Assembly (NCBI RefSeq): GCF_032714495.1 | Contig: NZ_JAWDKB010000006.1 | Span: 62,001 to 126,000 of the forward strand | DNA: 64,000 nucleotides | Source: Methanorbis rubei | Lineage (GTDB): Archaea > Halobacteriota > Methanomicrobia > Methanomicrobiales > Methanocorpusculaceae | Reading direction: 5' to 3' | In this document: piece after piece, positions 1 to 64,000 of the stretch | Layout of the letters: the number at the start of each line of letters is the position of its first letter | How positions within the stretch are numbered: the first letter of the stretch is position 1 | Translations under genes and position numbers: made by a program | The notes under the pieces: model-generated | Told to the model about the DNA's origin: nothing | What the model saw: only the letters and a program-made list of their open reading frames with translations | Databases searched by the model: none

Positions 1-2
1 TG

Positions 3-545
3 AATGCTGAAGTAACTTCGGTCGAAAAAATTTACTTCCCGGTCTTCCTCTTCCGCCGAACAATCAAGGGCCAGGAAAAATCCATCATCAAACCGGCAAA
101 AGGAACAACACTCCCCGGACTCCAGAGTCAGATCATTCCGCCGGGCGATGTCATAGTGTTTGACGCAACCATCTCCACCAAAGGAGCTGAAGTCATCACA
201 CCTGAGATAAGCGTTGAGACCTATCTCGCAGATCTCCCGGGAACCGCCAAAGAGCAGGCACTGCTCTACCTTCCTTTCTACGTGTTCCACTACCGGTATC
301 AGGGCGTGGACTACACCTCTGTGATGGGAGGAACCTCAGGCCGCGTCTACACCGCAGGATTTCCCGGTCGGTCCGCCGCACCCTACGCTCTTGTCGTCGG
401 CGGAGGATTTCTTCTCGCCTTCATCGGCGGCATTCTCGGTTTCACCGTAACGCCGATATTTTATGTGCTCGCTTTTGCCGGCGCTGCGCTCGCTATGTTC
501 ACCGGTCGGGCTGTGGTGAAAACTCCTGAAGGAGGAAAATTATGA
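3..545 (+). CDS. C-terminal part of a membrane protein of a zinc-ribbon paralogue family (5' end outside window)
   Basis: The frame is open from the left window edge, so this is the 3' part of a longer gene; the GTG at 156 is internal. The protein has a soluble part containing a Y-L-P-F-Y-V-F-H-Y-R-Y stretch, which resembles the YYPYWIIRYQY stretch of the next gene, then two hydrophobic segments of about 20 residues near the C-terminus and a short polar tail. The stop overlaps the next start as ATGA, so the two genes are translationally coupled. By analogy with its neighbour the missing N-terminus may carry a zinc ribbon, but that is not visible here. Function unknown. Confidence 0.75.
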   Translation, partial: NAEVTSVEKIYFPVFLFRRTIKGQEKSIIKPAKGTTLPGLQSQIIPPGDVIVFDATISTKGAEVITPEISVETYLADLPGTAKEQALLYLPFYVFHYRYQGVDYTSVMGGTSGRVYTAGFPGRSAAPYALVVGGGFLLAFIGGILGFTVTPIFYVLAFAGAALAMFTGRAVVKTPEGGKL

Positions 546-1546
546 GCGACGCAAACCTTCTCGTCGGACTCTCATGCCCCGGATGCGGAGGAATCATTGA
601 AGTTGCCGAAGGAAACAGACTTGCGTTCTGTCCGTTCTGCAACTCTGCTCTTGCGATCACCGCAGATGATGCGGGCATCACACGGTTCATGTACAAGATG
701 GAAGTTACCGAAGCCGCTGCGGAAGCTGCCGCGAAAAAATGGTTCAGGACTTTTCCCAAAGCCCGCGACCTTGCGGCGTCTGCTGTTATCACCGAAATAT
801 TTCCCATGTACCTTCCGTTCTGGCGGCTGATTGGAACCGGCAAGGCAATTGCCTGCGGTTACTCAGAGCACACCGACAAAGACGGTCACACGCATACCAC
901 GCATCATGAAGATAGTTCTGACAGCGAGTACGTCTGGTCGGTCATCGCCTGCCAGACCGGTGATCTCGGTATTGCCGTCCCGCCCAACCCGCATGGAAAA
1001 CTTCTGCCGTATGCTGACGGAGATATTCCGGTCTTTGAGACGACCTCCTCCCGCGACGAAGCTTACGATCAGGCAGACACCGACATCAGAATGGAAGCTC
1101 ACCGCCGCGCGTCGTCAGGCATTGAGACCCTGACATTTTCCAAAACATTCTGCGTGCCCCGCGAGTTCTCGCTCCTCTACTACCCATACTGGATTATTCG
1201 GTACCAGTACCGGGAACGCGACTACTTTGTCGTGCTTGACGGGGTTGCAGGAACTCCGGTCTCCGGTCGGGCACCGGGCGACCAGACCTACCAGGCACTT
1301 GCCGCAGGTCTTGGCTCAGGATTCGGCGGACTTTGCGCAGGAGCAGGAGTTGCGTACGCCCTATACTCAGGCTCCGACTACGCCATCGCCGGTTTCGGCG
1401 GTGTGGTGATGGGTCTTATTCTTGTGCTTGCCGGTTACTGGATGTTCAGATTCGGCTCAGAAATCACCGAAGGAAAACTCACCGGCGGCATATCACTTTC
1501 GACCAAAGGATTCGGACAGAAAACTGTCCGGGAGATCAAACGATAA
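542..1546 (+). CDS. zinc-ribbon membrane protein, function unknown
   Basis: A 334-residue protein. Two CxxC knuckles, CPGC and CPFC, about 18 residues apart near the N-terminus form a likely zinc ribbon. A His-rich stretch (HTDKDGHTHTTHH) lies near residue 115. Two hydrophobic segments near residues 245-300 look like membrane spans, followed by a basic tail. The middle domain shares the aromatic YYPYWIIRYQYR pattern with the gene before it. It is the second gene of a three-gene operon with a 4-base overlap upstream and one base to the next start. The ribbon suggests metal or nucleic-acid binding; I cannot assign a reaction. Confidence 0.85.
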   Translation: MSDANLLVGLSCPGCGGIIEVAEGNRLAFCPFCNSALAITADDAGITRFMYKMEVTEAAAEAAAKKWFRTFPKARDLAASAVITEIFPMYLPFWRLIGTGKAIACGYSEHTDKDGHTHTTHHEDSSDSEYVWSVIACQTGDLGIAVPPNPHGKLLPYADGDIPVFETTSSRDEAYDQADTDIRMEAHRRASSGIETLTFSKTFCVPREFSLLYYPYWIIRYQYRERDYFVVLDGVAGTPVSGRAPGDQTYQALAAGLGSGFGGLCAGAGVAYALYSGSDYAIAGFGGVVMGLILVLAGYWMFRFGSEITEGKLTGGISLSTKGFGQKTVREIKR

Positions 1547-1547
1547 C

Positions 1548-2126
1548 ATGGCACTGCTGGTAAAAAATCTGTTCTGCCGCGGCTGCGGCTCCCCGTTGAA
1601 AGCAAAAGAGGCTGACCTCATTCTGTTCTGTCCGGCATGCAAAAAAACGATGGAGTTTTTGGATACCGACGTGGGCGACGTTGTCCCCCACATTTTTGCG
1701 CCGAAGTCTGAGAACAAAGATCTCGTGTACCTTCCGTTCTGGAGAATCGACGCTGACATCAACGTCACTCACTGTGATACGGTCGGCGGATTTTTACGGA
1801 TCACCAAAAAACCGATGCGTGGCCTGTGCAACTTCTATGTCTGTGCCGCAGACCTGATGCCGAGGCGAACTGCCGGATGGAATCTTGAGTTCAGCAGATC
1901 GATGCCGAAAGCTCCTGAGATCTCAGACTTCAGACGTGCTCCGCACTACCCTGTGGTGAAAAATTCCAAAACTGCGGAGAAGGATGCAGAGTTTCTCTTC
2001 CTCAAACATGAGATCGATCTCTCAGGAACTCTGCAGGATATCGAGTACAGTTTTGCGGTTCGCGGTCATGAACTGTATTATATCCCATTCATCAGACGCG
2101 GGGATGACCTGAGTCCCGCAGTCTGA
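1548..2126 (+). CDS. small zinc-ribbon protein, third member of the operon
   Basis: A 192-residue protein. The ATG at 1548 is chosen because it follows the upstream stop by one base and places the first CxxC (CRGC) at residue 10; a longer frame back to 1422 lies inside the preceding gene. The second knuckle is CPAC. There is no membrane segment. It repeats the aromatic LVYLPFWRI and LYYIPF patterns of the two upstream proteins, so all three look like paralogues, this one soluble. It probably works in the same complex, but the role is unknown. Confidence 0.8.
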   Translation: MALLVKNLFCRGCGSPLKAKEADLILFCPACKKTMEFLDTDVGDVVPHIFAPKSENKDLVYLPFWRIDADINVTHCDTVGGFLRITKKPMRGLCNFYVCAADLMPRRTAGWNLEFSRSMPKAPEISDFRRAPHYPVVKNSKTAEKDAEFLFLKHEIDLSGTLQDIEYSFAVRGHELYYIPFIRRGDDLSPAV

Positions 2127-2166
2127 TACCTTCCCTTTTTCAGGTTCTACAGCAAAACAGTAGTTG

Positions 2167-3027
2167 ATGAGCCTCTCCGCCTACGTTACGATTATTCGTC
2201 CGGCAAACGCGGTAATTTCCGGTATTACGGCGATCATTGCTTACTTGATCGCATCAGGAACCAATGTTTTTTCCGCTTTTGCCCTTTTTGTGATTGTGAC
2301 CGTAATCTGTGGTGCGGGCAATGTGCTCAATGATTACTTTGATCGGGATATCGATGCGATCAACCGGCCCGACCGCCCGATTCCGTCGGGCGCACTTTCT
2401 CCCCACAATGCTGCGGTGTGGGCGGGAGTTTTGTTTGCCGTTGGTATTCTCGTAAGCTTTGCAACCAACTTCTGGTGTCTTGCAATAGCTGTGGTAAATA
2501 CAATTCTTTTGATTGCGTACGCGGCGAAGCTGAAGAAAATACCGCTGCTTGGAAATCTTTCGGTTGCATATCTTTCAGGAAGCATCTTCCTCTTCGGCGG
2601 AGTTCTTGTTGGCCCTGAGTCGTTTATTGTTACGCTGCCGCTGTTTGCGATCACCTTCTTTGGAACGCTTGCCCGCGAGATTCTCAAGGCAGCCGAAGAT
2701 ATCGAGGGGGACGCGGCGGGCGGGGCCCGCACGCTTCCGATGATTCTTGGTGTGCAGAAGAGCGGTTACGTTTCTGTTATCCTGATTGTGTGTGCGATTA
2801 TCGCAAGCATTGCCCCGTACTCACGCTGGGGAGTTCCGTATCTCGCGGCAATTGCAGTAATTGATCTGTTCATTTTGTATGCTGCGGCAAAATCCGTCCG
2901 CTGCAAAACTCCAGCTGAACTGATTGCCGCACGGTCCACGAGTCTGATCAAGTACGGAATGTTTGCGGCGCTTTTCCTGTTCCTTGTGATGGAGTTGTGG
3001 TACGGCATCATTTCTCCGCTGCTGTGA
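2167..3027 (+). CDS. UbiA-family prenyltransferase, likely digeranylgeranylglyceryl phosphate synthase
   Basis: An integral membrane prenyltransferase of 286 residues with about eight hydrophobic segments. The first aspartate motif, [21 protein letters not shown], lies near residue 55, and the second, [14 protein letters not shown], near residue 177. Both bind Mg-prenyl diphosphate in UbiA enzymes. The [10 protein letters not shown] form and the length fit the archaeal enzyme that adds the second geranylgeranyl chain to geranylgeranylglyceryl phosphate in ether-lipid synthesis. The ATG at 2167 follows an in-frame TTG at 2164. A homogentisate- or heme-type prenyltransferase is less likely in a methanogen. 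Confidence 0.85.
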
Positions 3028-3096
3028 GGAAACCAAGCAATGGGCAACCTATTAATACCGTGAGAATGAAGGTTATTATACGTAACAGGGGTATCG

Positions 3097-3507
3097 ATGA
3101 AAGTTTTCGTAAAGGACAAGACCTATCTGGCAGAACGGGGTTCCTATTTTAAGGAGTCAGTCAAAATCGACGGGGATTTCATTGTGCCTCCGAAAACTCA
3201 GTTTTGGAGAGATCTTGTGGTGACCGGCAATCTTTCGCTCGGTGTCGGGTCAAGGGTCGGCGGCAATATCACCTGCAACGGGGCGGTTATTTCCCGCGGT
3301 TGTCTGGTGGAAGGAGAACTTATCTCAGATACTGATCAGGTAACAATCTGCGACGGCGCCCGCGTGCGGGTGATCAAGTCGAACGGCAATGTGCTGCTCC
3401 GCCCGGGAATTGTGTCTGATGAAGTGCACGGGGAAAATATTCTGGTGATGGGAAAAGTGCACTGCGGGAAACTGATGGGGAGAAACACCCGCGTCATCAA
3501 CCAGTAA
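3097..3507 (+). CDS. bactofilin-like polymer-forming protein
   Basis: A 136-residue protein made almost wholly of short beta repeats with regular glycines and hydrophobic residues (VTGNLSLGVGSRVGGNITCNGAVISRG pattern). This resembles the right-handed beta-helix of bactofilins and other polymer-forming or hexapeptide-repeat proteins. There is no signal peptide and no membrane span. It lies 69 bases after the prenyltransferase on the same strand, so it could be cotranscribed. A structural or surface-associated role is an inference; no catalytic residues are visible. Confidence 0.65.
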   Translation: MKVFVKDKTYLAERGSYFKESVKIDGDFIVPPKTQFWRDLVVTGNLSLGVGSRVGGNITCNGAVISRGCLVEGELISDTDQVTICDGARVRVIKSNGNVLLRPGIVSDEVHGENILVMGKVHCGKLMGRNTRVINQ

Positions 3508-3513
3508 TTTTTT

Positions 3514-3999
3514 TCAAAGTGTTTTGTGGAAGATTAAGAGATCTTCAAAGGTCCCATCGTTTTTGCGGTACCCGTTCGGAATTGTTCCGATCACATTGAA
3601 TCCGAGTTTGAGGTAGAGGGTGATTGCTCCGTAGTTTGATTTTATGACTGCATTGTACTGAAGTCCCAAATAACCGCACTCTTTTGCTTTTGTCAGTGAG
3701 TCTGTGACAAGAATTTTTCCAACTCCGTATCCGCGGAATTTTTTGTCAACGCCGTAGGATGCGTTTGCGGTGTGCGAGCAGCGCCCGACATTGTTGTCAT
3801 GCAGTATGTAAAATCCTGCAACTTCGCCGTTTACAACTGCGCAAACGGTTGCTGTCTGTGATCTGAAAAATGCGTCGGCCTCGTTTTTGGTGAACGCTGT
3901 TTCCTGCGGAAACGCGTTGGCGTCCCGTACTATGTCGTTCCAGACTTCGGTTACTCTGTCTGCTTCATCTGATGTGTAGGGTTTGCAGATGATCTTCAT
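3514..3999 (-). CDS. GNAT-family N-acetyltransferase
   Basis: A 161-residue protein. The acetyl-CoA loop appears as KKFRGYGVGKIL, matching the R/Q-x-x-G-x-G/A motif, and is followed by the helix and the YGAITLYLKLGF segment typical of GNAT folds. I choose the ATG at 3999. A longer frame reaches 4059, but a TATA-like ATATATA on the minus strand at about 4023-4032 would place transcription start just upstream of 3999. The substrate is unknown. It converges with the bactofilin-like gene, with 6 bases between their ends. Confidence 0.8.
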   Translation of the reverse strand: MKIICKPYTSDEADRVTEVWNDIVRDANAFPQETAFTKNEADAFFRSQTATVCAVVNGEVAGFYILHDNNVGRCSHTANASYGVDKKFRGYGVGKILVTDSLTKAKECGYLGLQYNAVIKSNYGAITLYLKLGFNVIGTIPNGYRKNDGTFEDLLIFHKTL

Positions 4000-4123
4000 T
4001 GTTTCTCTATTGGTGAGGATTCGTATATATGTGTCAGGGAATTGTTCTGGTTCAATCATTTTTCACGCAAAAATTCTCATGATAACAAAACCTATTATCT
4101 CACCCTTCCTATTATCTGATATT

Positions 4124-4564
4124 ATGCAGGAGATGGAATCCAGAGAAAAACCAGAGAAAGCAACGGTTACCATCTCCGTAACTCCACGCGTAAAAGAGAC
4201 GCTCTGTTCTTTGAAGCGAGGGAACGAGTCATACAGTGAGATTTTAGAGCCGATTCTCTATACCGTTGCCGTTTCAGAGTCTGATGAGGGTATTGGTGCA
4301 GTGTTTCTCAAATCAGTTTATGTGAACGATGATCTGAAGAAACTGAAAAAGCCGATCCCGCTCAAAGTCATCATTGAAGATAATACACTGATTCTCTCAA
4401 ATAGCGAGTTTAAGATTCTCGTAACCTGCATTGATATCATTGAAGGACTGGAGGAAGCCCGCCTGCAGTTTGCAGATCTCATTGATATTTATACAGACCA
4501 TCAACCCATGACTGAAGGGGCGGTCACGTTTGGCAAAAAATTGATGGACGCAGTTTGGGCGTGA
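4124..4564 (+). CDS. putative antitoxin with ribbon-helix-helix-like N-terminus
   Basis: A 146-residue protein. After a charged N-terminus comes a pattern VTISVTPRVKETLCSLK followed by SYSEIL, which resembles the short DNA-binding start of VapB- and RHH-type antitoxins. The rest is an alpha/beta domain of unknown type. The next gene starts 4 bases downstream and encodes a HicA-like protein, so the two look like a toxin-antitoxin pair. The start is uncertain: ATG at 4124 or 4133, and the frame is open further upstream. Confidence 0.55.
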   Translation: MQEMESREKPEKATVTISVTPRVKETLCSLKRGNESYSEILEPILYTVAVSESDEGIGAVFLKSVYVNDDLKKLKKPIPLKVIIEDNTLILSNSEFKILVTCIDIIEGLEEARLQFADLIDIYTDHQPMTEGAVTFGKKLMDAVWA

Positions 4565-4568
4565 TATC

Positions 4569-4862
4569 TTGTCGGTACTAAAATGTGATGCGGTTACCAA
4601 AGCCCTGAAAAAGAAAGGTTTTGTTTTAGTACGCGGCCGATCAAAGCATATTGTTTATTTCTTTGTGCATGATGGAAAGAAATCAGAAATTGCAACACAT
4701 TTGAGCCACAATAAACAGGAAATCAACGATGCACTACAGCGGGAGATGGCAGAGCAGACCTATCTCTCAAAAACCGAATTTGCAGAAATGGTCTCTTGTA
4801 AAATTGGATATGACGAACTTGTCGCCCGTTATGTCGATCTCGGTCTCCTTCAGAAAGACTAA
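4569..4862 (+). CDS. HicA-like small protein, putative toxin
   Basis: A 97-residue protein with no ATG in the first part of the frame; the TTG at 4569, 4 bases after the upstream stop, is the likely start. The N-terminal 55 residues resemble HicA/YcfA mRNA-interferase folds: an amphipathic helix, then KKGFVLVRGRSKHIVYFF with a histidine where HicA has its catalytic histidine, then a short strand and a second helix. The C-terminal 40 residues form an extra helical segment not usual in HicA. Function is inferred from fold resemblance and from pairing with the antitoxin-like gene. Confidence 0.5.
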   Translation: MSVLKCDAVTKALKKKGFVLVRGRSKHIVYFFVHDGKKSEIATHLSHNKQEINDALQREMAEQTYLSKTEFAEMVSCKIGYDELVARYVDLGLLQKD

Positions 4863-4996
4863 CTCCTTTCTTCCGCAGATATGCGGGCGCGAGTGAAAGA
4901 AATTCTTATCACCAAAAACTTCTCAGAATATATATTGGATTGCCAGCAATCCAGTAACCCTTTATGCCTGTCATGCCATCTATATAAGTATCTTTT

Positions 4997-5752
4997 ATGG
5001 CTGAGGAAGGACGTACTACGCAGGAATGGGCAAAGATTATTCTTCGCCGGCTTGTATTCCTTGGTGGTCCGCTCGCTCTCTACGGTGCATTTATTGTGTT
5101 TCTGTGGTTTGTGTATCCGCCGGAAGGCGGCCTTCTTGGTCAGCCGAGCGAGAGATTTCTGATAATTATGGGACTTCTCATCGCGTACCTTGTGCCGCCG
5201 TTTGGCAAAGAAACAATCATTCCCATATCCATGGGCCTCGGGTTTCCTGCATGGCTCATCAGCTCAGGCATTATTTTAATGGACATCTGCAGCTGTCTTT
5301 TAATTGCGCTGAACTTTGATCTGCTGCAAAAAATTCCGTTTGTCGGCGGCCTGATTCGTAAGTTTACGGACGGGGCGAACAAGGTCCGCAAGAAAAGCCC
5401 CTGGATTGAACAGCTGTCGCACGTGGGATTGCTTATATTTATGTACATCCCGCTGCAGGGCTCGGGCGCTACCAACTCCACGATTCTCGGCCAGCTTTTT
5501 GGCATGCGAAAGATAACGGTGTTCTGGATTGTGACCCTCGGCAGTATTTTGTCGACCCTCACGATTGCTTTTGGTTCGGCTGCGGTTCTGGATCTCTGGC
5601 AGGTTAATCCATGGTATGCGGTGCTTGCGATTGTTTTGATTGCGGTCGCTGTTATCGTGCTTGCTGTTCTCTGGCACCGGTACACGAAACGGTTTTCTCC
5701 GAAAAATCCTGCATGCGACTGCGATACAGATGAGGAAGATTTTCTTCCCTAA
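4997..5752 (+). CDS. small multidrug export family membrane protein
   Basis: A 251-residue protein with about five or six hydrophobic spans. The segment PPFGKETIIPISMGLGFPAW and the later FMYIPLQGSGA are signatures of the Sm_multidrug_ex (PF06695) family. The C-terminus is polar with several acidic residues (DCDTDEEDF). A TATA-like ATATATAAGTA lies at about 4979-4989, very near the ATG, so the transcript is almost leaderless. A paralogue follows 24 bases later. Substrates of this family are poorly known, so export of drugs is only a family name. Confidence 0.75.
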   Translation: MAEEGRTTQEWAKIILRRLVFLGGPLALYGAFIVFLWFVYPPEGGLLGQPSERFLIIMGLLIAYLVPPFGKETIIPISMGLGFPAWLISSGIILMDICSCLLIALNFDLLQKIPFVGGLIRKFTDGANKVRKKSPWIEQLSHVGLLIFMYIPLQGSGATNSTILGQLFGMRKITVFWIVTLGSILSTLTIAFGSAAVLDLWQVNPWYAVLAIVLIAVAVIVLAVLWHRYTKRFSPKNPACDCDTDEEDFLP

Positions 5753-5776
5753 ACACCTATACTTGGTTTGCATTTT

Positions 5777-6457
5777 ATGACCGAAGACGCCGTTACTCCG
5801 TATTATCAGCCTACCCTTCGCGTTCGGCTGATAATGTCAGGCGGTGTTCTGGCAGTATTTGGTGCAGTGCTGCTGTTTCTTTTTCTGACGACTCCCGATG
5901 GAGAGTTTTACAAACTGGCAGGATGCCTCGCCGCCTATATCATGCCAGGATTTGGCAAGGAGAGTATTGTACCCATTGCAATGGCTCTTGGTTTTTCCTG
6001 GTGGCAGATTACGCTTGGTATCGTTGCGAGTGACATGGCTCTTGCGGTTATTATCGCCTACAACTTTGATCTGCTGCTCCGCATTCCGCTGCTCGGCAGA
6101 CTTCTCCGCTATTTTACGAAGAAGACGAATGAAATTCTCCAGAAGCATCGCTGGATTGAAGGGCTGTCGCTGATCGGTCTGTTTCTGTTTATGTACATTC
6201 CATTCATGGGTTCGAGTGCGATCAATACTACCATCGTCGGCAGACTTTTGTCTGTGCCGCCGCGAATTCTTTTGACGATTGTGTTTGTTGGAAGTGTTCT
6301 TGCAACGCTGACGATGGCTGTTGGTATGCAGTTCATCATCAATTTGTGGATGATGAATCCCTTGTTTGCGATTATTGCGGTGATTGCGGTGGTTGGTTTT
6401 GCGGTTGGGTGCTGGAAGCTCTGGCAGCGGTACACGCAGAAACGGTTCGGGTCGTGA
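5777..6457 (+). CDS. second small multidrug export family membrane protein (paralogue)
   Basis: A 226-residue protein clearly related to the preceding gene. It shares PGFGKESIVPIAMALGFSWW, FLFMYIPFMGSSAINTT and the same pattern of spans, ending in a WQRYTQKRF tail that resembles WHRYTKRF in the first copy. The tandem arrangement indicates gene duplication and suggests the two may form a heteromer. The ATG at 5777 is preferred over an in-frame TTG at 5768. Confidence 0.75.
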   Translation: MTEDAVTPYYQPTLRVRLIMSGGVLAVFGAVLLFLFLTTPDGEFYKLAGCLAAYIMPGFGKESIVPIAMALGFSWWQITLGIVASDMALAVIIAYNFDLLLRIPLLGRLLRYFTKKTNEILQKHRWIEGLSLIGLFLFMYIPFMGSSAINTTIVGRLLSVPPRILLTIVFVGSVLATLTMAVGMQFIINLWMMNPLFAIIAVIAVVGFAVGCWKLWQRYTQKRFGS

Positions 6458-6465
6458 TGAGATAT

Positions 6466-7133
6466 GAAACGCTAATAACGCGAATAGCGCGAATAAAAAA
6501 TCGCCAATGGCGATTTTTAAAATATTACCAAAATTATTTTTTTATACAACTCTCTCAGCTCGGTAAAATTACTGAGAATTTTTTCTTTTGAATAGGAGTT
6601 ACGCGGTGATGATTTTCATTGTTTGGGATTTTTCTGTAGGCTGTCTTGCTTGGAGTAACCACGGAGCACACTGAACACACGGAATTCCACGGAAAAAAAC
6701 ACAGAATACCGCTTCGCTTACGGTAAACACGGAACGCATGCCTTCGGCCTGCTTACCGCTTCGCGGGAAAGTCTAAGTGTACGGGTATTGGTATATGTCA
6801 CCGTTTTGAGATGCCAACTTCCTTGGGCTTTCCGTGTTTTCCGTAAGCGAAGCGGTATTCTGTGTTTTTTCCGTGTGTTCAGTGTGTTCCGTGGTTGCCC
6901 CAAATAAAACCAAGGGCAGAGAATCCCTTTTCCTTATGCTATTTCATACCGTGTAAGTCCTATTTTGAAAAATTTCCATTGGCGATTTTTAAGAAATTAC
7001 AAAAATTATTTTTCACACAATTTTTTCTGTTCTGAAAAATTACTGAAGATCTTTTTCTTTTGAAAAACCGCCATTGGCGATTTTTTATTCGCGCTATTCG
7101 TGCTATTCGCGTTTAATAATTATTTCGCGTTTC
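6466..7133. repeat. type 2 palindromic intergenic repeat carrying a type 1 element inside it
   Basis: The segment begins GAAACGC and ends GCGTTTC. Its arms read AATAGCGCGAATAAAAAATCG (left, about 6484-6502) and the reverse complement near 7080-7105. Each arm holds the AATCGCC-AAT-GGCGATT hairpin or its mirror form. Between the arms, at 6591-6964, sits a separate palindromic element with its own terminal repeats. The whole 668 bases can fold as one imperfect inverted repeat. No gene is visible in it. Confidence 0.75.
6591..6964. repeat. type 1 MITE-like element, copy A
   Basis: Ends are AATAGGAGTTACGCGGT on the left and ACCGTGTAAGTCCTATT on the right, an imperfect 17-base terminal inverted repeat. 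The interior is itself palindromic, with ACCACGGA-type and GAATACCGCTTCGCTTACGG-type words repeated in inverse orientation around 6656-6722 and 6840-6895. Related copies occur at 10158-10453, 14427-14790 and, degraded, at 61063-61317. No transposase is encoded, so any mobility would be in trans. Confidence 0.7.
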
Positions 7134-7143
7134 AAAAAAATAA

Positions 7144-7593
7144 TCACTTACAAAACTCGGTAAACCGCTTCAGCTCTGCATGGGCGGACTTCGTGCTGCC
7201 CACATACTCAACAAACTGTTTGATCTTCTGAATCGTCGCCGCGTTCAGCTCATGCTCCATGAAACATGCATCCTTCTCAGCAATCTGATCCGGCACCGCA
7301 ATCAGACGGAGAAACTCCACCAGCACATCATGGCGGTACTTGATCTGCTCGGCAACTGCCCGGCCCGCGTCCGTCAGCGTCACCCCTTCGTATTTGCGGT
7401 AGACCACCAGTTTCTTATGATCAAGCTTTGCAAACATCTCAACAACCGAAGGAGGAGACAGGTCCAGCTCGTCAGCGACGTCCCGTGTTTTCGCGTAGCC
7501 TTTCTCTGCCGAAACATTGAGGATTGTCTCAAGATAATCCTCCTCCTTCATCGTAAGGCGTTTGCAGTGTGGTGTTTGCGGGGTCGCATCCAT
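7144..7593 (-). CDS. DtxR/MntR-family metal-dependent transcriptional regulator
   Basis: A 149-residue protein. The N-terminal winged helix contains MKEEDYLETILNVS and TRDVADELDLSPPSVVEM, matching the DtxR/MntR recognition helix region. The second half holds the expected metal-site pattern with acidic residues, cysteine and histidine (EKDACFMEHELN) in the dimerisation domain. There is no SH3-like third domain, so it is of the short MntR/IdeR-like type. It is divergent from feoA-feoB, which points to Fe(II)-dependent control of iron uptake. Confidence 0.85.
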   Translation of the reverse strand: MDATPQTPHCKRLTMKEEDYLETILNVSAEKGYAKTRDVADELDLSPPSVVEMFAKLDHKKLVVYRKYEGVTLTDAGRAVAEQIKYRHDVLVEFLRLIAVPDQIAEKDACFMEHELNAATIQKIKQFVEYVGSTKSAHAELKRFTEFCK

Positions 7594-7642
7594 GTGCTAC
7601 TAAGTTTTCTCACGCAAGATTATGAGCATTTGCTTTGCGAAT

Positions 7643-7728
7643 TTTCGGATGTTTTCAAAAAATCCGAAACATCTTCGGCTGCCGCATCGCTCCCGAATAA
7701 AATTAGGCGGCTGAATATACCAACCTAA
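7643..7728. promoter_or_regulatory. intergenic control region between the DtxR-type gene and feoAB
   Basis: Two inverted repeats are visible. TTTCGGAT at 7643-7650 is mirrored by ATCCGAAA at 7662-7669. TTAGG at 7703-7707 is mirrored by CCTAA at 7724-7728 and flanks a TATA-like GAATATACC (about 7713-7721) about 25-30 bases before the feoA ATG. TTAGG/CCTAA half-sites are known for DtxR-family repressors, so binding by the adjacent regulator is a reasonable inference. Confidence 0.5.
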
Positions 7729-7744
7729 CCGCAAACAAAGTAGT

Positions 7745-7990
7745 ATGCAAATGACATCACCTCTCGTAACCCTAAACTGCATCCCCTGCGGTTCCTCTGC
7801 GACGGTCGCATCCCTTGAACATGGGGCAGAAATTACCAAACGCCTTCTTGAACTCGGCATCACCCGGGGAACCGACATCACTGTGCTTGGCAATGCCCCG
7901 CTTGGCGACCCCATGATTGTCCGCGTTCGCGGATGCCAGTTTGCGATCCGCAGAAACGAGGCAAAAAACATTCTCATGGAGATTGCATGA
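7745..7990 (+). CDS. feoA: FeoA ferrous iron transport accessory protein
   Basis: An 81-residue SH3-like protein. The family pattern is clear: a conserved glycine turn, then [31 protein letters not shown], then [12 protein letters not shown], as in FeoA proteins. FeoA acts with the cytoplasmic G domain of FeoB during Fe(II) uptake. Its stop overlaps the feoB ATG by four bases (ATGA), giving translational coupling. A second ATG lies at 7751. Confidence 0.92.
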
Positions 7991-9972
7991 GCGAAAAACG
8001 AATCATTGTCGCCCTCGCTGGAAATCCGAACTGCGGCAAGACCACTCTTTTCAACAACCTTACCGGCATGCGCCACCATGTGGGAAACTGGCCGGGAAAA
8101 ACCGTCACCATCGAACGAAAAGAAGGAAAGGCAACCTATGAAGGAACAACCCTTGAGATCGTTGACCTCCCCGGGACCTACAGCCTGAGCAGCAGATCTC
8201 TCGAAGAGGAGATTACCGTTGAGTACCTCCTGCATGAAAAGCCGGACGTCGTGGTCAATATTGTGGACGCCGCACATCTCGAACGAAATCTCTACCTGAC
8301 CCTTCAGCTGATTGAGCTTGGCGTCCCGCTGATTCTCGCACTGAACATGAACCGGTATGCGGACGCTGAAGGCATCATCATCGACACCAAAAAACTCTCC
8401 GCATCCCTTGGTGTTTCGGTCGTGCGAATTGAAGCGATCGATGACACCGGAAAGGATCAGCTGATTCAGGAAGTTTTGAAAAAACCTGCGGCGACCACGA
8501 ACCCTCCACACTACTCAAACGAAATTGAGCAGCACCTTGCAGAACTTTTGAAAATTCTGCCGGAAGTTTCCCGCTGGGATCTGATTCAGTATCTGATCCA
8601 TGGAGCTCCGGAAAATTTTTCCGAGGAGGCAAGGGCAGAGATCGAGAAGACCAGAAAACATCTCGAGGAAATTTTTGGCACAACCCCGCAGGAAGTTTTT
8701 GCCGATCAGCGTTACGGATACATCGCAGGCATTCTTCATGAGTCGGTGAATCTTCATGCAGACTCGGGAGGAAAAAATCAGTCGGAACGAATCGACCGGT
8801 TTGTGACCAACAAGTGGCTCGGTTTTCCGATCTTTCTTGTGGTGATGTATGCGGTGTTCCAGATCGTGTTCATGCTCGGTGCGCCGTTCATGGATATGAT
8901 CGACACCATCTTTGGCACAATTTCTGAAATGGCCGGCGACGCTCTTGCGGCGAGCGGAGCTCCTGCATGGGTGAGTTCGTTTGTCTGCGATGGTGTCATC
9001 AGCGGTGTCGGGTCGGTTGTGATCTTTTTGCCGAACATTATCCTGCTGTTCATCCTTCTGGCAATTCTTGAGGACTCAGGGTATCTCGCACGGGTCGCTG
9101 TGATTATGGATCGGATTATGCACCGACTTGGTCTTCACGGGAAGTCGTTTATTCCGATGATGCTTGGGTTCGGCTGCGGTGTTCCGGCAATTATGGCAAC
9201 GCGTACGATGGAGACCGAGCGTGAGCGGCTGCTGACGATTCTTCTGACGCCGTTCATGTCCTGCTCGGCCCGTCTTCCGGTCTACCTTCTGCTGGTCGGC
9301 ATCTTCTTTGTGCCGCAGGTGCAGGGTTTGGTAATGTTTTCGCTGTATCTGCTGGGCATTCTCGTTGCGCTGATTGTGGGGCTTCTGCTTCGCAAGACAC
9401 TCTTCAAGGGTGAGTCTTCGGCATTTGTTCTGGAGATGCCTCCGTATCGGATTCCCACAATCAAAGGTGTTCTCATCCATTCGTTTGAGCATGCAGGTAT
9501 GTTTCTGAAGAAGGCCGGCGTGATTATTTTCCCGGCGGTTCTTCTGATGTGGCTGCTTGCCTCGCTGCCATTCGGTGTTGAGTACGGATCTTCTGAGAGT
9601 GTGATTGGCATGATAGGTTCTGCGATTGCTCCCATCTTTGCACCGCTCGGCTTTGGTATTCCTGAGGCGGCGATTGCAATTATTATGGGACTGATTGCAA
9701 AAGAGGTTGTGGTGGCAACGTTTGGCACGCTGTTCGGCGTGGGCGAGGAGGCTCTGGGCGATGTGCTGATGAATGTGTTCACGCCGCTTTCCGCCTACTC
9801 GTTCATGGTGTTTATTCTTCTGTATATGCCGTGTCTTGCGGCGATGCTGACGGTTAAGCAGGAGACGAACTCGTGGAAGATTACGGTTGGGGCAGCTGTG
9901 ATGATGTGCGTTGTTGCCTGGATTGTTTCCTTCATCATCTATCAGGGAGGTGTTCTTCTTGGATTCGGATGA
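7987..9972 (+). CDS. feoB: FeoB ferrous iron transporter
   Basis: A 661-residue protein. The N-terminal G domain has G1 GNPNCGKTT (residues 12-20), a G2-region threonine and G3 DLPG. The membrane part has two Gate-type repeats, including [26 protein letters not shown], whose cysteine is conserved in FeoB. Length is close to the usual 650-770 residues. The start at 7987 overlaps feoA; an upstream in-frame codon at 7933 lies inside feoA. The G4 motif is unusual: residues 120-123 read NMNR where GTPases have NxxD. Fe(II) import is well supported. Confidence 0.95.
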
Positions 9973-10192
9973 TCCTTTCTGGACGGTGCTGTTTGTGCTG
10001 CTGGCGGTTGCGATTCTGCTGGTGTTCGGCCTGATGCTGAAGCGAAATCTTTCGCAGGGGTCATGCTGCTGCGGCTGTTCGAAGAAGGATAAGGGTGGCT
10101 GCTGCCAGTGTGCAGTGGCTTCCCGCGAAGCTTCTTCGGAAGAAGAATATTTTTTTTATAGGAGTTACGCTGTGATGAGTTTCATCGTTTGA
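9959..10192 (+). CDS. FeoB-associated Cys-rich membrane protein
   Basis: A 77-residue protein with one membrane span near the N-terminus and then a cysteine cluster (CCCGC followed by GGCCQC), typical of FeoB-associated Cys-rich proteins (PF12669). A strong Shine-Dalgarno-like GGGAGGTG at 9945-9952 stands six bases before the TTG at 9959, which decides the start inside the end of feoB. The last twelve codons or so run into the type 1 repeat beginning at 10158, so the repeat supplies the C-terminus and stop. Iron trafficking with FeoB is inferred from position. Confidence 0.75.
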
Positions 10193-10453
10193 GATTTTTC
10201 TGTCCTTGACCTCACTTAGAGTAACCACGGAATGCACTGAGCACACAGAGCTTCACGGAAAAAAAGAAATCGCATGCCTTTGGCCTGCTCATTGCTTCGC
10301 AAAAATGCACGGAGAACGCCTGCGGCGCCGGAATGCACGGAATATATTTTTTATATTTTAAGAGAATAAATTATCTCGGAAATCTTTCCGTGCATTCCGT
10401 GGTTATTTCAAGCAAAACCATACGTCACAGAACCACACCGCGTAAGTCCTATT
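10158..10453. repeat. type 1 MITE-like element, copy B
   Basis: Left end ATAGGAGTTACGCTGT and right end ACCGCGTAAGTCCTATT match the terminal repeats of copies A and C. Inside are ACCACGGAATGCACTGAGCA and the mirrored TGCATTCCGTGGT. The left end encodes the tail of the FeoB-associated protein, and the right end provides the stop codon (CTA on the plus strand, 10449-10451) of the regulator gene on the minus strand. Confidence 0.7.
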
Positions 10454-11300
10454 CTACATTATTCTCGTTTGTGCTCGTGAGGCTCTGATAGATCTTGAGA
10501 TACTCAGGAAGAATTGTGTAGTGGATGAAGTTTTTCTCGCGATAGGTATCCACTGCATTGTAGCGTGCAAGCTGCGAGAGATGCCACTGCAAAGTCGACT
10601 GCGAGATGCTTGTTTTTTCTATGAGTTCTGTCTGCGAGATTCCCGGAGCTTCTGCAATCGCGGTGAATATTTTGTGCGGTTTTTCTCGGGTGATGAGCCG
10701 CTGCATGAACTCGATGCTTTCATCCTCGCTGCAAGCTCCTGCATACAAACAGGTCATGCCTTTTCTTGCGACCTTTCGGACTTTTCCTGCAGTCTCAAGT
10801 TTATTGATGTGATGAGTCGTGGTCCCCCGCGAGGTCTCGGTGATCTTTGCAAGTTCGGTTGCGGTAATACCTGGGTTTTCGACTATTTCGTTGTAGAGTT
10901 TCATTGTCCGAGAGTTGGGCTTGAAGGAGAACGGGTCGCGTGCCAGAAGGCCGGTGAGGGCACCGGTGGTGAGAAAGAGAAAAATGACCCAGAGAAATTC
11001 GGTAAAAATCACGGGGGGAAGACCGAAAGCATGGCTGTAGGTTATGATAATATATTCCTGTAATGATTTCATGGGATCAAATGTCGGATTTTCCACGAGC
11101 ACCACAGGAATCCCATCATCGATGTCTTCAAAGTCTACTGGTGCCGGAGAGATAGTTAGTCCTGAGAGAGGGTAGTACATCTCACCCGTATCTGCGGAAA
11201 CTCCAGTACAGAAAATCGAACATAAGAGAAAAATAGCCAGCAACGATAATGTTTTGGATCGAAAAACCATGGAACTTTTTAGCGAGGTACTCTGCATCAT
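10449..11300 (-). CDS. membrane-anchored regulator with two winged-helix domains
   Basis: A 283-residue protein. A hydrophobic segment near residues 18-36 looks like a signal peptide or first span. An extracytoplasmic stretch follows, then a second span near residues 95-118. Two winged-helix domains come after, about 130-190 (ATELAKITETSRGTTTHHI) and 205-270 (SQTELIEKTSISQSTLQWHL). The DNA-binding half should face the cytoplasm. It is the third gene after a secreted protein and a paralogue, separated by 17 bases. A sensor that controls genes directly from the membrane is inferred. Its stop codon lies in a repeat element. Confidence 0.75.
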   Translation of the reverse strand: MMQSTSLKSSMVFRSKTLSLLAIFLLCSIFCTGVSADTGEMYYPLSGLTISPAPVDFEDIDDGIPVVLVENPTFDPMKSLQEYIIITYSHAFGLPPVIFTEFLWVIFLFLTTGALTGLLARDPFSFKPNSRTMKLYNEIVENPGITATELAKITETSRGTTTHHINKLETAGKVRKVARKGMTCLYAGACSEDESIEFMQRLITREKPHKIFTAIAEAPGISQTELIEKTSISQSTLQWHLSQLARYNAVDTYREKNFIHYTILPEYLKIYQSLTSTNENNVE

Positions 11301-11317
11301 TTTTTCATATCTGAGGG

Positions 11318-12193
11318 TTATGATTCGTTTGTGTTGTCGGTGTTTTTCTTTGTTGTTTCTCCGGAAATCTTATCGACATTTTCATTGTTTTTAGTCTCTA
11401 TTTCCTGTTTTTTTGTTCCAACAAGCTGATTGTACAGCAGAACGTAGTCAGAGATTGCGGTGTAATGAACTGTGTTTTTGTTGCGAACGCTTTCAATTGC
11501 ATTGTATTTTGCCAGTTGGGACAGATGCCACTGAAGTGTTGTCTGAGGAATACCGGTCTTTTCGACTAAGATCTTTTGAGAAACTCCGGGGTGATCGATG
11601 ATGGTCTGAAATATTTTATTCGGCCTTTCCTCTGTGAGGACTTTGTGCATGAACTCTTCGTGTCCGGCTACTTGGACATTGACAGGATAATAATTTCCCG
11701 CGCCACTGTCTGTGGTCTTTTTGATTTTGCCTGCAAGACTTAAGCGATGAATCGTGTAGTTAATTGATCCGCGTGGAATTCCGGTGAGTTTCTGCAGTTG
11801 TGCCATGGTCATTCCCGGATTTTCTTTGATTGCATTGTAGACAATCATTGGACGTGATTCAGGATCATCGGGGAGTTTTTTGCGGGTGACGAGGAGGCCG
11901 AGAGCGCCTGCACCGAGGAAAATTGTGAATATTGCAAGGAGTTGTGAAATGAGTATTGAAGGAAGACCCCATACTCCAGTGTAAAGTATTGTAAGAATAT
12001 ATTCTAACTCTGATATCGGATCCATGATCCAAGGATTTTCGATAGGTGCCAATGTTTCGTCATCTTCAAAATCGTCTGGGACTGCGGAGATGATCAGGCT
12101 CCCCCTCGAAATTACAGTGTCATCTGCCATGACCGGCGTGAACAATAGCGATAGTATAATTAGTAAAATAAAAATTGGTTTGATGTTTTTCAT
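11318..12193 (-). CDS. membrane-anchored regulator with two winged-helix domains (paralogue)
   Basis: A 291-residue paralogue of the next gene with the same plan: N-terminal hydrophobic segment, a short outer segment, a span near residues 80-100, then two winged-helix domains, each with a recognisable recognition helix (IPRGSINYTIHRL and IPQTTLQWHLSQL). The last 25 residues are rich in Asn, Lys and Thr and look disordered. It lies 13 bases after the secreted protein gene. The pair may form a heterodimer; that is inference. Confidence 0.75.
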   Translation of the reverse strand: MKNIKPIFILLIILSLLFTPVMADDTVISRGSLIISAVPDDFEDDETLAPIENPWIMDPISELEYILTILYTGVWGLPSILISQLLAIFTIFLGAGALGLLVTRKKLPDDPESRPMIVYNAIKENPGMTMAQLQKLTGIPRGSINYTIHRLSLAGKIKKTTDSGAGNYYPVNVQVAGHEEFMHKVLTEERPNKIFQTIIDHPGVSQKILVEKTGIPQTTLQWHLSQLAKYNAIESVRNKNTVHYTAISDYVLLYNQLVGTKKQEIETKNNENVDKISGETTKKNTDNTNES

Positions 12194-12206
12194 AGATTTC
12201 TACCAT

Positions 12207-12665
12207 TTAAGAGCTGACTATGGTGATAGTAAATGATTGTGAACTTGTCACTGACTTCCCTCTGACAAAGAATACCCACTGTCCGCTTTGGAGCGGGCTG
12301 TCCTGGAATTGCAATGCAAGACTACCGTTAACGCTTCCATCGGTTGCGTCATCGTACTCACCATGCATAACACTGTCCGGAGTCTGGACAACAAGACCAA
12401 GATTGCTTGCTGTGGTTCCCCATGCAACTCTTACTGTAAGCGTTGTTGATCCTGCAGGTACTGTATAGGTATATCTCTCTGTTACACCTTGCGTGACTGA
12501 GCCAGTGGTTGATGATTTCGGCCACATGACATTACCGATAATCGGTGTAACAGTCATGCCGCTGTTCTTTGTCACCTGATCAGAGGACGTCGTTGCTGCG
12601 GCCGGAGCCATGCAGAATGCGAGCACACACAGCATCGCAAGTACTACAACTAATTTCTTTCTCAT
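12207..12665 (-). CDS. secreted beta-sandwich protein
   Basis: A 152-residue protein with a clear signal peptide (KKLVVVLAMLCVLAFCMAPAAA, cleavage near residue 25). The mature part has the pattern of a pre-peptidase C-terminal (PPC)-like beta sandwich: TERYTYTVPAGSTTLTVRV, a middle strand with aspartates, then QSGQWVFFVRG and a terminal TITI strand. There is no membrane anchor. It is first in the operon with two membrane-bound regulators, so it may be their extracellular partner or ligand sensor. Function unknown. Confidence 0.7.
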   Translation of the reverse strand: MRKKLVVVLAMLCVLAFCMAPAAATTSSDQVTKNSGMTVTPIIGNVMWPKSSTTGSVTQGVTERYTYTVPAGSTTLTVRVAWGTTASNLGLVVQTPDSVMHGEYDDATDGSVNGSLALQFQDSPLQSGQWVFFVRGKSVTSSQSFTITIVSS

Positions 12666-12714
12666 ACAATACGTTTGTTCTCGTTATCGTGTTATATTAT
12701 CTTTGGACATATAT

Positions 12715-12738
12715 TAGGTTTAGGTTTTCCTAAACCTA
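12715..12738. promoter_or_regulatory. perfect inverted repeat beside the promoter of the secreted-protein/regulator operon
   Basis: TAGGTTTAGG is followed by TTTT and CCTAAACCTA: ten base pairs with a four-base loop. It lies about 50 bases before the start of the gene at 12665 (minus strand), directly beside a TATA-like sequence (CTAATATATG on the minus strand). This is a good candidate operator for the winged-helix proteins of the operon. The rest of the gap to 12968 is AT-rich, with no gene seen. Confidence 0.5.
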
Positions 12739-12968
12739 TGTGGTATCCAATTGAAAAATCTTTTTTCAACGCCTCATTAATTCTTTTACGACATTATTTG
12801 TCAGAAATTTCTGAATGTCTACTGCCTTGATAAATCATTAATTTTGGCTTGACAAAGCCGATCTTTTCCTATAAATACTCTTATATTGTGACAAAACTGT
12901 ATTTCCTAAAATAAAATCGCCGAAAAAAAGTTATCCGGATATCTCCGGAAACATCTCTGAAGAAAAAA

Positions 12969-13661
12969 TTATTCTGCCTTTTCCTCAGTCTTGAGGTTTG
13001 GGCGCGGGAAGGTCTCGACGAACTTGACCGACTCGATCTCCGGGAAGAGACCAAAAGCCTCCTGCGTGATCATGTACTCGGTCATCATCCAGTTTTGATT
13101 GTACATTGCCATCATTGGCGGGACTTCAACAGACACAAACGTCTTGTGTGCATTGCTGACCTTCATCTCGCGTCCGGTGAACAGGCGGATGGTTCCTTCA
13201 AGTTTCTCAATCGGATCCTCAACAACAGACTCAATCGTGTAGACATAGGTGAGGTCCTGGCCTGCGAGCGGGTGGTTAAAGTCAACCAGATAGCGGTTGC
13301 CGATCTTATTTACCACAACACCTTCGCGTCCGTCAACCGTCACGCGGTCAAACATTGCGACCTTCTCCGGAAGACCCTTTCTGTCAACTGCCTTCAGCTC
13401 ATCCTTCTTGTGCTCGCCGAATGCCTTCTCTGCCGGAACAACAACCGTGTACTCCTTGCCGACATCCTTTCCTGCAAGATCCTCGTCAACGCCTACCAGA
13501 ACATGACCAGCGCCGACCTTTACCACTGCCGGACCATACATCGCATTCTCGCGGAAAATTCCTGCCGTCTTTGCTGCCTCAGCATCAGTCGTATCAAAAG
13601 CTGAACCGTTCACAGAACCGGTGTAGCTGATTTTAATATAGTTGCCATTCTCAATAGCCAT
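12969..13661 (-). CDS. SlyD-like FKBP-type peptidyl-prolyl isomerase
   Basis: A 230-residue protein. The FKBP domain begins with NGNYIKISYTGSVNGSAFDTT. The insert-in-flap chaperone domain carries KAFGEHKKDEL and the VDFNHPLAGQDLTY return strand typical of SlyD and archaeal long FKBPs. A C-terminal domain of about 80 residues follows, as in other archaeal long-type FKBPs. It catalyses prolyl isomerisation and acts as a folding factor in the cytoplasm. There is no His-rich tail like that of bacterial SlyD. Confidence 0.88.
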   Translation of the reverse strand: MAIENGNYIKISYTGSVNGSAFDTTDAEAAKTAGIFRENAMYGPAVVKVGAGHVLVGVDEDLAGKDVGKEYTVVVPAEKAFGEHKKDELKAVDRKGLPEKVAMFDRVTVDGREGVVVNKIGNRYLVDFNHPLAGQDLTYVYTIESVVEDPIEKLEGTIRLFTGREMKVSNAHKTFVSVEVPPMMAMYNQNWMMTEYMITQEAFGLFPEIESVKFVETFPRPNLKTEEKAE

Positions 13662-13809
13662 ACGAATTCCCTATACTATGCGCCCTCATACATTAAGAGA
13701 TTTTGCGAATTCATCCGGTAATGATATATCTATTTTTCTTGGAAAGTTTGGAACTCTCCAGTAAAATCCCCTACCCTTATATCCCCTCAAATCCGAATAC
13801 TACAACATC

Positions 13810-14376
13810 ATGGCATTGGAGATTGAGATCAAAGTCAAAGTTCCGTCACTCGAACCCATCCGGAACAATCTCGAAAAACACGGAGCTGTCCTCATCGCCG
13901 AGCAGGACGAGCACGATATCTACTACAATGCCCCGCACAAAGACTTTGCCCAGACCGACGAAGCTGTTCGCGTCCGGTACACCAAAAACCAGACCTGCGG
14001 AAAGATCATGCCGCCTAATGTCACCTACAAAGGCCCCAAAGTCGGTCGCGAAGGATTCAAGGCACGCGAGGAAATCATCGTCGACCTCTCTTCCGGCGAA
14101 GACTTCGGCATAATTCTTGAACGGCTCAACTTCAGAAAAACCGCAGAGGTTGTCAAGCACCGCGAGATCTATCAGTGCGAGAAAGCCATCGTTACTCTTG
14201 ACAATGTTGAAGATGTCGGCACTTTTTCTGAGATCGAAGCAGACTTCTCTCTCACCGAAGATGAAGCGATCGCTGCAATCGAAAGCGTCGCCGCAGTGGC
14301 AGGCATTACGGGCGAACGGCTCACCAAATCCTATCTTGAAATCCTGCTTGATGCCAAGGCAGCAAAAAAAGTTTGA
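13810..14376 (+). CDS. CYTH-domain protein (class IV adenylate cyclase / CyaB-like)
   Basis: A 188-residue protein. The N-terminal EIEIKVKV matches the ExExK signature of CYTH enzymes. Further conserved charged strands follow: RVRYTK, TYKGPK, REGFKAREE, and EIEAD late in the protein. These line the tunnel that binds triphosphate compounds with divalent metal. Archaeal members have been called CyaB or thiamine-triphosphatase-like; which reaction this one performs cannot be read from sequence. It stands alone between SlyD-like FKBP and a repeat element. Confidence 0.82.
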   Translation: MALEIEIKVKVPSLEPIRNNLEKHGAVLIAEQDEHDIYYNAPHKDFAQTDEAVRVRYTKNQTCGKIMPPNVTYKGPKVGREGFKAREEIIVDLSSGEDFGIILERLNFRKTAEVVKHREIYQCEKAIVTLDNVEDVGTFSEIEADFSLTEDEAIAAIESVAAVAGITGERLTKSYLEILLDAKAAKKV

Positions 14377-14426
14377 GAGCAAGCGGCTCGAAAAAATTTT
14401 CAAATTTTTTTCAAAATATTTTTTCA

Positions 14427-14790
14427 AATAGGACTTACGCGGTATGAAATAGCATAAGAAAAAGGGATTCTTTGTCCTTGATTTTATTTGGGGCAACCAC
14501 GGAACACACAGAACACACGGAATTCCACGGAAAAAAACACAGAATACCGCTTCGCTTACGGAAAACACGGAAAGCCTAAGGAAGTTGTCATCTCAAAATG
14601 GTGACCTATACATATGCCCATGCTCTTAGGTTTTCCGTTTTTTCCGTAAGCGAAGCGGTATTCTGTGTTTTTTCCGTGGTGCTCCGTGTGTTCAGTGTGT
14701 TCAGTGTGTTCAGTGTGTTCTGTGGTTACTCCAAGCGAGACCACCTACAGAAAAATCCGCAACGAAACTCATCACCGCGTAACTCCTATT
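14427..14790. repeat. type 1 MITE-like element, copy C, with short tandem repeats
   Basis: Left end AATAGGACTTACGCGGT and right end ACCGCGTAACTCCTATT differ at one position as inverted repeats. The inside is palindromic: GAATACCGCTTCGCTTACGG near 14543 is mirrored near 14645. A nine-base unit, about GTGTTCAGT, is repeated about four times at 14686-14721. Long A/T runs flank both ends. It fills the gap between the CYTH gene and the phosphoesterase gene; no gene is seen. Confidence 0.72.
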
Positions 14791-14826
14791 CAAAAAAATT
14801 TTCAAAAAAATTTCGCGAGAATTTTC

Positions 14827-15495
14827 TCACTCATCTTTTTCATCATGCACATTTCGCAGAACAATGATCGGTTCATCCTCATCGTTCAGAGTAATCACCG
14901 AATAGTTTCCTTCGGATGCCGGTCCAGGGTTCACACAGATGCGTCGCTCGAACTCAACGACGCCCTTCTGTTCATGAATGTGTCCGCAGCAGATGATATC
15001 AAACTCACGGACAACAGCCGCCACCGACTCAGAACCCACGTGAACCGATCCGTCCTCGCCGATTCCATCGAGCGCACCTTTTGGCGGAGCATGCGTCACC
15101 AGAATATTCCACCGGTTCTTTTTCATCTTCGCAAGAACGCCTGCAAGAGCTGTTGCGATCTCCTCCTCAGACAGCTCAAACAGAGTATTGAACGGAGTCG
15201 TGTTTGATCCGCCAAGACCTGAGACCGTAATCGTGCCGAGATCAATACTCTTCAGATGCAGTGAGACCGCGTCCGACGCCTCAATAATCTGCACAATCTC
15301 TTTTGGATCACAGTTGCCGGGAATCACCAGTGTTGGTGCAGGAATTTCCTCAAGCGCAGGAATCACTCCTTCCAGAGGTCCGAAATCCGTCAGGTCGCCG
15401 CCGATGAAAACGTAATCCGGCTCCACCTCATCAAAAATTTGGGAAATCACCTCATACTTTCCATGTACATCGGTAATAAACACAATATCGGTCAT
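14827..15495 (-). CDS. YfcE/MJ0936-like metallophosphoesterase
   Basis: A 222-residue calcineurin-like phosphoesterase. The metal-binding motifs occur in order: DVHGK near residue 9, GGDLTD near 33, GNCD near 60, THAPP near 135 and GHIHE near 172. These bind two divalent metals. The short length and lack of extra domains resemble archaeal phosphodiesterases of the MJ0936/YfcE group. The substrate is unknown. Confidence 0.85.
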   Translation of the reverse strand: MTDIVFITDVHGKYEVISQIFDEVEPDYVFIGGDLTDFGPLEGVIPALEEIPAPTLVIPGNCDPKEIVQIIEASDAVSLHLKSIDLGTITVSGLGGSNTTPFNTLFELSEEEIATALAGVLAKMKKNRWNILVTHAPPKGALDGIGEDGSVHVGSESVAAVVREFDIICCGHIHEQKGVVEFERRICVNPGPASEGNYSVITLNDEDEPIIVLRNVHDEKDE

Positions 15496-15518
15496 GACTA
15501 TCTATTTCCCTTTCGAGG

Positions 15519-16697
15519 TTATGAAGTTTCAGAAATTCGTACTTCCCGTCTCCACACAACCGCAAAGATCAAAGCAATAAGAATTCCCAAAAACCCGGTA
15601 ACCAGAAACAAATTACTGTACGACCCGACAATTACCAGAACCGGCACCACCAGAAGTGAGGATGCAAACTGTCCGAGGTTCAGCGACATCGAAAAAATTC
15701 CGGTCGCCTTTCCCATCGCACGAATCGGTGCCTCATTGGTGATCCAGTTCACAATTGTCGGAATCAGTGCGCCGTTTCCTGCTCCGACTAAAATTACCGC
15801 AGCGGCAATTGCCGCGACCGACCAGGCAAACCCAAGCAGACAGCATCCCACGCCGAGCACGAGGAAACACAGAAACATCATCTGCATTCTTGGCATCCGT
15901 GCCGCAAGCCGTCCGTAAAAAATTCCGGCAACCGCCGCACAAAATCCCATCAGACCAAGCAGAACTCCGGTCCCCATCAGAGAAGTACTGCCAACCTGAG
16001 CAATAAGATATGGCAGTTTGGTTGGCATCAGGAAAATGATTGCCATCCCGACAAAGATTGTTACATAAATTGGTAGAAGCGCACGCATGTTCAGCTTCAC
16101 CGAGCTGTCGCGCAGACCGTGAGTCGGCTCACGGGCAGGCTCCTTGATTGCAAAGATAGCTCCAAGGAGGATCACAAAACCCACCAGATAAATCAAGAAC
16201 GGCTCTCTCCATGAGATCTCCGCAAGACTTCCTCCTCCGGTTTCAAGAATCAGAATGCCAAGACCCATCGCAGCCGACTGGTAACCAAGCACCTTCACTC
16301 TGGAGGCACCTGTATAATACTCGGTGATAAGTGCGGTCGTTGCCGTCATGAGACCTGCAATACCAATACCGAGAACAACGCGGCTTGCAAGAATTGCCGG
16401 AAATGAATCAAGGAAAAATCCCGCTGACCCGGCAACCGAAAATATCACCAGCGACAAAAGAAGAATCGGTTTTCTTCCAAACCGGTCGCATGCCATCCCG
16501 ACCAAATACCCAGTGCAGGCAACCGCAAGGCTTGGCAGCGTGATGATCATTGAGATCAGGTACTCTGGCACGTCAGGAAACACCTGACTTATCAGAGGAA
16601 GTGCCGGAGCGACCGCCGCTCCACCCATCAGAGTAAGCATCGCTGCGCAAAGCAGGAATACCAGTGTCCATCTCGTTGGAACAAACGTCTTTTTCAT
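15519..16697 (-). CDS. MFS transporter, likely drug or metabolite exporter
   Basis: A 392-residue protein with twelve probable spans. The cytoplasmic loop between spans 2 and 3 reads GMACDRFGRKPILL, the MFS signature GxxxDRxGRxx. A span-5-like GIGIAGLMTATTALI region also fits the DHA1-type drug:proton antiporter group. It is divergent from the MATE gene, with 83 bases between the starts. Two exporters side by side suggest a shared efflux locus. The substrate is not determinable. Confidence 0.85.
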   Translation of the reverse strand: MKKTFVPTRWTLVFLLCAAMLTLMGGAAVAPALPLISQVFPDVPEYLISMIITLPSLAVACTGYLVGMACDRFGRKPILLLSLVIFSVAGSAGFFLDSFPAILASRVVLGIGIAGLMTATTALITEYYTGASRVKVLGYQSAAMGLGILILETGGGSLAEISWREPFLIYLVGFVILLGAIFAIKEPAREPTHGLRDSSVKLNMRALLPIYVTIFVGMAIIFLMPTKLPYLIAQVGSTSLMGTGVLLGLMGFCAAVAGIFYGRLAARMPRMQMMFLCFLVLGVGCCLLGFAWSVAAIAAAVILVGAGNGALIPTIVNWITNEAPIRAMGKATGIFSMSLNLGQFASSLLVVPVLVIVGSYSNLFLVTGFLGILIALIFAVVWRREVRISETS

Positions 16698-16780
16698 CTT
16701 TACTCATTAAAGACATCTCTCATAAATGCGTGGTGCACCTGAACTCAGTAGCAGTATTATTATTGCCTTACAGACCACAC

Positions 16781-18175
16781 ATGTATAGTCTCATGACCGA
16801 AAGGGAAAACATCATCACCGAGGGTAGTATCACAAAAGCCCTCATTATCATCGCCATCCCAATCATCATCAGCAACATCCTGCAGAGTGTTCTTGAAGTA
16901 GTGGACATGTACTTCATCGGCCACCTCGGACAGGACGCCATTGCTGGGGGAACGATGAGTATCTCCATCATCATGGTCTTAATGACCGTGCTGTTTGGTA
17001 TTGTCACCGCCACTGCTGCATTCATATCGCGAGCGTACGGCTCACAGCGGTATGAACGCATTCAGGTAATTCTCGCCCACTCGCTCTATCTGGCTTTAAT
17101 CATCTCCGCAATAATTGCCGTCATCGGCATGTTCTGGTCCGAAGGACTCCTTCTGCTTCTTGGAGCAGACCCGGGAGCTCTTGCCGAAGGAGTAAAGTTT
17201 CTCCAGCCGATGCTGATGGGTCTGTTTGTGATGGTCATCTTAATGACCCTGGTCACCGCATTTCAGAGCAGCGGCGACTCACGAACACCGATGTTTGCTA
17301 TGATAGCGGTAAACATCGTCAACATCCTCCTCAACCCGACCCTCATTCAGGGTCTTGCAGGATTCCCGGCATTCGGTATCGCAGGGTCTGCCTATGCCTC
17401 AATCATTTCACGAGGAGCAGGAATTTTTCTGCTGCTTGGCGTGATTTATCTTCATCCGGCATTCAAAAACAGTCCGGTCAGACTGCCGAAGAAGTGGACC
17501 TTTGAGCCTGACCTGATCAAACAGATCGTCTTCATCGCAATCCCGAGCGCAATCCAGAGCGGAGTAAGAAGCTTCGGATTTTTGATGATGACTGCCATCG
17601 TCACCACATTCTATGGGACGGCAGCCGTTGCCGCATACGGAATTTCGATTCGTCTGGATATGCTTGGCCTCATCATCGTGATGGGATTCTGTACTGCGAT
17701 CGCTGTGATGGTCGGTCAGAATCTTGGTGCCGGACGTGTTGACCGTGCCGAGCTTTCAGTGAAGTATGCGGTTGTCATCAATGCCATCTTCATGGCATGT
17801 GTTGCCGTCTTCTACTACTTCAACGCAGAGATGCTGCTGGCATTCTTCGGCGCGGAAGGCGAGGCGCTTGTTGACGGCATCCTCTTCATGCACATCATCC
17901 CGTTCTCCTACTTCATCATTGCAGCGGCAATGACGCTCGGGTTTGCGATGAATGGAGCAGGCATGACGCGCCCCGGCATGTACTCGGCAATCGCCGGACA
18001 GATCTGTACGCAGGTCGCGCTTTCTGCGATGTTTGCCTACCTTGGCTATCCGATCCAGTACATCTGGTATGCGATCGTCTGCGGTTCCATTGTCATGTGT
18101 ATCTGCGACTACTACTTCTACCGCAAGGGCGACTGGAAGAGAAAGAAGCTGGACCTTGGCGGAGAAGACGCATAA
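16781..18175 (+). CDS. MATE-family efflux protein
   Basis: About 464 residues with twelve spans in two homologous halves. The N-terminal ITKALIIIAIPIIISNILQ and VVDMYFIGHLG are characteristic MATE segments, and the internal QSSGDSRTPMF motif is also typical. These proteins export cationic compounds using Na+ or H+. The start is ATG 16781 or 16793; the first suits a leaderless transcript from a TATA-like TATTATTATT at about 16753. An in-frame extension to 16664 overlaps the divergent MFS gene and is unlikely. The following regulator starts at the very next base. Confidence 0.88.
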   Translation: MYSLMTERENIITEGSITKALIIIAIPIIISNILQSVLEVVDMYFIGHLGQDAIAGGTMSISIIMVLMTVLFGIVTATAAFISRAYGSQRYERIQVILAHSLYLALIISAIIAVIGMFWSEGLLLLLGADPGALAEGVKFLQPMLMGLFVMVILMTLVTAFQSSGDSRTPMFAMIAVNIVNILLNPTLIQGLAGFPAFGIAGSAYASIISRGAGIFLLLGVIYLHPAFKNSPVRLPKKWTFEPDLIKQIVFIAIPSAIQSGVRSFGFLMMTAIVTTFYGTAAVAAYGISIRLDMLGLIIVMGFCTAIAVMVGQNLGAGRVDRAELSVKYAVVINAIFMACVAVFYYFNAEMLLAFFGAEGEALVDGILFMHIIPFSYFIIAAAMTLGFAMNGAGMTRPGMYSAIAGQICTQVALSAMFAYLGYPIQYIWYAIVCGSIVMCICDYYFYRKGDWKRKKLDLGGEDA

Positions 18176-18922
18176 ATGAACGAGGAGCTTGTATCCCGCC
18201 TGAAAAAATTCGGCATGAACGAGTATGAAGCAAAAGTCTACTCGTCCCTGTTCGAGCTGCGGGTTGCAAGCGCAAGAGAGGTCCATGACCTCACCTCGAT
18301 TCCCCGCGGTCGGGTCTATGAAACGCTGGACCGGCTTATGGAGAAGCGTTTCGTCGGCTGTTCGGGAGCGTCGCCGGTTCGGTATCATGTCAATGATGTC
18401 GCAAAAACTTTTGAGCACATCAAGACAGATACCATGTCAGCCCTAAACGAACTGAGCGAGTATCTGACGGATCTGGAACGCGACCGTCCCGCACGTCTGA
18501 CGCAGGCATATGAACTCCAGAATGTTCATGCAATCGATTCCCAGATTCGTCTGATGTTTCAGCGGGCGAAGTCAGAGATGATTATTTTCTGCGATGACGC
18601 CGAGTTTCTCAAACGCTACGCATTTGATCTGGCGGATCTTCAGAAACGACTCGATCTCTACGTGGTTCTGCGAAACAGAAAACTCGCGGAGTCTACCAGC
18701 ATCAAATGCTATCTTGGCGGTCGCGAGATTGAGAATGGATTTTTTTCTCCGCATGTCCCTGATGACAGGAGCATTAAACTCAGGCTCGCAATTTATGCAG
18801 ATCGACGCGATTTTCTTCAGATTGTGGAGGACAGCGGAGATGTTCTCGGAATTTTTCTCTCGAACGATCCCTTCTCCGGCTACCTCTATCACTGCATTTT
18901 GGATGAGATCAAACCGATCTGA
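18176..18922 (+). CDS. TrmB-family transcriptional regulator
   Basis: A 248-residue protein. The N-terminal winged helix (LKKFGMNEYEAKVYSSL, then SAREVHDLTSIPRGRVYETLDRL) is the TrmB signature. The C-terminal half resembles the ligand-binding/PLD-like part seen in TrmB proteins (SEMIIFCDDAEFL). It starts one base after the MATE stop, so it very likely controls this exporter or the divergent MFS gene. Its 3' end overlaps the convergent Cys-rich gene by 14 bases. Confidence 0.85.
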   Translation: MNEELVSRLKKFGMNEYEAKVYSSLFELRVASAREVHDLTSIPRGRVYETLDRLMEKRFVGCSGASPVRYHVNDVAKTFEHIKTDTMSALNELSEYLTDLERDRPARLTQAYELQNVHAIDSQIRLMFQRAKSEMIIFCDDAEFLKRYAFDLADLQKRLDLYVVLRNRKLAESTSIKCYLGGREIENGFFSPHVPDDRSIKLRLAIYADRRDFLQIVEDSGDVLGIFLSNDPFSGYLYHCILDEIKPI

Positions 18923-19190
18923 GATTTTTCATCTTTTTTTCAAGAGTCTTCTTTGCATCTTCCTCGCTCATGTAGGGGTCAGGGTTGGCAAAGTAGCGGT
19001 GACACGGAACCTCTGGACACTTTCCGCAGTTGGTCCGGGCACGTTCGTTTGCACAGCAGTCAAAGATTTTACAGACCGGTATGTTTGCATACGCGGTCCA
19101 GAACGGTTTTCCGTCAACCTCGCGGCATCCGGGACAGTTGCCTGGGTAGGGACAGGCGTCACAGTCCATGCCGCAGCATGCTAATCTCAT
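18909..19190 (-). CDS. Cys-rich DUF3795-type protein
   Basis: A 93-residue protein with eleven cysteines in the order CCGMDC, CPYPGNCPGC, VCKIFDCC, CGKCPEVPC. The CGxDCxxCP...CPGC start is typical of DUF3795 proteins, which probably bind zinc or an Fe-S cluster. The ATG at 19190 begins MRLACCGMDC; a seven-residue extension to 19211 is possible. No function is known. Confidence 0.75.
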   Translation of the reverse strand: MRLACCGMDCDACPYPGNCPGCREVDGKPFWTAYANIPVCKIFDCCANERARTNCGKCPEVPCHRYFANPDPYMSEEDAKKTLEKKMKNLRSV

Positions 19191-19245
19191 AATATATTTT
19201 CTTCGATGCACTCTTTGATATAGATTCTCTGACTATACTTTGAGT

Positions 19246-20247
19246 ATGCATAAGGCGCTCCTTTCCCGAGTTGCAGACGATGCCGTCGTCTGCGGCGTGT
19301 GTCCGAGACACTGCCGGATCACCGACGGTGAGCGGGGATTTTGCGGTGTGCGGGAAAATATCTGCGGCATTCTCTACTCGAACAGCTACGGCCGTCTGAC
19401 TGCTGCGGGCCTTGACCCGATCGAGAAAAAGCCGCTCTATCATTATCTTCCGGGAACCCAGACATTTTCTGTGAGCAGTTACGGCTGCAACTTCACCTGC
19501 CGTCACTGCCAGAATTTTACGCTGTCGCAGGTGCGGGAACTGCCGGCAACGTATGTTTCTCCGGAACATCTGGTTGAAGAGGCGACGGCAACTTCTGCGA
19601 AGAGCATCTCGTTCACGTATAATGAGCCGACGATCTCCTTTGAGTACGTGCTGGACACCCTGCGGCTCGCTGACTCCGCAGGCCTTGGTTCTGCGTTTAT
19701 CACGAACGGCTACATCAGCGAGGAGGCTCTCCGCGAGCTCGCAAAATATCTCGGCGCGATTCGTGTGGATCTGAAGGCTTTCACCGATGAGTTTTATCAG
19801 AAGGTCTGCGGCGCACGTCTGATTCCGGTGCTGGACACCATTCTCCTTGCAAAAGAGCTTGGACTTCATCTGGAGCTGGTGACGCTGGTGATTCCCGGCT
19901 ACAATGATAGTTCCGAAGAGATCGATATCATGCTTGAGTGGGAGATGGAGAATCTAGGGCTCGCGGTTCCTCATCACTTTACGCGGTTTACTCCCATGTA
20001 CCAGATGGACCGCGAGAAACCGACACCAAAAGAGACACTCGACCGGATCTTTTTGCAGGCAAAAGATCACGGCCTCTACTATCCTTACATCGGCAACATC
20101 ATGCATGCCGCAGGATCTCAGACCCTGTGCCCTGAGTGCGGGGAACTGCTGATTCTTCGGGCAGGCTATGTGACAAAGATGCCTGGTATTTCCCACGGAA
20201 AATGTAAAACCTGCGGCAGAAAGTTCGACGGCCGCCTCGCTCGGTAA
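19246..20247 (+). CDS. amrS: AmmeMemoRadiSam-system radical SAM enzyme AmrS
   Basis: A 333-residue radical SAM protein. An N-terminal Cys pattern (CGVCPRHC, then GFCGVREN) precedes the SAM cluster motif CNFTCRHC near residue 88. Next come the FTYNEPTISFEYV and DLKAFTDEFY segments typical of the PflA-like AmrS group. Near the C-terminus two CxxC pairs (CPEC and CKTC) form a zinc ribbon. AmmeMemoRadiSam partners are not seen here. The TTG at 19240 is an alternative start. Confidence 0.85.
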   Translation: MHKALLSRVADDAVVCGVCPRHCRITDGERGFCGVRENICGILYSNSYGRLTAAGLDPIEKKPLYHYLPGTQTFSVSSYGCNFTCRHCQNFTLSQVRELPATYVSPEHLVEEATATSAKSISFTYNEPTISFEYVLDTLRLADSAGLGSAFITNGYISEEALRELAKYLGAIRVDLKAFTDEFYQKVCGARLIPVLDTILLAKELGLHLELVTLVIPGYNDSSEEIDIMLEWEMENLGLAVPHHFTRFTPMYQMDREKPTPKETLDRIFLQAKDHGLYYPYIGNIMHAAGSQTLCPECGELLILRAGYVTKMPGISHGKCKTCGRKFDGRLAR

Positions 20248-20287
20248 TCATGGTTGTGTTTTTCTGTAAAAAAAATCAGATCAGGAT

Positions 20288-21370
20288 TTACTCCTGATCA
20301 TCTCCATCGTCCTCTTCCTCATCCAGTTCATCCTCGAACTCTTCCCGAACATAACCCGTATCGGTTTGCAGTCCGCAGATAACCCTCAGTATTTTGGAGA
20401 ACTTTTTCTCCATCGGAGTGTCACGCATCTCGGATATCTTTCGGCCGCTGGCCGTGGCCAGTCTCTGCCGATAATTGTTCGGGTAAATAGAGTGATATAG
20501 CATCACATCCTTTTCATCAGCCCGTGCCTCCAGATATCTGGCAAACAGGCAGTTGTTTGTTGTAAGAAATATCTGTTTTTTCTTTCTGGACAGATCAAGA
20601 ATCAGGTCTGTGATGGCTTCCATGCTCCCGGAATCCATATCCACATCAGGCGCGTCCCAGAACAGTATATTCGCTTTACAAAGGCTGTCGTTCATCCCCA
20701 GCGTCTTGAGTACTGCAATTTTCTTCATTGCAGAAGATACCATCGTCATCTCTTGTTTTCTTCCGGTCTTCAGATAATACCGCTGTTTTCCCGGAAGGAT
20801 ACCCCGCACCCGATGCTGTAACATCCTTTCAGGGAGTGCACCGCACACACTTTCCTCCCCCTCCCTCCTGCACTTCTGATTGACCGCCGCCACCAGATCT
20901 ATCTGCGTGTCATCGGTCTCGAAATAATTTCTCGACGTGGCCGCATTTATCTGCCGTGTATACAGCAGAACATCCTTTTCCGGAATAAAGAGACTGGTGC
21001 TGTCTTTCTGTGCATTCCACTTTTCGGTGCCATAGAGCCGGGCAGACTCATACTCCCTTGAAGCTATACTTATCTCGCAGGAAATCGATGCTGAGTCTGA
21101 CATTATCTCAATAATTCCCCGATAGGCCTTCCCGCTGGTTCTGCGCACCAGCCGGTTTATTCCTCTTTCTGCCGGCTGGAACACCCGCACAAGTTTGTAC
21201 GGAAACGAGATTCCATCTTCAATCGACCGGCAGGCGGCATACAGTATCTTGAGGATATGTGTTTTTCCAATTCCGTTTTCTCCGATGATTACATTGATGC
21301 CGGGAGAAAAGGTGATGTCCAGTTTTTCAAACCTTGTAATATTTTCCAGATGAAGTTCAGTGAGTTTCAT
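20288..21370 (-). CDS. RecF/SMC-like AAA ATPase
   Basis: A 360-residue protein. It starts MKLTELHLENITRFEKLDI and has the Walker A motif GENGIGKTH near residue 30, as in RecF-, OLD- and AAA_15/21-type ATPases. The putative Walker B near residue 240 reads ILFWDAPDVD rather than DEPE, so the usual catalytic glutamate is replaced. A switch segment LTTNN follows. The last 20 residues are almost all acidic. It stands alone. A role in defence or repair is possible for the family, but no partner is present. Confidence 0.65.
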   Translation of the reverse strand: MKLTELHLENITRFEKLDITFSPGINVIIGENGIGKTHILKILYAACRSIEDGISFPYKLVRVFQPAERGINRLVRRTSGKAYRGIIEIMSDSASISCEISIASREYESARLYGTEKWNAQKDSTSLFIPEKDVLLYTRQINAATSRNYFETDDTQIDLVAAVNQKCRREGEESVCGALPERMLQHRVRGILPGKQRYYLKTGRKQEMTMVSSAMKKIAVLKTLGMNDSLCKANILFWDAPDVDMDSGSMEAITDLILDLSRKKKQIFLTTNNCLFARYLEARADEKDVMLYHSIYPNNYRQRLATASGRKISEMRDTPMEKKFSKILRVICGLQTDTGYVREEFEDELDEEEDDGDDQE

Positions 21371-21421
21371 GATGCGGATGGTGGGGAGTTGTGCTTGGCC
21401 ATTCGTTCTGCTACCTGAGAG

Positions 21422-21431
21422 GTACCGGTAC
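21422..21431. promoter_or_regulatory. perfect palindrome near the promoter of the AAA ATPase gene
   Basis: GTACCGGTAC reads the same on both strands. It lies about 52 bases before the ATPase start (minus strand), and a TATA-like ATTTTATTATAGG on the minus strand at about 21438-21450 stands just upstream of it. A repressor here would block the transcription start region. The element may have arisen by chance. Confidence 0.3.
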
Positions 21432-21472
21432 TAGTTTCCTATAATAAAATGCTCCTCACAAAAATAAAATCT

Positions 21473-23281
21473 TCATGTCCGCAGAAACATTGCGGCAAAC
21501 CGTTCTTTGGTCAGCACGATGGTGGTCGGTCTTCCGTGCGGGCACGTGTAGGGGGACGCGGTTGCCATCAGCTGGCGAAGGAGTCTCTGCATCTGTTCAA
21601 CGGTCATCGGCGTTGCGCCTTTGACCACCGCCCGGCATGCCGCGGTCTTGAGCACCCGGTCAAGCACACTCTCTTCACCGCCGCCCGAGGTTTTGTCAAG
21701 AGCCTCTGTAATGATCTCATGAATCACGGACGGGTCGCCGAGGGTCTCGGAGACGACCGGTACGGTGCGCACCATCCAGACATCCTTGCCGAACGGCTCG
21801 AGGAGATAGCCTGCTTCTGCAAGTACATCCAAGAGATCTGCGATCGCTGCGGTCTCGCGTTTGGTCAGATGCAGCTGGATTGGCACGAGCAGTTCCTGAC
21901 CGGCAAGCCCGCTCTTCTGTCGTGCGAGTAAAAGATCATACATCACCCGTTCGTGCGCTGCATGCTGGTCCACGACGATGAGATCTCCTGACTCATTTTT
22001 TGCGAGGATGTAGGTATCTGCAATCTGGCCGAGGACCTGAGGCACGAACTCTGTTGTCTCCGGAACTTCAAAGGTCTCTGTCCTTCTCAGCTGTTTGTCG
22101 GTCTGCCGGAGGGAGGCTGCGGCAGGTTTTTGGATCTCCTGAACTGGCCGCACCCGCCGTTCGTAGGGGGCAACCGCCTCGCCAAGAATTGTCTGCGGGA
22201 GAGACACTCTCGGCTGCGCCGTCTTCGGCTTTGGCATCTCCTGTGGAGCGGGAGCGTTCAGTTCAACAGCAAACACCGGTGTTTCGTGCAGGGCACAGTA
22301 GACCGCGTCCTGCACTCCTCTCTGGACATCGCGTTCGCGGGAGAGCCGGACCTCTTTTTTCGTCGGATGGACGTTGACGTCCACGTCGCGGGGATCAATT
22401 GCGAGGTCGAGAAATGCTGCCGGGTACATTCCTTTCGGCAGCAGTGTGCCGTAACCTTCGCGGACCGCCCACTGAATAGTCCGCGAACTTATCTGCCGGT
22501 GGTTGATGGAAAGATACAATCTACTCGGCGTTGTTTTCATCTCTGACCCGGGTCTCGTTATCAGTCCTGAGACTTTGACGAGGCCATAGGTTCCTTCAAC
22601 CGGTACCAGTTCTTTGGCAAATGTTGCGCCAAAGACTGCTGCGATCACGTCCTGATAACTGCCGTTTCCGTAGGTGCGGAACCGTTCCTTTCCCTGATAG
22701 AGGAGAACAAACGAGATGGTGCGGTGCGCGAGTGCGAGCCGCTCCACCATGTCATAGATGTGCGAAAGTTCGGTAGCAACGTTTTTCTGAAACTTTCTGC
22801 GTGCCGGTGTGTTGTAAAAGAGGCCTTCAACGACTACACTGGTTCCTTCGGGAGCGCCTGCTGCTGTGCACTCGATGAGTTCACCGCCGTGAATCGTAAT
22901 CTTACATGCCGCAGGACTGCTGCTGCCGCGTTCTTTGGTGACCAGGGTGACCTGGGAAACTGCGGCGATGCTTGCCATTGCCTCGCCCCGAAATCCGAGT
23001 GTGGCAATTGCCGCGAGGTCGGACGGACGTGAGATTTTGCTTGTTGCATGCTGGCGGAAAACGAGGAGTGCGTCCTCTTCACTCATGCCGATGCCATCGT
23101 CGGTGACAGAAATTCGCGTGACCGCGGTGCTGTCTGCGAAAAGTTCAATTTTGATTCTGTGTGCGTCTGCATCAATCGCGTTTTCGACTAATTCTTTGAC
23201 GACGGACGCCGCCCGCTCGACCACTTCCCCTGCGGCGATGTGGCTGATCGTTTCTTCATCAAGAACGGTAATGATGCCCAT
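21473..23281 (-). CDS. mutL: DNA mismatch repair protein MutL
   Basis: A 602-residue protein. The N-terminal GHKL ATPase has ELVENAIDAD (near residue 33), DDGIGMS and LGFRGEA. The C-terminal domain has DQHAAHERVMYD near residue 437, ACRAVVKG near 547 and CPHGRP near 582. These three motifs match the nicking-endonuclease site of MutL proteins in organisms without MutH, with Asp instead of Glu at the last position of the first motif. The start overlaps the mutS stop (TAATG). It couples mismatch recognition to strand incision. Confidence 0.93.
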   Translation of the reverse strand: MGIITVLDEETISHIAAGEVVERAASVVKELVENAIDADAHRIKIELFADSTAVTRISVTDDGIGMSEEDALLVFRQHATSKISRPSDLAAIATLGFRGEAMASIAAVSQVTLVTKERGSSSPAACKITIHGGELIECTAAGAPEGTSVVVEGLFYNTPARRKFQKNVATELSHIYDMVERLALAHRTISFVLLYQGKERFRTYGNGSYQDVIAAVFGATFAKELVPVEGTYGLVKVSGLITRPGSEMKTTPSRLYLSINHRQISSRTIQWAVREGYGTLLPKGMYPAAFLDLAIDPRDVDVNVHPTKKEVRLSRERDVQRGVQDAVYCALHETPVFAVELNAPAPQEMPKPKTAQPRVSLPQTILGEAVAPYERRVRPVQEIQKPAAASLRQTDKQLRRTETFEVPETTEFVPQVLGQIADTYILAKNESGDLIVVDQHAAHERVMYDLLLARQKSGLAGQELLVPIQLHLTKRETAAIADLLDVLAEAGYLLEPFGKDVWMVRTVPVVSETLGDPSVIHEIITEALDKTSGGGEESVLDRVLKTAACRAVVKGATPMTVEQMQRLLRQLMATASPYTCPHGRPTTIVLTKERFAAMFLRT

Positions 23282-25893
23282 TACTTTCTCTCCAAAATTG
23301 ATTTGAGTTCATTGACGAACATCAGCGCCTGCATGGGCGTCATCTCATTGAGGTTCGCCTCGCGGACCCGTTCCTCAACTGCGGAGACTGCGGGTGTGAG
23401 GGATTCTGATGCCGTATCCACCAGAAGCATCTGGGTGTAGTATTTTTTCCCGCCCGACCCTGCATCCTCGCGAAGTGCCTGATCCAGAATTGTCTCGGCA
23501 CGTGTCAGAACTTTTTTCGGAACCCCTGCAATGCGGGCCACATGAATACCATAACTCCGGTCAGTTGCTCCCGGAATGAGTTTTCGAAGGAACGTGATGT
23601 CGTACTGATCCTCCTTTACCGCAAAGTGATAGTTTCTCACGCGGCGGAGCTCCTGCTCCATACCGATCAGCTGATGAAAATGCGTTGCGAACAGCGTCCG
23701 GGGACCTGCGGCCCCTTTTCCATGCAGATACTCAAGAACGGCCCTTGCAATCGAGTACCCGTCCACCGTACTCGTGCCTCTGCCGATCTCGTCAAGAAGA
23801 ATCAGACTTTTTTCGGTTGCATTGTTTAAGATGTTGGCTAACTCCAGCATCTCAACCATAAAGGTACTCTGGCCGCCCGCGAGGTCATCGGACGCGCCCA
23901 CACGGGTGAAAATTCTGTCCACGATACCGACTTTTGCGTAGCGTGCGGGAACGAAACTGCCGATCTGCGCCATGATGCAGGTGAGGGCAACGCTTCGCAT
24001 GTAGGTCGACTTACCTGCCATGTTTGCTCCGGTCAGAATCAGAATCTGGTCGCCTGACGCATTCATCTCGGTGTCGTTCGGGACATAGCCGCCCGGAACC
24101 GAGTTCTCGACAATCGGGTGGCGTCCGTCACGGATGAGGAGATCTTCTCCCTTTGAAAATTCTGGCCGCACATACCTGTTCGCAGCTGCAAGCTCGGCAA
24201 AGGATGCGATCATGTCGATGGTTCCAACGGCCTCTGCGGTCTCCTTGAATGTAGGAACATAATTTCGCAGGGTCTCAATCAGCGACTCATAGAGCGCCAC
24301 TTCAAGCGCGAGAATCCGGCTGTCGGCCTGCGCCATCAGAGCTTCGCGTTCGCGGAGTGCCGGAAGCGTGAACCGCTCGCCGTTCACGGTCGTCTGCTTG
24401 CGCTCGTATTCGGGCGGGACTTTGTCGAGGTTCGCTCTCGTGACCTCGATATAGTAGCCGAAGATGTTGTTGTAGGCGATCTTCAGGGATTTGATGCCGG
24501 TCCGGTCCCGTTCGTTCTGCTGCAGCTCGGCGATCCAGTCGCGCCCGTTTGCCAGCACGTCACGAAGTTCGTCGAGGTCGGCGTTGTAGCCTGCGCGAAT
24601 CACGTTGCCGTTCCTATACACCACGGGCGGATCGTCGACGATTGCGGCATTGATCAGATCCGCGACTCCTGCAAAGTCAGGAATTTTTGCAAGCTGTTCA
24701 GCAAGAAGTCCTGATGTTTCTCCGATCGAGTCCCCGATCTCGGGCAGCAGTTCAAGTGTTGTCGCAAGCGACAGAAGATCGCGTGGGGACGCATTGCCGT
24801 AGGCGATGCGTCCTGCGATCCGCTCAATGTCGGCAACTCTTGCCAGCACTGCGCCAAGCGTTCCGCAGAGCACGGGACGATTTTTGAAAAACTCGACAGC
24901 ATCAAGTCTGCGGTTGACTGCTGCGGGGTCCAGGAGGGGAACGGTGACAACCGACCGAAGCGTTCTGCTTCCCATCGGTGTTTTGGTCCGGTTCAAAAAT
25001 CCACACAGTGTGGTGTCGTTCCGGTCTCCCCTGAGCGGCGAGAGAATTTCCAAGTTTCGCAGCGTTATTGCGTCCAGCACCATCGCATTGCTTGCATGTT
25101 TGCGGGAAAATCCGCTGATGTGCGGGAGTGCGGTCTTCTGGGTTTCTTTCGCGTATCTGAGAGCGGCTCCTGCGGCGCTGATGCAGAGCGGGGAGTCAGC
25201 ACAGTCGAATCCCTCCAGCGTTGCAACGCCGAATGCTTCGCAGAGTACCGCATCCCCGTCGGAAAACAGGCCTGACCTGCCCGGGGTGAGGACCCTGCCG
25301 GTGCCGGCAAGAAAACTGATGAGGTCTGCTGAAACTCCCTGCGGCACCAAAATTTCTGCGGGCGTGTAGCGTTCGATCTCGGTTGCAAGGGATGCATGGT
25401 TGTCTTCTGATGCAATGTCTTTGACAAAAAATTCGCCGGTGGTGATATCAAGAAATGCAAGTCCGGCATGATTTTTTTTGGCGTCAACTGATAGTGCCAT
25501 CAGATAGTGCGCCGCACTGCCATCCACAATGCCCGTGTCAATCGCGGTTCCGGGCGTTACCACGCGGACGACATCACGTTTCACACAGCCTTTGGCGGTT
25601 TTTGGATCCTCAACCTGTTCACAGATTGCCACTTTGTAGCCTTTGCGAATCATCCGCGGCAGGTAAAGGTCCAGTGCATGATACGGGATTCCTGCAAGCG
25701 GTATCTGGTTGCCGTCAGGGTCCTTGGACCTCGTGGTCTGCACGATGTCAAGCTCTCTGGCACATATTTCTGCGTCCTCCCAGAAGGTTTCGTAAAAGTC
25801 CCCCATCCGCATGAAAAGAACGCAGTCAGGATACTGTTCCTTGAATGTCCTGACCTGTTCCATCGCAGGAGTGAGTTTCTTTGGAGGAACCAT
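23281..25893 (-). CDS. mutS: DNA mismatch repair protein MutS
   Basis: An 870-residue MutS1-type protein. The N-terminal mismatch-binding domain holds FMRMGDFYETF (the Phe-x-Glu reading head). The ABC ATPase domain holds GANMAGKSTYMR and LLDEIGRGTSTVDG, and an ATHFHQL switch. Length is usual for bacterial MutS. Bacterial-type MutSL in archaea is known for Methanomicrobiales and halophiles and is considered an ancient transfer. The gene leads a two-gene operon with mutL. Confidence 0.95.
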   Translation of the reverse strand: MVPPKKLTPAMEQVRTFKEQYPDCVLFMRMGDFYETFWEDAEICARELDIVQTTRSKDPDGNQIPLAGIPYHALDLYLPRMIRKGYKVAICEQVEDPKTAKGCVKRDVVRVVTPGTAIDTGIVDGSAAHYLMALSVDAKKNHAGLAFLDITTGEFFVKDIASEDNHASLATEIERYTPAEILVPQGVSADLISFLAGTGRVLTPGRSGLFSDGDAVLCEAFGVATLEGFDCADSPLCISAAGAALRYAKETQKTALPHISGFSRKHASNAMVLDAITLRNLEILSPLRGDRNDTTLCGFLNRTKTPMGSRTLRSVVTVPLLDPAAVNRRLDAVEFFKNRPVLCGTLGAVLARVADIERIAGRIAYGNASPRDLLSLATTLELLPEIGDSIGETSGLLAEQLAKIPDFAGVADLINAAIVDDPPVVYRNGNVIRAGYNADLDELRDVLANGRDWIAELQQNERDRTGIKSLKIAYNNIFGYYIEVTRANLDKVPPEYERKQTTVNGERFTLPALREREALMAQADSRILALEVALYESLIETLRNYVPTFKETAEAVGTIDMIASFAELAAANRYVRPEFSKGEDLLIRDGRHPIVENSVPGGYVPNDTEMNASGDQILILTGANMAGKSTYMRSVALTCIMAQIGSFVPARYAKVGIVDRIFTRVGASDDLAGGQSTFMVEMLELANILNNATEKSLILLDEIGRGTSTVDGYSIARAVLEYLHGKGAAGPRTLFATHFHQLIGMEQELRRVRNYHFAVKEDQYDITFLRKLIPGATDRSYGIHVARIAGVPKKVLTRAETILDQALREDAGSGGKKYYTQMLLVDTASESLTPAVSAVEERVREANLNEMTPMQALMFVNELKSILERK

Positions 25894-26032
25894 AATTGAA
25901 AAGTACTTTAGGTCTTGGTAACTATTGAAAAGTTCGGTTTTGGCATTTTGTGTCTGGTCAGACAGATCATTCGAAAAATTTCCGCATACCTTTTTTTCGT
26001 ATTCAAATCATACTATCCTCAGAGATTTCTTG

Positions 26033-26722
26033 ATGAATAATACTACTGATGAAAGTTTACTGGCATGGGAGGCGAACGCGGATTACTGGGATGAAAAAAT
26101 GGGTGATAACTCGAATGCTTTTCATCGTGAACTGGTCCGTCCGTATACGGAAAAACTGCTGGAGATAAAGTCAGGCGATTTCGTGCTGGATATTGCCTGC
26201 GGCACAGGAAACTTCACCCAAAGAATTGTGGAACTTGGCGCACGGGCGGTTGCTTTTGACTACAGCCCAAAAATGATTGCACATGCAAAACGTCGACGGT
26301 CACATATTTTGCACAACGCCGAGTTTGTTGTCTGCGATGCGACCGATTCTGCACAGCTCTCTCAACTCAAACGAAAAAATTGTTTTACCAAAGCGGTCTC
26401 CAACATGGCGGTCATGGACATCGCTGATATCAACCCATTATTTTTCGGAGTGTATGAGCTGCTGTGCCGAAACGGAATTTTTGTGTTTACCACGCACCAT
26501 CCCTGCTTTACGTATCCACACGGTCAGTATCTCTCAAGCTGCATCCATAAGGATACGGCAATCGCCGGCCAGCCGGTTCTGCAAAATTATTATCATCGTT
26601 CGCTTCAGGAGATACTCGGGTCTGCTTTCGCCGCAGGTTTTGTTATGGACGCGCTGCACGAAACCGCAGATGATGATCCGGAAATTCCACGCATCATCAC
26701 CATCAGACTGAGAAAATGTTAG
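26033..26722 (+). CDS. class I SAM-dependent methyltransferase
   Basis: A 229-residue protein. Motif I is VLDIACGTGNFTQRI near residue 52, motif II AVAFDYSPKMIAHA, and the post-motif region contains FVVCDATD. The Rossmann fold is complete. The likely start is ATG 26033 (MNNTTDESLLAWEANADYW); the frame is open to 25925, but that part overlaps the promoter region of mutS. The substrate is unknown. It converges with the PAN gene. Confidence 0.82.
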   Translation: MNNTTDESLLAWEANADYWDEKMGDNSNAFHRELVRPYTEKLLEIKSGDFVLDIACGTGNFTQRIVELGARAVAFDYSPKMIAHAKRRRSHILHNAEFVVCDATDSAQLSQLKRKNCFTKAVSNMAVMDIADINPLFFGVYELLCRNGIFVFTTHHPCFTYPHGQYLSSCIHKDTAIAGQPVLQNYYHRSLQEILGSAFAAGFVMDALHETADDDPEIPRIITIRLRKC

Positions 26723-26740
26723 AAGATATCTAAAAAAAGT

Positions 26741-28018
26741 TTAGGAGTACATCGCGTCCGGCTGCTGCATCACGATACCGGTCCTGCCGCTCTTCACCGA
26801 CACAAGAGCTTTCGCGAAGTCTTCCTGATTGATCATCGTCCGCCGCTTGCGGATTGCATTCATACCTGCCTCAACACAGACCGCCATCAGCTCTGAACCA
26901 TTCATTCCTTCGGTCTGGTCCGCAATTTCCTCTAAGGAAACGGTTTTTCGCAGATTCATTTTCTTCGTATGAATCTCAAGAATTACCTTCCGTCCTTTCG
27001 CGTCCGGCAGCGGGAACTCAATGATGCGGTCAAACCGCCCCGGGCGCAGGAGTGCCTTGTCAAGAATATCCTGACGGTTCGTTGCGCCGATAACTTTCAC
27101 ATCGCCGCGTTTGTCAAAACCGTCAAGCTCTGCAAGCAGCTGCATGAGTGTACGGTTGACCTCATGATCCCCTGCCGAGTAGGCATCATGCATCCTTGAC
27201 GCTCCGATCGCATCGATCTCATCGATGAAAACGATAGCAGGAGCCCGTTCGCGTGCCATCTGGAACAGCTCGCGAACCAGTCTCGCTCCCTCACCGATGT
27301 ACTTCTGCACCAGCTCGGATCCGACCACATGAATAAACGTCGCCTTCGTGTGATGGGCGACTGCTTTTGCCAGCAGCGTCTTGCCGGTTCCGGGCGGCCC
27401 GTACATCAGCACCCCTTTCGGCGGCTCAATACCGACCGCCTCAAACAGCTTCGGCGACTTGAGTGGCAGCTCAACCGACTCGCGGAGCATCTGCTTCTGC
27501 TCCTCAAGACCGCCGATGTCGTCATACGTAACTGACGGAGCGTCTAAAATCTCCATCGTCTCCACCTGCATATCATATCGTGCAGGCAGAATGTCAACGA
27601 CCGTGAATGACTGAAGGTGCATCGCGCACTGGGCGCCCGGCACCACATCCTTCGTTGACGTGAGATGTTCACTTATTCGGGAAAGGAACTGCGGGCCGGT
27701 CGTGCTCCTCACCACCGCATGGTTTTCGTCGAGAACCGACTCGATGGTTCCAAGCACCAGAGGAGGGCTGCGGTAGCTGTCAAGCTCTTCACGCAGTTTT
27801 TTTACCTCGCGCTTCTGCTGATCCCGCTGCGACTCTGCTGCCGCGTTCTGGAGCCTGAGCTGGCGGACCTGTTCGCGAAGCTCGTAGTTTCTGCTCTCCA
27901 ACGAAACATTCGTCTTTCGCAGAGCTGCAAGCTCGCTCTCCTCAGGCAACGGGGCCCTGCTGTCTGCCGTATTCTGATCGCTCGCTAACGGCGACATAAT
28001 ATCGGGTGTTTCTGACAT
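26741..28018 (-). CDS. pan: proteasome-activating nucleotidase (PAN)
   Basis: A 425-residue AAA ATPase. An N-terminal coiled coil (residues 25-85) precedes an OB domain, then the ATPase with GPPGTGKT near residue 205, FIDEIDAIG and the second-region NRTLMQLLAELDG. The C-terminus ends MYS, an HbYX motif (hydrophobic-Tyr-any) that opens the 20S proteasome gate. It unfolds substrates for degradation in the cytoplasm. The gene is divergent from the MBF1 gene. Confidence 0.95.
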   Translation of the reverse strand: MSETPDIMSPLASDQNTADSRAPLPEESELAALRKTNVSLESRNYELREQVRQLRLQNAAAESQRDQQKREVKKLREELDSYRSPPLVLGTIESVLDENHAVVRSTTGPQFLSRISEHLTSTKDVVPGAQCAMHLQSFTVVDILPARYDMQVETMEILDAPSVTYDDIGGLEEQKQMLRESVELPLKSPKLFEAVGIEPPKGVLMYGPPGTGKTLLAKAVAHHTKATFIHVVGSELVQKYIGEGARLVRELFQMARERAPAIVFIDEIDAIGASRMHDAYSAGDHEVNRTLMQLLAELDGFDKRGDVKVIGATNRQDILDKALLRPGRFDRIIEFPLPDAKGRKVILEIHTKKMNLRKTVSLEEIADQTEGMNGSELMAVCVEAGMNAIRKRRTMINQEDFAKALVSVKSGRTGIVMQQPDAMYS

Positions 28019-28172
28019 GGCAACTTACGGGTATATCAGTGTATATCGCTAAAATATCTTCTCATCCGAGTTTTGGATTGAATGATATCAGGTTTTCATT
28101 CATTCCTGAAATGTATCGGTATCCGAATCGTTAATGTGTTAGAAATAAAAAATAGATAACGGCGAATTTATC

Positions 28173-28685
28173 ATGCAAACAGAATACTGTGAGTTATGTG
28201 GTGCACCTCTCACCAAGAAGGCAAGACTGGTGCAGATTGAGGGTGCCAAACCAATGAAGGTTTGCGATAAATGTGCCAAGCTCGGCACAGAGATTCAGGC
28301 ACCAAAAGTTGCCAGCGCCGGATACGGCAAGCCGACGCTGACAAGAAAGTCCGCGCCTGCATCCACCCCGTCAACCCCTCGCAAACGCGATATGTTCGAT
28401 TATATTGAGGGCGATGTTGTGGAGGATTTCGCAAAGCGGATCACTGCGGCACGTCAGGAGAAAGGATATACCCAGAAGGATCTTGCTTTTATCCTGAAGA
28501 TGCAGGAAGGCGACATCAAGAAACTTGAGCGCGGAGAGCGTGCGCCGACCGAGGCTGAACGCAGCAAGCTCGAGAGCGAGCTTGGCATCCGGCTTCTTGA
28601 TTCAGATGGTGATGCAAACTCGCTTCAGCAGGGTGGCGCACCTGCAACGACGCTGGGCGATGTTTTACAGGTAAAGAAGAAATAA
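28173..28685 (+). CDS. multiprotein bridging factor 1 (archaeal MBF1)
   Basis: A 170-residue protein. The N-terminal zinc ribbon has CELC and CDKC. A flexible region with Ser, Thr and Pro follows. The HTH_3 domain is near residues 85-145 ([33 protein letters not shown]). This zinc ribbon plus HTH layout is diagnostic of archaeal MBF1. It contacts the transcription or translation machinery; its exact task is not settled. The TPI gene follows after 14 bases. Confidence 0.9.
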
Positions 28686-28699
28686 GTGGGCTATTCCAA

Positions 28700-29365
28700 A
28701 TGGCATCTCCCCTTATTCTTATTAATTTTAAGTCGTACCGCGAGGGTGCGGGAAATAATGCCGGCCAGATAGGGACTGCGGCAGAGCTTGTGATGCAGGA
28801 GTCCGGGGTGACGATTGGTGTTGCTCCGCAGTTTACGGAACTTCATCCGTTCTGTAAGCATTATGAGATTCCGGTGTATGCTCAGCATATTGATCCTGTC
28901 GAGGGTGCGTTTACGGGACGTGTTCCTGCGTTTACGGTCCGTGCGGCAGGTTGTGTTGGGTCACTGATTAATCACTCTGAGCGCAGGTTGACGATTGCTG
29001 ATATTGAGGCTACGGTTGCCGCGGCAAAGTTCCATCATCTGGAGTCGGTGGTCTGCACGAATAATGCGGCGGTGTCTGCGGCTGCTGCTCTGTTTGCGCC
29101 GACATATGTTGCGATCGAGCCTCCTGAGCTGATCGGTTCAGGCATTTCGGTTGCTACGGCAAATCCTGAGATTATCCAGAGCTCGGTTGAGGGTGTGCAC
29201 CGCGTGAATCCTGAGGTGAAGGTTCTGTGCGGGGCTGGTATTCAGTCAGGCGAGTGCGTGAAGAAAGCGCTGGAACTTGGAGCGGACGGTGTGCTCCTTG
29301 CGTCGAGTGTGGTGAAGGCGAAGGATCCTGAGGCTGTGCTGCGCGATTTAATCTCAAAGATTTAA
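28700..29365 (+). CDS. tpiA: archaeal triosephosphate isomerase
   Basis: A 221-residue TIM barrel, the short length usual for archaeal TPI. Catalytic residues are visible: Asn/Lys at [10 protein letters not shown] near residue 8, His-Ser-Glu in NHSERRL near residue 91 and the catalytic Glu in [13 protein letters not shown] near residue 139. The phosphate loop is CGAGIQSGE followed by DGVLLASS. It interconverts glyceraldehyde 3-phosphate and dihydroxyacetone phosphate. Cotranscription with mbf1 is likely. Confidence 0.95.
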
Positions 29366-29419
29366 TGTTTGCATGATTTTAAAGGGGGATCCACCCTCGA
29401 ATACTTTTTTTTGGTAAAA

Positions 29420-29475
29420 TTTGAAACGCGAATGGCACGAGTCGCATGCCGAAGGCATGCGACTCGCGTTTCAAA
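29420..29475. repeat. minimal type 2 palindrome between convergent genes
   Basis: TTTGAAACGCGA at 29420-29431 is mirrored by TCGCGTTTCAAA at 29464-29475. Inside, CGAGTCGCATGCC is mirrored by GGCATGCGACTCG around a GAA loop. This hairpin may act as a bidirectional terminator for the TPI gene and the flavoprotein gene. It is the shortest copy of the type 2 family in the window. Confidence 0.65.
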
Positions 29476-29487
29476 CAGCAAAAAAAA

Positions 29488-30057
29488 TTATTTGCGCATC
29501 TGTAAAATCAGATACGCCGTGTTCTGCGCAAACTTCCGCATCGTTGCAATGCCTTCTGCATCATCGGCAACCGTTCCTGCCGCATGGCCGAACGCGATAT
29601 TCCAGTAGCTCGAACCCGGAACAATCATATCAGAGATGAAAAACATCATCAGCATCTCCTGCAGTGTTGCCGAGTGGCCGCCGCGGCGTGCGACAACAAC
29701 CGGTCCGCCAACCTTTCTGGACAGCCAGTTACCGTTTACCCGAGCAACCATCGCAACGCGCTGAAGAAGATTCATCACATCTCCGCGTGCGGTTCCAAAG
29801 TAGACCGGAGCACCGATAATAAAACCGTCAGCCTCGCGGATGTCAGGGAGAATCTCGTTTAAGCCGTCCTGTAAGGAGCATTTACCAAGCTTCGCGCACT
29901 GGCCGCAGGCGATGCAGGACTGAATGGGGTTTCCGCGGAGCGAGAGAATTTTTGCGGTGAGTTCTGCCGCTTCCAGCTCCTCTTTGCATACATTCAGCAG
30001 GAACTCCGTGTTGCTATCTGCCCGCGGACTTCCTGAAATTAAAACTACGTCTGCCAT
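29488..30057 (-). CDS. iron-sulfur flavoprotein / NADPH-dependent FMN reductase family
   Basis: A 189-residue flavodoxin-like protein. SGSPRADSNTEFL near residue 8 binds the FMN phosphate. The cysteine pattern CIACGQC followed by KC (near residues 48-59) resembles the compact 4Fe-4S motif of methanogen iron-sulfur flavoproteins (Isf). GAPVYFGTARGDVMNLLQR is also typical of that group. Isf proteins handle oxygen or peroxide or carry electrons; the exact role here is inferred from the family. Confidence 0.82.
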   Translation of the reverse strand: MADVVLISGSPRADSNTEFLLNVCKEELEAAELTAKILSLRGNPIQSCIACGQCAKLGKCSLQDGLNEILPDIREADGFIIGAPVYFGTARGDVMNLLQRVAMVARVNGNWLSRKVGGPVVVARRGGHSATLQEMLMMFFISDMIVPGSSYWNIAFGHAAGTVADDAEGIATMRKFAQNTAYLILQMRK

Positions 30058-30149
30058 ATCTGTACCTGTTTCGTTTTTGGGATTATCAATCCGCTACAAT
30101 ATTACAGAGGGATTTTGCTCCGCATCCATTCAGAGGATTTTCCTCCTGA

Positions 30150-30445
30150 GTCGCAAGTCGCAAGTCGACAATCTACAATCTACAATCTACAGTCGACAGT
30201 CACAACTCATATGCTGGTTATCTAAAAGATGAAGCGCCCAATAATTTCTCCAACTGCCTCTGCTTTTTTCCCTCTGCAATTACTCATCTTTATTATTCTT
30301 TAGTGAAATAGAACTACAACAGGACTGAGTAGTTGTCATATTTCTTTTCGAAATATGGACATTCGCCCGCTTTTTTAGAAATTATGATCAGGATACGAGT
30401 TGCGACTGTAGATTGTGGACTGCGGATTGTAGACTTACGAGTTGC
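30150..30445. repeat. short direct and inverted repeats before the TIM-barrel gene
   Basis: Near 30151-30200 there are direct repeats of GTCGCAA and three of CAATCTA. Near 30397-30450, GAGTTGCGA and GATTGTAGA or GATTGTGGA read as their reverse complements. The two clusters are about 220 bases apart. No gene is visible between 30058 and 30522, and the middle is AT-rich. Confidence 0.5.
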
Positions 30446-30522
30446 GATCACAAATCTTCCCGACCCTGCCAAATCGCCAAAGCCATTTTTTTCTCACAGC
30501 GCACACTACTACTATAATAGAC

Positions 30523-31245
30523 ATGTACTCAATATCCACCCACTGTCTTCACGCAGAACCGCTCAGCTCAGCCCTCGACAAACTTGTTCCCTACACCAAC
30601 AACGTTGAGATCATGAGCGACGGCCCGCATCTGCTAACCGATACCAAACTTCTCGAATCCTACAGCTTCAAGTACAGCATTCACGCTCCCTCCCGCGGCG
30701 TGAACATTGCTTCCGTTCTTGAACCCATCCGCCGCGCATCAGTCGAGGTCATCGCCGACACCTTTGCCCTTGCCGCAGAAGTTGACGCATCGGTTGTTGT
30801 CCATCCCGGCTACTTTGCCTGGGAGTACGAGTATGAGCTTGCCGAACAGCACCTTCGCGCCTCCCTCGCACAGATTCGTGCCGAGTCCATTCAGTACGGC
30901 GTCACCTACTTTATTGAAAACATGGGCAACTGGGGCTACTTCTTCCTCAAAGAACCAAAGGACCTTTCCCTGCTTGACGGTGCCCTCTTCTGCCTTGACG
31001 TCGGCCATGCAAACGAGTGCGGCAACCTTGACCAGTTCCTTCCCTCCTCCTTCGCCCACGTGCATCTCCATGACAACAACGGCAAAAGTGACAGCCATGA
31101 ATCAATCGGCAAAGGAAACATCAACTTTGACGTGGTAATGAAACGTGTCGCTGAAAACAATATCCAAACACCGGTCATCGAGGTTGAGTCCTTTGACGGT
31201 GCCCTTGAGACCCTTGACCTCCTCACCAAACGATACGGAGCGTAA
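30523..31245 (+). CDS. xylose-isomerase-like TIM barrel (sugar phosphate isomerase / AP endonuclease family 2 fold)
   Basis: A 240-residue protein. Metal-ligand motifs of this superfamily are visible: HAPSRG near residue 47, VVHPGYF near 92, FIENMG near 127, CLDVGHANE near 156 and HVHLHDNNG near 178, then the late VIEVES. Whether it cleaves abasic DNA or isomerises a sugar cannot be told. The ATG at 30523 is preferred to an open extension that reaches 30442 through the repeat cluster. The next gene begins five bases after its stop. Confidence 0.78.
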   Translation: MYSISTHCLHAEPLSSALDKLVPYTNNVEIMSDGPHLLTDTKLLESYSFKYSIHAPSRGVNIASVLEPIRRASVEVIADTFALAAEVDASVVVHPGYFAWEYEYELAEQHLRASLAQIRAESIQYGVTYFIENMGNWGYFFLKEPKDLSLLDGALFCLDVGHANECGNLDQFLPSSFAHVHLHDNNGKSDSHESIGKGNINFDVVMKRVAENNIQTPVIEVESFDGALETLDLLTKRYGA

Positions 31246-31250
31246 ACGCG

Positions 31251-32000
31251 GTGGTGAAGCTTACCTGGGAACAACGGCTGATTATTGCGCTCATCTGCAT
31301 ATCTGTCCTCGTCTACATGATAAAATTCATCGTGTTCGGTGATGACGGCGAGAGCAACACGCTCTCCTACATCTTCAACAGCCTCGGCTTTCTGCCGATC
31401 AACATTTTGATTGTAACCATCATCATCAACCGGCTTCTTTCCATGCGGGCAAAACAACAGCAGCAGGAAAAGATGAAGATGGTTATCGGCCTCTTCTTCT
31501 CTGAGATGGGGTCCCGCCTGCTCCGCCTGATTACCTCGTCAGATCCTGATGCGGGAGTTATCCGCGACACTCTTGCGGTCCATAAAACATGGGCGGCCGA
31601 GGATTTTTCCCAGGCAAAGCAGCAGCTTGCCTCCTGTAGGTTCCTTGCCTCTCCTTCTGCTGCAGATCTTATTGAGATTCGCAATCTCCTTGAGAAGCAT
31701 CATGAGTTTCTGCTCAGACTGATTGAAAATCCTGTTCTTCTTGAACACAACAGCATCTCAAAACTTTTGCAGGATCTCTTCCATCTCGGCGAGGAGCTTG
31801 CAAGCCGCGGAAATATTGCCGATCTTCCAGAGACTGATATTGCGCATCTCGCAGGCGACGTGAACCGCGTCTACTCGCAGCTGACTTTTGTCTGGCTCGA
31901 TCATATGGAGTATCTTGCGGCAAACTATCCGTATCTTTTGTCGCTTTCGATTCGCAAGAGTCCGTTCACGCTCCAGTGTGATGTGGTCGTTCGCGAATGA
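31251..32000 (+). CDS. membrane protein of unknown function
   Basis: A 249-residue protein beginning at GTG 31251 or 31254. Two hydrophobic spans are near residues 8-30 and 43-63, followed by a largely helical cytoplasmic domain of about 180 residues with many Leu and charged residues. No family motif is recognised. It follows the TIM-barrel gene after five bases, so the two probably share a transcript. Confidence 0.72.
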   Translation: MVKLTWEQRLIIALICISVLVYMIKFIVFGDDGESNTLSYIFNSLGFLPINILIVTIIINRLLSMRAKQQQQEKMKMVIGLFFSEMGSRLLRLITSSDPDAGVIRDTLAVHKTWAAEDFSQAKQQLASCRFLASPSAADLIEIRNLLEKHHEFLLRLIENPVLLEHNSISKLLQDLFHLGEELASRGNIADLPETDIAHLAGDVNRVYSQLTFVWLDHMEYLAANYPYLLSLSIRKSPFTLQCDVVVRE

Positions 32001-32021
32001 GTTGCCGGTTTTGAAATATTT

Positions 32022-32197
32022 GAAACGCGAAGAACGCGAATAAAAAATCGCCAATGGCGATTTTTCAAAAAAAATTGACTGTACTTCTCGAAATGAAGAT
32101 GTTGTCTAAATAAAAATCTTAAAAATTGCCCAAGGCGTTTTTTTATTCCGCGAAGCTGCGAAGCAGTGAGCAGGCCGAAGGCATGCGATTCGCGTTT
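32022..32197. repeat. type 2 palindromic repeat, copy F
   Basis: It starts GAAACGCGAA and ends TTCGCGTTT. It has an AATCGCC-AAT-GGCGATT hairpin at 32046-32066 and a degraded mirror (AATTGCCCAAGGCG) near 32124. The right part contains GAGCAGGCCGAAGGCATGCG, a phrase also seen in the repeats near 6740 (as its complement) and 37141. No gene is seen. Confidence 0.65.
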
Positions 32198-32206
32198 ATC
32201 CGAGTT

Positions 32207-32557
32207 TTATTTCATGAAGTCAAGCCGGTCCCACCACTTCGCGGCAGGTTTTTCGGCTGTTTTCTCTTCCATTTCCCGCTTCTCCTCAAGATCAATCACA
32301 TGGTGCATGACCCGCACCTCTTTTTTCAGCTCATCTATGCTGCGCAGAAGCATGTCCACATTCTTCTGCATTTTCGCAAACTCCTTGAAGTCGCGTTTGG
32401 GTGCGGGCGGCATCTCCCCTTTCTGCTCGGCCTGAAAGAGGCCTGCCTCGATCAGCCTGAGCACTGCCTCGTTACGGTCGACCTCCTGTTTTTTTGCAAA
32501 CAGATCGATCCGCTCCGACAGTTCAGTATCCAGTGTGAATGATAACCTGAGCACCAT
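32207..32557 (-). CDS. ribbon-helix-helix protein with coiled-coil tail
   Basis: A 116-residue protein. The N-terminal VLRLSFTLDTELSERIDLFAKKQEVDRNEAVLRLI resembles a CopG/MetJ-type ribbon-helix-helix domain. Residues 55-105 form a charged helix likely to be a coiled coil (KMQKNVDMLLRSIDELKKEVRVM). The ATG at 32557 follows GAGAG; a GTG three codons upstream is possible. The role is unknown, though DNA binding is likely. Confidence 0.65.
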   Translation of the reverse strand: MVLRLSFTLDTELSERIDLFAKKQEVDRNEAVLRLIEAGLFQAEQKGEMPPAPKRDFKEFAKMQKNVDMLLRSIDELKKEVRVMHHVIDLEEKREMEEKTAEKPAAKWWDRLDFMK

Positions 32558-32592
32558 CTCTCTCACTAAGTGGTTGGGTGCCGGACCCTGAT

Positions 32593-34035
32593 TTAGTTAA
32601 CCGTTGAGAGCGCTACAATTCGCTCCACGTCAAGACAGCTTTCCAGATGTCGTGCGAGGGCCGCATACGGATCGCCGGCATCGCCTGCCGGAGTGTAGGG
32701 AACATTCTTTTTTTCGGCAAGATGGCCGACAAGAGCATCGACCGCTTCTGCATTGGCGAACAGTCCGTGCATGTAGGTGCCAAAGAGGAGTCCGGTCTCG
32801 TCAACGCATCCCTCGTCCGTGAACGCGGGAGCTCCTGCAACACTGCTTTTGCCTGAGTGTATCTCGTAACCTGATGCGGTGTTCATTCGGGAAAGGATTG
32901 GTCCTTTTCCTTTTGAGACTCTTTTCACCTGACGGGTGATCTTGTCATAATGGTCAAAGATCGTGTGCACCGGAAGCAGATTCAGCCCTTCGTAGTCTGC
33001 GACAACTTCTCCTTCGATTGCGTTGTCGAAGATGGATGTTCCCATCATCTGGTATCCGCCGCAGATGCCTATCACCGGCTTTCCGGTTTTCGCGTAGGCA
33101 GTAATCTGGTCTGCGGCACCCGAAGACCTGAGAACTGCAAGGTCATCGACGGTGTTTTTTGTTCCGGGTAAAATGACCGCATCATAGGCGTCGAGCGAAG
33201 TTCCCGGCTCAACGTACTCAACTGCTGCGGCTTCTTCAAGCAGAGAGAAGTCGGTGAAGTTTGAGATGTGGGGGTAGCGGATGACTGCGACTCTGATATT
33301 TTTTACCGCAGGTATTTTGTCTGCGAGTGAGAGCGAGTCCTCTTCAGGAAGTGCAAGTTTCATCCAAGGCACGATGCCAAGTACCGGTATTCCGGTAAGA
33401 TCTTCGAGAATTTTTCTGCCTGACTCAAAGAGCTGTGCGTCACCCCGGAATTTGTTGACGATGATTCCCTTCACCAAGGGGCGGACGTCATCCGGTAAAA
33501 GGGCGATCGTTCCATAGATCTGTGCGAATATTCCTCCGCGTTCGATGTCTCCGACAAGGATGATTGGTATCTGCAAACGTTTTGCGAGCTGGATGTTTGC
33601 AATGTCGCGGTCGTAGAGGTTCACCTCGGCAGCACCTCCTGCTCCTTCGACGATGATATTGGTGTACTCGCTTTTCAGTCGGTCGTATGCAGCAACTGCT
33701 TCGGCAAGCAGGTACTCGGTCTCTGTGTAGTAGTCGGCAATTTTGGTGTCTTTCCAGGGCTTTCCGAGAAGCACCACCTGCGAGACTGCGTTTCCTTTGG
33801 GCTTTAAGAGCACCGGATTCATGTCTGCGACCGGAAGGGCCCGGGCTGCGAATGCCTGGGTTGCCTGGGCGATGCCGATCTCTGCTCCCTCTTCGGTGAT
33901 ATAGGAGTTCAAGCTCATGTTCTGCGCCTTGAACGGTGCTACAGGGATGCCCCGGTCGCTGAGTATGCGGCAGATTCCTGCTGTTATTGAGCTTTTACCT
34001 GCATGAGAGGAGGTTCCGAGGACCATCAGAGACAT
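32593..34035 (-). CDS. cobQ: cobyric acid synthase CobQ
   Basis: A 480-residue glutamine-dependent amidase. The N-terminal dethiobiotin-synthase-like ATPase has GTSSHAGKSSI near residue 7. The C-terminal class I glutamine amidotransferase domain has the triad Cys in GICGGYQMMG near residue 325 and the His of TYMHGLF near residue 420. It amidates four carboxyls of adenosylcobyrinic acid diamide in cobamide synthesis. The CobY-CobD pair at 46-48 kb serves the same pathway. Confidence 0.93.
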   Translation of the reverse strand: MSLMVLGTSSHAGKSSITAGICRILSDRGIPVAPFKAQNMSLNSYITEEGAEIGIAQATQAFAARALPVADMNPVLLKPKGNAVSQVVLLGKPWKDTKIADYYTETEYLLAEAVAAYDRLKSEYTNIIVEGAGGAAEVNLYDRDIANIQLAKRLQIPIILVGDIERGGIFAQIYGTIALLPDDVRPLVKGIIVNKFRGDAQLFESGRKILEDLTGIPVLGIVPWMKLALPEEDSLSLADKIPAVKNIRVAVIRYPHISNFTDFSLLEEAAAVEYVEPGTSLDAYDAVILPGTKNTVDDLAVLRSSGAADQITAYAKTGKPVIGICGGYQMMGTSIFDNAIEGEVVADYEGLNLLPVHTIFDHYDKITRQVKRVSKGKGPILSRMNTASGYEIHSGKSSVAGAPAFTDEGCVDETGLLFGTYMHGLFANAEAVDALVGHLAEKKNVPYTPAGDAGDPYAALARHLESCLDVERIVALSTVN

Positions 34036-34186
34036 GAGATACTCGTTTGCGGTGCGGAAAAATAATAATTTGGATTGATGTGGGTTTGTCCATAAATTCG
34101 TGTATTGGCAAACAATGTTTAGGATTGATCAGATCCGCCCATGGAGCTGTGATTAATGGCGAATATCGACTGATGTAAAAAAGAAA

Positions 34187-34792
34187 TTATTTCCTCTCTT
34201 CGAGGAGTTTGCGAATAGCCGCAACTTCTGCGATGAGTGCGGTCATGTCGGCATTGGCTGTTGTCTGCGCAGTCACCTTCGGTGCACCGCCGGTTGCCGC
34301 AGGGCTTGGGGCAGTGCCGCGGACGAAGTCCATGATGAGTGCACGCAAGGGTTCAGGCTCTTCGATACCTTCAAGCGAAATCTCCGCAGATCCGTTCGTT
34401 CCTGAGTATCCGGCAGTCTGAATCTTGAGGTTAGAGATGCCGAAGATTCTCATGACCGGACCTTGGACAATATCAACATTGGTGATTCTGTTGTAGGGAA
34501 CAATTCCGGTTTTGCGGAACCAGACACCGCGCTTCCAGGTCATCTCGGTCTCATTGAGATGGTAGACGACCGACTTGTAGTAGAGAACGACCCACACAAC
34601 GCCGAAGACCAGACAGGCGATGAGAATTACTGCTGCTGCAATCGCAATGGATGCGCCAAGACCGAATATATCGCCAATGAACACCCAACCAAAACAGAGA
34701 GCCCAGATGAAGGCTATAAGTAAGATCGTGGCGATCGCGAGGTAGGGTTTGTACTTCAGTGAGGGTTTGAAGTCTTCTCCGAGTTGAATCAT
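34187..34792 (-). CDS. bacterial-PH-domain (YdbS-like) membrane protein
   Basis: A 201-residue protein. Two hydrophobic spans near residues 20-75 are followed by a bPH2-like domain with the usual WKRGVWFRKTGIVPYNRITNVDIVQGPVMRIFGI pattern. The last 40 residues include an Ala/Thr-rich linker and a short helix ending in EVAAIRKLLEERK. The ATG at 34792 is chosen since the domain starts there; the frame extends to 34870. The role is membrane-associated and otherwise unknown. Confidence 0.78.
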   Translation of the reverse strand: MIQLGEDFKPSLKYKPYLAIATILLIAFIWALCFGWVFIGDIFGLGASIAIAAAVILIACLVFGVVWVVLYYKSVVYHLNETEMTWKRGVWFRKTGIVPYNRITNVDIVQGPVMRIFGISNLKIQTAGYSGTNGSAEISLEGIEEPEPLRALIMDFVRGTAPSPAATGGAPKVTAQTTANADMTALIAEVAAIRKLLEERK

Positions 34793-34903
34793 TATAGGGT
34801 TACGTCGTAGTGAGATGAGATAAACTTTCTTGCCTGTTTTGTAAAAAAGTGATGTAGATGACAACCTCAATCCATTTTTATGATTGAGATCATCATGCAG
34901 TTC

Positions 34904-35341
34904 TCAGTAGTATCCTCTCGGAATGTCGGTTGAGGAGTAGGTGTAGGTCTCACCGGTTTCTTTGTCAACAATCGTGTAGTGGATTACTCCGCTTGCATCG
35001 GTGGTCCAGGTCATGGTACTGCCGTCTTCTGTGACCGCGGTTCCGGATTGGTTGTTTCCAACAACACTGGTACCGTCAGTGCCCTGGTAGTTGATATCGC
35101 CGTTTTTGCTTCCGGTGACTGTAGATCCGTCGACTGTTTTTCCTGAATAGGAACCGTCAGGGTTGACCCATACTTCATTTCCTTCTTCATCAATACCGTA
35201 GTGGGATCCGTCGGCATTCTGGTACACCGTGACACCATCCTCAGTGTACACCTGAGTTACCACACCAGGCGTTCCCACACAACCTGCAGATACGGTCAGC
35301 AGGACAACACACATTATCAAAACAATCAGCAATCGCTTCAT
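34904..35341 (-). CDS. secreted lipoprotein-like protein
   Basis: A 145-residue protein with a signal peptide ending in a lipobox-like SAGC near residue 20. The mature part is made of short repeats rich in Asp, Gly, Ser, Thr and Tyr (DGSHYG, DGSYSG, DGSTVTG, DGSTMT), suggesting a beta-rich repeat structure. It carries no catalytic signature. It is probably anchored on the outer face of the membrane. Function unknown. Confidence 0.72.
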   Translation of the reverse strand: MKRLLIVLIMCVVLLTVSAGCVGTPGVVTQVYTEDGVTVYQNADGSHYGIDEEGNEVWVNPDGSYSGKTVDGSTVTGSKNGDINYQGTDGTSVVGNNQSGTAVTEDGSTMTWTTDASGVIHYTIVDKETGETYTYSSTDIPRGYY

Positions 35342-35695
35342 ACATGAATGTCTTTCTTTCAGGTGATATATAGTATTTCTGATGAAATACTTGTGATGTG
35401 TGGATGGGATCGGATATTTTTCAGCCCAATGTTACATTAATTCTGAAAATCAATCTCGTTTTCATTGACAAAATCAAAAACGCAGCAATATTTATACATG
35501 TGTATTTTCCGGAAAAATATGCGCGAAACATTAATCAACAGAAATCGGGGGATGTGTGGTGATCCCTACGCGGCTTGTTTATTAACTTCAGCTGCTCATC
35601 ACTCGTTATATTTTCTTCCGCGGGCTACTCAGAAACAATACTGCATCCTCCCCTCAGCCGAGATATTCATCTCGTCACGCGACTCATACATATAC
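35342..35695 (+). promoter_or_regulatory. long AT-rich upstream region of the ornithine cyclodeaminase gene
   Basis: A TATA-like AATATTTATACATG lies at 35483-35496, which would give a leader of about 180 bases. The leader contains a small inverted repeat GGGGAT...ATCCCT near 35549-35568. The cyclodeaminase frame is open back to 35465, but this part is unlike the protein family. A second possible promoter, CATACATATACATGA, touches the start codon. No gene is seen. Confidence 0.35.
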
Positions 35696-36925
35696 ATGAA
35701 ATTCTCGCGGGAGATCGAACTCAGGGGTCACATCGTTGACTCTGGCATTCTTGCCAAAGTAATGGACTGCGTTGTCGAGTACAACGGAGACTTTGAAACC
35801 GAGGAGTTCAGTCTCGGACGGCAGAAAACCGACCCGAGTTACGCCCGCATGCAGATCTCCGCCAAAACTCCCGAAGAGCTCACCCAGATAATCAGCGAAC
35901 TCCGCAGGCTAGGTGTTCTCGTCTCCGGAGAAGAAGAGGTCACCCTCCAGAACGTTATCAAAGCAAAAGTAGCTCCCGAAGGCTTTTACTCAACCACCAA
36001 CCACCCGACCTACATCCACCACGAAGGCGAGTGGATCGCGGTTGCCAACATGAAAATGGATGCCCTCATCTCTGTTGACACCAAAATGAAAACCGCGTCC
36101 TGCGTCGTGCAGGGTAAACTCCTTCCTGGAGACAATGTCGTCGTCGGCGAAGAAGGCGTCCGCGTTGACTTCCCCGAGCGTCCCCGTGAGATCGGTGTCT
36201 TTGAGTTCATGGGCGGCGAGGTCTCGTCTGAACGACCCAGCAAAACCATGATCCGCCAGATAGCAAAAGAGCTTCTGCAGATCAAACAGTCAGGCAAAAA
36301 GGTCGCACTCGTCGGAGGGCCTGCGATCATCCACACCGGAGCGTCTGAGGCAGTATCTGCCATGATCCGCGAGGGATACATCGACGTTCTCTTCGCAGGC
36401 AACGCCATTGCTGCGCATGATCTTGAGTACAGCATCTTTGGAACCTCGCTCGGCATGGACCTTCGCACCGGCGAGCTTGTCAGCGGTGGCCACCGTCACC
36501 ATCTGTATGCCATCAACAAAATCATGGATGCAGGCTCCATCTATGCGGCGGTCAAAACCGGCATCGTGACGTCGGGCATCATGTATGAATGTATCAAAAA
36601 TAATGTTCCGTTCGTGCTTGCCGGCTCCATCCGCGACGACGGTCCGCTGCCCGATGTCATCCAGAATGTGATCGATGCACAGGATGCCATGCGAAAACAC
36701 ATCCCTGAGCTTGGCATGGTCTTAATGGTTGCAACCCTCCTCCACTCGATCGCAGTCGGCAACCTCCTCCCCTCCCATGTCAAGACCATCTGTGTTGACA
36801 TCAATCCGGCTTCCGTCACCAAACTCATGGACCGCGGAACATCCCAGGCGATCGGCATGGTCAGCGATGCGGGAACATTCATGCCCCTCCTCCTTGAAGA
36901 GCTGCGGGTTCTTTCCTCATCATAA
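35696..36925 (+). CDS. archaeal ornithine cyclodeaminase (TIGR00300 / LOR-SDH family)
   Basis: A 409-residue protein. The N-terminal region resembles the LOR/SDH domain (SREIELRGHIVDSGILAKVMD). The C-terminal half has the Rossmann-like segments VALVGGPAIIHTG, FAGNAIAAHDLE and the GIMYECI to GSIRDDGPLPDV stretch found in TIGR00300 proteins. Members studied in methanogens convert ornithine to proline. The ATG at 35696 gives the usual family length; the open upstream frame is not used. The gene ends just before a type 2 repeat. Confidence 0.85.
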   Translation: MKFSREIELRGHIVDSGILAKVMDCVVEYNGDFETEEFSLGRQKTDPSYARMQISAKTPEELTQIISELRRLGVLVSGEEEVTLQNVIKAKVAPEGFYSTTNHPTYIHHEGEWIAVANMKMDALISVDTKMKTASCVVQGKLLPGDNVVVGEEGVRVDFPERPREIGVFEFMGGEVSSERPSKTMIRQIAKELLQIKQSGKKVALVGGPAIIHTGASEAVSAMIREGYIDVLFAGNAIAAHDLEYSIFGTSLGMDLRTGELVSGGHRHHLYAINKIMDAGSIYAAVKTGIVTSGIMYECIKNNVPFVLAGSIRDDGPLPDVIQNVIDAQDAMRKHIPELGMVLMVATLLHSIAVGNLLPSHVKTICVDINPASVTKLMDRGTSQAIGMVSDAGTFMPLLLEELRVLSSS

Positions 36926-36935
36926 ATAAAATTTT

Positions 36936-37171
36936 GAAACGCGAATAGTGCCAATAGCGCGAATAAAAAAAATCGCCAATGGCGATTTTTCAAAACGCAA
37001 AAATAAATTCTGTCTCTCAGAATGAAGAAATTTTTCTAAAATAAGTAATATTAATAATATCTCAAAAATCGCCATTGGCGATTTTTTATTCGCGTTATTC
37101 CGCGAAGCAGTGAGCACGACGGAACGGCGTGCGAAGCGGTGAGCAGGCCGCAGGCATGCGATTCGCGTTTC
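36936..37171. repeat. type 2 palindromic repeat, copy G (complete)
   Basis: Ends GAAACGCGAAT and ATTCGCGTTTC form a perfect 11-base terminal inverted repeat. Two hairpins, AATCGCC-AAT-GGCGATT near 36970 and AATCGCC-ATT-GGCGATT near 37068, flank an AT-rich middle. Right after the element, ACCGCATAACTCAC resembles the end of a type 1 element, so a type 1 remnant may adjoin. No gene is seen between 36926 and 37231. Confidence 0.72.
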
Positions 37172-37231
37172 AGAATGCAACACCGCATAACTCACTACAT
37201 TTATCAACCATGAGTATCAACTCATATCTGT

Positions 37232-38431
37232 ATGAATCTCAAAATAATGGTGTTCTCAATAACTCTCCTCCTTCTTTTTTGCGGCCCTGCCTGTGCAGGA
37301 GTTGCCATGGGTCCTTACATCACCCAGACAACCGAAAACTCAACAGTCATCAGTTTTGTAACCGACAACATCTCTGAAAGTCTCGTTGAAGTCCAGGGCT
37401 GTGATGCAGTCAGCGATCAGGCCGCCAAATATCATCATGTGCAGATTGCAAACCTTGACAAAAATACCGGATATCTCTACCGCGTCACTGCTGACGGAGA
37501 AATCACTCCCTGGTACCAGTTCAAAACATTCGGCAGCGGCAAAATCACCTTCGCCGTCGTCGGCGACACCCAGCAGATCGTCAACGACACCACCAACATC
37601 CTTGAGTTCTCGGAAACCGAACGTCACGGTCTCATCGCCGGAGACATTGCAGCGTCACATCCTGATATCGTGATTCACACAGGAGACCTCGTCTACGACG
37701 GATCCGTGTATGAGTACTGGACCGACTTCTTTACCGCGGCCGACCCCTACATCCACAATGTCACGCTCGTTGCAGCTCCCGGAAATCATGACATTCCCTA
37801 CATCACCTACAGCCTCTGGCATGATCTCTTCGGCGACCGGTATTACACCGCTGACGCAGGTCCCGTCACCTTCATCGTCCTTGACACCAGCGTGAAAATC
37901 CGCCCCAACTACTATCCCGACGACGTCGTTGCCCTCCCTGACATCGATGCCCAGCTCGTCTATCTTGAGAGTGAGCTTGCAGTCGCCGAAGGCAGAAAAA
38001 TTGTCATCTTCCACCAGCCGCTCTTCAGCTCCAACGATCCTTATCGTCAGCAGGTAACCGATGCCCAGCACGAAAAGATGCTGGAGCTTTTCGATTACTA
38101 TAGCGTGGACTTCGTCTTTAGCGGGCATGAACACTGGTATGAGCATTACCTCATCGGCAGCACCCACCACATCATTTCTGGAACCAGCGGCGCTGCCATG
38201 ATTCCGCAGGGGATAGCGCCAGCTCACGAGCTGAACAGCTTCCAGTATCACACCCTCGGCTGGCAGCTGTTTGAAGCAACCTCTGATTCAATCACCGGCA
38301 AACGGCTCATCGCAGCAGACATCAGTCCTGACAATCAGGACGTCCTGAAGACCTATCAGTCGACAGTCGCAGAAAAATATCGTGTTGGAAACCCTTTTGC
38401 AGCAATCCTTGCCGCATGGCAGAAAAAATAA
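37232..38431 (+). CDS. secreted purple-acid-phosphatase-like metallophosphoesterase
   Basis: A 399-residue protein with an N-terminal signal peptide (cleavage after about residue 22). A fibronectin-III-like domain follows (residues 25-95), as in purple acid phosphatases. The metal motifs are VVGDTQ near residue 111, HTGDLVYDGSVYEYW near 150, GNHD near 189, IFHQP near 258 and SGHEHWYE near 300. It acts outside the cell, probably on phosphate esters. The final part has no membrane anchor. Confidence 0.82.
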   Translation: MNLKIMVFSITLLLLFCGPACAGVAMGPYITQTTENSTVISFVTDNISESLVEVQGCDAVSDQAAKYHHVQIANLDKNTGYLYRVTADGEITPWYQFKTFGSGKITFAVVGDTQQIVNDTTNILEFSETERHGLIAGDIAASHPDIVIHTGDLVYDGSVYEYWTDFFTAADPYIHNVTLVAAPGNHDIPYITYSLWHDLFGDRYYTADAGPVTFIVLDTSVKIRPNYYPDDVVALPDIDAQLVYLESELAVAEGRKIVIFHQPLFSSNDPYRQQVTDAQHEKMLELFDYYSVDFVFSGHEHWYEHYLIGSTHHIISGTSGAAMIPQGIAPAHELNSFQYHTLGWQLFEATSDSITGKRLIAADISPDNQDVLKTYQSTVAEKYRVGNPFAAILAAWQKK

Positions 38432-38432
38432 A

Positions 38433-39428
38433 TTATTGTGTTAAGGGCATGTTCCAGGAAAACTCGTTTTCCAGAACATACTCCCACTCTTTTCTGCAGG
38501 AACAACCCGCGTCCCACACCTGCTGAAGTTCGGACTTGTCCGCTGACAGCGAGTAGGCATTGATTGCCGCAACGATCTCCTTGTCGCAGGCTCCGCAGTT
38601 GTGCGGTCCGCGGCGGAATCCACCGCCGACTGGATCGCATGCAACCGGCACTTCTGCCTCCAGCAGAACTTTTACCGCAGACCACAGGTACGGCGGCCTG
38701 AACGAGCCTCTTTGCCAGTACTGCTCAAGCTCTGTTCGACCCTGCACCGTGCACAGGTTCATTGAGATCATATCTGCATAGGGTGCTGCCTCAGCAATCG
38801 ATGTCTGCATATCCGCGAGAGCCTCGCTCTCGGTTAAAAACAGCGGCTTCATCATCAGATATGCTTTCACGCCGACCCCTGCATTATGGCAAACCTCTGA
38901 TGCGCGAACGAAGTCTGCAAAGGAAAATCCTTTGTCGATTGACTTTTCCCGGATGGCGTCGTTCGTGGTCTCAAGACCCATCGCGACAGTCAGCGGATGT
39001 GCCTGACCCTGATCCAGGGTCTTCAAAAGTCTTGAAAGCCCCTCCTCAGTCACATACTCAGCGCGTGACTCTGCGATCACCGGCTTTCCGGCGAACAGGT
39101 TTCCAAACGAGTCCAGTACTTCTAACGGCACTTCATTTGGGTCAAACACACTGCCCGAGGTAAAGATCTTTCCAAGCCCATACTCATCACCTGCAAAATT
39201 CTCGGAAATCCAGGCAATCTGAGCGTTCATGTGCGCGATAAGCTCATCACGTGACGCGCAGCTGTTGCGGTCATTTTTGTAACCGCACATCCTGCAGCGG
39301 TTCCAGCTGCACCCGCCGGAAAGAAAAATTCCGGTGAGCGACGGCAGGACTTCGCCGAAATATCTGTCCTGTCCTTTCCAGGACGCGAGCGGTTTTACGG
39401 GTGCCAACATTCTCTGATATAATGGCAT
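38433..39428 (-). CDS. raSEA: archaeosine-biosynthesis radical SAM protein RaSEA
   Basis: A 331-residue radical SAM protein. The cluster motif reads CSWNRCRMCGY near residue 40, the CxxxxCxxCGY type of the TIGR01210 family. Next come FTSGSVFDPNEVP and the GLETTNDAIREKSIDKGFS segment, both family features. Cys-rich residues occur at the end (CGACDKE, CSCRKEW). With ArcS it converts the preQ0-derived lysine adduct in tRNA to archaeosine at position 15. No ArcS gene is seen in this window. Confidence 0.88.
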   Translation of the reverse strand: MPLYQRMLAPVKPLASWKGQDRYFGEVLPSLTGIFLSGGCSWNRCRMCGYKNDRNSCASRDELIAHMNAQIAWISENFAGDEYGLGKIFTSGSVFDPNEVPLEVLDSFGNLFAGKPVIAESRAEYVTEEGLSRLLKTLDQGQAHPLTVAMGLETTNDAIREKSIDKGFSFADFVRASEVCHNAGVGVKAYLMMKPLFLTESEALADMQTSIAEAAPYADMISMNLCTVQGRTELEQYWQRGSFRPPYLWSAVKVLLEAEVPVACDPVGGGFRRGPHNCGACDKEIVAAINAYSLSADKSELQQVWDAGCSCRKEWEYVLENEFSWNMPLTQ

Positions 39429-39502
39429 TGCAGTAGTTATCTTAGTTTGGTTGGCAGTGTCAACGGCAAAGACTATCTGTAAAGAAATTAACTAACTAAA
39501 TT

Positions 39503-40657
39503 ATGATTAACGGTACGAGAAAAACCCGTATTCTCCTTCTCGCTGCCGGTCTGCTGGTTCTGTTGTGTTGTGCAGGAACTGTGTCAGCGTACTCGTTTGA
39601 TTTCATCACGCCTGACCCGCAGACCGCCACTCTGAAGATGGGAGTGGGATCCCAGATTGTTGTTGACTGCGTAACAGATAATATTCCAGCAGGTGCCACC
39701 ATGCGCATTGTGCTTGCAAAATCCGGTGGAGGCGGAGGAACTGTGGACTCCAAATCGGTTGTCATCCAGTCCGACGGTCGTTTCGGTGCAACCTTTGAGA
39801 CCTGGGAGCTCAAAGGCGGCATGTACACGGTGACCGTCTCCTCTTCAAAGGAGTACGATCTTGGCAGCAAGCGTGCCTTCTTCACCGTTCAGCTGGTCGA
39901 TCGTACCAGTGAGCTGACCAGCACGTCCCCGAGAGTCCAGTACTCTACCACTGACGTTAAGGTCTCAGGCAAGGCAAGCGCTACCGGCGCAAAAGGCGTT
40001 GAGCTGACCATGTACGAGGGCAGCGTTGTCGACGGACGCGTAGTCTACGGCCCGTACTGGGTAGGAACTGACGAAAATGGTCAATTCTCCGAAGATCTTC
40101 CGGCAACCGGTGCAGGCATGTATCAGGTAGCAGTCAGGGACAAGGACGGCTACATCGGTCTTTTGACCTACACGCTGATGAGTGGAAGCCCGACCAGTTC
40201 TGTAACAGTCACAGCGACACAGACCTCATCAGGCCAGACGCTGACGGCAAATGCGGTTGCATCCAAAGCAAAACCTGCTTACTTCGCGATCAAGACCGGA
40301 ACCGGACCAGCAACCATCACCGCATTCCGCGGAACCGACTGGACCCTTGAATACACGGTCAACGGTGGAACTCCGATCAAAGTCAACCAAAAAGATGAAA
40401 ACTCTGACGAGTCCTTTACGGTCACAACGAGCGACGCAACCGTGAATCTGATGGTATATCCATCCAGCGGTGATGCGTCAGCAACCATCTATATCAATGG
40501 AAAGAATGTGGTCTCGCTTGCCGCAGATCCAAACCTCGCAAACACCTTCGGCAAGCCGGGCGCAGACCCGTCCGCAACCGAAAGCCCTGCGGGTGCCATC
40601 CTTCCGTTCCTCGGAGTCCTCGCGGCTGCCGGTGTTGTTCTCATGCGCCGGGCGTGA
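39503..40657 (+). CDS. secreted, C-terminally anchored S-layer-like protein
   Basis: A 384-residue protein. A signal peptide ends near residue 33 (CCAGTVSA). The mature part is beta-rich with Ser, Thr and Gly, divided into two or three Ig-like segments. A low-complexity TESPAG stretch precedes a hydrophobic anchor and ends LMRRA, a sorting-signal-like tail similar in plan to PGF-CTERM. This layout fits an envelope or S-layer protein of Methanomicrobiales. The precise family is not certain. Confidence 0.75.
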   Translation: MINGTRKTRILLLAAGLLVLLCCAGTVSAYSFDFITPDPQTATLKMGVGSQIVVDCVTDNIPAGATMRIVLAKSGGGGGTVDSKSVVIQSDGRFGATFETWELKGGMYTVTVSSSKEYDLGSKRAFFTVQLVDRTSELTSTSPRVQYSTTDVKVSGKASATGAKGVELTMYEGSVVDGRVVYGPYWVGTDENGQFSEDLPATGAGMYQVAVRDKDGYIGLLTYTLMSGSPTSSVTVTATQTSSGQTLTANAVASKAKPAYFAIKTGTGPATITAFRGTDWTLEYTVNGGTPIKVNQKDENSDESFTVTTSDATVNLMVYPSSGDASATIYINGKNVVSLAADPNLANTFGKPGADPSATESPAGAILPFLGVLAAAGVVLMRRA

Positions 40658-40719
40658 CGCGACAAATCAGAACACAAATCTTTTTTTAGGCGGCATGCAT
40701 ATTATGAGTGGACTTTGAT

Positions 40720-40803
40720 GCCGAGATAGTCTAGTCCGGAAAGGCGGTGGCCTTGAAAGCCTCTGGTGGTGACACCTCGGGAGTTCAAATCTCCCTCTCG
40801 GCG
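40720..40803 (+). tRNA. tRNA-Ser (anticodon UGA)
   Basis: The acceptor arm GCCGAGA pairs with TCTCGGC, followed by discriminator G. The T arm is GGGAG TTCAAAT CTCCC. A long variable arm (GGTG GTGA CACC) marks a class II tRNA. The anticodon loop CTTGAAA gives anticodon TGA at 40754-40756, reading UCA codons. The anticodon stem (GTGGC with GCCTC) has one T-T mismatch. CCA is not encoded. Confidence 0.92.
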
Positions 40804-40862
40804 CTTTTACTGTTTTTCTTTATCGTTGTCTTTATCACTGTCCCTCACCAATATACCCTTAT

Positions 40863-41105
40863 ATGTGCATAGCTGTCCCTGCAGAAATTCTGGAAATACG
40901 TGACGGAAATGTGGCTCTCGTTGACTACGGAGACCTTCAGCAGGAGGTCAGAATCGATCTTGTTGATGTTGCGGTCGGCGAGTTTGTTCTCGTCCACGTA
41001 GGTTTTGCCATTCAGCGTCTTTCCCGCGAGGAGGGTCTTGAGACTCGCGAGCTGTTCAAGGAAGTCTATAAAGCGATGGAAGAGGGGCCCGGGCACCATG
41101 CATGA
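40863..41105 (+). CDS. hypC: hydrogenase maturation chaperone HypC
   Basis: An 80-residue protein beginning MCIAVPAEI, the HypC/HybG signature whose Cys2 carries the Fe(CN)2CO unit. The VDYGDLQQEVRIDLV and EFVLVHVGFAIQ segments are also conserved. It transfers the iron ligand group to the large subunit of [NiFe] hydrogenases. It leads an operon with hypA, hypE and pyrC, overlapping hypA by eight bases. Confidence 0.93.
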   Translation: MCIAVPAEILEIRDGNVALVDYGDLQQEVRIDLVDVAVGEFVLVHVGFAIQRLSREEGLETRELFKEVYKAMEEGPGHHA

Positions 41106-41436
41106 GTCCGGCATCGCATATGATATCTATGCGACCTCGAAACGTGCCGCCGAGGATAACGGTGCGATAAAGGTCAAAACAATTTACGTGGACGTCGGCT
41201 CGATGGCGATGGTCAACCCTGATCAGGTTGAGTTTATGTTTGGAACATTCATCGTTGACGACCCCATGTTTGATAGAACCAAACTGGTGTTTACTACCAT
41301 CCCGCCGATCGCCGAGTGCGAGTGCGGCTACTGTGGCTCTGAGATTTTTGTCTGCCCGACCTGCGGAAAGCTGCCGCGTCTGGTGCAGGGCCGCGAAATT
41401 TTAGTGAAAAATATTGAAATCGATACCGAGGAGTAA
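41098..41436 (+). CDS. hypA: hydrogenase nickel incorporation protein HypA
   Basis: A 112-residue protein. It begins MHE, giving the N-terminal Ni-binding His2. A zinc site is formed by CECGYC and CPTC near residues 65-85. The start at 41098 overlaps hypC; a longer in-frame ORF from 41005 lies inside hypC. It delivers nickel to hydrogenase large subunits. It ends two bases before hypE. Confidence 0.92.
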   Translation: MHESGIAYDIYATSKRAAEDNGAIKVKTIYVDVGSMAMVNPDQVEFMFGTFIVDDPMFDRTKLVFTTIPPIAECECGYCGSEIFVCPTCGKLPRLVQGREILVKNIEIDTEE

Positions 41437-41438
41437 CA

Positions 41439-42464
41439 ATGAAAAAGGATACTGAGGTCAATATGATGCATGGCGCGGGAGGAGAGGTCATGGGAGAACT
41501 TCTCCAGACTCTGACCGCATTCAAACACAATAATGCCGGCGGCATCGGTCTTGAGTCGCTTGACGACGGTTCAACATTTGATATCGGCGGAAAAACGGTG
41601 GTGCTGACCACCGACTCGCACGTGGTGAAGCCGATCTTTTTTCCGGGCGGCGACATCGGTCGTGTTGCGGTTTCCGGAACTATTAATGATCTCTCGGTGA
41701 TGGGTGCACGGCCTGTTGCCCTGACGTGCGCAATGGTGATTGAGGAAGGGTTCCCGATTACAGATCTGGAAAAAATTGTTGCGTCGATGGACGAGGCTCT
41801 CGGCGAGTGCGGGGCTTCGATCATCACCGGCGACACAAAGGTTGTGGAGAAGGGAAGTCTTGACGGTATCGTTATCAATACCGCAGGTGTTGGTGTGGTG
41901 GATGAGGAGTCGTATCTTATTCGCGACAAGGCTCTTGCCGTTGGGGACAAGATCATCGTTTCCGGAACGCTCGGCGATCATGGTATGGCGATTGTTGCCT
42001 ACCGCGAGGGATTTGATCTCGGCGATCAGCTGAAGTCTGATGTTGCGCCTCTGTATTCGATGATTCATGATGCGGTGAACGCTGCGCCGAAAGGTGCAAT
42101 TCATGCGATGAAGGATCCGACCCGCGGCGGGTTTGCGGCATGCATCAATGAGATGGCACGAAAAGCCGGGGTGAAGGTTGTGGTGGAGCAGGATGCGATG
42201 CCTGTTCGCGAGAATGTTGCGTCAGCCGGCAGTCTCCTCGGTATTGATCCACTGCAGGTTGCAAACGAGGGCAAGTGCGTGATGGGCGTTTCAGCAGATG
42301 CTGCTGACGCGGTGCTTGCTGCTCTGAAGAAGCATCCGTACGGAAAAAACGCAGTGATCGTCGGCGAGGTTGTGGAAGGGTCAGGCGTTGTGATGCGGAC
42401 ACGTATCGGCGGCGAGAGGTTTATTGAGCCGCCGATGGGCGATCCGGTTCCAAGGGTCTGTTAA
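41439..42464 (+). CDS. hypE: hydrogenase maturation protein HypE
   Basis: A 341-residue PurM-like protein. It has MMHGAGGEVM near the N-terminus, FFPGGDIGRVAVSGTINDLSVMGARP, and the required C-terminal PRVC whose Cys is carbamoylated and dehydrated to thiocyanate. It forms the CN ligands of the [NiFe] active site with HypF, which is not seen here. The pyrC ATG begins at the base after its stop. Confidence 0.95.
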   Translation: MKKDTEVNMMHGAGGEVMGELLQTLTAFKHNNAGGIGLESLDDGSTFDIGGKTVVLTTDSHVVKPIFFPGGDIGRVAVSGTINDLSVMGARPVALTCAMVIEEGFPITDLEKIVASMDEALGECGASIITGDTKVVEKGSLDGIVINTAGVGVVDEESYLIRDKALAVGDKIIVSGTLGDHGMAIVAYREGFDLGDQLKSDVAPLYSMIHDAVNAAPKGAIHAMKDPTRGGFAACINEMARKAGVKVVVEQDAMPVRENVASAGSLLGIDPLQVANEGKCVMGVSADAADAVLAALKKHPYGKNAVIVGEVVEGSGVVMRTRIGGERFIEPPMGDPVPRVC

Positions 42465-43733
42465 ATGACTGATCTGGTGCTGAAGTCTGCACTGTTGCCG
42501 GACGGCAGGGTTGCGGATATTTCAATCGCCGGCGGAGTCATCACTCATATCGGCAGCTCGGGCTCCTCGGAAAAAACAATTGACTGCCGCGGCTGTCTGT
42601 GTGTTCCTGCGGCGATTGATATGCATGTGCATATGCGGGACGGGCCGCAGTCTGCGAAGGAGGACTGGGTGACGGGAACGCAGTCTGCGGTTGCCGGTGG
42701 TGTTGCGGCGGTTGTTGATCAGCCGAACACGGTGCCTGCGATGGATTCTGCGGCAAACTTTTCCGCCCGCGTCGCTCATGCACACGAAACAAGTTTCTGT
42801 CATTTTGCAATCAACGGCTCGGTTACAGAGACTGCGGACCTGACGGGTCTGTGGGAAGCAGGCGCTCTTGCGTTTGGAGAAATGTTTGCTGCTCCGTCAA
42901 GTTACGGGTCAGCGCTCTCTCCAGAGACGATCCGCTCAGCCCTCGCTGTTCTCGGGAACGCAGGCGCTCTGACAACGGTGCATGCTGAAGAGGTTCGGCC
43001 TGGCGAGGTGCACAACCTTGCCGAGCATGCGGCGTCCCGGCCTGTCAGCGGAGAGGCGGCAACGGTTGATCTGGTGAACTCTCTTGTTCCCGCAACTGCA
43101 CGTCTGCACTACTGTCATATGAGCGGTGCTGCATCCATCGCCCGGGTAATGATGCGGCCAGGGAACAGTTACGAGGTTGCGCCGCATCATCTGTTTCTTT
43201 CCTGGGAAGAGCAGAGTCCTTCGGACACGCACTTTCGCATGAACCCGCCTCTGCGAACGAAGACTGAACGGATGGAGTTGTGGCGGATGTTTGAGTCCAT
43301 TCCAGCCATTGCGTCAGATCATGCTCCGCACACTACTCTTGAAAAAACTCAGCCGTTTTCGACTGCTCCCTCCGGCGTTCCGGGTGTTGAGACGATGATG
43401 CCGCTTCTGATGAATGCGGTTTTCGAGGGAAAAATTTCCCTTGATGCAGTTGTTGCAAAGACGGTCACAAATCCGTACCATATTCTCGGACTTGTCGCAC
43501 CAAAGATTGCAGTCGGCAGTCGTGCGGATATTGCTGTGTATTCCAGGCAGCCTGAGACAATTCTTGCAGAGCATCTTCACAGCAGATGCGGCTGGACGCC
43601 GTATGAGGGAATGGCGGGAGTTTTCCCGCTGACGACTGTTGTCGGTGGAGCTCCTGTCTGGCATAATGGTGAGTTTTCCCGCGATGAACCGCTTTGGTTT
43701 GCCGGAAAGGGTAAATCATTCACCGCTCCATAA
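42465..43733 (+). CDS. pyrC: dihydroorotase PyrC
   Basis: A 422-residue amidohydrolase. Metal-ligand motifs are DMHVHMRDG near residue 51, the H-containing strands near 170 and 220, HFRMNPPLRTK near residue 258, and the catalytic ASDHAPHTT near residue 285. Closing of carbamoyl aspartate to dihydroorotate in pyrimidine synthesis follows. It is fused to the hyp operon by a TAA-ATG junction, so it is probably expressed with hydrogenase maturation genes. Confidence 0.9.
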   Translation: MTDLVLKSALLPDGRVADISIAGGVITHIGSSGSSEKTIDCRGCLCVPAAIDMHVHMRDGPQSAKEDWVTGTQSAVAGGVAAVVDQPNTVPAMDSAANFSARVAHAHETSFCHFAINGSVTETADLTGLWEAGALAFGEMFAAPSSYGSALSPETIRSALAVLGNAGALTTVHAEEVRPGEVHNLAEHAASRPVSGEAATVDLVNSLVPATARLHYCHMSGAASIARVMMRPGNSYEVAPHHLFLSWEEQSPSDTHFRMNPPLRTKTERMELWRMFESIPAIASDHAPHTTLEKTQPFSTAPSGVPGVETMMPLLMNAVFEGKISLDAVVAKTVTNPYHILGLVAPKIAVGSRADIAVYSRQPETILAEHLHSRCGWTPYEGMAGVFPLTTVVGGAPVWHNGEFSRDEPLWFAGKGKSFTAP

Positions 43734-43759
43734 GTATACTGTGTCGATACTTCGGCATG

Positions 43760-43906
43760 TGTTAGGCCCCCGGGTGACGCATACGCAGTCGCGGAGAATG
43801 ATCCACGGGACAACATGACATGCTACAGGCACCCCCCGTCCGGTCAAAGATCCATAAGGGACGGCAGCAGCCACCAATGAATGTGATCGGTTAACGACGG
43901 GGGACA
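43760..43906 (+). ncRNA. candidate structured RNA between pyrC and the pilin gene
   Basis: This GC-rich stretch stands out from AT-rich flanks. CCCCCGTC at 43833-43840 can pair with GACGGGGG at 43896-43903, or part of it (CCGTCC, 43836-43841) with GGACGG at 43859-43864, giving mutually exclusive structures. A TATA-like CATAAGTATA near 43729-43738 and a T-rich end near 43915 suit an independent transcript. It matches no RNA family that I recognise; it could also be a pilin leader. Confidence 0.35.
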
Positions 43907-43923
43907 TATCATCCCTTTTGCAT

Positions 43924-43939
43924 TGACATATTATTGTCA
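43924..43939. promoter_or_regulatory. inverted repeat before the pilin gene
   Basis: TGACA-TATTAT-TGTCA is a perfect five-base inverted repeat around a TATA-like centre, about 50 bases before the GTG start of the pilin gene. It may be an operator overlapping the pilin promoter; no regulator is known for it. Confidence 0.3.
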
Positions 43940-43987
43940 TATGCTAGCCACAACTCTATCTTTTCTGAGAGGTACAGTTCTCATATT

Positions 43988-44584
43988 GTGTGGAAGCGTG
44001 ATCCCGCAGTATCCCCGGTAATTGCTACTCTTCTAATGATAGTTTTGGTGATACTGCTTATTGCCATTCTCTGTTCCTGCCTAATGGGAACTGCAACTAT
44101 GTCGTTTTCTGATTATGAACCGGTGCCTGAGATCATAGATATACAGGAGATTCATCACACTTTTAACGGAGCAATACCTAAGACTGGTGCTGCAAGCCGT
44201 CTATCTCTTATTCACAAGGGATTTGAACCTGAACCGGTTCTTGGAATACGCAATGGTGTGCCATATCTTGTTTCCGGGGAATATCCGCGATTATTTTTGT
44301 CAGATTATTCTGCAGAATTGTATGTGAATGGCGAAAACAAACATGTTTTTCTCCTGACTCTGAATGGGCATGAGTTTATTCCAACTCACCATTACAAGGT
44401 TCACACCATTGAGGGGGACGGTGTTAGTGATTATTACTGGGACCCCGGAGAAACTGCGGTGTTTGATTTTATTAATAGCCTTATTAATGAAAATGATGTC
44501 GTCACGCTTGAAATCATCAGAAAATCCGATGGCAAAGTTATCTCCCGGTCCACGGAAATTGCGCCGAAAATTGTCAGATCATAA
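43988..44584 (+). CDS. archaeal type IV pilin-like protein
   Basis: A 198-residue protein. The N-terminus reads MWKRDPAVSPVIATLLMIVLVILL, a class III signal with the cleavage site before the hydrophobic helix, typical of archaeal pilin N-terminal domains. The remaining beta-rich part has no cysteine after residue 25 and ends in a charged strand. I prefer GTG 43988, which begins directly before the signal and has GAGAGGT upstream; a TTG at 43934 would add 18 residues. Pilin processing by a PibD/EppA peptidase is inferred. Confidence 0.72.
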   Translation: MWKRDPAVSPVIATLLMIVLVILLIAILCSCLMGTATMSFSDYEPVPEIIDIQEIHHTFNGAIPKTGAASRLSLIHKGFEPEPVLGIRNGVPYLVSGEYPRLFLSDYSAELYVNGENKHVFLLTLNGHEFIPTHHYKVHTIEGDGVSDYYWDPGETAVFDFINSLINENDVVTLEIIRKSDGKVISRSTEIAPKIVRS

Positions 44585-44697
44585 CTCCCCTACCTAATAC
44601 TTTTCGGTCAGACAATTTATATGCGTCAAGAGTACATATCCTATTCATCTATGGTTACTTCTTTCATTATTCATCCCAACCATGGAGGCTTACTTAC

Positions 44698-46236
44698 ATG
44701 TACTCACCTGACACTACCAAGTATCTTATTCATATTCATATCGAGGCTGAGGGGGTGGTCGAAAAACCCGACGTAGTCGGGGCTGTTTTCGGCCAGACCG
44801 AAGGATTATTAGGCGAAGATATGGATTTGCGCGACCTGCAGCGAAGCGGTCGCGTTGGCAGAATCGATGTGCAGATTACGAGCAAGCACGGTAAAACCAC
44901 CGGTGAGCTCTACGTCGCATCTTCTCTTGATCGTGCGGAAACGGCAATCCTTGCTGCGTCCCTTGAGACCATCGAGCGGGTCGGCCCCTGCGTTTCCATT
45001 ATCAAGGTGCAGGGGATCGAGGATCTACGGGCGATCAAACGCCGCCAGATTGTGGACCGTGCCAAAGAGCTGCTGCTCGAATCGTTTGATGATGTCGGAA
45101 TCTCGACCAATGATATTCTTGCCGAGGTTCGCGAGTCCATCAGGGTGGAGAAGGTCTCTTCCATTGGCGAGGAACGCCTCCCGGCAGGACCCAATGTCAT
45201 GGACTCGGATGCCATCATTATTGTAGAAGGGAGAGCCGATGTGCTGAACCTTCTCAAGTGCGGCATCAAAAACACGGTGGCTGTTGAGGGAACCAAAGTT
45301 CCCCAGACGGTTGTGGAGCTGAGCATCAAGAAGAACACGACGGTGTTTGTGGACGGCGACCGCGGAGGAGATCTGATTCTGCGTGAGCTTTTGCAGGTCG
45401 CAGAGATTGATTTCGTGGCGTTTTCTCCCCGCGGACGAAGTGTGGAGGACATGTCGCGCAAGGAGATTGTGAAGTCTCTGCGCAACAAGATTCCTGCTGA
45501 TACCCTGCGTGCACAGATTACGCGTGACGAGCCGATTGCTGATCTCGTGCCTGATCTTGTTTCGATGCATGATGTGACAGCAGATCTTGCAATGATGCAG
45601 GCTGTCTCTGAGCCTGAGGTGCCCAGCGCGGTTTCGGTCCCTTTGTCTGAGCCGGTGGTGCCGGTTCCCGCAGTGATTCCCGAGGCAGTGCCTCTCGTGC
45701 CTGCTCCTGTGCCAATTTCCGAGCCTGCTCCCGCAGTGCCTGCTGTTCCGGAAAAGACCACTCGTTCCAAGAAGACGGCGGCGGTTTCTGCCGAACCGGT
45801 TGTTCCTCCGCAGAAGGTGGCTGAGGTTCCGCTTGCATCGGTTGCGGTCATCACCGGCGAACCTGAGCCGGCGTCTGTGCCTGCTCCTGCGCCCGCACCT
45901 GCATCTGTACCGAAGACGAAGCAGGCCGCACCTGCTGTGCCGCCTGTTCTGGTTGCAGAACCAAGGACCATTGCCGAGCACTCGGACTGGATGCGTCAGA
46001 CCGGAAGGGCCCGCGTTCTTACTGCTGATGGTGCCATTCACGGCGACTACTCGTTATCTGAGATGCGGGATATTCTGCCAAAGCTGAAGGGGGACTTCGC
46101 CGGTGTGATCATCGACGAAGTGGTGAACCAGCGGTTTGTGGATACGGCTGCAGAGAAGGGAATGAAGTTTGTTGTGGCGAAAAACTTTGATGGAATCGTC
46201 CGGCGTCCCGTGTCTATTAGGATGATTTTACTCTAA
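44698..46236 (+). CDS. dnaG: archaeal DnaG-like primase / exosome-associated protein
   Basis: A 512-residue protein. The N-terminal domain (KYLIHIHIEAEGVVEKPDVVGAVFGQTEGLLGEDMDLRDLQ) is diagnostic of archaeal DnaG. The TOPRIM domain has IIVEGRADVLNLL near residue 177 and FVDGDRGGDL near residue 218, with the metal acidic residues present. An unusually long Pro/Ala/Val-rich linker covers residues 305-420, then a conserved C-terminal domain. Archaeal DnaG acts with the RNA exosome and has primase activity. A TATA-like ATTTATATG lies at about 44615. Confidence 0.9.
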   Translation: MYSPDTTKYLIHIHIEAEGVVEKPDVVGAVFGQTEGLLGEDMDLRDLQRSGRVGRIDVQITSKHGKTTGELYVASSLDRAETAILAASLETIERVGPCVSIIKVQGIEDLRAIKRRQIVDRAKELLLESFDDVGISTNDILAEVRESIRVEKVSSIGEERLPAGPNVMDSDAIIIVEGRADVLNLLKCGIKNTVAVEGTKVPQTVVELSIKKNTTVFVDGDRGGDLILRELLQVAEIDFVAFSPRGRSVEDMSRKEIVKSLRNKIPADTLRAQITRDEPIADLVPDLVSMHDVTADLAMMQAVSEPEVPSAVSVPLSEPVVPVPAVIPEAVPLVPAPVPISEPAPAVPAVPEKTTRSKKTAAVSAEPVVPPQKVAEVPLASVAVITGEPEPASVPAPAPAPASVPKTKQAAPAVPPVLVAEPRTIAEHSDWMRQTGRARVLTADGAIHGDYSLSEMRDILPKLKGDFAGVIIDEVVNQRFVDTAAEKGMKFVVAKNFDGIVRRPVSIRMILL

Positions 46237-46237
46237 C

Positions 46238-46312
46238 TTTTTTTTTGATGAGGTGACTCTGCCTCCCACGGAAAAACAGGGTGCAGGCCTTTGGTCTGCA
46301 CTCTGTTTTTCC
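46238..46312. terminator. bidirectional terminator hairpin between dnaG and cobY
   Basis: A T run follows dnaG at 46238-46246. GGAAAAACAGGGTGCAG at 46270-46286 pairs with CTGCACTCTGTTTTTCC at 46296-46312 (17 pairs, one of them G-T) with a nine-base loop. The two genes converge here. The hairpin arms and the loop resemble the short words of the palindromic repeats elsewhere in the window. Confidence 0.6.
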
Positions 46313-46346
46313 ATGAGTGGAGCTGATCAAGTACAGATAGTGCCCT

Positions 46347-46949
46347 TCACAACCCACGCACCGCATAGAACTCGCGTTCCAGCACCGCAAGCTCCTCGCG
46401 GGTATTGATATTGAATGCAAGGCCGGGCTCATCAAGCAGCAGGCAGAACTCTTCCTGCGCAACACCGATCAGACCGCCGGTCAGTATGTTCACTGCGCAG
46501 GGAGTTGCCGCAACGCCGCAGACAGTTTCACAGTAGCGGGGCTGCATGCCGTATGCCTCGCACCTGCTGACCGGCACCCAGGCAGAGCATGCGGGAAGTC
46601 CGTGTTCGGCATGGGCCGCACGGATGCGGCGGATGATATCCTCGGTTAAGCAGGGGATATCTGCTGCCGAGGTGAAGAGCGGGCCTTCCTCATCGGTCAT
46701 CTCTACTGCTTCGGTGAGGTCCTCTACATAGCCGGTTCCTGCTGTGTCAAGGAAGTCGATGCCGTTTGCCCTGCACCAGTTTCTGGTGAACGGTGTCTTG
46801 TGTGAGGTGATAACGAGCGGTTCGCAGTCTGCCGCAGCAAATGCATCCAGCACCCAGGAGATCATCGGCTGCTCATGCACCATCACCAGCGCTTTTTCTC
46901 CAAGTCTCAGGCGTGATCCTTCGCCGCCGGCAAGAATCAGCGCAAGCAT
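46347..46949 (-). CDS. cobY: adenosylcobinamide-phosphate guanylyltransferase CobY
   Basis: A 200-residue nucleotidyltransferase. The N-terminal LALILAGGEGSRLRLGEKALV is the GTP-binding loop of CobY/MobA-like enzymes, and FTSAADIPCLTEDII is the metal-binding DxP segment. The archaeal CobY replaces bacterial CobU in the GTP-dependent activation of adenosylcobinamide phosphate. The start overlaps the cobD 3' end by 13 bases. Confidence 0.88.
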   Translation of the reverse strand: MLALILAGGEGSRLRLGEKALVMVHEQPMISWVLDAFAAADCEPLVITSHKTPFTRNWCRANGIDFLDTAGTGYVEDLTEAVEMTDEEGPLFTSAADIPCLTEDIIRRIRAAHAEHGLPACSAWVPVSRCEAYGMQPRYCETVCGVAATPCAVNILTGGLIGVAQEEFCLLLDEPGLAFNINTREELAVLEREFYAVRGL

Positions 46950-47947
46950 GCCTCAACTGCCTCCAGTACCCGGACGTTTTTCTCCCGAGTCTCAACCGAG
47001 ACCCGGATGCTTCTTGCAAGACCAAACGAGGTGCAGTCGCGGACAAGAATTCCTTTGTCGATCATTGCTCTGGTGAAGTGAGCTGCGTCACGGTCAAGGT
47101 GGATGAGAATATAATTGACCGTTGACTCTTCATAGGATAACTCAAGGTCTCTCAGGCGGGCATAATACCAGTCGCGCTCTTCGGCAAGTTTGCGGGCAGA
47201 GTCCCGCAGTTCATGATAGTGGGCGAGGGCAAGTTTTGCATAATACTCGGCAAATGCGTTCACGGTCCATGGTGTGCGGGCGGTTTCAATTTTTGCGATC
47301 AGGTCAGGGTCACCGAACCCGAACCCGAATCTGATGCCAGGCACACAGAAGGATTTGGTTAACGACCGCATTACAAAAAGATCCGGAGACCGCAGGTCCG
47401 TGATCGAGTCCTCAGGCTCGGAGAGGTCCATGAATGCTTCGTCCACGAAGAGTTTTGTTCCGTCGCTTGTGCAGAGCTCAAGTTCAGCGAGCATCTGTTC
47501 TCTTGAGAGAAGGGTTCCGGTCGGGTTGTTCGGGTTGCAGATGAATCTGACCTTTGGCTTTTGGTTGCCGAGCTGGTCGCCGGAGCGTATCTCTGCTCCG
47601 GCAAGTTCAGCAGAGAGGCCGTACTCGGAGAATGTCGGCTGATCAATTCTTGCGATGTCGCCGGTTTTGAGAGTGGTGTGACAGTAGACGCGTATGAGCT
47701 CTGCGGATCCGTTGCCGACGCATATTTCGTCCACATTTCTTTCGAACACGCGTGAGATGCTTTCTTTTAATTCTATGTAACTGTCATCAGGGTAGAAGGA
47801 GAGATCCGCGCAAGAGTAGTCAACAGGAAAGGCTGGGACATGCGGGTTCATGCTTGCGCTCACGTCAAGAAAATCGCAGCCGAATGTGCGCCTCAGTTCC
47901 TGTGCTTTTCCTCCATGCACAGCTTTTTTTGGAAAATGTCTCTCCAT
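46937..47947 (-). CDS. cobD: threonine-phosphate decarboxylase CobD-like PLP enzyme
   Basis: A 336-residue class I/II aminotransferase-fold protein. The N-terminal HGGKAQELRR and DVSASMNPHVPAF, then CNPNNPTGTLL near residue 157 and the PLP-lysine SLTKSFCVPGIRFG near residue 211. The VPGIR form points to CobD over histidinol-phosphate aminotransferase. It makes aminopropanol phosphate for the cobamide loop. ATG 47947 is chosen: a TATA-like TATTTATG lies near 47983 (minus strand) and the open frame to 48067 is not family-like. Confidence 0.86.
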   Translation of the reverse strand: MERHFPKKAVHGGKAQELRRTFGCDFLDVSASMNPHVPAFPVDYSCADLSFYPDDSYIELKESISRVFERNVDEICVGNGSAELIRVYCHTTLKTGDIARIDQPTFSEYGLSAELAGAEIRSGDQLGNQKPKVRFICNPNNPTGTLLSREQMLAELELCTSDGTKLFVDEAFMDLSEPEDSITDLRSPDLFVMRSLTKSFCVPGIRFGFGFGDPDLIAKIETARTPWTVNAFAEYYAKLALAHYHELRDSARKLAEERDWYYARLRDLELSYEESTVNYILIHLDRDAAHFTRAMIDKGILVRDCTSFGLARSIRVSVETREKNVRVLEAVEACLR

Positions 47948-48099
47948 GCTCTTGAATTCCTGTTTATTAGTATCGACGCACGGACATAAATACCGTGCAG
48001 AATGGCAGTATTTTTTAATGAACCGAACCTGTCTGGCATACATATCTATATATGGGAAGAGATTCAATTATGTTTTGTCCAAAACAGGACGTCAGTCGA

Positions 48100-48150
48100 G
48101 TGTCATACTAATGTCAGACAAATGTCAGACGAATGACTGACAATTGTCTG
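48100..48150. promoter_or_regulatory. repeated operator-like sites before the RHH gene
   Basis: ATGTCAGAC occurs at 48111-48119 and 48122-48130. Inverted partners (ACTGACA, then TGTCTGA) follow at 48136-48152. The spacing of about eleven bases suits ribbon-helix-helix dimers binding side by side. The TATA-like ATATCTATATATGGG is at about 48041-48055. Autoregulation by the small RHH protein is inferred. Confidence 0.5.
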
Positions 48151-48162
48151 AATGGAGTTATG

Positions 48163-48348
48163 ATGGACAGAATCACGATCCGCTTACCGCCGCAGCAGGT
48201 GGAACTACTGGAGAAACTTGTTGAGACTGGGGAGTTTCCCACCGTATCTGAAGCCGTCAGATACGCCGTGAGGGAGTTTCTCGCAGGTAGAAGCGAACGA
48301 ATTATTCGTGAGAGTGACCAGGTATCCACATTCGACGTACGACTTTAA
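48163..48348 (+). CDS. ribbon-helix-helix transcriptional regulator upstream of ftsZ
   Basis: A 61-residue CopG/Arc-like protein. [40 protein letters not shown] is a full RHH domain, followed by a short charged tail. The ATG at 48163 has GGAG six bases upstream; earlier starts at 48160 and 48133 are less likely because the latter lies inside the operator repeats. FtsZ begins 29 bases later. It probably controls itself and ftsZ. Confidence 0.82.
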
Positions 48349-48377
48349 TGTTAAAAATTATTGGGGTGTGAAAAAAC

Positions 48378-49544
48378 ATGCAGAGTATTATTAACGAGGC
48401 ATTAAAAAACTCAGAACTTGAAAAGGGAATGCAGAAGACCTCTATCGTTGACGACGACGATATGCTTGGACAGCCAAGAATCGTGATTGTCGGCTGCGGA
48501 GGCGCAGGAAACAACACCATCAACCGTCTGCACAACATGAAGGTTGCCGGTGCTGAGACTATCGCAATCAACACCGACAAGCAGCACCTGGATATGATTC
48601 AGGCTGACAAGCGTGTTCTTATCGGCAAGTCCCTGACCCGCGGTCTTGGTGCCGGAGGTTTCCCTGATGTTGGTCGCCGTGCCGCAGAGATGGCCAGACC
48701 GACGCTTGAAGAGATCTTAAAGGATGCAGACCTTGTGTTCGTCACTGCCGGTATGGGCGGTGGAACTGGTACGGGATCCGCACCGGTTGTTGCACAGATT
48801 GCCAAGGAACACGGAGCTATTGTTATTGCAATGGTCAGCTACCCGTTCCAGGTTGAGCGTGCGAGAATGCTGAAGGCCGAGGATGGTCTTGAGGCAATGC
48901 GTCAGGCAGCAGATTCTGTTATTGTTCTCGACAACAACAGACTGAAGAACTTTGTTCCAAACCTTCCGCTTGGTCAGGCCTTCTCCGTGATGGACCAGAT
49001 CATTGCTGAGACGGTAAAAGGAATCTCTGAGACGATCACTGAGCCGTCCTTAATCAACATCGACTACGCAGATGTCCGTGCAATCATGAGCAAGGGCGGT
49101 CTTGCAGTTATGCTGGTCGGCGAGTCCAAGCAGCAGAACAAGGCTGAGAGCGTTATCCGCGACTGTCTTGCACACCCGCTTCTTGACATCGATTTCAGAG
49201 GCGCAACCGGCGGTCTTATCCACATCACGGGCGGTAATGATCTTACGCTCCATGATGCTGAGGAGATTGCCCAGCAGCTGACCTATGAACTTGATCCGCA
49301 CGCAGATGTTATCTGGGGCGCACGTGTCCGCAAGGACTTTGAGGGCAAGGTTTCAGTTATGGCAATCATGACCGGTATCCAGAGCCCGCAGATTCTTGGC
49401 GGCCACTCGGTTAACCTTGCATCCAAGCCCTCTCAGTCAAGCGGCAGCGGCTTTAACTATGCCCAGGCTTCCGCCGCAACCCACTCCTCGTCAAACAATA
49501 CCGCAACTGCACGCAGCGGTTCAAGCTTTGACTGGATTATGTAA
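48378..49544 (+). CDS. ftsZ: cell division protein FtsZ (archaeal FtsZ1-type)
   Basis: A 388-residue tubulin-like GTPase. Signature motifs are [15 protein letters not shown] near residue 37, [12 protein letters not shown], and the GTP loop [14 protein letters not shown] near residue 130. The T7-loop [15 protein letters not shown] near residue 230 includes the catalytic Asp. The C-terminal 45 residues are Ser- and Asn-rich. It forms the Z-ring. A RHH gene lies directly upstream and a hairpin-rich region downstream. Confidence 0.95.
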
Positions 49545-49592
49545 GGTAGGGCAGCCACCATCCTTACACCGAGGATTTCCATACATACACTA

Positions 49593-49795
49593 GGTACCGG
49601 GGAGAAACTACACACCAACCACCACTCAGCTTCCCGGTGCCAGTTTCCTGGAGTACAAAGGACTCAGATATTCCAACCAATACGATAACTATAATTCACA
49701 CGGGGCAGGATTCACACTCAGCTGCCCCGAAAACCCCAACCCGCAATCGGGGTTGGTCAGCCTCTTTTGTTTTTTATTCTTTTTCGGTATCTTGT
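49593..49795 (+). terminator. three consecutive hairpins and T tract after ftsZ (possible sRNA)
   Basis: GGTACCGGGGA at 49593-49603 pairs with TTCCCGGTGCC at 49631-49641. CGGGGCAG at 49701-49708 pairs with CTGCCCCG at 49722-49729. CCAACCC at 49736-49742 pairs with GGGTTGG at 49750-49756. The last hairpin is followed by a T-rich tract at 49763-49793. The first two could belong to a regulatory RNA or the ftsZ 3' untranslated region. Confidence 0.45.
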
Positions 49796-49799
49796 ACTT

Positions 49800-50030
49800 T
49801 CTGTTCCGCCCACGGAAAAGCGGAGCACACGGAAATTTCACAGAAAAAACATCACGGAGCAGACGAGAACATCACGGAAATGAGTTGTTCGTGTGTTGTT
49901 TTCGGATTCCGTATTGTTCACGCCTCTCAGTGATGTTTTTATTTCTGTGTTTTCCTGCGAAGCTGCGCAACAGTAAGCATGATGGGGCAGGCATGCTTTC
50001 TCGCGTTTTTCTTGGGCGGCTTTTCGATTA
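49800..50030. repeat. degraded type 1 repeat remnant before the coiled-coil gene
   Basis: CCCACGGAAAAGCGGAGCAC and ATTTCACAGAAAAAACATCACG near 49808-49855 resemble the interior of type 1 elements, and CCTGCGAAGCTGCGCAACAG near 49955 resembles the shared repeat words. Ends are not recognisable. The gap 49545-50287 otherwise holds no gene; the final part is T-rich. Confidence 0.4.
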
Positions 50031-50287
50031 GGGACAGAAATCTATCCTCTCCGACATGTTTAAATGTTAAGGTCTCCATTTATTATAGGAAAGTCGTGTA
50101 TCTGAAAGGTAGAGTACCTGAAGACAGACGGCAGAAAGTACAGGAGGTTGAATACCATTCGTTCGCTTGAGATTATAGATTCGTTTTTGTGTCATTTTTC
50201 ATGCAATTTTGTATTTGATTCCCGCCTTTTTCCGTTTATGTTTTCCACTCGATTCAATCAGGCGGCTGCTCAGGATAGGTAAGAACG

Positions 50288-51169
50288 TTGACCGAAGATC
50301 TTGTCGCAAAGAGAAAAACACTCCTCGAAGAGTCTGAAGAACACAAAACAAAGCGCAATGAGTTGAACGCGCAGGCAAGCCAGTTTGCCCGCGAGAGAAA
50401 CGAGTTGAACAATGCAACCCGTCAGTATGTTGAGGATGCACAGAAGAATAAAGAGCTTCGTGATCAGAACAACAACGAGGTTCAGGCTCTTAAGGAACAG
50501 CGCAATGAGTTAAACGACAAGGCGAATGCGCTTTTCGAAGAGATTGACGCACTCAGAGGCGATGCAGGTTCCGGCGCAGCCGCTGCAAGCCATGAGAAGA
50601 AGACTTCCGCAAAGGATATTCTCCGTCAAATTGAGTCTCTTGAGGAGAGACAGCAGACTGAGGTCATGACGACGGAAAAAGAGCGCGAGCTTGTCGACAA
50701 GATTAAGCAGCTCCGTTCCGAAGTCAAAGAGCAGGAAGTTGAGCACGAGCAGAACAAGGAAGTTCGCGGCCGCTTAATTGAGGCACGCGAGTTCCGCAAG
50801 CAGGCATCCGCTCTGCACGCAGATGTGACCGAGAAGGCAGAGCTTGCTCAGAAGCACCACGATCTGATGGTCGAGTGCTACCGCAAGGCTGACAAGTCAC
50901 GTGAGGGTGCAGATGCAAAGCACAAGCAGTTTGTCGAGGCCCAGGAAGCAGCAGATTCCGAGCACAAGGCATTCCTTGAGTGCCAGAAGAACCTCCGCGA
51001 TTATGATAAGGTTCTGACCGGTATGCGCAGCAAGCAGAAGAAGGTCAAGACTGTGAAGGAGAACAAGTCCGCACGCAAGGAAGCAGAGACCATCTTCAAT
51101 GCTTTCAAGAGCGGCGAGAAGCTGACGACCGAGGATCTGTTAAAGCTCCAGCGGTCGAAGCTTATCTAA
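50288..51169 (+). CDS. archaeal coiled-coil protein (COG1340 type)
   Basis: A 293-residue protein, nearly all helix. Heptad-like runs rich in Glu, Lys, Arg, Gln and Leu cover residues 1-85 and 105-270, separated by an Ala/Gly stretch near residue 95. Repeated words such as KRNELNAQA, ERNELNNAT and QRNELNDKA suggest internal repetition. The start is TTG 50288, preceded by AGGTAAG. It matches the uncharacterised COG1340 family. A structural role is likely. Confidence 0.72.
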   Translation: MTEDLVAKRKTLLEESEEHKTKRNELNAQASQFARERNELNNATRQYVEDAQKNKELRDQNNNEVQALKEQRNELNDKANALFEEIDALRGDAGSGAAAASHEKKTSAKDILRQIESLEERQQTEVMTTEKERELVDKIKQLRSEVKEQEVEHEQNKEVRGRLIEAREFRKQASALHADVTEKAELAQKHHDLMVECYRKADKSREGADAKHKQFVEAQEAADSEHKAFLECQKNLRDYDKVLTGMRSKQKKVKTVKENKSARKEAETIFNAFKSGEKLTTEDLLKLQRSKLI

Positions 51170-51247
51170 ATTCCATATTTTTTTTCTGTTTTGCGGGTGG
51201 TTTGTTGACCACAGGTATATTATCGATTAACTCGCAAGGTATAATGA

Positions 51248-52429
51248 ATGACTGCGGGACGAATTCTGATTCTCAGCGTCGATCGGGACGATGATATCGG
51301 ATATAAGGCAGGCGTGACGAGTCCTGTTGTGGGGAGAGAGGCGTGTCTGGATGCTGCGACGCGTCTTGGTATTGCAGATCCGGAGGATTCGGATACGAAT
51401 GCGATTTTTCAGGCAGTTAAGACGTATGATGAGCTGAAGGGCAAGGGCGAGGATGTGGAGGTTGCGGTTATCGGCGGCAATCATATGAATATGCTGGAGG
51501 GTGACCGCCGGATTGCTGAACTTTTGGAGGATCTGGTTGCACAGACCGGGGTTGAGAAGTGTGTGCTGATTTCGGATGGTGCGGAGGATGAGTTTGTTCT
51601 GCCGATTATCCAGTCGTATCTGAAGGTGTCGGGTGTTGTGCGTGTGGTGATTAAGCAGCTGCCGAATATCGAGGGTACGTACTATATTATTAAAAAACTG
51701 TTTAATGATCCGAAGATTGCGCGAAGCGTTCTGGTGCCGATTGCGCTTGCGATGATTTTGTATGTGGCGGCGTCCCTGCTGTCTCCAGAGATTCCGGCGA
51801 TGCTGGTGGTGATCGGTATTATCGGTGTGTATCTGCTGATTAAGGGTTTCGATCTGGATGAGTATGTGGGTTATATTTACTACGGGTTTGTTGATTCATT
51901 CCATAAAGGGCGGATTTCGTTCGTGGCGTATGCGATTGCCGGAATTCTGACGCTCTGCGGTGTGATTGCTGGTCTGATGAGTATTGTGACGTACTATCCG
52001 GTGACGGGGGATCCCGGGCTGCTCTATAATGTGATGACGTTCCTGTATGGTGCGGTTATCTGGGTGGTTGTGGGCGGTCTTGTTGCGGTGGCTGGTAAGA
52101 TTGCGGACTGTGTGCAGAATGAGCGGGCGGCTCTTGCACGGATGTTTGTGGTGCCGTTCTTTATTGTTGCGCTGGGGATGATTGTGTATGGGGCGGTGAT
52201 TTATTTCCTGTCGATTTCACCGATTGAGCCGTTCCCGTTTACGACGACTGAGGGTGTTGTGGCTATTATCCTCCTGACGCTTGCGGGGCTGATTGTGGCG
52301 TTTACGGGCATTTATTACCGCCCGCTTGTGCAGCGGTATGTGCTTGCGTGGATTGATCGAAAGATGCGTCAGGATAAGGAAGAGGAGGAGAAGACGCACG
52401 CTCCGGTGTATAAGAAGATTAAATACTGA
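51248..52429 (+). CDS. DUF373 membrane protein
   Basis: A 393-residue protein. The N-terminal domain (residues 1-145) has LILSVDRDDDIGYKAG and the VIGGNHMNMLEGDRRIAE stretch of the DUF373 family. The C-terminal half has about six or seven spans, and the protein ends in a charged cytoplasmic tail. The family is archaeal and without known function. It follows the coiled-coil gene on the same strand. Confidence 0.8.
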   Translation: MTAGRILILSVDRDDDIGYKAGVTSPVVGREACLDAATRLGIADPEDSDTNAIFQAVKTYDELKGKGEDVEVAVIGGNHMNMLEGDRRIAELLEDLVAQTGVEKCVLISDGAEDEFVLPIIQSYLKVSGVVRVVIKQLPNIEGTYYIIKKLFNDPKIARSVLVPIALAMILYVAASLLSPEIPAMLVVIGIIGVYLLIKGFDLDEYVGYIYYGFVDSFHKGRISFVAYAIAGILTLCGVIAGLMSIVTYYPVTGDPGLLYNVMTFLYGAVIWVVVGGLVAVAGKIADCVQNERAALARMFVVPFFIVALGMIVYGAVIYFLSISPIEPFPFTTTEGVVAIILLTLAGLIVAFTGIYYRPLVQRYVLAWIDRKMRQDKEEEEKTHAPVYKKIKY

Positions 52430-52814
52430 TTTTTTTATTTTTTTGGGTGATGGTGGATACCTTCTGCTTAGGCGCTGATTTATGAAGAACAGTGATGATG
52501 AATCTGGGGCATTTTGTTCATCATAATCAGCACACGCGTCGGATGATGTAAGTCGTAACCGGTGGATAATCACACCTATTTTTCGATGAAAACATCATTT
52601 TTGTTCTTCTTCGTATGATCATCCCTATCTGTAGCTCATCTCTCTCAAACATATCAACATGACAATCTTTCGTTTGCCGCACACAACATATCTCGAACAA
52701 GAAAATCATAATTTCCAAACCTTATTTGACAATCTAACCTCTCTCATCGCATATCAGGATCAATACGTTCTGCTATTCATAGCATCCGCTGCAAACACTC
52801 TTACCGAACCACGC

Positions 52815-53612
52815 ATGCATGATCTCGAAATACTCATACACACCTATCTTGAATACTGCAGGTATCAGAAAGGCCTCAACGAAAAAACCCTCCAAGCCTA
52901 CAAAATTGATCTCTTACAGTATCACTCCTACTATTCTGGCTGTCCCATCCCCGAAGTCCTCTCCCGGAATAACCTCATTCACTACATCACCCATCTCCAC
53001 AAAAACTACAAACCACGAAGCTCCAAACGAAAAATTGCCAGCCTCAAAGCATTCTGCGCATACCTGCAGTATGAAGAAATATTTCCTGAGAACCCCTTCG
53101 AACGAATCAAAACAAAATTTCAGGAACCTCTCCTTTTGCCTCGCACCATCCCTTTCGTAAACATCGAAACTCTTCTGATTACCGCCTATGCAGAGGCAAA
53201 ACATCATGCAGATACCAATCATTATCACACCTGTCTGCGGGATATTGCAGTTTTGGAACTTCTCTTCGCCACCGGGATCCGTGTATCTGAATTGTGCGGA
53301 CTTAATCAAATGGACATTGATCTTGATCGCGGCGTTGTCAAGATCTATGGAAAGGGTGCCAGGGAGCGAATTGTTCAGATCGGCCATGCTGAGGTACTGG
53401 CCGCACTCATCCGGTATCGTGATGCATTCACTCAGGATATTGAATCAGGTGGTGCTTTTTTCGTGAACCGTGTCCATCATCGCCTATCTGAGCAGTCTGT
53501 GAGACTCATGATCAACAAGTACACCGAGAAGGCCTCTCTTCCTCTTCATATAACTCCGCACATGTTCCGGCACATTTATGTCAAGCGCATGACAAAAAAT
53601 ATTTTGCAATAA
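52815..53612 (+). pseudogene. XerC/D-like tyrosine recombinase truncated at its C-terminus
   Basis: About 265 residues from ATG 52815, with an open extension to 52659. The N-terminal SAM-like domain is intact (LEYCRYQKGLNEKTLQAYKIDLLQY). The catalytic core has TGIRVSEL (Arg), GKGARER (Lys) and the HMFRH box. The frame then stops 14 codons after this box (TAA at 53610-53612), so the second His/Trp and the nucleophilic Tyr are missing. No remnant of the end is found downstream. It borders the AT-rich three-gene island. Confidence 0.75.
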
Positions 53613-53628
53613 TTTGTTGACTGGAACT

Positions 53629-53668
53629 ACAAAGGAAAGCAATTTTATTGCAAACTACTTGCCTTTGT
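53629..53668. terminator. double hairpin at the left end of the island
   Basis: ACAAAGG at 53629-53635 pairs with CCTTTGT at 53662-53668, and inside it GCAAT at 53639-53643 pairs with ATTGC at 53647-53651. It separates the truncated recombinase from the 3' end of the large island gene. It may be a terminator for both. Confidence 0.4.
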
Positions 53669-53699
53669 ATAAAATAGCTTGTCACCAATAATAGTATTG

Positions 53700-56600
53700 T
53701 TACTTTTTTTCAAACTGATAATAAACTGTTTCTTTAGCCCCTATTGAGAATTGATCTTTATCAAATTCAGCTGGATGGACATACCAGCATTGAGATATTT
53801 TTCCTATAGAACTTAGAGCAGCACATGCAAGGGTCTGTAATTTTGTTCCCGTAAGCCCTATTTCAATATTAGTTCCTTGATTGACATACAATGCATAATA
53901 TTTATTCAATAATTGTTTTAATATTTCTTCTGGGTTCTTTCGATCACTCAAAATAGTTTCTATATTGTTATAATTACTCTTCACTATATCTGCTGCCATT
54001 TGCGCAAGTTGTGAGCGATAGCTCTTTCCCGAAGAAACAAATAATTCAGCCCATGAATAATCTCTGTTTTCCAATAATGTAAGTATGCGTTGATTTTTTG
54101 AAACAACAAATCCTAATAATGTTGAGGGTCTCGTACTATAACAATCGGATGTCTCCAAAAGTGGTCTAATCTCATATTCTGGTTTTTCACCTATCAATAA
54201 CCCATCCATAATTTTTCTGAATCGTTTGTATTTCGGCATTTTTTTCGTTTCTTCAAATTTTTCAAAAATAGTTTTTTCAAGCGGATAATATTCTTCAGCT
54301 TCGGTGTATGAAATAATGGTTTTTTTATCACTCGATAATATTTTTTCAGCAATTGAAAAGATTAATGGTTTTGATAGCCCTGTAATATCTAACAAACAAC
54401 TCTCCACGTTATCGATTTGATTATATATTTCTACTAAATTATCGTGATCAATTTTCTCTATTAAGCCGCCATATCCCTTTTTTTGGATTGATGAAACGAT
54501 TTCATTCGTTTTCCCTTCTTCAGGATATTTAATCAAGCAAATTTTTTTGGGATTCCATATATTAAGGATATTTTTGGCTGATTCACTAGCTCTCTCTTCA
54601 AATCCTAAAGCTATAATGACCAAATCTATTTTTTTACTAATTCCACTACTCAAATCAATTTTATCTATTTTTATTTTTTCGTGAAGATACAACAAATCTG
54701 TATTTAGGGTTTCATCATTTTTCCGGTTTTCATCAACAGAAAAATGGTCAAAAAAACTTAATTGCATTTGAGGAAGTTCTTTCTTTTCGCTTTGTTCAGC
54801 TTTAACTTCCGTATATTCCAAGTTATCATCGTCATCGCCTTTAAGATTTTTTATCAATGATTTATCATTTGGATTATCCTCTAATTCATCAAACAGTCTG
54901 TCTGGCGACTTATCATCCTCCGTGTATTCCAAGTTATCATCATCATCGCCTTTAAGATTCTTTATCAATATTTCCTTGCTCGGATTGTTGAGCCAATCAT
55001 CTAATTGTTCGCCTGACAATTCAAAGCGGTCACGATCTGACAGGCCAATTAGACTAGCAATTCCGTATAATTTTCTATATGCGAGTTTGAACTGTAATAT
55101 TGGATTCGCTCCTGGATTTTTCGACCTAGGCGCACCACTAGCAAAGATGAAAATTCCTGCATCAACCAATTCTATTAATTTTTTGAGTTGTTCATTCTTT
55201 TTATCTTCGTCACTAGTAACTCTAACGTGCATGCTTGTATATTGTCTTAATCTTAGGGATGGTTTCACTTTCCGCGCTCCATCATTATATTCTTTCATTT
55301 TTTTATCATAATCTTTTTTAGATTTAACTAATAAATAATTTGACGCTTCTGCAAATGATATTGCATATTGTTGCAATTTATTGTCGCGTCTATTTAAATT
55401 GTATAAACGGCCACTACATAAATCCTGAAAACAATCTGATTGATCTTTTTTGCTTACTGGAGTTTCATTCTTATACTTTTGCACGATACGATCATATAAA
55501 AGAATAACATCACCAATATCTCCAACGCAACATCCTGCAAGAGCACTAATGCCATAGTAAGCTGTATTCAACTCAATAGATTTAGATGCAGAAGCAATAT
55601 TCAATGCAATAACTGATAAAGGACTATTACCCAATATTTTTGACGGGGGATGATCAGGATGATTTACATAATAACTCAAACGTTTTTCCAATATTTTTAA
55701 CAAAAAGGTTTTTCCATTACTATTTTTATTCTTTTCTTTAATTTTTTCTAAAACCTTTGCGCCAAAGTCATACATTGTGAAATCTCTACCTTCGCGTGCT
55801 AGAGCAACATTTCCGGGTGAAGTTAGTTCCATTAACTCTACTGATTGCATCTCGGTAGTTATTTTAAAGGAACATAGGCTACTTTGAAACAACAAATTTG
55901 AAAACAAATCAATAATGGTGTCGACTTTTAAATAACGTATACTTGCATCGTCAAGAAGGAAAAATACTTTTTTATTATTCCAAAGTTCGGACATACCCAT
56001 AATAAGCAATGCCAAAGATTCAAAGGCATTTTTGGGAGAATCTTTTAATTTGGGACCATCCGCATCAGAGAAACAAGTAATTTTCATAGAGAGATAATGT
56101 TCTAGGTCTGAATCCCCCAATTGAGTTGGATCATCTAACAAGTTTATTGTAACAATACATTGTAGAAATTCTACTACTTTTTTCTTGTAATTCGGATTTA
56201 TTAAGTCCGAATCCAAAGATTTTAAGTGTCTAATGATCCCTAGTAACTCAATAGTATATATCCAAATTAATTTAGCAAAATTATCTGAGGAAGCCCTCCC
56301 ACGATTATCGATCAAATTCGAGCATGACGCGGACAGCCCAACATAAACATCATCTTTTAAAATATCTATCCGATTGTGCGTATCATTGTGTTCAAAATTC
56401 GCTCTTGCATGAAAATCTAATGCGCCTAGTAAGGTTGTTTTGCCACATCCCCTCATTCCTGTAATTAGTTGAGGTCCAGAAACCGAAATACCCTTTAGCC
56501 ATTTATTATCTGGATCGACCAATAAAAATGGGATATAGCATTTGTGAATAGTTTGAGCATTATATCCGTCGTCTAATCTGGTGAGGACAAAATTTCGCTC

Positions 56601-57533
56601 CCATGGAGCATAGCTCAAATTGCTGTTAAAGTCTTCTTTCACAATATGAATTAGTTCATCAGGGGTAGGTACCCTGCTGCGTTCTGACAATGGAGCAATC
56701 AAATTCGTAATTTTTTCTAATGTTTCTTTTATCCGAAAATCCGAGTCAGTTGCCTTAGTCGTTACTTTATTATTTATAAGTTCCGACATTCTTTTAAGAT
56801 GATTATATATCTGAGTTTGATCTCCAAATCTGTCTGTATTACTTAAGCTTTCTTCTTTTGAAGAATTTAGGTCAATAACCATAAGGCGAATTGAGCTATT
56901 TAATTCGTCAATTCTTCGGATATTTTGACCTAATTGTTCGACAATTAAATTATCACCATGCAAGTCATTATGATACTTTTGTTTGTTTTGCAATTCACTC
57001 CAAATTCTAATAAGATCAATTGCAAGCTGAGCGAAGTTTCTTGCATTAATATTGCTATCCTCGTTAATAAACTCATTAAAGGTTGTTCCGTTGATATACT
57101 CCAATTCTGAAACAAAACAGGGTATGATGTGATTTCCAAAGGTAACATCAGCGCGAAAATAATTCTTTATCTTTACTATGTGATCCGTACCTTTTGATAT
57201 ATCACTATGCTCTACGCATTCCTTCGCAAAAACACCATATGAAGTTTCTTCTTTGCGGTTAAAATTCTTTAACTCATCATATATTCTCGCAGGTGTTACT
57301 TTGAGAATAGTTTCTTCATCAAATTTGCCGCTTGTACAAAGATAAGTAACTGCATAAAAACCACGTCCCTTTGGCATAACGACATTGTAACTTATATTGT
57401 CTTCAGACACAATGGTTGTAGGAATTTCTTTTAATGGAAAATCATATGGCATGTTACAGATAGAGCATAAATCCGTAAGCTGTTTTTCAGAATAATCTTT
57501 CTTAATACAATTGAAACAACAATATTTACCCAT
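53700..57533 (-). CDS. zinc ribbon - protein kinase-like - P-loop NTPase - unknown C-terminal domain protein (island gene 3)
   Basis: A 1277-residue multidomain protein. Residues 5-26 hold Cys pairs (CCFNC and CSIC) forming a zinc ribbon. A kinase-like domain (about 40-310) has a Gly-rich loop near 57, ILKVTP Lys at 78, HNDLHGDN at 188-195 and DLN at 221. A P-loop NTPase follows: Walker A GMRGCGKTT at 359-367 and FFLLDDAS as Walker B at 524-531. After a helical part and a linker comes a C-terminal module (about 960-1277) with IALGFEERA, LLDITGLSK, TEAEEYYP and GLTGTKLQT. Residues 856-909 contain a duplicated acidic unit. I infer a signalling or effector NTPase; a defence role is likely but unproven. 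It overlaps the upstream gene by eight bases. Confidence 0.8.
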   Translation of the reverse strand: MGKYCCFNCIKKDYSEKQLTDLCSICNMPYDFPLKEIPTTIVSEDNISYNVVMPKGRGFYAVTYLCTSGKFDEETILKVTPARIYDELKNFNRKEETSYGVFAKECVEHSDISKGTDHIVKIKNYFRADVTFGNHIIPCFVSELEYINGTTFNEFINEDSNINARNFAQLAIDLIRIWSELQNKQKYHNDLHGDNLIVEQLGQNIRRIDELNSSIRLMVIDLNSSKEESLSNTDRFGDQTQIYNHLKRMSELINNKVTTKATDSDFRIKETLEKITNLIAPLSERSRVPTPDELIHIVKEDFNSNLSYAPWERNFVLTRLDDGYNAQTIHKCYIPFLLVDPDNKWLKGISVSGPQLITGMRGCGKTTLLGALDFHARANFEHNDTHNRIDILKDDVYVGLSASCSNLIDNRGRASSDNFAKLIWIYTIELLGIIRHLKSLDSDLINPNYKKKVVEFLQCIVTINLLDDPTQLGDSDLEHYLSMKITCFSDADGPKLKDSPKNAFESLALLIMGMSELWNNKKVFFLLDDASIRYLKVDTIIDLFSNLLFQSSLCSFKITTEMQSVELMELTSPGNVALAREGRDFTMYDFGAKVLEKIKEKNKNSNGKTFLLKILEKRLSYYVNHPDHPPSKILGNSPLSVIALNIASASKSIELNTAYYGISALAGCCVGDIGDVILLYDRIVQKYKNETPVSKKDQSDCFQDLCSGRLYNLNRRDNKLQQYAISFAEASNYLLVKSKKDYDKKMKEYNDGARKVKPSLRLRQYTSMHVRVTSDEDKKNEQLKKLIELVDAGIFIFASGAPRSKNPGANPILQFKLAYRKLYGIASLIGLSDRDRFELSGEQLDDWLNNPSKEILIKNLKGDDDDNLEYTEDDKSPDRLFDELEDNPNDKSLIKNLKGDDDDNLEYTEVKAEQSEKKELPQMQLSFFDHFSVDENRKNDETLNTDLLYLHEKIKIDKIDLSSGISKKIDLVIIALGFEERASESAKNILNIWNPKKICLIKYPEEGKTNEIVSSIQKKGYGGLIEKIDHDNLVEIYNQIDNVESCLLDITGLSKPLIFSIAEKILSSDKKTIISYTEAEEYYPLEKTIFEKFEETKKMPKYKRFRKIMDGLLIGEKPEYEIRPLLETSDCYSTRPSTLLGFVVSKNQRILTLLENRDYSWAELFVSSGKSYRSQLAQMAADIVKSNYNNIETILSDRKNPEEILKQLLNKYYALYVNQGTNIEIGLTGTKLQTLACAALSSIGKISQCWYVHPAEFDKDQFSIGAKETVYYQFEKK
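54811..54973. repeat. internal duplication within the large island gene
   Basis: Two copies of a 50-base unit, at about 54811-54862 and 54921-54973, each encode LIKNLKGDDDDNLEYTE (minus strand), with five further similar residues before it. They are about 110 bases apart. They differ by a few bases, so the duplication is not from recent copying alone. Confidence 0.75.
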
Positions 57534-58746
57534 TGATTACCACCTCATAATTATTATACTGTATATTCGGGGGATGCGACATAATTGTTGCGATGGTGTT
57601 ATTAAAAATAGATATATATTTATCACGATATTTGGGACATAGACGTAAAGTTGCTATTAGCTGATTCTTATCCACCGGAATGTCTGGTAAAGCTTGAAGA
57701 ATTAACCCACAGGGGTCTGGGTATTTATTATCAGATGCCACTTCCAAGTTTTGGATTTCCACAATTAAGTCTCGTATTTTCTCAAGATTATACTTACAAT
57801 ATCCTGATGTTGGTGCATATATCTCTATATCGTGACTACATTTTATTAGGTCGCAATATTCAACAAACTTTGAATATACACCTTCTTGTTTTGCTAAATT
57901 TCGCTTGAAAGCCAAATGCAAATCTTCGTTAGAGATGTCTGTTATACTATCACTATATGTATCGTAAATAACTAAATTCCGGGATATATTCTTGCAATAT
58001 TCTTTATGATGCTCTAGCCAAGGAGACGATTCATTCAAGAATATGTTATAAAGTGCGAGTAAAGATTCGCCCCTTCCAATATATGGTTGATATGGAGTAG
58101 ATGCATCACTGATGTAACAAACTGCTTTTATGCCTAAGTTCGTTGCAGTTTCACAAAATATTTTTGCATATTTTGAAGCTTCTATATTATTATGACCTAA
58201 ATTTGCATATTTTGACACTCGTATATCGAGCCCCACAAGTGAAAGACCAACTGCTATTTTTTTTGAAAGAAGACTTGCAATTGCTAAAAAAGGGACATCC
58301 ACTTTCTGATTCTGCTTACGATACGAATATAAAATCGCATCAAGTGGCGTAAAAGACTGATCAGCAATAAAATGAATATATCCACCGGTTGCCACTTCTT
58401 TTTCTAAGTTGCTAAGGGTGTAATTTATTTTATAATTATTTATTTGGAATAGAGCATCAATAGCACCAGCTGGCCTACCCGGAATACCGAGCTTAACAAC
58501 ATCAAATCCGAGTACGTCCAAGTATAATGGACACAATAAGGTGGAAAGCGAGGATGGTCCACCTGTCGATGCAATGTCCGCCCTGTGATCTTTAAAGGGT
58601 AGACGACATCCAGAAGAGGCCAATGTTTCGGCAAGTTTTTTTATATCGCTTATTGCTACGTCATCTTGTTCGAAATATGAAACAAGCCTCTCCATCGATT
58701 CTAATGATTGATTATTTGCAAAATCACATAATATATCATCGAGCAT
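57526..58746 (-). CDS. thymidine/AMP-phosphorylase-fold protein (island gene 2)
   Basis: A 406-residue protein of the nucleoside phosphorylase class II fold. The phosphate-binding loop reads DIASTGGPSS (compare DKHSTGG) near residue 60. ELGIPGRPAGAID-like LGIPGRP follows near 88, then PFLAIASLLSKKIAVG near 155 and TPYQPYIGRGESLLAL near 220. So the catalytic layout is kept, but the Lys of DKHSTGG is replaced by Ile. ATG 58746 is favoured because AGGTGA lies eight bases upstream; GTG 58758 is possible. Overlap with the methyltransferase end and with the next start indicates tight coupling. Its substrate is unknown. Confidence 0.78.
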   Translation of the reverse strand: MLDDILCDFANNQSLESMERLVSYFEQDDVAISDIKKLAETLASSGCRLPFKDHRADIASTGGPSSLSTLLCPLYLDVLGFDVVKLGIPGRPAGAIDALFQINNYKINYTLSNLEKEVATGGYIHFIADQSFTPLDAILYSYRKQNQKVDVPFLAIASLLSKKIAVGLSLVGLDIRVSKYANLGHNNIEASKYAKIFCETATNLGIKAVCYISDASTPYQPYIGRGESLLALYNIFLNESSPWLEHHKEYCKNISRNLVIYDTYSDSITDISNEDLHLAFKRNLAKQEGVYSKFVEYCDLIKCSHDIEIYAPTSGYCKYNLEKIRDLIVEIQNLEVASDNKYPDPCGLILQALPDIPVDKNQLIATLRLCPKYRDKYISIFNNTIATIMSHPPNIQYNNYEVVING

Positions 58747-59776
58747 ATGCACCCTCACCTTTAGTTAAAAGATAATTATATATTACTGTGCATTGTATTT
58801 GGCTAAACAGTGGCGGCAAAGCATTTCCAATCATACTAGCTATAGATTCTTTAGGAATATTTGTAGGAAATATGTAATCATAAGGAAATGTTTGTAAGAG
58901 AGAGGCTTCCCTTGCCGAAATACATCTGTCTTCCTCAGGATGTAGAAAGCGTCCCTTTGAAGGATTAAGGCAACCTCCAGTAATAGTAGGTGCGACATCA
59001 TCCCATTTCATCCTACCATAAACATCTGAAAATCCAATATTAGATTTTTTGTGGCAATTCAGACGGTATATTTCGGGTAAATCTTTTTGGCTCCCTCCCT
59101 CTTTAGGAATTACAGAAATCATCTTTTTTATGCGATTAGAGTGATTAGGTAACATTTTGTGCATATCATCTTTTGTATTTGATGTTTTCTCTAGCTTGCC
59201 AATTGCTTCACGGACAGTACATTTTTTTCTTTCAACTGTATCTATTTCCAAGGCATCTCCAAGAGCGCCCAAAAGCACTAATCTTTTTCTGCGTTGTGGC
59301 ACACCATATTTTGAAAAATCAACAATTAAATGCGAGATATTGTATCCAATTTTTATAAGTTCATCATAAAAATGTAAAAATCTTTCGTATTTAATTATTC
59401 CAGGTACATTTTCCAACATAATACATTGTGGGTGGAGATCCACTATCAATCTTAAAAACTCATCAATTAAATTATTTCGTCCATCTACAACAGCTTCTCT
59501 TTTATTTTTGCACCTTACGGAAGAAAATCCTTGGCATGGAGGGCATCCGGCAAGAAGATGAAGCGGTTCACCATGCAATAATTCCCTTATTTTATTGGAA
59601 TCCAAAGTCCGTATATCACATTCAAACACATTGGTTTCTAAATGATTTAATTTATATACACTCGCGGCATTTTTGTTTATTTCAACAGCAGCAACAACAG
59701 AAAAGCCAGCTTGTTTAATTCCTTCTGACATGCCTCCACAACCAGCAAATAAGTCTATAGCATTATATTTTTTCAT
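58736..59776 (-). CDS. DNA cytosine-5 methyltransferase (island gene 1)
   Basis: A 346-residue C5 methyltransferase. Motif I DLFAGCGGMSEGI (residues 8-20), motif IV GCPPCQGFS with catalytic Cys81, motif VI ENVPGI at 122-127, motif VIII QRRKRL at 161-166, and motif X GNALPP at 317-322 are all present. The region between motifs VIII and IX, the target recognition domain, is short. It is the first gene of the island operon. It may protect host DNA while its partners act on unmodified DNA; that is inference. No restriction endonuclease is seen beside it. Confidence 0.92.
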   Translation of the reverse strand: MKKYNAIDLFAGCGGMSEGIKQAGFSVVAAVEINKNAASVYKLNHLETNVFECDIRTLDSNKIRELLHGEPLHLLAGCPPCQGFSSVRCKNKREAVVDGRNNLIDEFLRLIVDLHPQCIMLENVPGIIKYERFLHFYDELIKIGYNISHLIVDFSKYGVPQRRKRLVLLGALGDALEIDTVERKKCTVREAIGKLEKTSNTKDDMHKMLPNHSNRIKKMISVIPKEGGSQKDLPEIYRLNCHKKSNIGFSDVYGRMKWDDVAPTITGGCLNPSKGRFLHPEEDRCISAREASLLQTFPYDYIFPTNIPKESIASMIGNALPPLFSQIQCTVIYNYLLTKGEGAYAR

Positions 59777-59975
59777 AAGATCATTCCTTAATAAATGGAA
59801 TTTGTCGATACTATCTCTACTACGTTATTCTGTATCATACACCTTAATTATGTTTTCGTTTATCCTCCAATTTTTGGGTTGATATTGGAATAGCCCACGC
59901 TTTTCCAAGACATTGAACACCTTTCTTTTATACGGCCTTGTTCACAAATAATTTGAACTTGCCGTTCAGAGATAT

Positions 59976-60182
59976 TTACTTATTAAATACTTCTTTTGAT
60001 ATTGTACATTCCATATTTAACTTATTTATTAGGTAATTACGCATATATTTGTCTAGTTTTTCTCCTCTAAATCCAAAATATCCATTGTCCAAAACCGAAC
60101 TCCATTTCCATCCCCCACTCGGTATGGAAATATCACGAATTTGTTTGTTACCACCAAGTTTATCAGAATTTACCTGACGATT
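59976..60182 (-). pseudogene. gene fragment upstream of the island operon
   Basis: An open frame of 68 codons without a start codon near its upstream end. It reads NRQVNSDKLGGNKQIRDIS and then PSGGWKWSSVLDNGYFGFRG, ending in IKSEVFNK-like residues (SKEVFNK). Its composition resembles protein more than random AT-rich DNA. It stops about 200 bases before the methyltransferase start and may be the remains of a fourth island gene. I do not recognise the family. Confidence 0.35.
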
Positions 60183-60451
60183 TTATCAATCTGATAAGGA
60201 AGTACCAACCCGATCATCGAACACGGTGAGGATTTTCAACACTTCCATATCAGCTGACGAAGAGGACGCAATCGGGATTGAGACCTTTTACAACAGATTC
60301 TCTCAACATCACCCATCATGATGCGATCCCAATCTCCCATAATTGTGAGCAAATATCATGATGTATATTCCGGCCATTTTATTTATCTAAAACTGCTCTC
60401 CAGAAATCACCCAATTAAAAAAAAGATTAGCGTCCCATCAGGCAGCCCCTT
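60183..60451. other. island right edge, no clear gene
   Basis: Base composition returns to that of the host here. A 46-codon open frame on the plus strand at about 60178-60318 (ending RFSQHHPS) could be a gene remnant, but it has no start signal. Nothing else is seen. Confidence 0.3.
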
Positions 60452-60970
60452 TTACTCCTCTTCGCCCATCTCTCCTAAAATCCGGCTCTCCGTCTCCAGC
60501 CGATCGCGGTACGCAACAAGTGCCACCGCATACTCTTCTGACTCATGGAATCCTTTCAGGAACTCATCCGTCGTCTCCCCCATAACCGCGCTCGCCTCTT
60601 CCGCAAGATCCGGAATAATCTCCGCAGCCTGCTCATCAACAACATTCTGCGAATCCACCGCCACATCCATCAGCGCATTGATCGCAGTCTGGTCTGCAAA
60701 GTACTTCCCCATCGAGTTGCAGTAATTCATCAGAATCTCTGCCGCCTGTTTCTCCTTCTTCAGCTCCTTCAGCGTTTTCTTCGCAGCCTTCGTCTGCTTC
60801 GCAAGTTTCTTGTGAGACTCGGTTGCTTTCTTCGGCACCTTTGCCTTCTGCTTGCTGCTGTCGCTGTCAGCTTGGCTCTTTCCCTTATTTTGAGCAGTTA
60901 CAATAACGATTTTCTTCTCGCCGTTGAGTTTAATGACATTATTACTGCCTTTTGATTTCTCTGAGGCCAT
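60452..60970 (-). CDS. lysine-rich helical protein of unknown function
   Basis: A 172-residue protein. An N-terminal strand (NNVIKLNGEKKIVIVTAQN) is followed by a strongly basic low-complexity region (residues 30-75: SKQKAKVPKK, KKLAKQTKAAKKTLKELKKEK) and an acidic helical C-terminal half ending GEMGEEE. The charge split resembles nucleic-acid- or histone-associated proteins, but no family is recognised. It is a single gene on the right side of the island, with host-like composition. Confidence 0.6.
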   Translation of the reverse strand: MASEKSKGSNNVIKLNGEKKIVIVTAQNKGKSQADSDSSKQKAKVPKKATESHKKLAKQTKAAKKTLKELKKEKQAAEILMNYCNSMGKYFADQTAINALMDVAVDSQNVVDEQAAEIIPDLAEEASAVMGETTDEFLKGFHESEEYAVALVAYRDRLETESRILGEMGEEE

Positions 60971-61062
60971 GGTGGGTTACAACTCCCTGTAGAATACTAC
61001 GTTAACCCTGTACTATTATTAGTGTTTAGATGCTCCCTGATTTTATGAAAATATTTTTTTCG

Positions 61063-61317
61063 ATAAGAGTTACAGGATGGCGAATATTTCGAAACGAGAA
61101 TCGCATACCTGCGGTATGCTCACCGCTTCGCATGCCGTTCCGTCGTGCTCACTGCTTCGCAGCCTCGCGGAATAACACGAATAATAAACTTCCATGCATC
61201 TCTAAATGGATAGATATATCCGATAAAAATAATTTTGCAAACTCCTTAAAAATCGCCAATGGCGATTTTTTATTCGCGTTATTCGTGTTTCAGAAATCAG
61301 ACCGCACAACCCCTATT
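61063..61317. repeat. composite repeat: type 2 element within degraded type 1 ends
   Basis: Outer ends ATAAGAGTTACAGGATG and ACCGCACAACCCCTATT resemble type 1 ends. Within them 61091-61291 begins GAAACGAGAATCGCAT and ends ATTCGTGTTTC as in type 2, with AATCGCC-AAT-GGCGATT at 61251-61268. This is the inverse of the nesting at 6466-7133. No gene is seen. Confidence 0.6.
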
Positions 61318-61363
61318 CCAAAAAACTCCGACGAAATCAAAAAAGAAAATTGATCAAACGAAC

Positions 61364-62557
61364 TCACATAAGTTTGTAACCGGCACCCTGGAGAGCACTC
61401 TTGATCTCATCGATCTGTTTCTGATCGCGGGTCTCCATACCGATCTTAATCACGCAGCTGTTGATCGCAGAGTTTGCCTCACCGCGATCATGATGCACGC
61501 TCACCACATTGCCACCAAGCTGTGCAATGATCTCTGAAATTCCCTGCAGCTGCCCCGGTTTATCGATCAGCGGAATCGTCAGATTCGCAACACGTCCTGA
61601 CTTCAGAAGACCGCGGGTGATAACGCGGCTCAAAATCGTCACATCAATATTGCCGCCGGAAAGCACACACACCACATTCTTGCCTGCGACATCGATCTTG
61701 CCAAACATCACCGCAGCAACAGAAACCGCTCCCGCTCCTTCGGCGATCAGTTTCTGATGCTCGATCAGCTCAAGAACCGCACTCGCAACCTCGTCATCCG
61801 TTACTGTCACGATCTCATCAACATACTTGCTGACCATATCAAACGTAATATCGCCCGGACACTTCACCGCAATACCGTCCGCGAACGTTGAGACTGCCGC
61901 AAGCGGAGACTTCTTCTGCAGATCAACAGACCGCTTCATCGAAGGGGCTCCTTCGGTCTGCACGCCGTAGATCTTACAATCCGGTTTCAGATGCTTCATC
62001 ACAAACGCAATGCCTGAGATAAGTCCGCCGCCGCCGATCGGAACCACGACCGCATCAGCGTTCGGCAGCTGATCCAAAATCTCCAGACCAATCGTCCCCT
62101 GGCCAGCGATCACGTCGTCGTCATCGAACGGATGAATAAATGTCCTGCTCTGCTCCTTCTGCAGCTCGCACGCCCTGGCATACGCATCGTCATATGCACC
62201 TGCCACCAGCTCCACTTCTGCACCATACGACTTTGTCGCCTCAATCTTTGAGATCGGCGCGCTGTCCGGAATACAGATCAGAGAGTTAATACCGTTCTTT
62301 GCCGCCGCAAGAGCAACACCCTGGGCATGGTTTCCTGCCGAGCACGCAATGACTCCCCGCGATTTTTCTTCGGGACTGAGTTGCGATATCTTATAGTAGG
62401 CACCGCGAACCTTGAATGAACCCGTAATCTGAAGATTTTCCGTCTTCAGATACACATACCCGTCCTTACTGAGATTGGGGGCATAGATGATATCGGTCTT
62501 TCTGATGACCGGCCGCAGGATGTAGGCGGCATGATAGATCTTGTCGAGAGTAAGCAT
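61364..62557 (-). CDS. ilvA: threonine ammonia-lyase (with ACT-like C-terminus)
   Basis: A 397-residue PLP enzyme. The PLP lysine lies in TGSFKVRGAYYK near residue 50, the Ser/Gly loop SAGNHAQGVA near residue 75 and GGGGLISG near residue 180. A C-terminal ACT-like domain (TIPLIDKPGQLQGISEIIAQLGGNVV) near residues 325-397 suits feedback control. It makes 2-oxobutanoate from threonine, for isoleucine synthesis or threonine breakdown. The short length fits the TdcB/biosynthetic archaeal type. Confidence 0.9.
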   Translation of the reverse strand: MLTLDKIYHAAYILRPVIRKTDIIYAPNLSKDGYVYLKTENLQITGSFKVRGAYYKISQLSPEEKSRGVIACSAGNHAQGVALAAAKNGINSLICIPDSAPISKIEATKSYGAEVELVAGAYDDAYARACELQKEQSRTFIHPFDDDDVIAGQGTIGLEILDQLPNADAVVVPIGGGGLISGIAFVMKHLKPDCKIYGVQTEGAPSMKRSVDLQKKSPLAAVSTFADGIAVKCPGDITFDMVSKYVDEIVTVTDDEVASAVLELIEHQKLIAEGAGAVSVAAVMFGKIDVAGKNVVCVLSGGNIDVTILSRVITRGLLKSGRVANLTIPLIDKPGQLQGISEIIAQLGGNVVSVHHDRGEANSAINSCVIKIGMETRDQKQIDEIKSALQGAGYKLM

Positions 62558-62655
62558 CGGAGAATATCGCTATACTATACACACGCTCAGGAAATAATTC
62601 TTCACCATCGACACGTCAAAAGATTAAATTTGGTCGGTGCCCCAAACATTGTACT

Positions 62656-63831
62656 ATGCAGCGCTCCGTACTCCTTCATCGACTCGTACTATTCCGCAGT
62701 CTCCTTGATCTGCCAGTCTATCACAAACTCTCACTCTTACTTGCTGATGATGGAACAGACACCGCGCGATTTACTGATTATTATACCGAATTTGTCGCAG
62801 AACTCTACTATTATACTGACAATCTCAGCGAATATATCAGAAAAACCGTCTACGAAAGTGACAACCTCCATATCCGACTGGTTGCCGAAAAAAAACCAGT
62901 CTCCCCGCATATTGCGTCCGCCCTCGAGGAAGAACTCAGAATTCTTGAACAGATCAGCTGCATAACTCCTGGCGATATCACTCCGCCCAACACTGGATTT
63001 CTGCCGCAGTGGAACACCACAGAGATTGACCTCGTCAGAGGCTACGCAGAACATGCTGCAAACATTCACCAAGTCGGTTACGGCATCTATGCCGCTCATC
63101 ACATGTTCATCGTCAAAGACGATCATATCCTGCCTCTCCGGTATCCTGACCCGCAGGCACTTGCCGACCTCTACGGTTACGAAGCAGAACGGGAAAAAGT
63201 GATAGCCAATACCCTTGCTCTCCTTGAGGGAAAACCTGCTGTGAATGTTCTTCTGTATGGTGATGCAGGAACTGGCAAAAGCTCCACCGTCAAAGCCATC
63301 GTCAACGAATATTCTTCAAAGGGTCTGCGGCTCATTGAAGTCAAAAAGTCCCAGCTTGAATCCATCCCTTCGGTTATCGAAGAGCTTGCATCCAACCCCC
63401 TCAAGTTCATCCTCTTCATCGACGACCTCTCCTTCTCCGAAGGCGACGGAGACTTCACCGCACTCAAAGCAATCCTTGAAGGAAGTGCTGCAGCCCGCAC
63501 CAAAAACATCGTCATCTATGCAACCAGCAACCGTCGTCATCTTGTTCGTGTCACCTTCAGTAGCCGAGCCGGCGACGACATCCATGTGAATGAAACGCTC
63601 GAAGAGACCATCAGCCTCTCCGCACGGTTCGGCCTCGTTATCACCTTCCAAAAACCTGACCGCGACGCATATCTTGCAATCGTCTCCTCACTTGCCAAGG
63701 AGCACGGGCTTACCATTCCACAGGATGTTCTTTTCAAAGGAGCGGAAATGCATGCACTTCGCAGCAGCGGCAGGACTCCGCGTGCCGCAAAACATTACAT
63801 CGAACTGCTTGCCGCAAACACTATTCAATAG
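62656..63831 (+). CDS. DUF815-type AAA ATPase
   Basis: A 391-residue protein. An N-terminal helical region (1-130) is followed by the ATPase domain: Walker A GDAGTGKSSTVKA near residue 200, Walker B FILFIDDLSF near residue 255 and the sensor region YATSNRRHLVR near 293. This arrangement is characteristic of DUF815. A Lys-Ser-Gln-Leu stretch before Walker B also fits. The function is unknown. The frame continues upstream of 62656 only without a start. Confidence 0.82.
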   Translation: MQRSVLLHRLVLFRSLLDLPVYHKLSLLLADDGTDTARFTDYYTEFVAELYYYTDNLSEYIRKTVYESDNLHIRLVAEKKPVSPHIASALEEELRILEQISCITPGDITPPNTGFLPQWNTTEIDLVRGYAEHAANIHQVGYGIYAAHHMFIVKDDHILPLRYPDPQALADLYGYEAEREKVIANTLALLEGKPAVNVLLYGDAGTGKSSTVKAIVNEYSSKGLRLIEVKKSQLESIPSVIEELASNPLKFILFIDDLSFSEGDGDFTALKAILEGSAAARTKNIVIYATSNRRHLVRVTFSSRAGDDIHVNETLEETISLSARFGLVITFQKPDRDAYLAIVSSLAKEHGLTIPQDVLFKGAEMHALRSSGRTPRAAKHYIELLAANTIQ

Positions 63832-63944
63832 ATGATCTCTTCTTTTTTTTTACTTGGAATTTCGACGTATTTCTCAGGATATCCTTCTGATTTTCGTACC
63901 ATCTTCCAAAGCTATTTCAGCAAATACTCAGATATCTATAAGAA

Positions 63945-63970
63945 TTAACGCCTAAGGCCATTTGCGTTAA
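63945..63970. promoter_or_regulatory. inverted repeat at the start of the last gene
   Basis: TTAACGC at 63945-63951 is mirrored by GCGTTAA at 63964-63970, which ends on the A of the following ATG. A TATA-like ATATCTATAAG is at about 63932-63942. A repressor or a translation-controlling hairpin could act here. Confidence 0.35.
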
Positions 63971-64000
63971 TGGAAAAATTAGTCCGGGACGGTACCCGGG
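63970..64000 (+). CDS. start of a gene cut by the window end
   Basis: The ATG at 63970 begins an open frame MEKLVRDGTR that runs to the edge. A TATA-like sequence and an inverted repeat stand just before it. Ten codons are too few to identify the protein; the call rests on promoter context only. Confidence 0.3.
   Translation, partial: MEKLVRDGTR

Follow-up and report, generated by a model that had tools for sequence, protein, structure and literature searches.

An exported protein paired with membrane-anchored double winged-helix proteins in Methanorbis rubei and its relatives, and a candidate operator at their promoters

An operon of Methanorbis rubei that encodes an exported protein beside two membrane proteins with DNA-binding domains raises the question of whether the state of the cell surface could be reported directly to a promoter, and by which DNA element. 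The operon had been predicted, from its letters and open reading frames, to form a one-component surface-sensing system in which the secreted protein is a partner and a ten-base-pair palindrome the operator. We followed up this prediction in the window, i.e. the whole stretch of 64,000 nucleotides that was analysed (C6:62001-126000 of the 1.83-Mb draft genome, G000), and in related genomes.

A constant pair of an exported protein and a membrane-anchored regulator

The three open reading frames lie on the minus strand in the order P, W-A, W-B, separated by gaps of 13 and 17 bp, with feoB on one side and the gene of an FKBP26-type isomerase on the other. P (12207-12665, minus strand) has 152 residues, with a signal segment and a beta-sandwich of PPC/P-domain type. 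W-A (11318-12193, minus strand) has 291 residues and comprises a signal segment, an outer part, a span at about residues 79-103, winged helix 1 at about 114-170, winged helix 2 at about 189-246 and, after these, a long C-terminal helix. Its paralogue W-B (10449-11300, minus strand; 283 residues) has the identical architecture and shares 36-38% of its residues with W-A. Open reading frames, domain matches and modelling thus uphold the predicted operon of an exported beta-sandwich protein and two membrane DNA-binding paralogues. Five relatives carry it at the same place: G012, which is the sister species, G032, G011, G016 (M. petauri) and G024. W-B is intact in the window, G012 and G011, is reduced to a remnant in G024 and G016, and was not seen in G032; the second W is dispensable.

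Two other features of the window deserve mention. Clusters of CACGGA-type repeats, intergenic where read, occur around 6500-7000, 10000-10500, 14500-15000 and 49500-50000, and include a long imperfect inverted pair downstream of W-B. A GC-poor island at 52659-59776 (GC 0.32-0.35 over 54-60 kb) encodes a phage-type integrase, a protein of 1277 residues that matches PADLOC CARF6 (CARF_STK_AAA) over its whole length, a protein of 410 residues and a C5 DNA methyltransferase; judging by this content, it is likely a defence island.

P matches the Pfam PPC family (PF04151) with an E-value of 4e-4 and 21.5 bits, which is below the curated cut-off of 25.9, and 9 of 19 P members match it at E up to 0.1. 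The AlphaFold2 model of P has eight strands, with a mean pLDDT of only 68, and the solved structure closest to it is the C-terminal domain of the Tk-SP subtilase (Z 13.4, rmsd 1.9, 100 residues), the C-terminal jelly-roll of KP-43 scoring Z 12.3. A profile built from 19 P relatives also retrieves subtilase C-terminal domains, KP-43 at an E-value of 4e-5. The modelled fold of P is thus the PPC-like jelly-roll that these subtilases carry at their C-terminus. Unlike in Tk-SP and KP-43, the domain stands alone in P, with no protease in the same chain.

Each W of the window has an N-terminal hydrophobic segment, an outer stretch of about 60 residues, one span and two matches to HTH_24, a family matched by all 22 W members tested. 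Scores against HTH_HVO_0163_N (PF24266) were 39.0 and 43.8 bits for a cut-off of 31, a match at the level of the domain only; for the DUF7343 HTH (PF24034), W-B scored 16.2 bits against a cut-off of 27.6 and W-A was not listed. Foldseek returned winged-helix domains for W, and the outer segment of the W-A model is of low confidence. A second span could be detected in 105 W proteins, and in 104 of them lysine and arginine are more numerous after it than before it, with means over 20 residues of 4.4 and 1.1, respectively, across the 105. The winged helices are hence placed in the cytoplasm, as predicted originally, and not outside.

The pair extends well beyond these species. A scan of genome contigs put names to just three loci, Ca. 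Methanocorpusculum faecipullorum, M. petauri and Methanocorpusculum sp. HAC020.1. Within the family, 33 genomes yielded 46 P matches, of which we read the 41 with E-values up to 1.6e-4. W lies directly downstream of P on the same strand at all 41 loci; P is intact in 40 of them, and that of G000:C9 has an in-frame stop. Of the 150 genomes searched in the order, 84 have P matches, as do, with a stricter cut-off, 84 of the 295 in the phylum. Among loci taken from the upper hit lists and spread over genomes, hence a non-random sample, the pair was found at 20/20 in other families of the order and as clean open reading frames at 18/20 elsewhere in the phylum, the last two having a W at the P match and no clean P frame. 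No relative was found in the viral contigs searched. Of the gene order that the original prediction had proposed to check in relatives, the succession P-W is thus very constant, and because it is so constant P and W are likely functional partners. Some W relatives (L096, L097, L052, L099 and L108) have far longer outer parts, with 339-486 residues overall; they occur in tandem in L096 and L097, and a TGATCA-block promoter is shared with a divergent small dehydrogenase-like gene.

One could argue instead that W regulates and that P is a mere surface protein under its control, with no part in sensing. In its favour, P is exported and probably co-transcribed with W, and exported genes are common beside the modules. 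Against this, P alone never changes place across the loci counted above, whereas the divergent proteins are exchanged (see below). Furthermore, the similarity of P is tied more closely to the outer part of W than to the winged helices (partial correlations of 0.65 and 0.36), even though gene order alone could explain this. We consider that P is unlikely to be such a bystander, although among the alternatives this is the one that survives best.

A conserved half-site at the promoter and elsewhere in the genomes

The predicted operator did not fare as well as the proteins. A perfect inverted repeat does exist by the promoter, TAGGTTTAGG-TTTT-CCTAAACCTA at 12715-12738, and it is perfect in the window only. 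It stands out little from shuffled sequence (p 0.033 when 150 nt were shuffled 60 times; 0.098 when 260 nt were shuffled 40 times), and in the whole window perfect arms of 10 or more, with a loop of 12 at most, are counted 15 times. Among the five relatives that keep the operon, it is reduced to 8+8 in G012 and gone in G032, G011, G016 and G024. We thus rejected the palindrome as the operator, its absence from relatives that keep the operon being what the original prediction had named as grounds for refutation. What is conserved is its right arm, extended downstream into an overlapping half-site that all five relatives possess.

This half-site, AAACCTAATATATGTCCAA at 12703-12721 on the minus strand, is our proposed W operator, delimited from the alignment of six species and from sites elsewhere in the genomes. 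In all six species a one-sided site, AAACCTAA-N5-GYYCAA, lies directly upstream of the TATA box, with one mismatch to the pattern in the P-side site of G011. The TATA box of the window is TAATATAA (12692-12699, minus strand), and TATAA is invariant in the alignment. Altogether, the six promoters have in common TTTmGGAAwACCTAAACCTAAT, the TATA box and a short stretch ahead of the start codon. A TATA box at this position implies a leader of only a few nucleotides, which puts the half-site some 35-55 nt upstream of the transcription start.

The half-site has a mirror copy. All five relatives carry it on the opposite strand, as AAACCTAATTCGCGCTCAA or AAACCTAATATTTGTCCAA, about 124 bp upstream of the operon half-site, with a TATA box of its own and directed towards the isomerase gene, whose 3' end it faces. 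The G012 pair amounts to a dyad of 27-nt arms separated by 124 nt (score 22, p 1/41). The same dyad scan gives only 10-nt arms in G032, G011, G016 and G024 (p 0.07-0.15), where the pattern matches on both sides. The copy intact in these relatives has been lost from the window by substitutions and, relative to G012, an 11-bp gap: a remnant that points away from the operon persists at 12851-12863 (plus strand), and the TATA-like TATAAATA remains beside it at 12870-12877 (plus strand).

The window site seemed at first private to its genome, as ACCTAAACCTAAT gave a single exact copy, a view dropped when the better pattern AAACCTAAN5GHYCAA gave three. Across the six genomes this pattern has 25 exact matches (3 in G000, 2 in G011, 5 in G012, 7 in G016, 2 in G024 and 6 in G032), i.e. 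2-7 per genome against a chance expectation of about 0.1. Allowing one mismatch raises the number of sites to 43, with 15 for the reversed control pattern. By eye, most half-sites have a TATA-like stretch no more than about 10 nt behind them. Four sites in trans, two in G016 and two in G032, lie upstream of genes of exported proteins of 585-623 residues, one of which has GLUG and List_Bact_rpt repeats, as found in adhesin-like proteins, and another a Cache domain. Genes of surface proteins are the likely targets of W.

The two trans sites of the window genome and most of those elsewhere have no clear protein gene downstream. Behind the sites of G016:C22, G032:C1a, G011:C12 (with one mismatch), G000:C2 and G012:C1 come mutually related stretches some 300 nt long, which lie at L199:1400-1747 (minus strand), L186:1980-2327, L190:1990-2320, L183:1650-1981 (minus strand) and L196:1932-2262, in five Methanocorpusculum species. 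Indels between the stretches of G000:C2 and G012:C1 break the reading frame. Rfam gave no match at gathering score in the conserved non-coding stretches after trans sites and only tRNAs elsewhere in the loci. The stretch behind half-site and TATA box is a candidate non-coding RNA. A second group of half-sites (two GACCAA, one GTCCAA) precedes another, partly conserved non-coding stretch in three species (L192:322-640, L184:1682-2000 and, on the minus strand, L185:1774-2091).

Linked changes of site and regulator, and the mirror promoters of paralogues

If W binds the half-site, the two may be expected to change together. In the window genome and G012 all 8 exact sites have G[TA]CCAA in the TATA-side half, and GCTCAA stands at 16 of the 17 in the remaining four genomes (Fisher 8e-6; 5/5 against 9/10, p 0.002, with operon sites excluded). 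Recognition helix 1 of W-A differs along the same line, being RGSINYT[IV]HRL in the lineage of the window and RGSV[ST][VA]NLH[RH]L in the other, and recognition helix 2 hardly varies (TTLQWHL.QLA[KR]Y). A joint change at several sites is what one would expect if a single trans-acting protein had changed. Since helix 1 varies with GYYCAA and helix 2 stays nearly constant, we propose that GYYCAA, on the TATA side, is probably the target of winged helix 1, and the AAACCTAA half that of winged helix 2. The switch between the two lineages is a single evolutionary event, and we thus put this assignment forward as a hypothesis. Among paralogues, operator similarity correlates with winged helix 1 at 0.53 when winged helix 2 is held constant, and at 0.08 in the converse case.

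The same data bear on the alternative that another, soluble regulator reads the half-site and that W is just one target among others. Half-sites in trans, at promoters apart from the operon, would be expected under that scheme too. Such a regulator would nevertheless have to account for the mirror sites that flank the operon promoter in five relatives, for the site type that every group of paralogous modules has as its own and that tracks W, and for the change of recognition helix 1 along with the half-site. We thus hold it to be quite improbable.

The paralogous modules generalise the mirror arrangement. Dyads scoring at least 13 within 150 nt occur in 20 of 40 P-led modules and in 3 of 71 control upstream regions; two of the three control hits come from an S-P-W operon promoter in L094. 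Their arms measure 17-33 and their loops 6-66, many have a TATA box at each end, and they occur in 10 of 19 W groups. Rescanning with longer loops gave dyads in 21/40 modules against 7/53 controls, at least three of which (L046 and, twice, L094) are themselves module promoters. The 27- and 29-nt stretches of two paralogous modules are single copy at up to 3 mismatches. An exported protein is encoded divergently upstream in 23 of 38 judged modules; these divergent genes were judged by hand, antisense frames at L055, L057, L058 and L094 were dropped, the broken L071 was counted, L081 was seen in part, and the truncated L077 and L088 were left out. The divergent protein is a reprolysin-like metalloprotease in L048 and in L165, the latter from another family. 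A divergent exported relative of the L048 metalloprotease at L074:2270-3700 lacks the HExxH motif and is possibly a pseudoprotease. Two simpler views were abandoned. First, long dyads seemed to occur solely with a divergent exported gene (20/3/0/15), until the rescan gave the dyad of G012, which has no such gene; the mirror half-sites of the other four relatives revised this view as well. Second, TTGRNCAA fails as a general core, being present in 10/40 modules and 5/71 controls.

What, then, does the operator of a module follow? Across 18 modules its similarity goes with that of W (r 0.83, p 2e-4); for the divergent protein there is no such relation (r 0.13, p 0.08, partial -0.07). L084 and L085 have a near-identical divergent protein and different operators, whereas L048/L076, L085/L087 and L084/L090 share an operator beside unrelated divergent proteins. 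This fits regulators that keep their operator while the target genes are swapped. Operator similarity correlates with the outer part of W (0.78, partial 0.40) as it does with the winged helices (0.76, partial 0.34), and because the outer part tracks the operator equally, the paralogue set leaves recognition unseparated from the shared descent of P and W. That the long mirror repeats act in recombination, or as structural elements, when surface-protein genes are swapped, and are not operators, which the persistence of the repeat in the three exchanged pairs would suit, is the least probable alternative, given that many arms end in TATA boxes at promoter distance, that arms differ across module groups and mirror each other within a module, and that the window locus has isolated half-sites in trans.

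A putative surface-responsive switch

The account that we favour, and consider moderately probable, is that W is a membrane-anchored one-component switch that autoregulates its operon and controls surface genes, with P as its outer partner. W would sit in the membrane with some 60 residues outside and two winged helices inside; exported P would most likely act on the outer part as a sensor or co-receptor; and W would bind the half-site, some 19 bp long and immediately upstream of the TATA/BRE region, and in this way regulate the operon itself together with a small number of unlinked promoters, including some for large exported proteins. In many paralogous modules, two mirror half-sites may serve both the P-W operon and a divergent exported protein, sometimes a reprolysin-like metalloprotease. 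Because the site lies upstream of the TATA region, like the ArnR boxes discussed below, activation by W seems slightly likelier than repression. Of the surface-sensing system first predicted, the membrane one-component regulators and the P-W pairing have thus stood, and the palindrome as their operator has not.

The order of domains in ToxR is the reverse of that in W. With this difference, P-W resembles the Vibrio ToxR/ToxS-type pairs, in which a membrane-anchored winged-helix regulator adjoins a partner gene (PMC7496328). Of the same general sort as W are the transmembrane transcription regulators (TTRs), one-component regulators that combine a DNA-binding domain with a membrane span and for which Methanomicrobia are reported to be enriched, and W has the predicted span and predicted DNA-binding domain that define them; the portions of that account available to us describe no exported PPC-type partner gene, mirror-image promoter or such module (Demey et al. 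2023, PMC10269533). The nearest archaeal case studied so far, ArnR and ArnR1 of Sulfolobus acidocaldarius, comprises membrane-bound regulators of surface structures whose inverted-repeat boxes lie -43 to -84 from the start site, a position close to that of the window half-site (PMC6396743). ArnR carries its HTH at the N-terminus and two spans at the C-terminus, together with HAMP-like and sensor parts. In W, by contrast, the outer part is N-terminal, there is a single span with both winged helices C-terminal to it, and a partner gene lies alongside, so that W falls outside the ArnR type. We found no description of the P-W pair, the half-site or the mirror promoters in the open-access literature searched, and the text available from PMC4858521, PMC4158269, PMC8416519, PMC2686161 and PMC3035222 does not describe the pair. 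It looks as if the general type of regulator, the TTR, is known, and the pairing with P, the half-site and the mirror promoters are so far undescribed.

More tentatively, and with somewhat less than even confidence, the gene pairs may represent a phylum-wide family in which 1) an exported PPC protein would report the state of the surface to a tethered double winged-helix factor; 2) several insulated copies would each have their own mirror-operator code; 3) adhesins, metalloproteases and perhaps small RNAs would be exchanged like cassettes; and 4) the two winged helices would each read one half of the site, one fast and the other slow to change. To our knowledge, little is known of how Archaea sense their surface and choose their surface proteins, and few of their membrane-bound regulators have been studied experimentally. 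A compact, repeated gene pair with a candidate operator, natural swaps of targets and a natural change of specificity would make regulator, operator and partner each testable.
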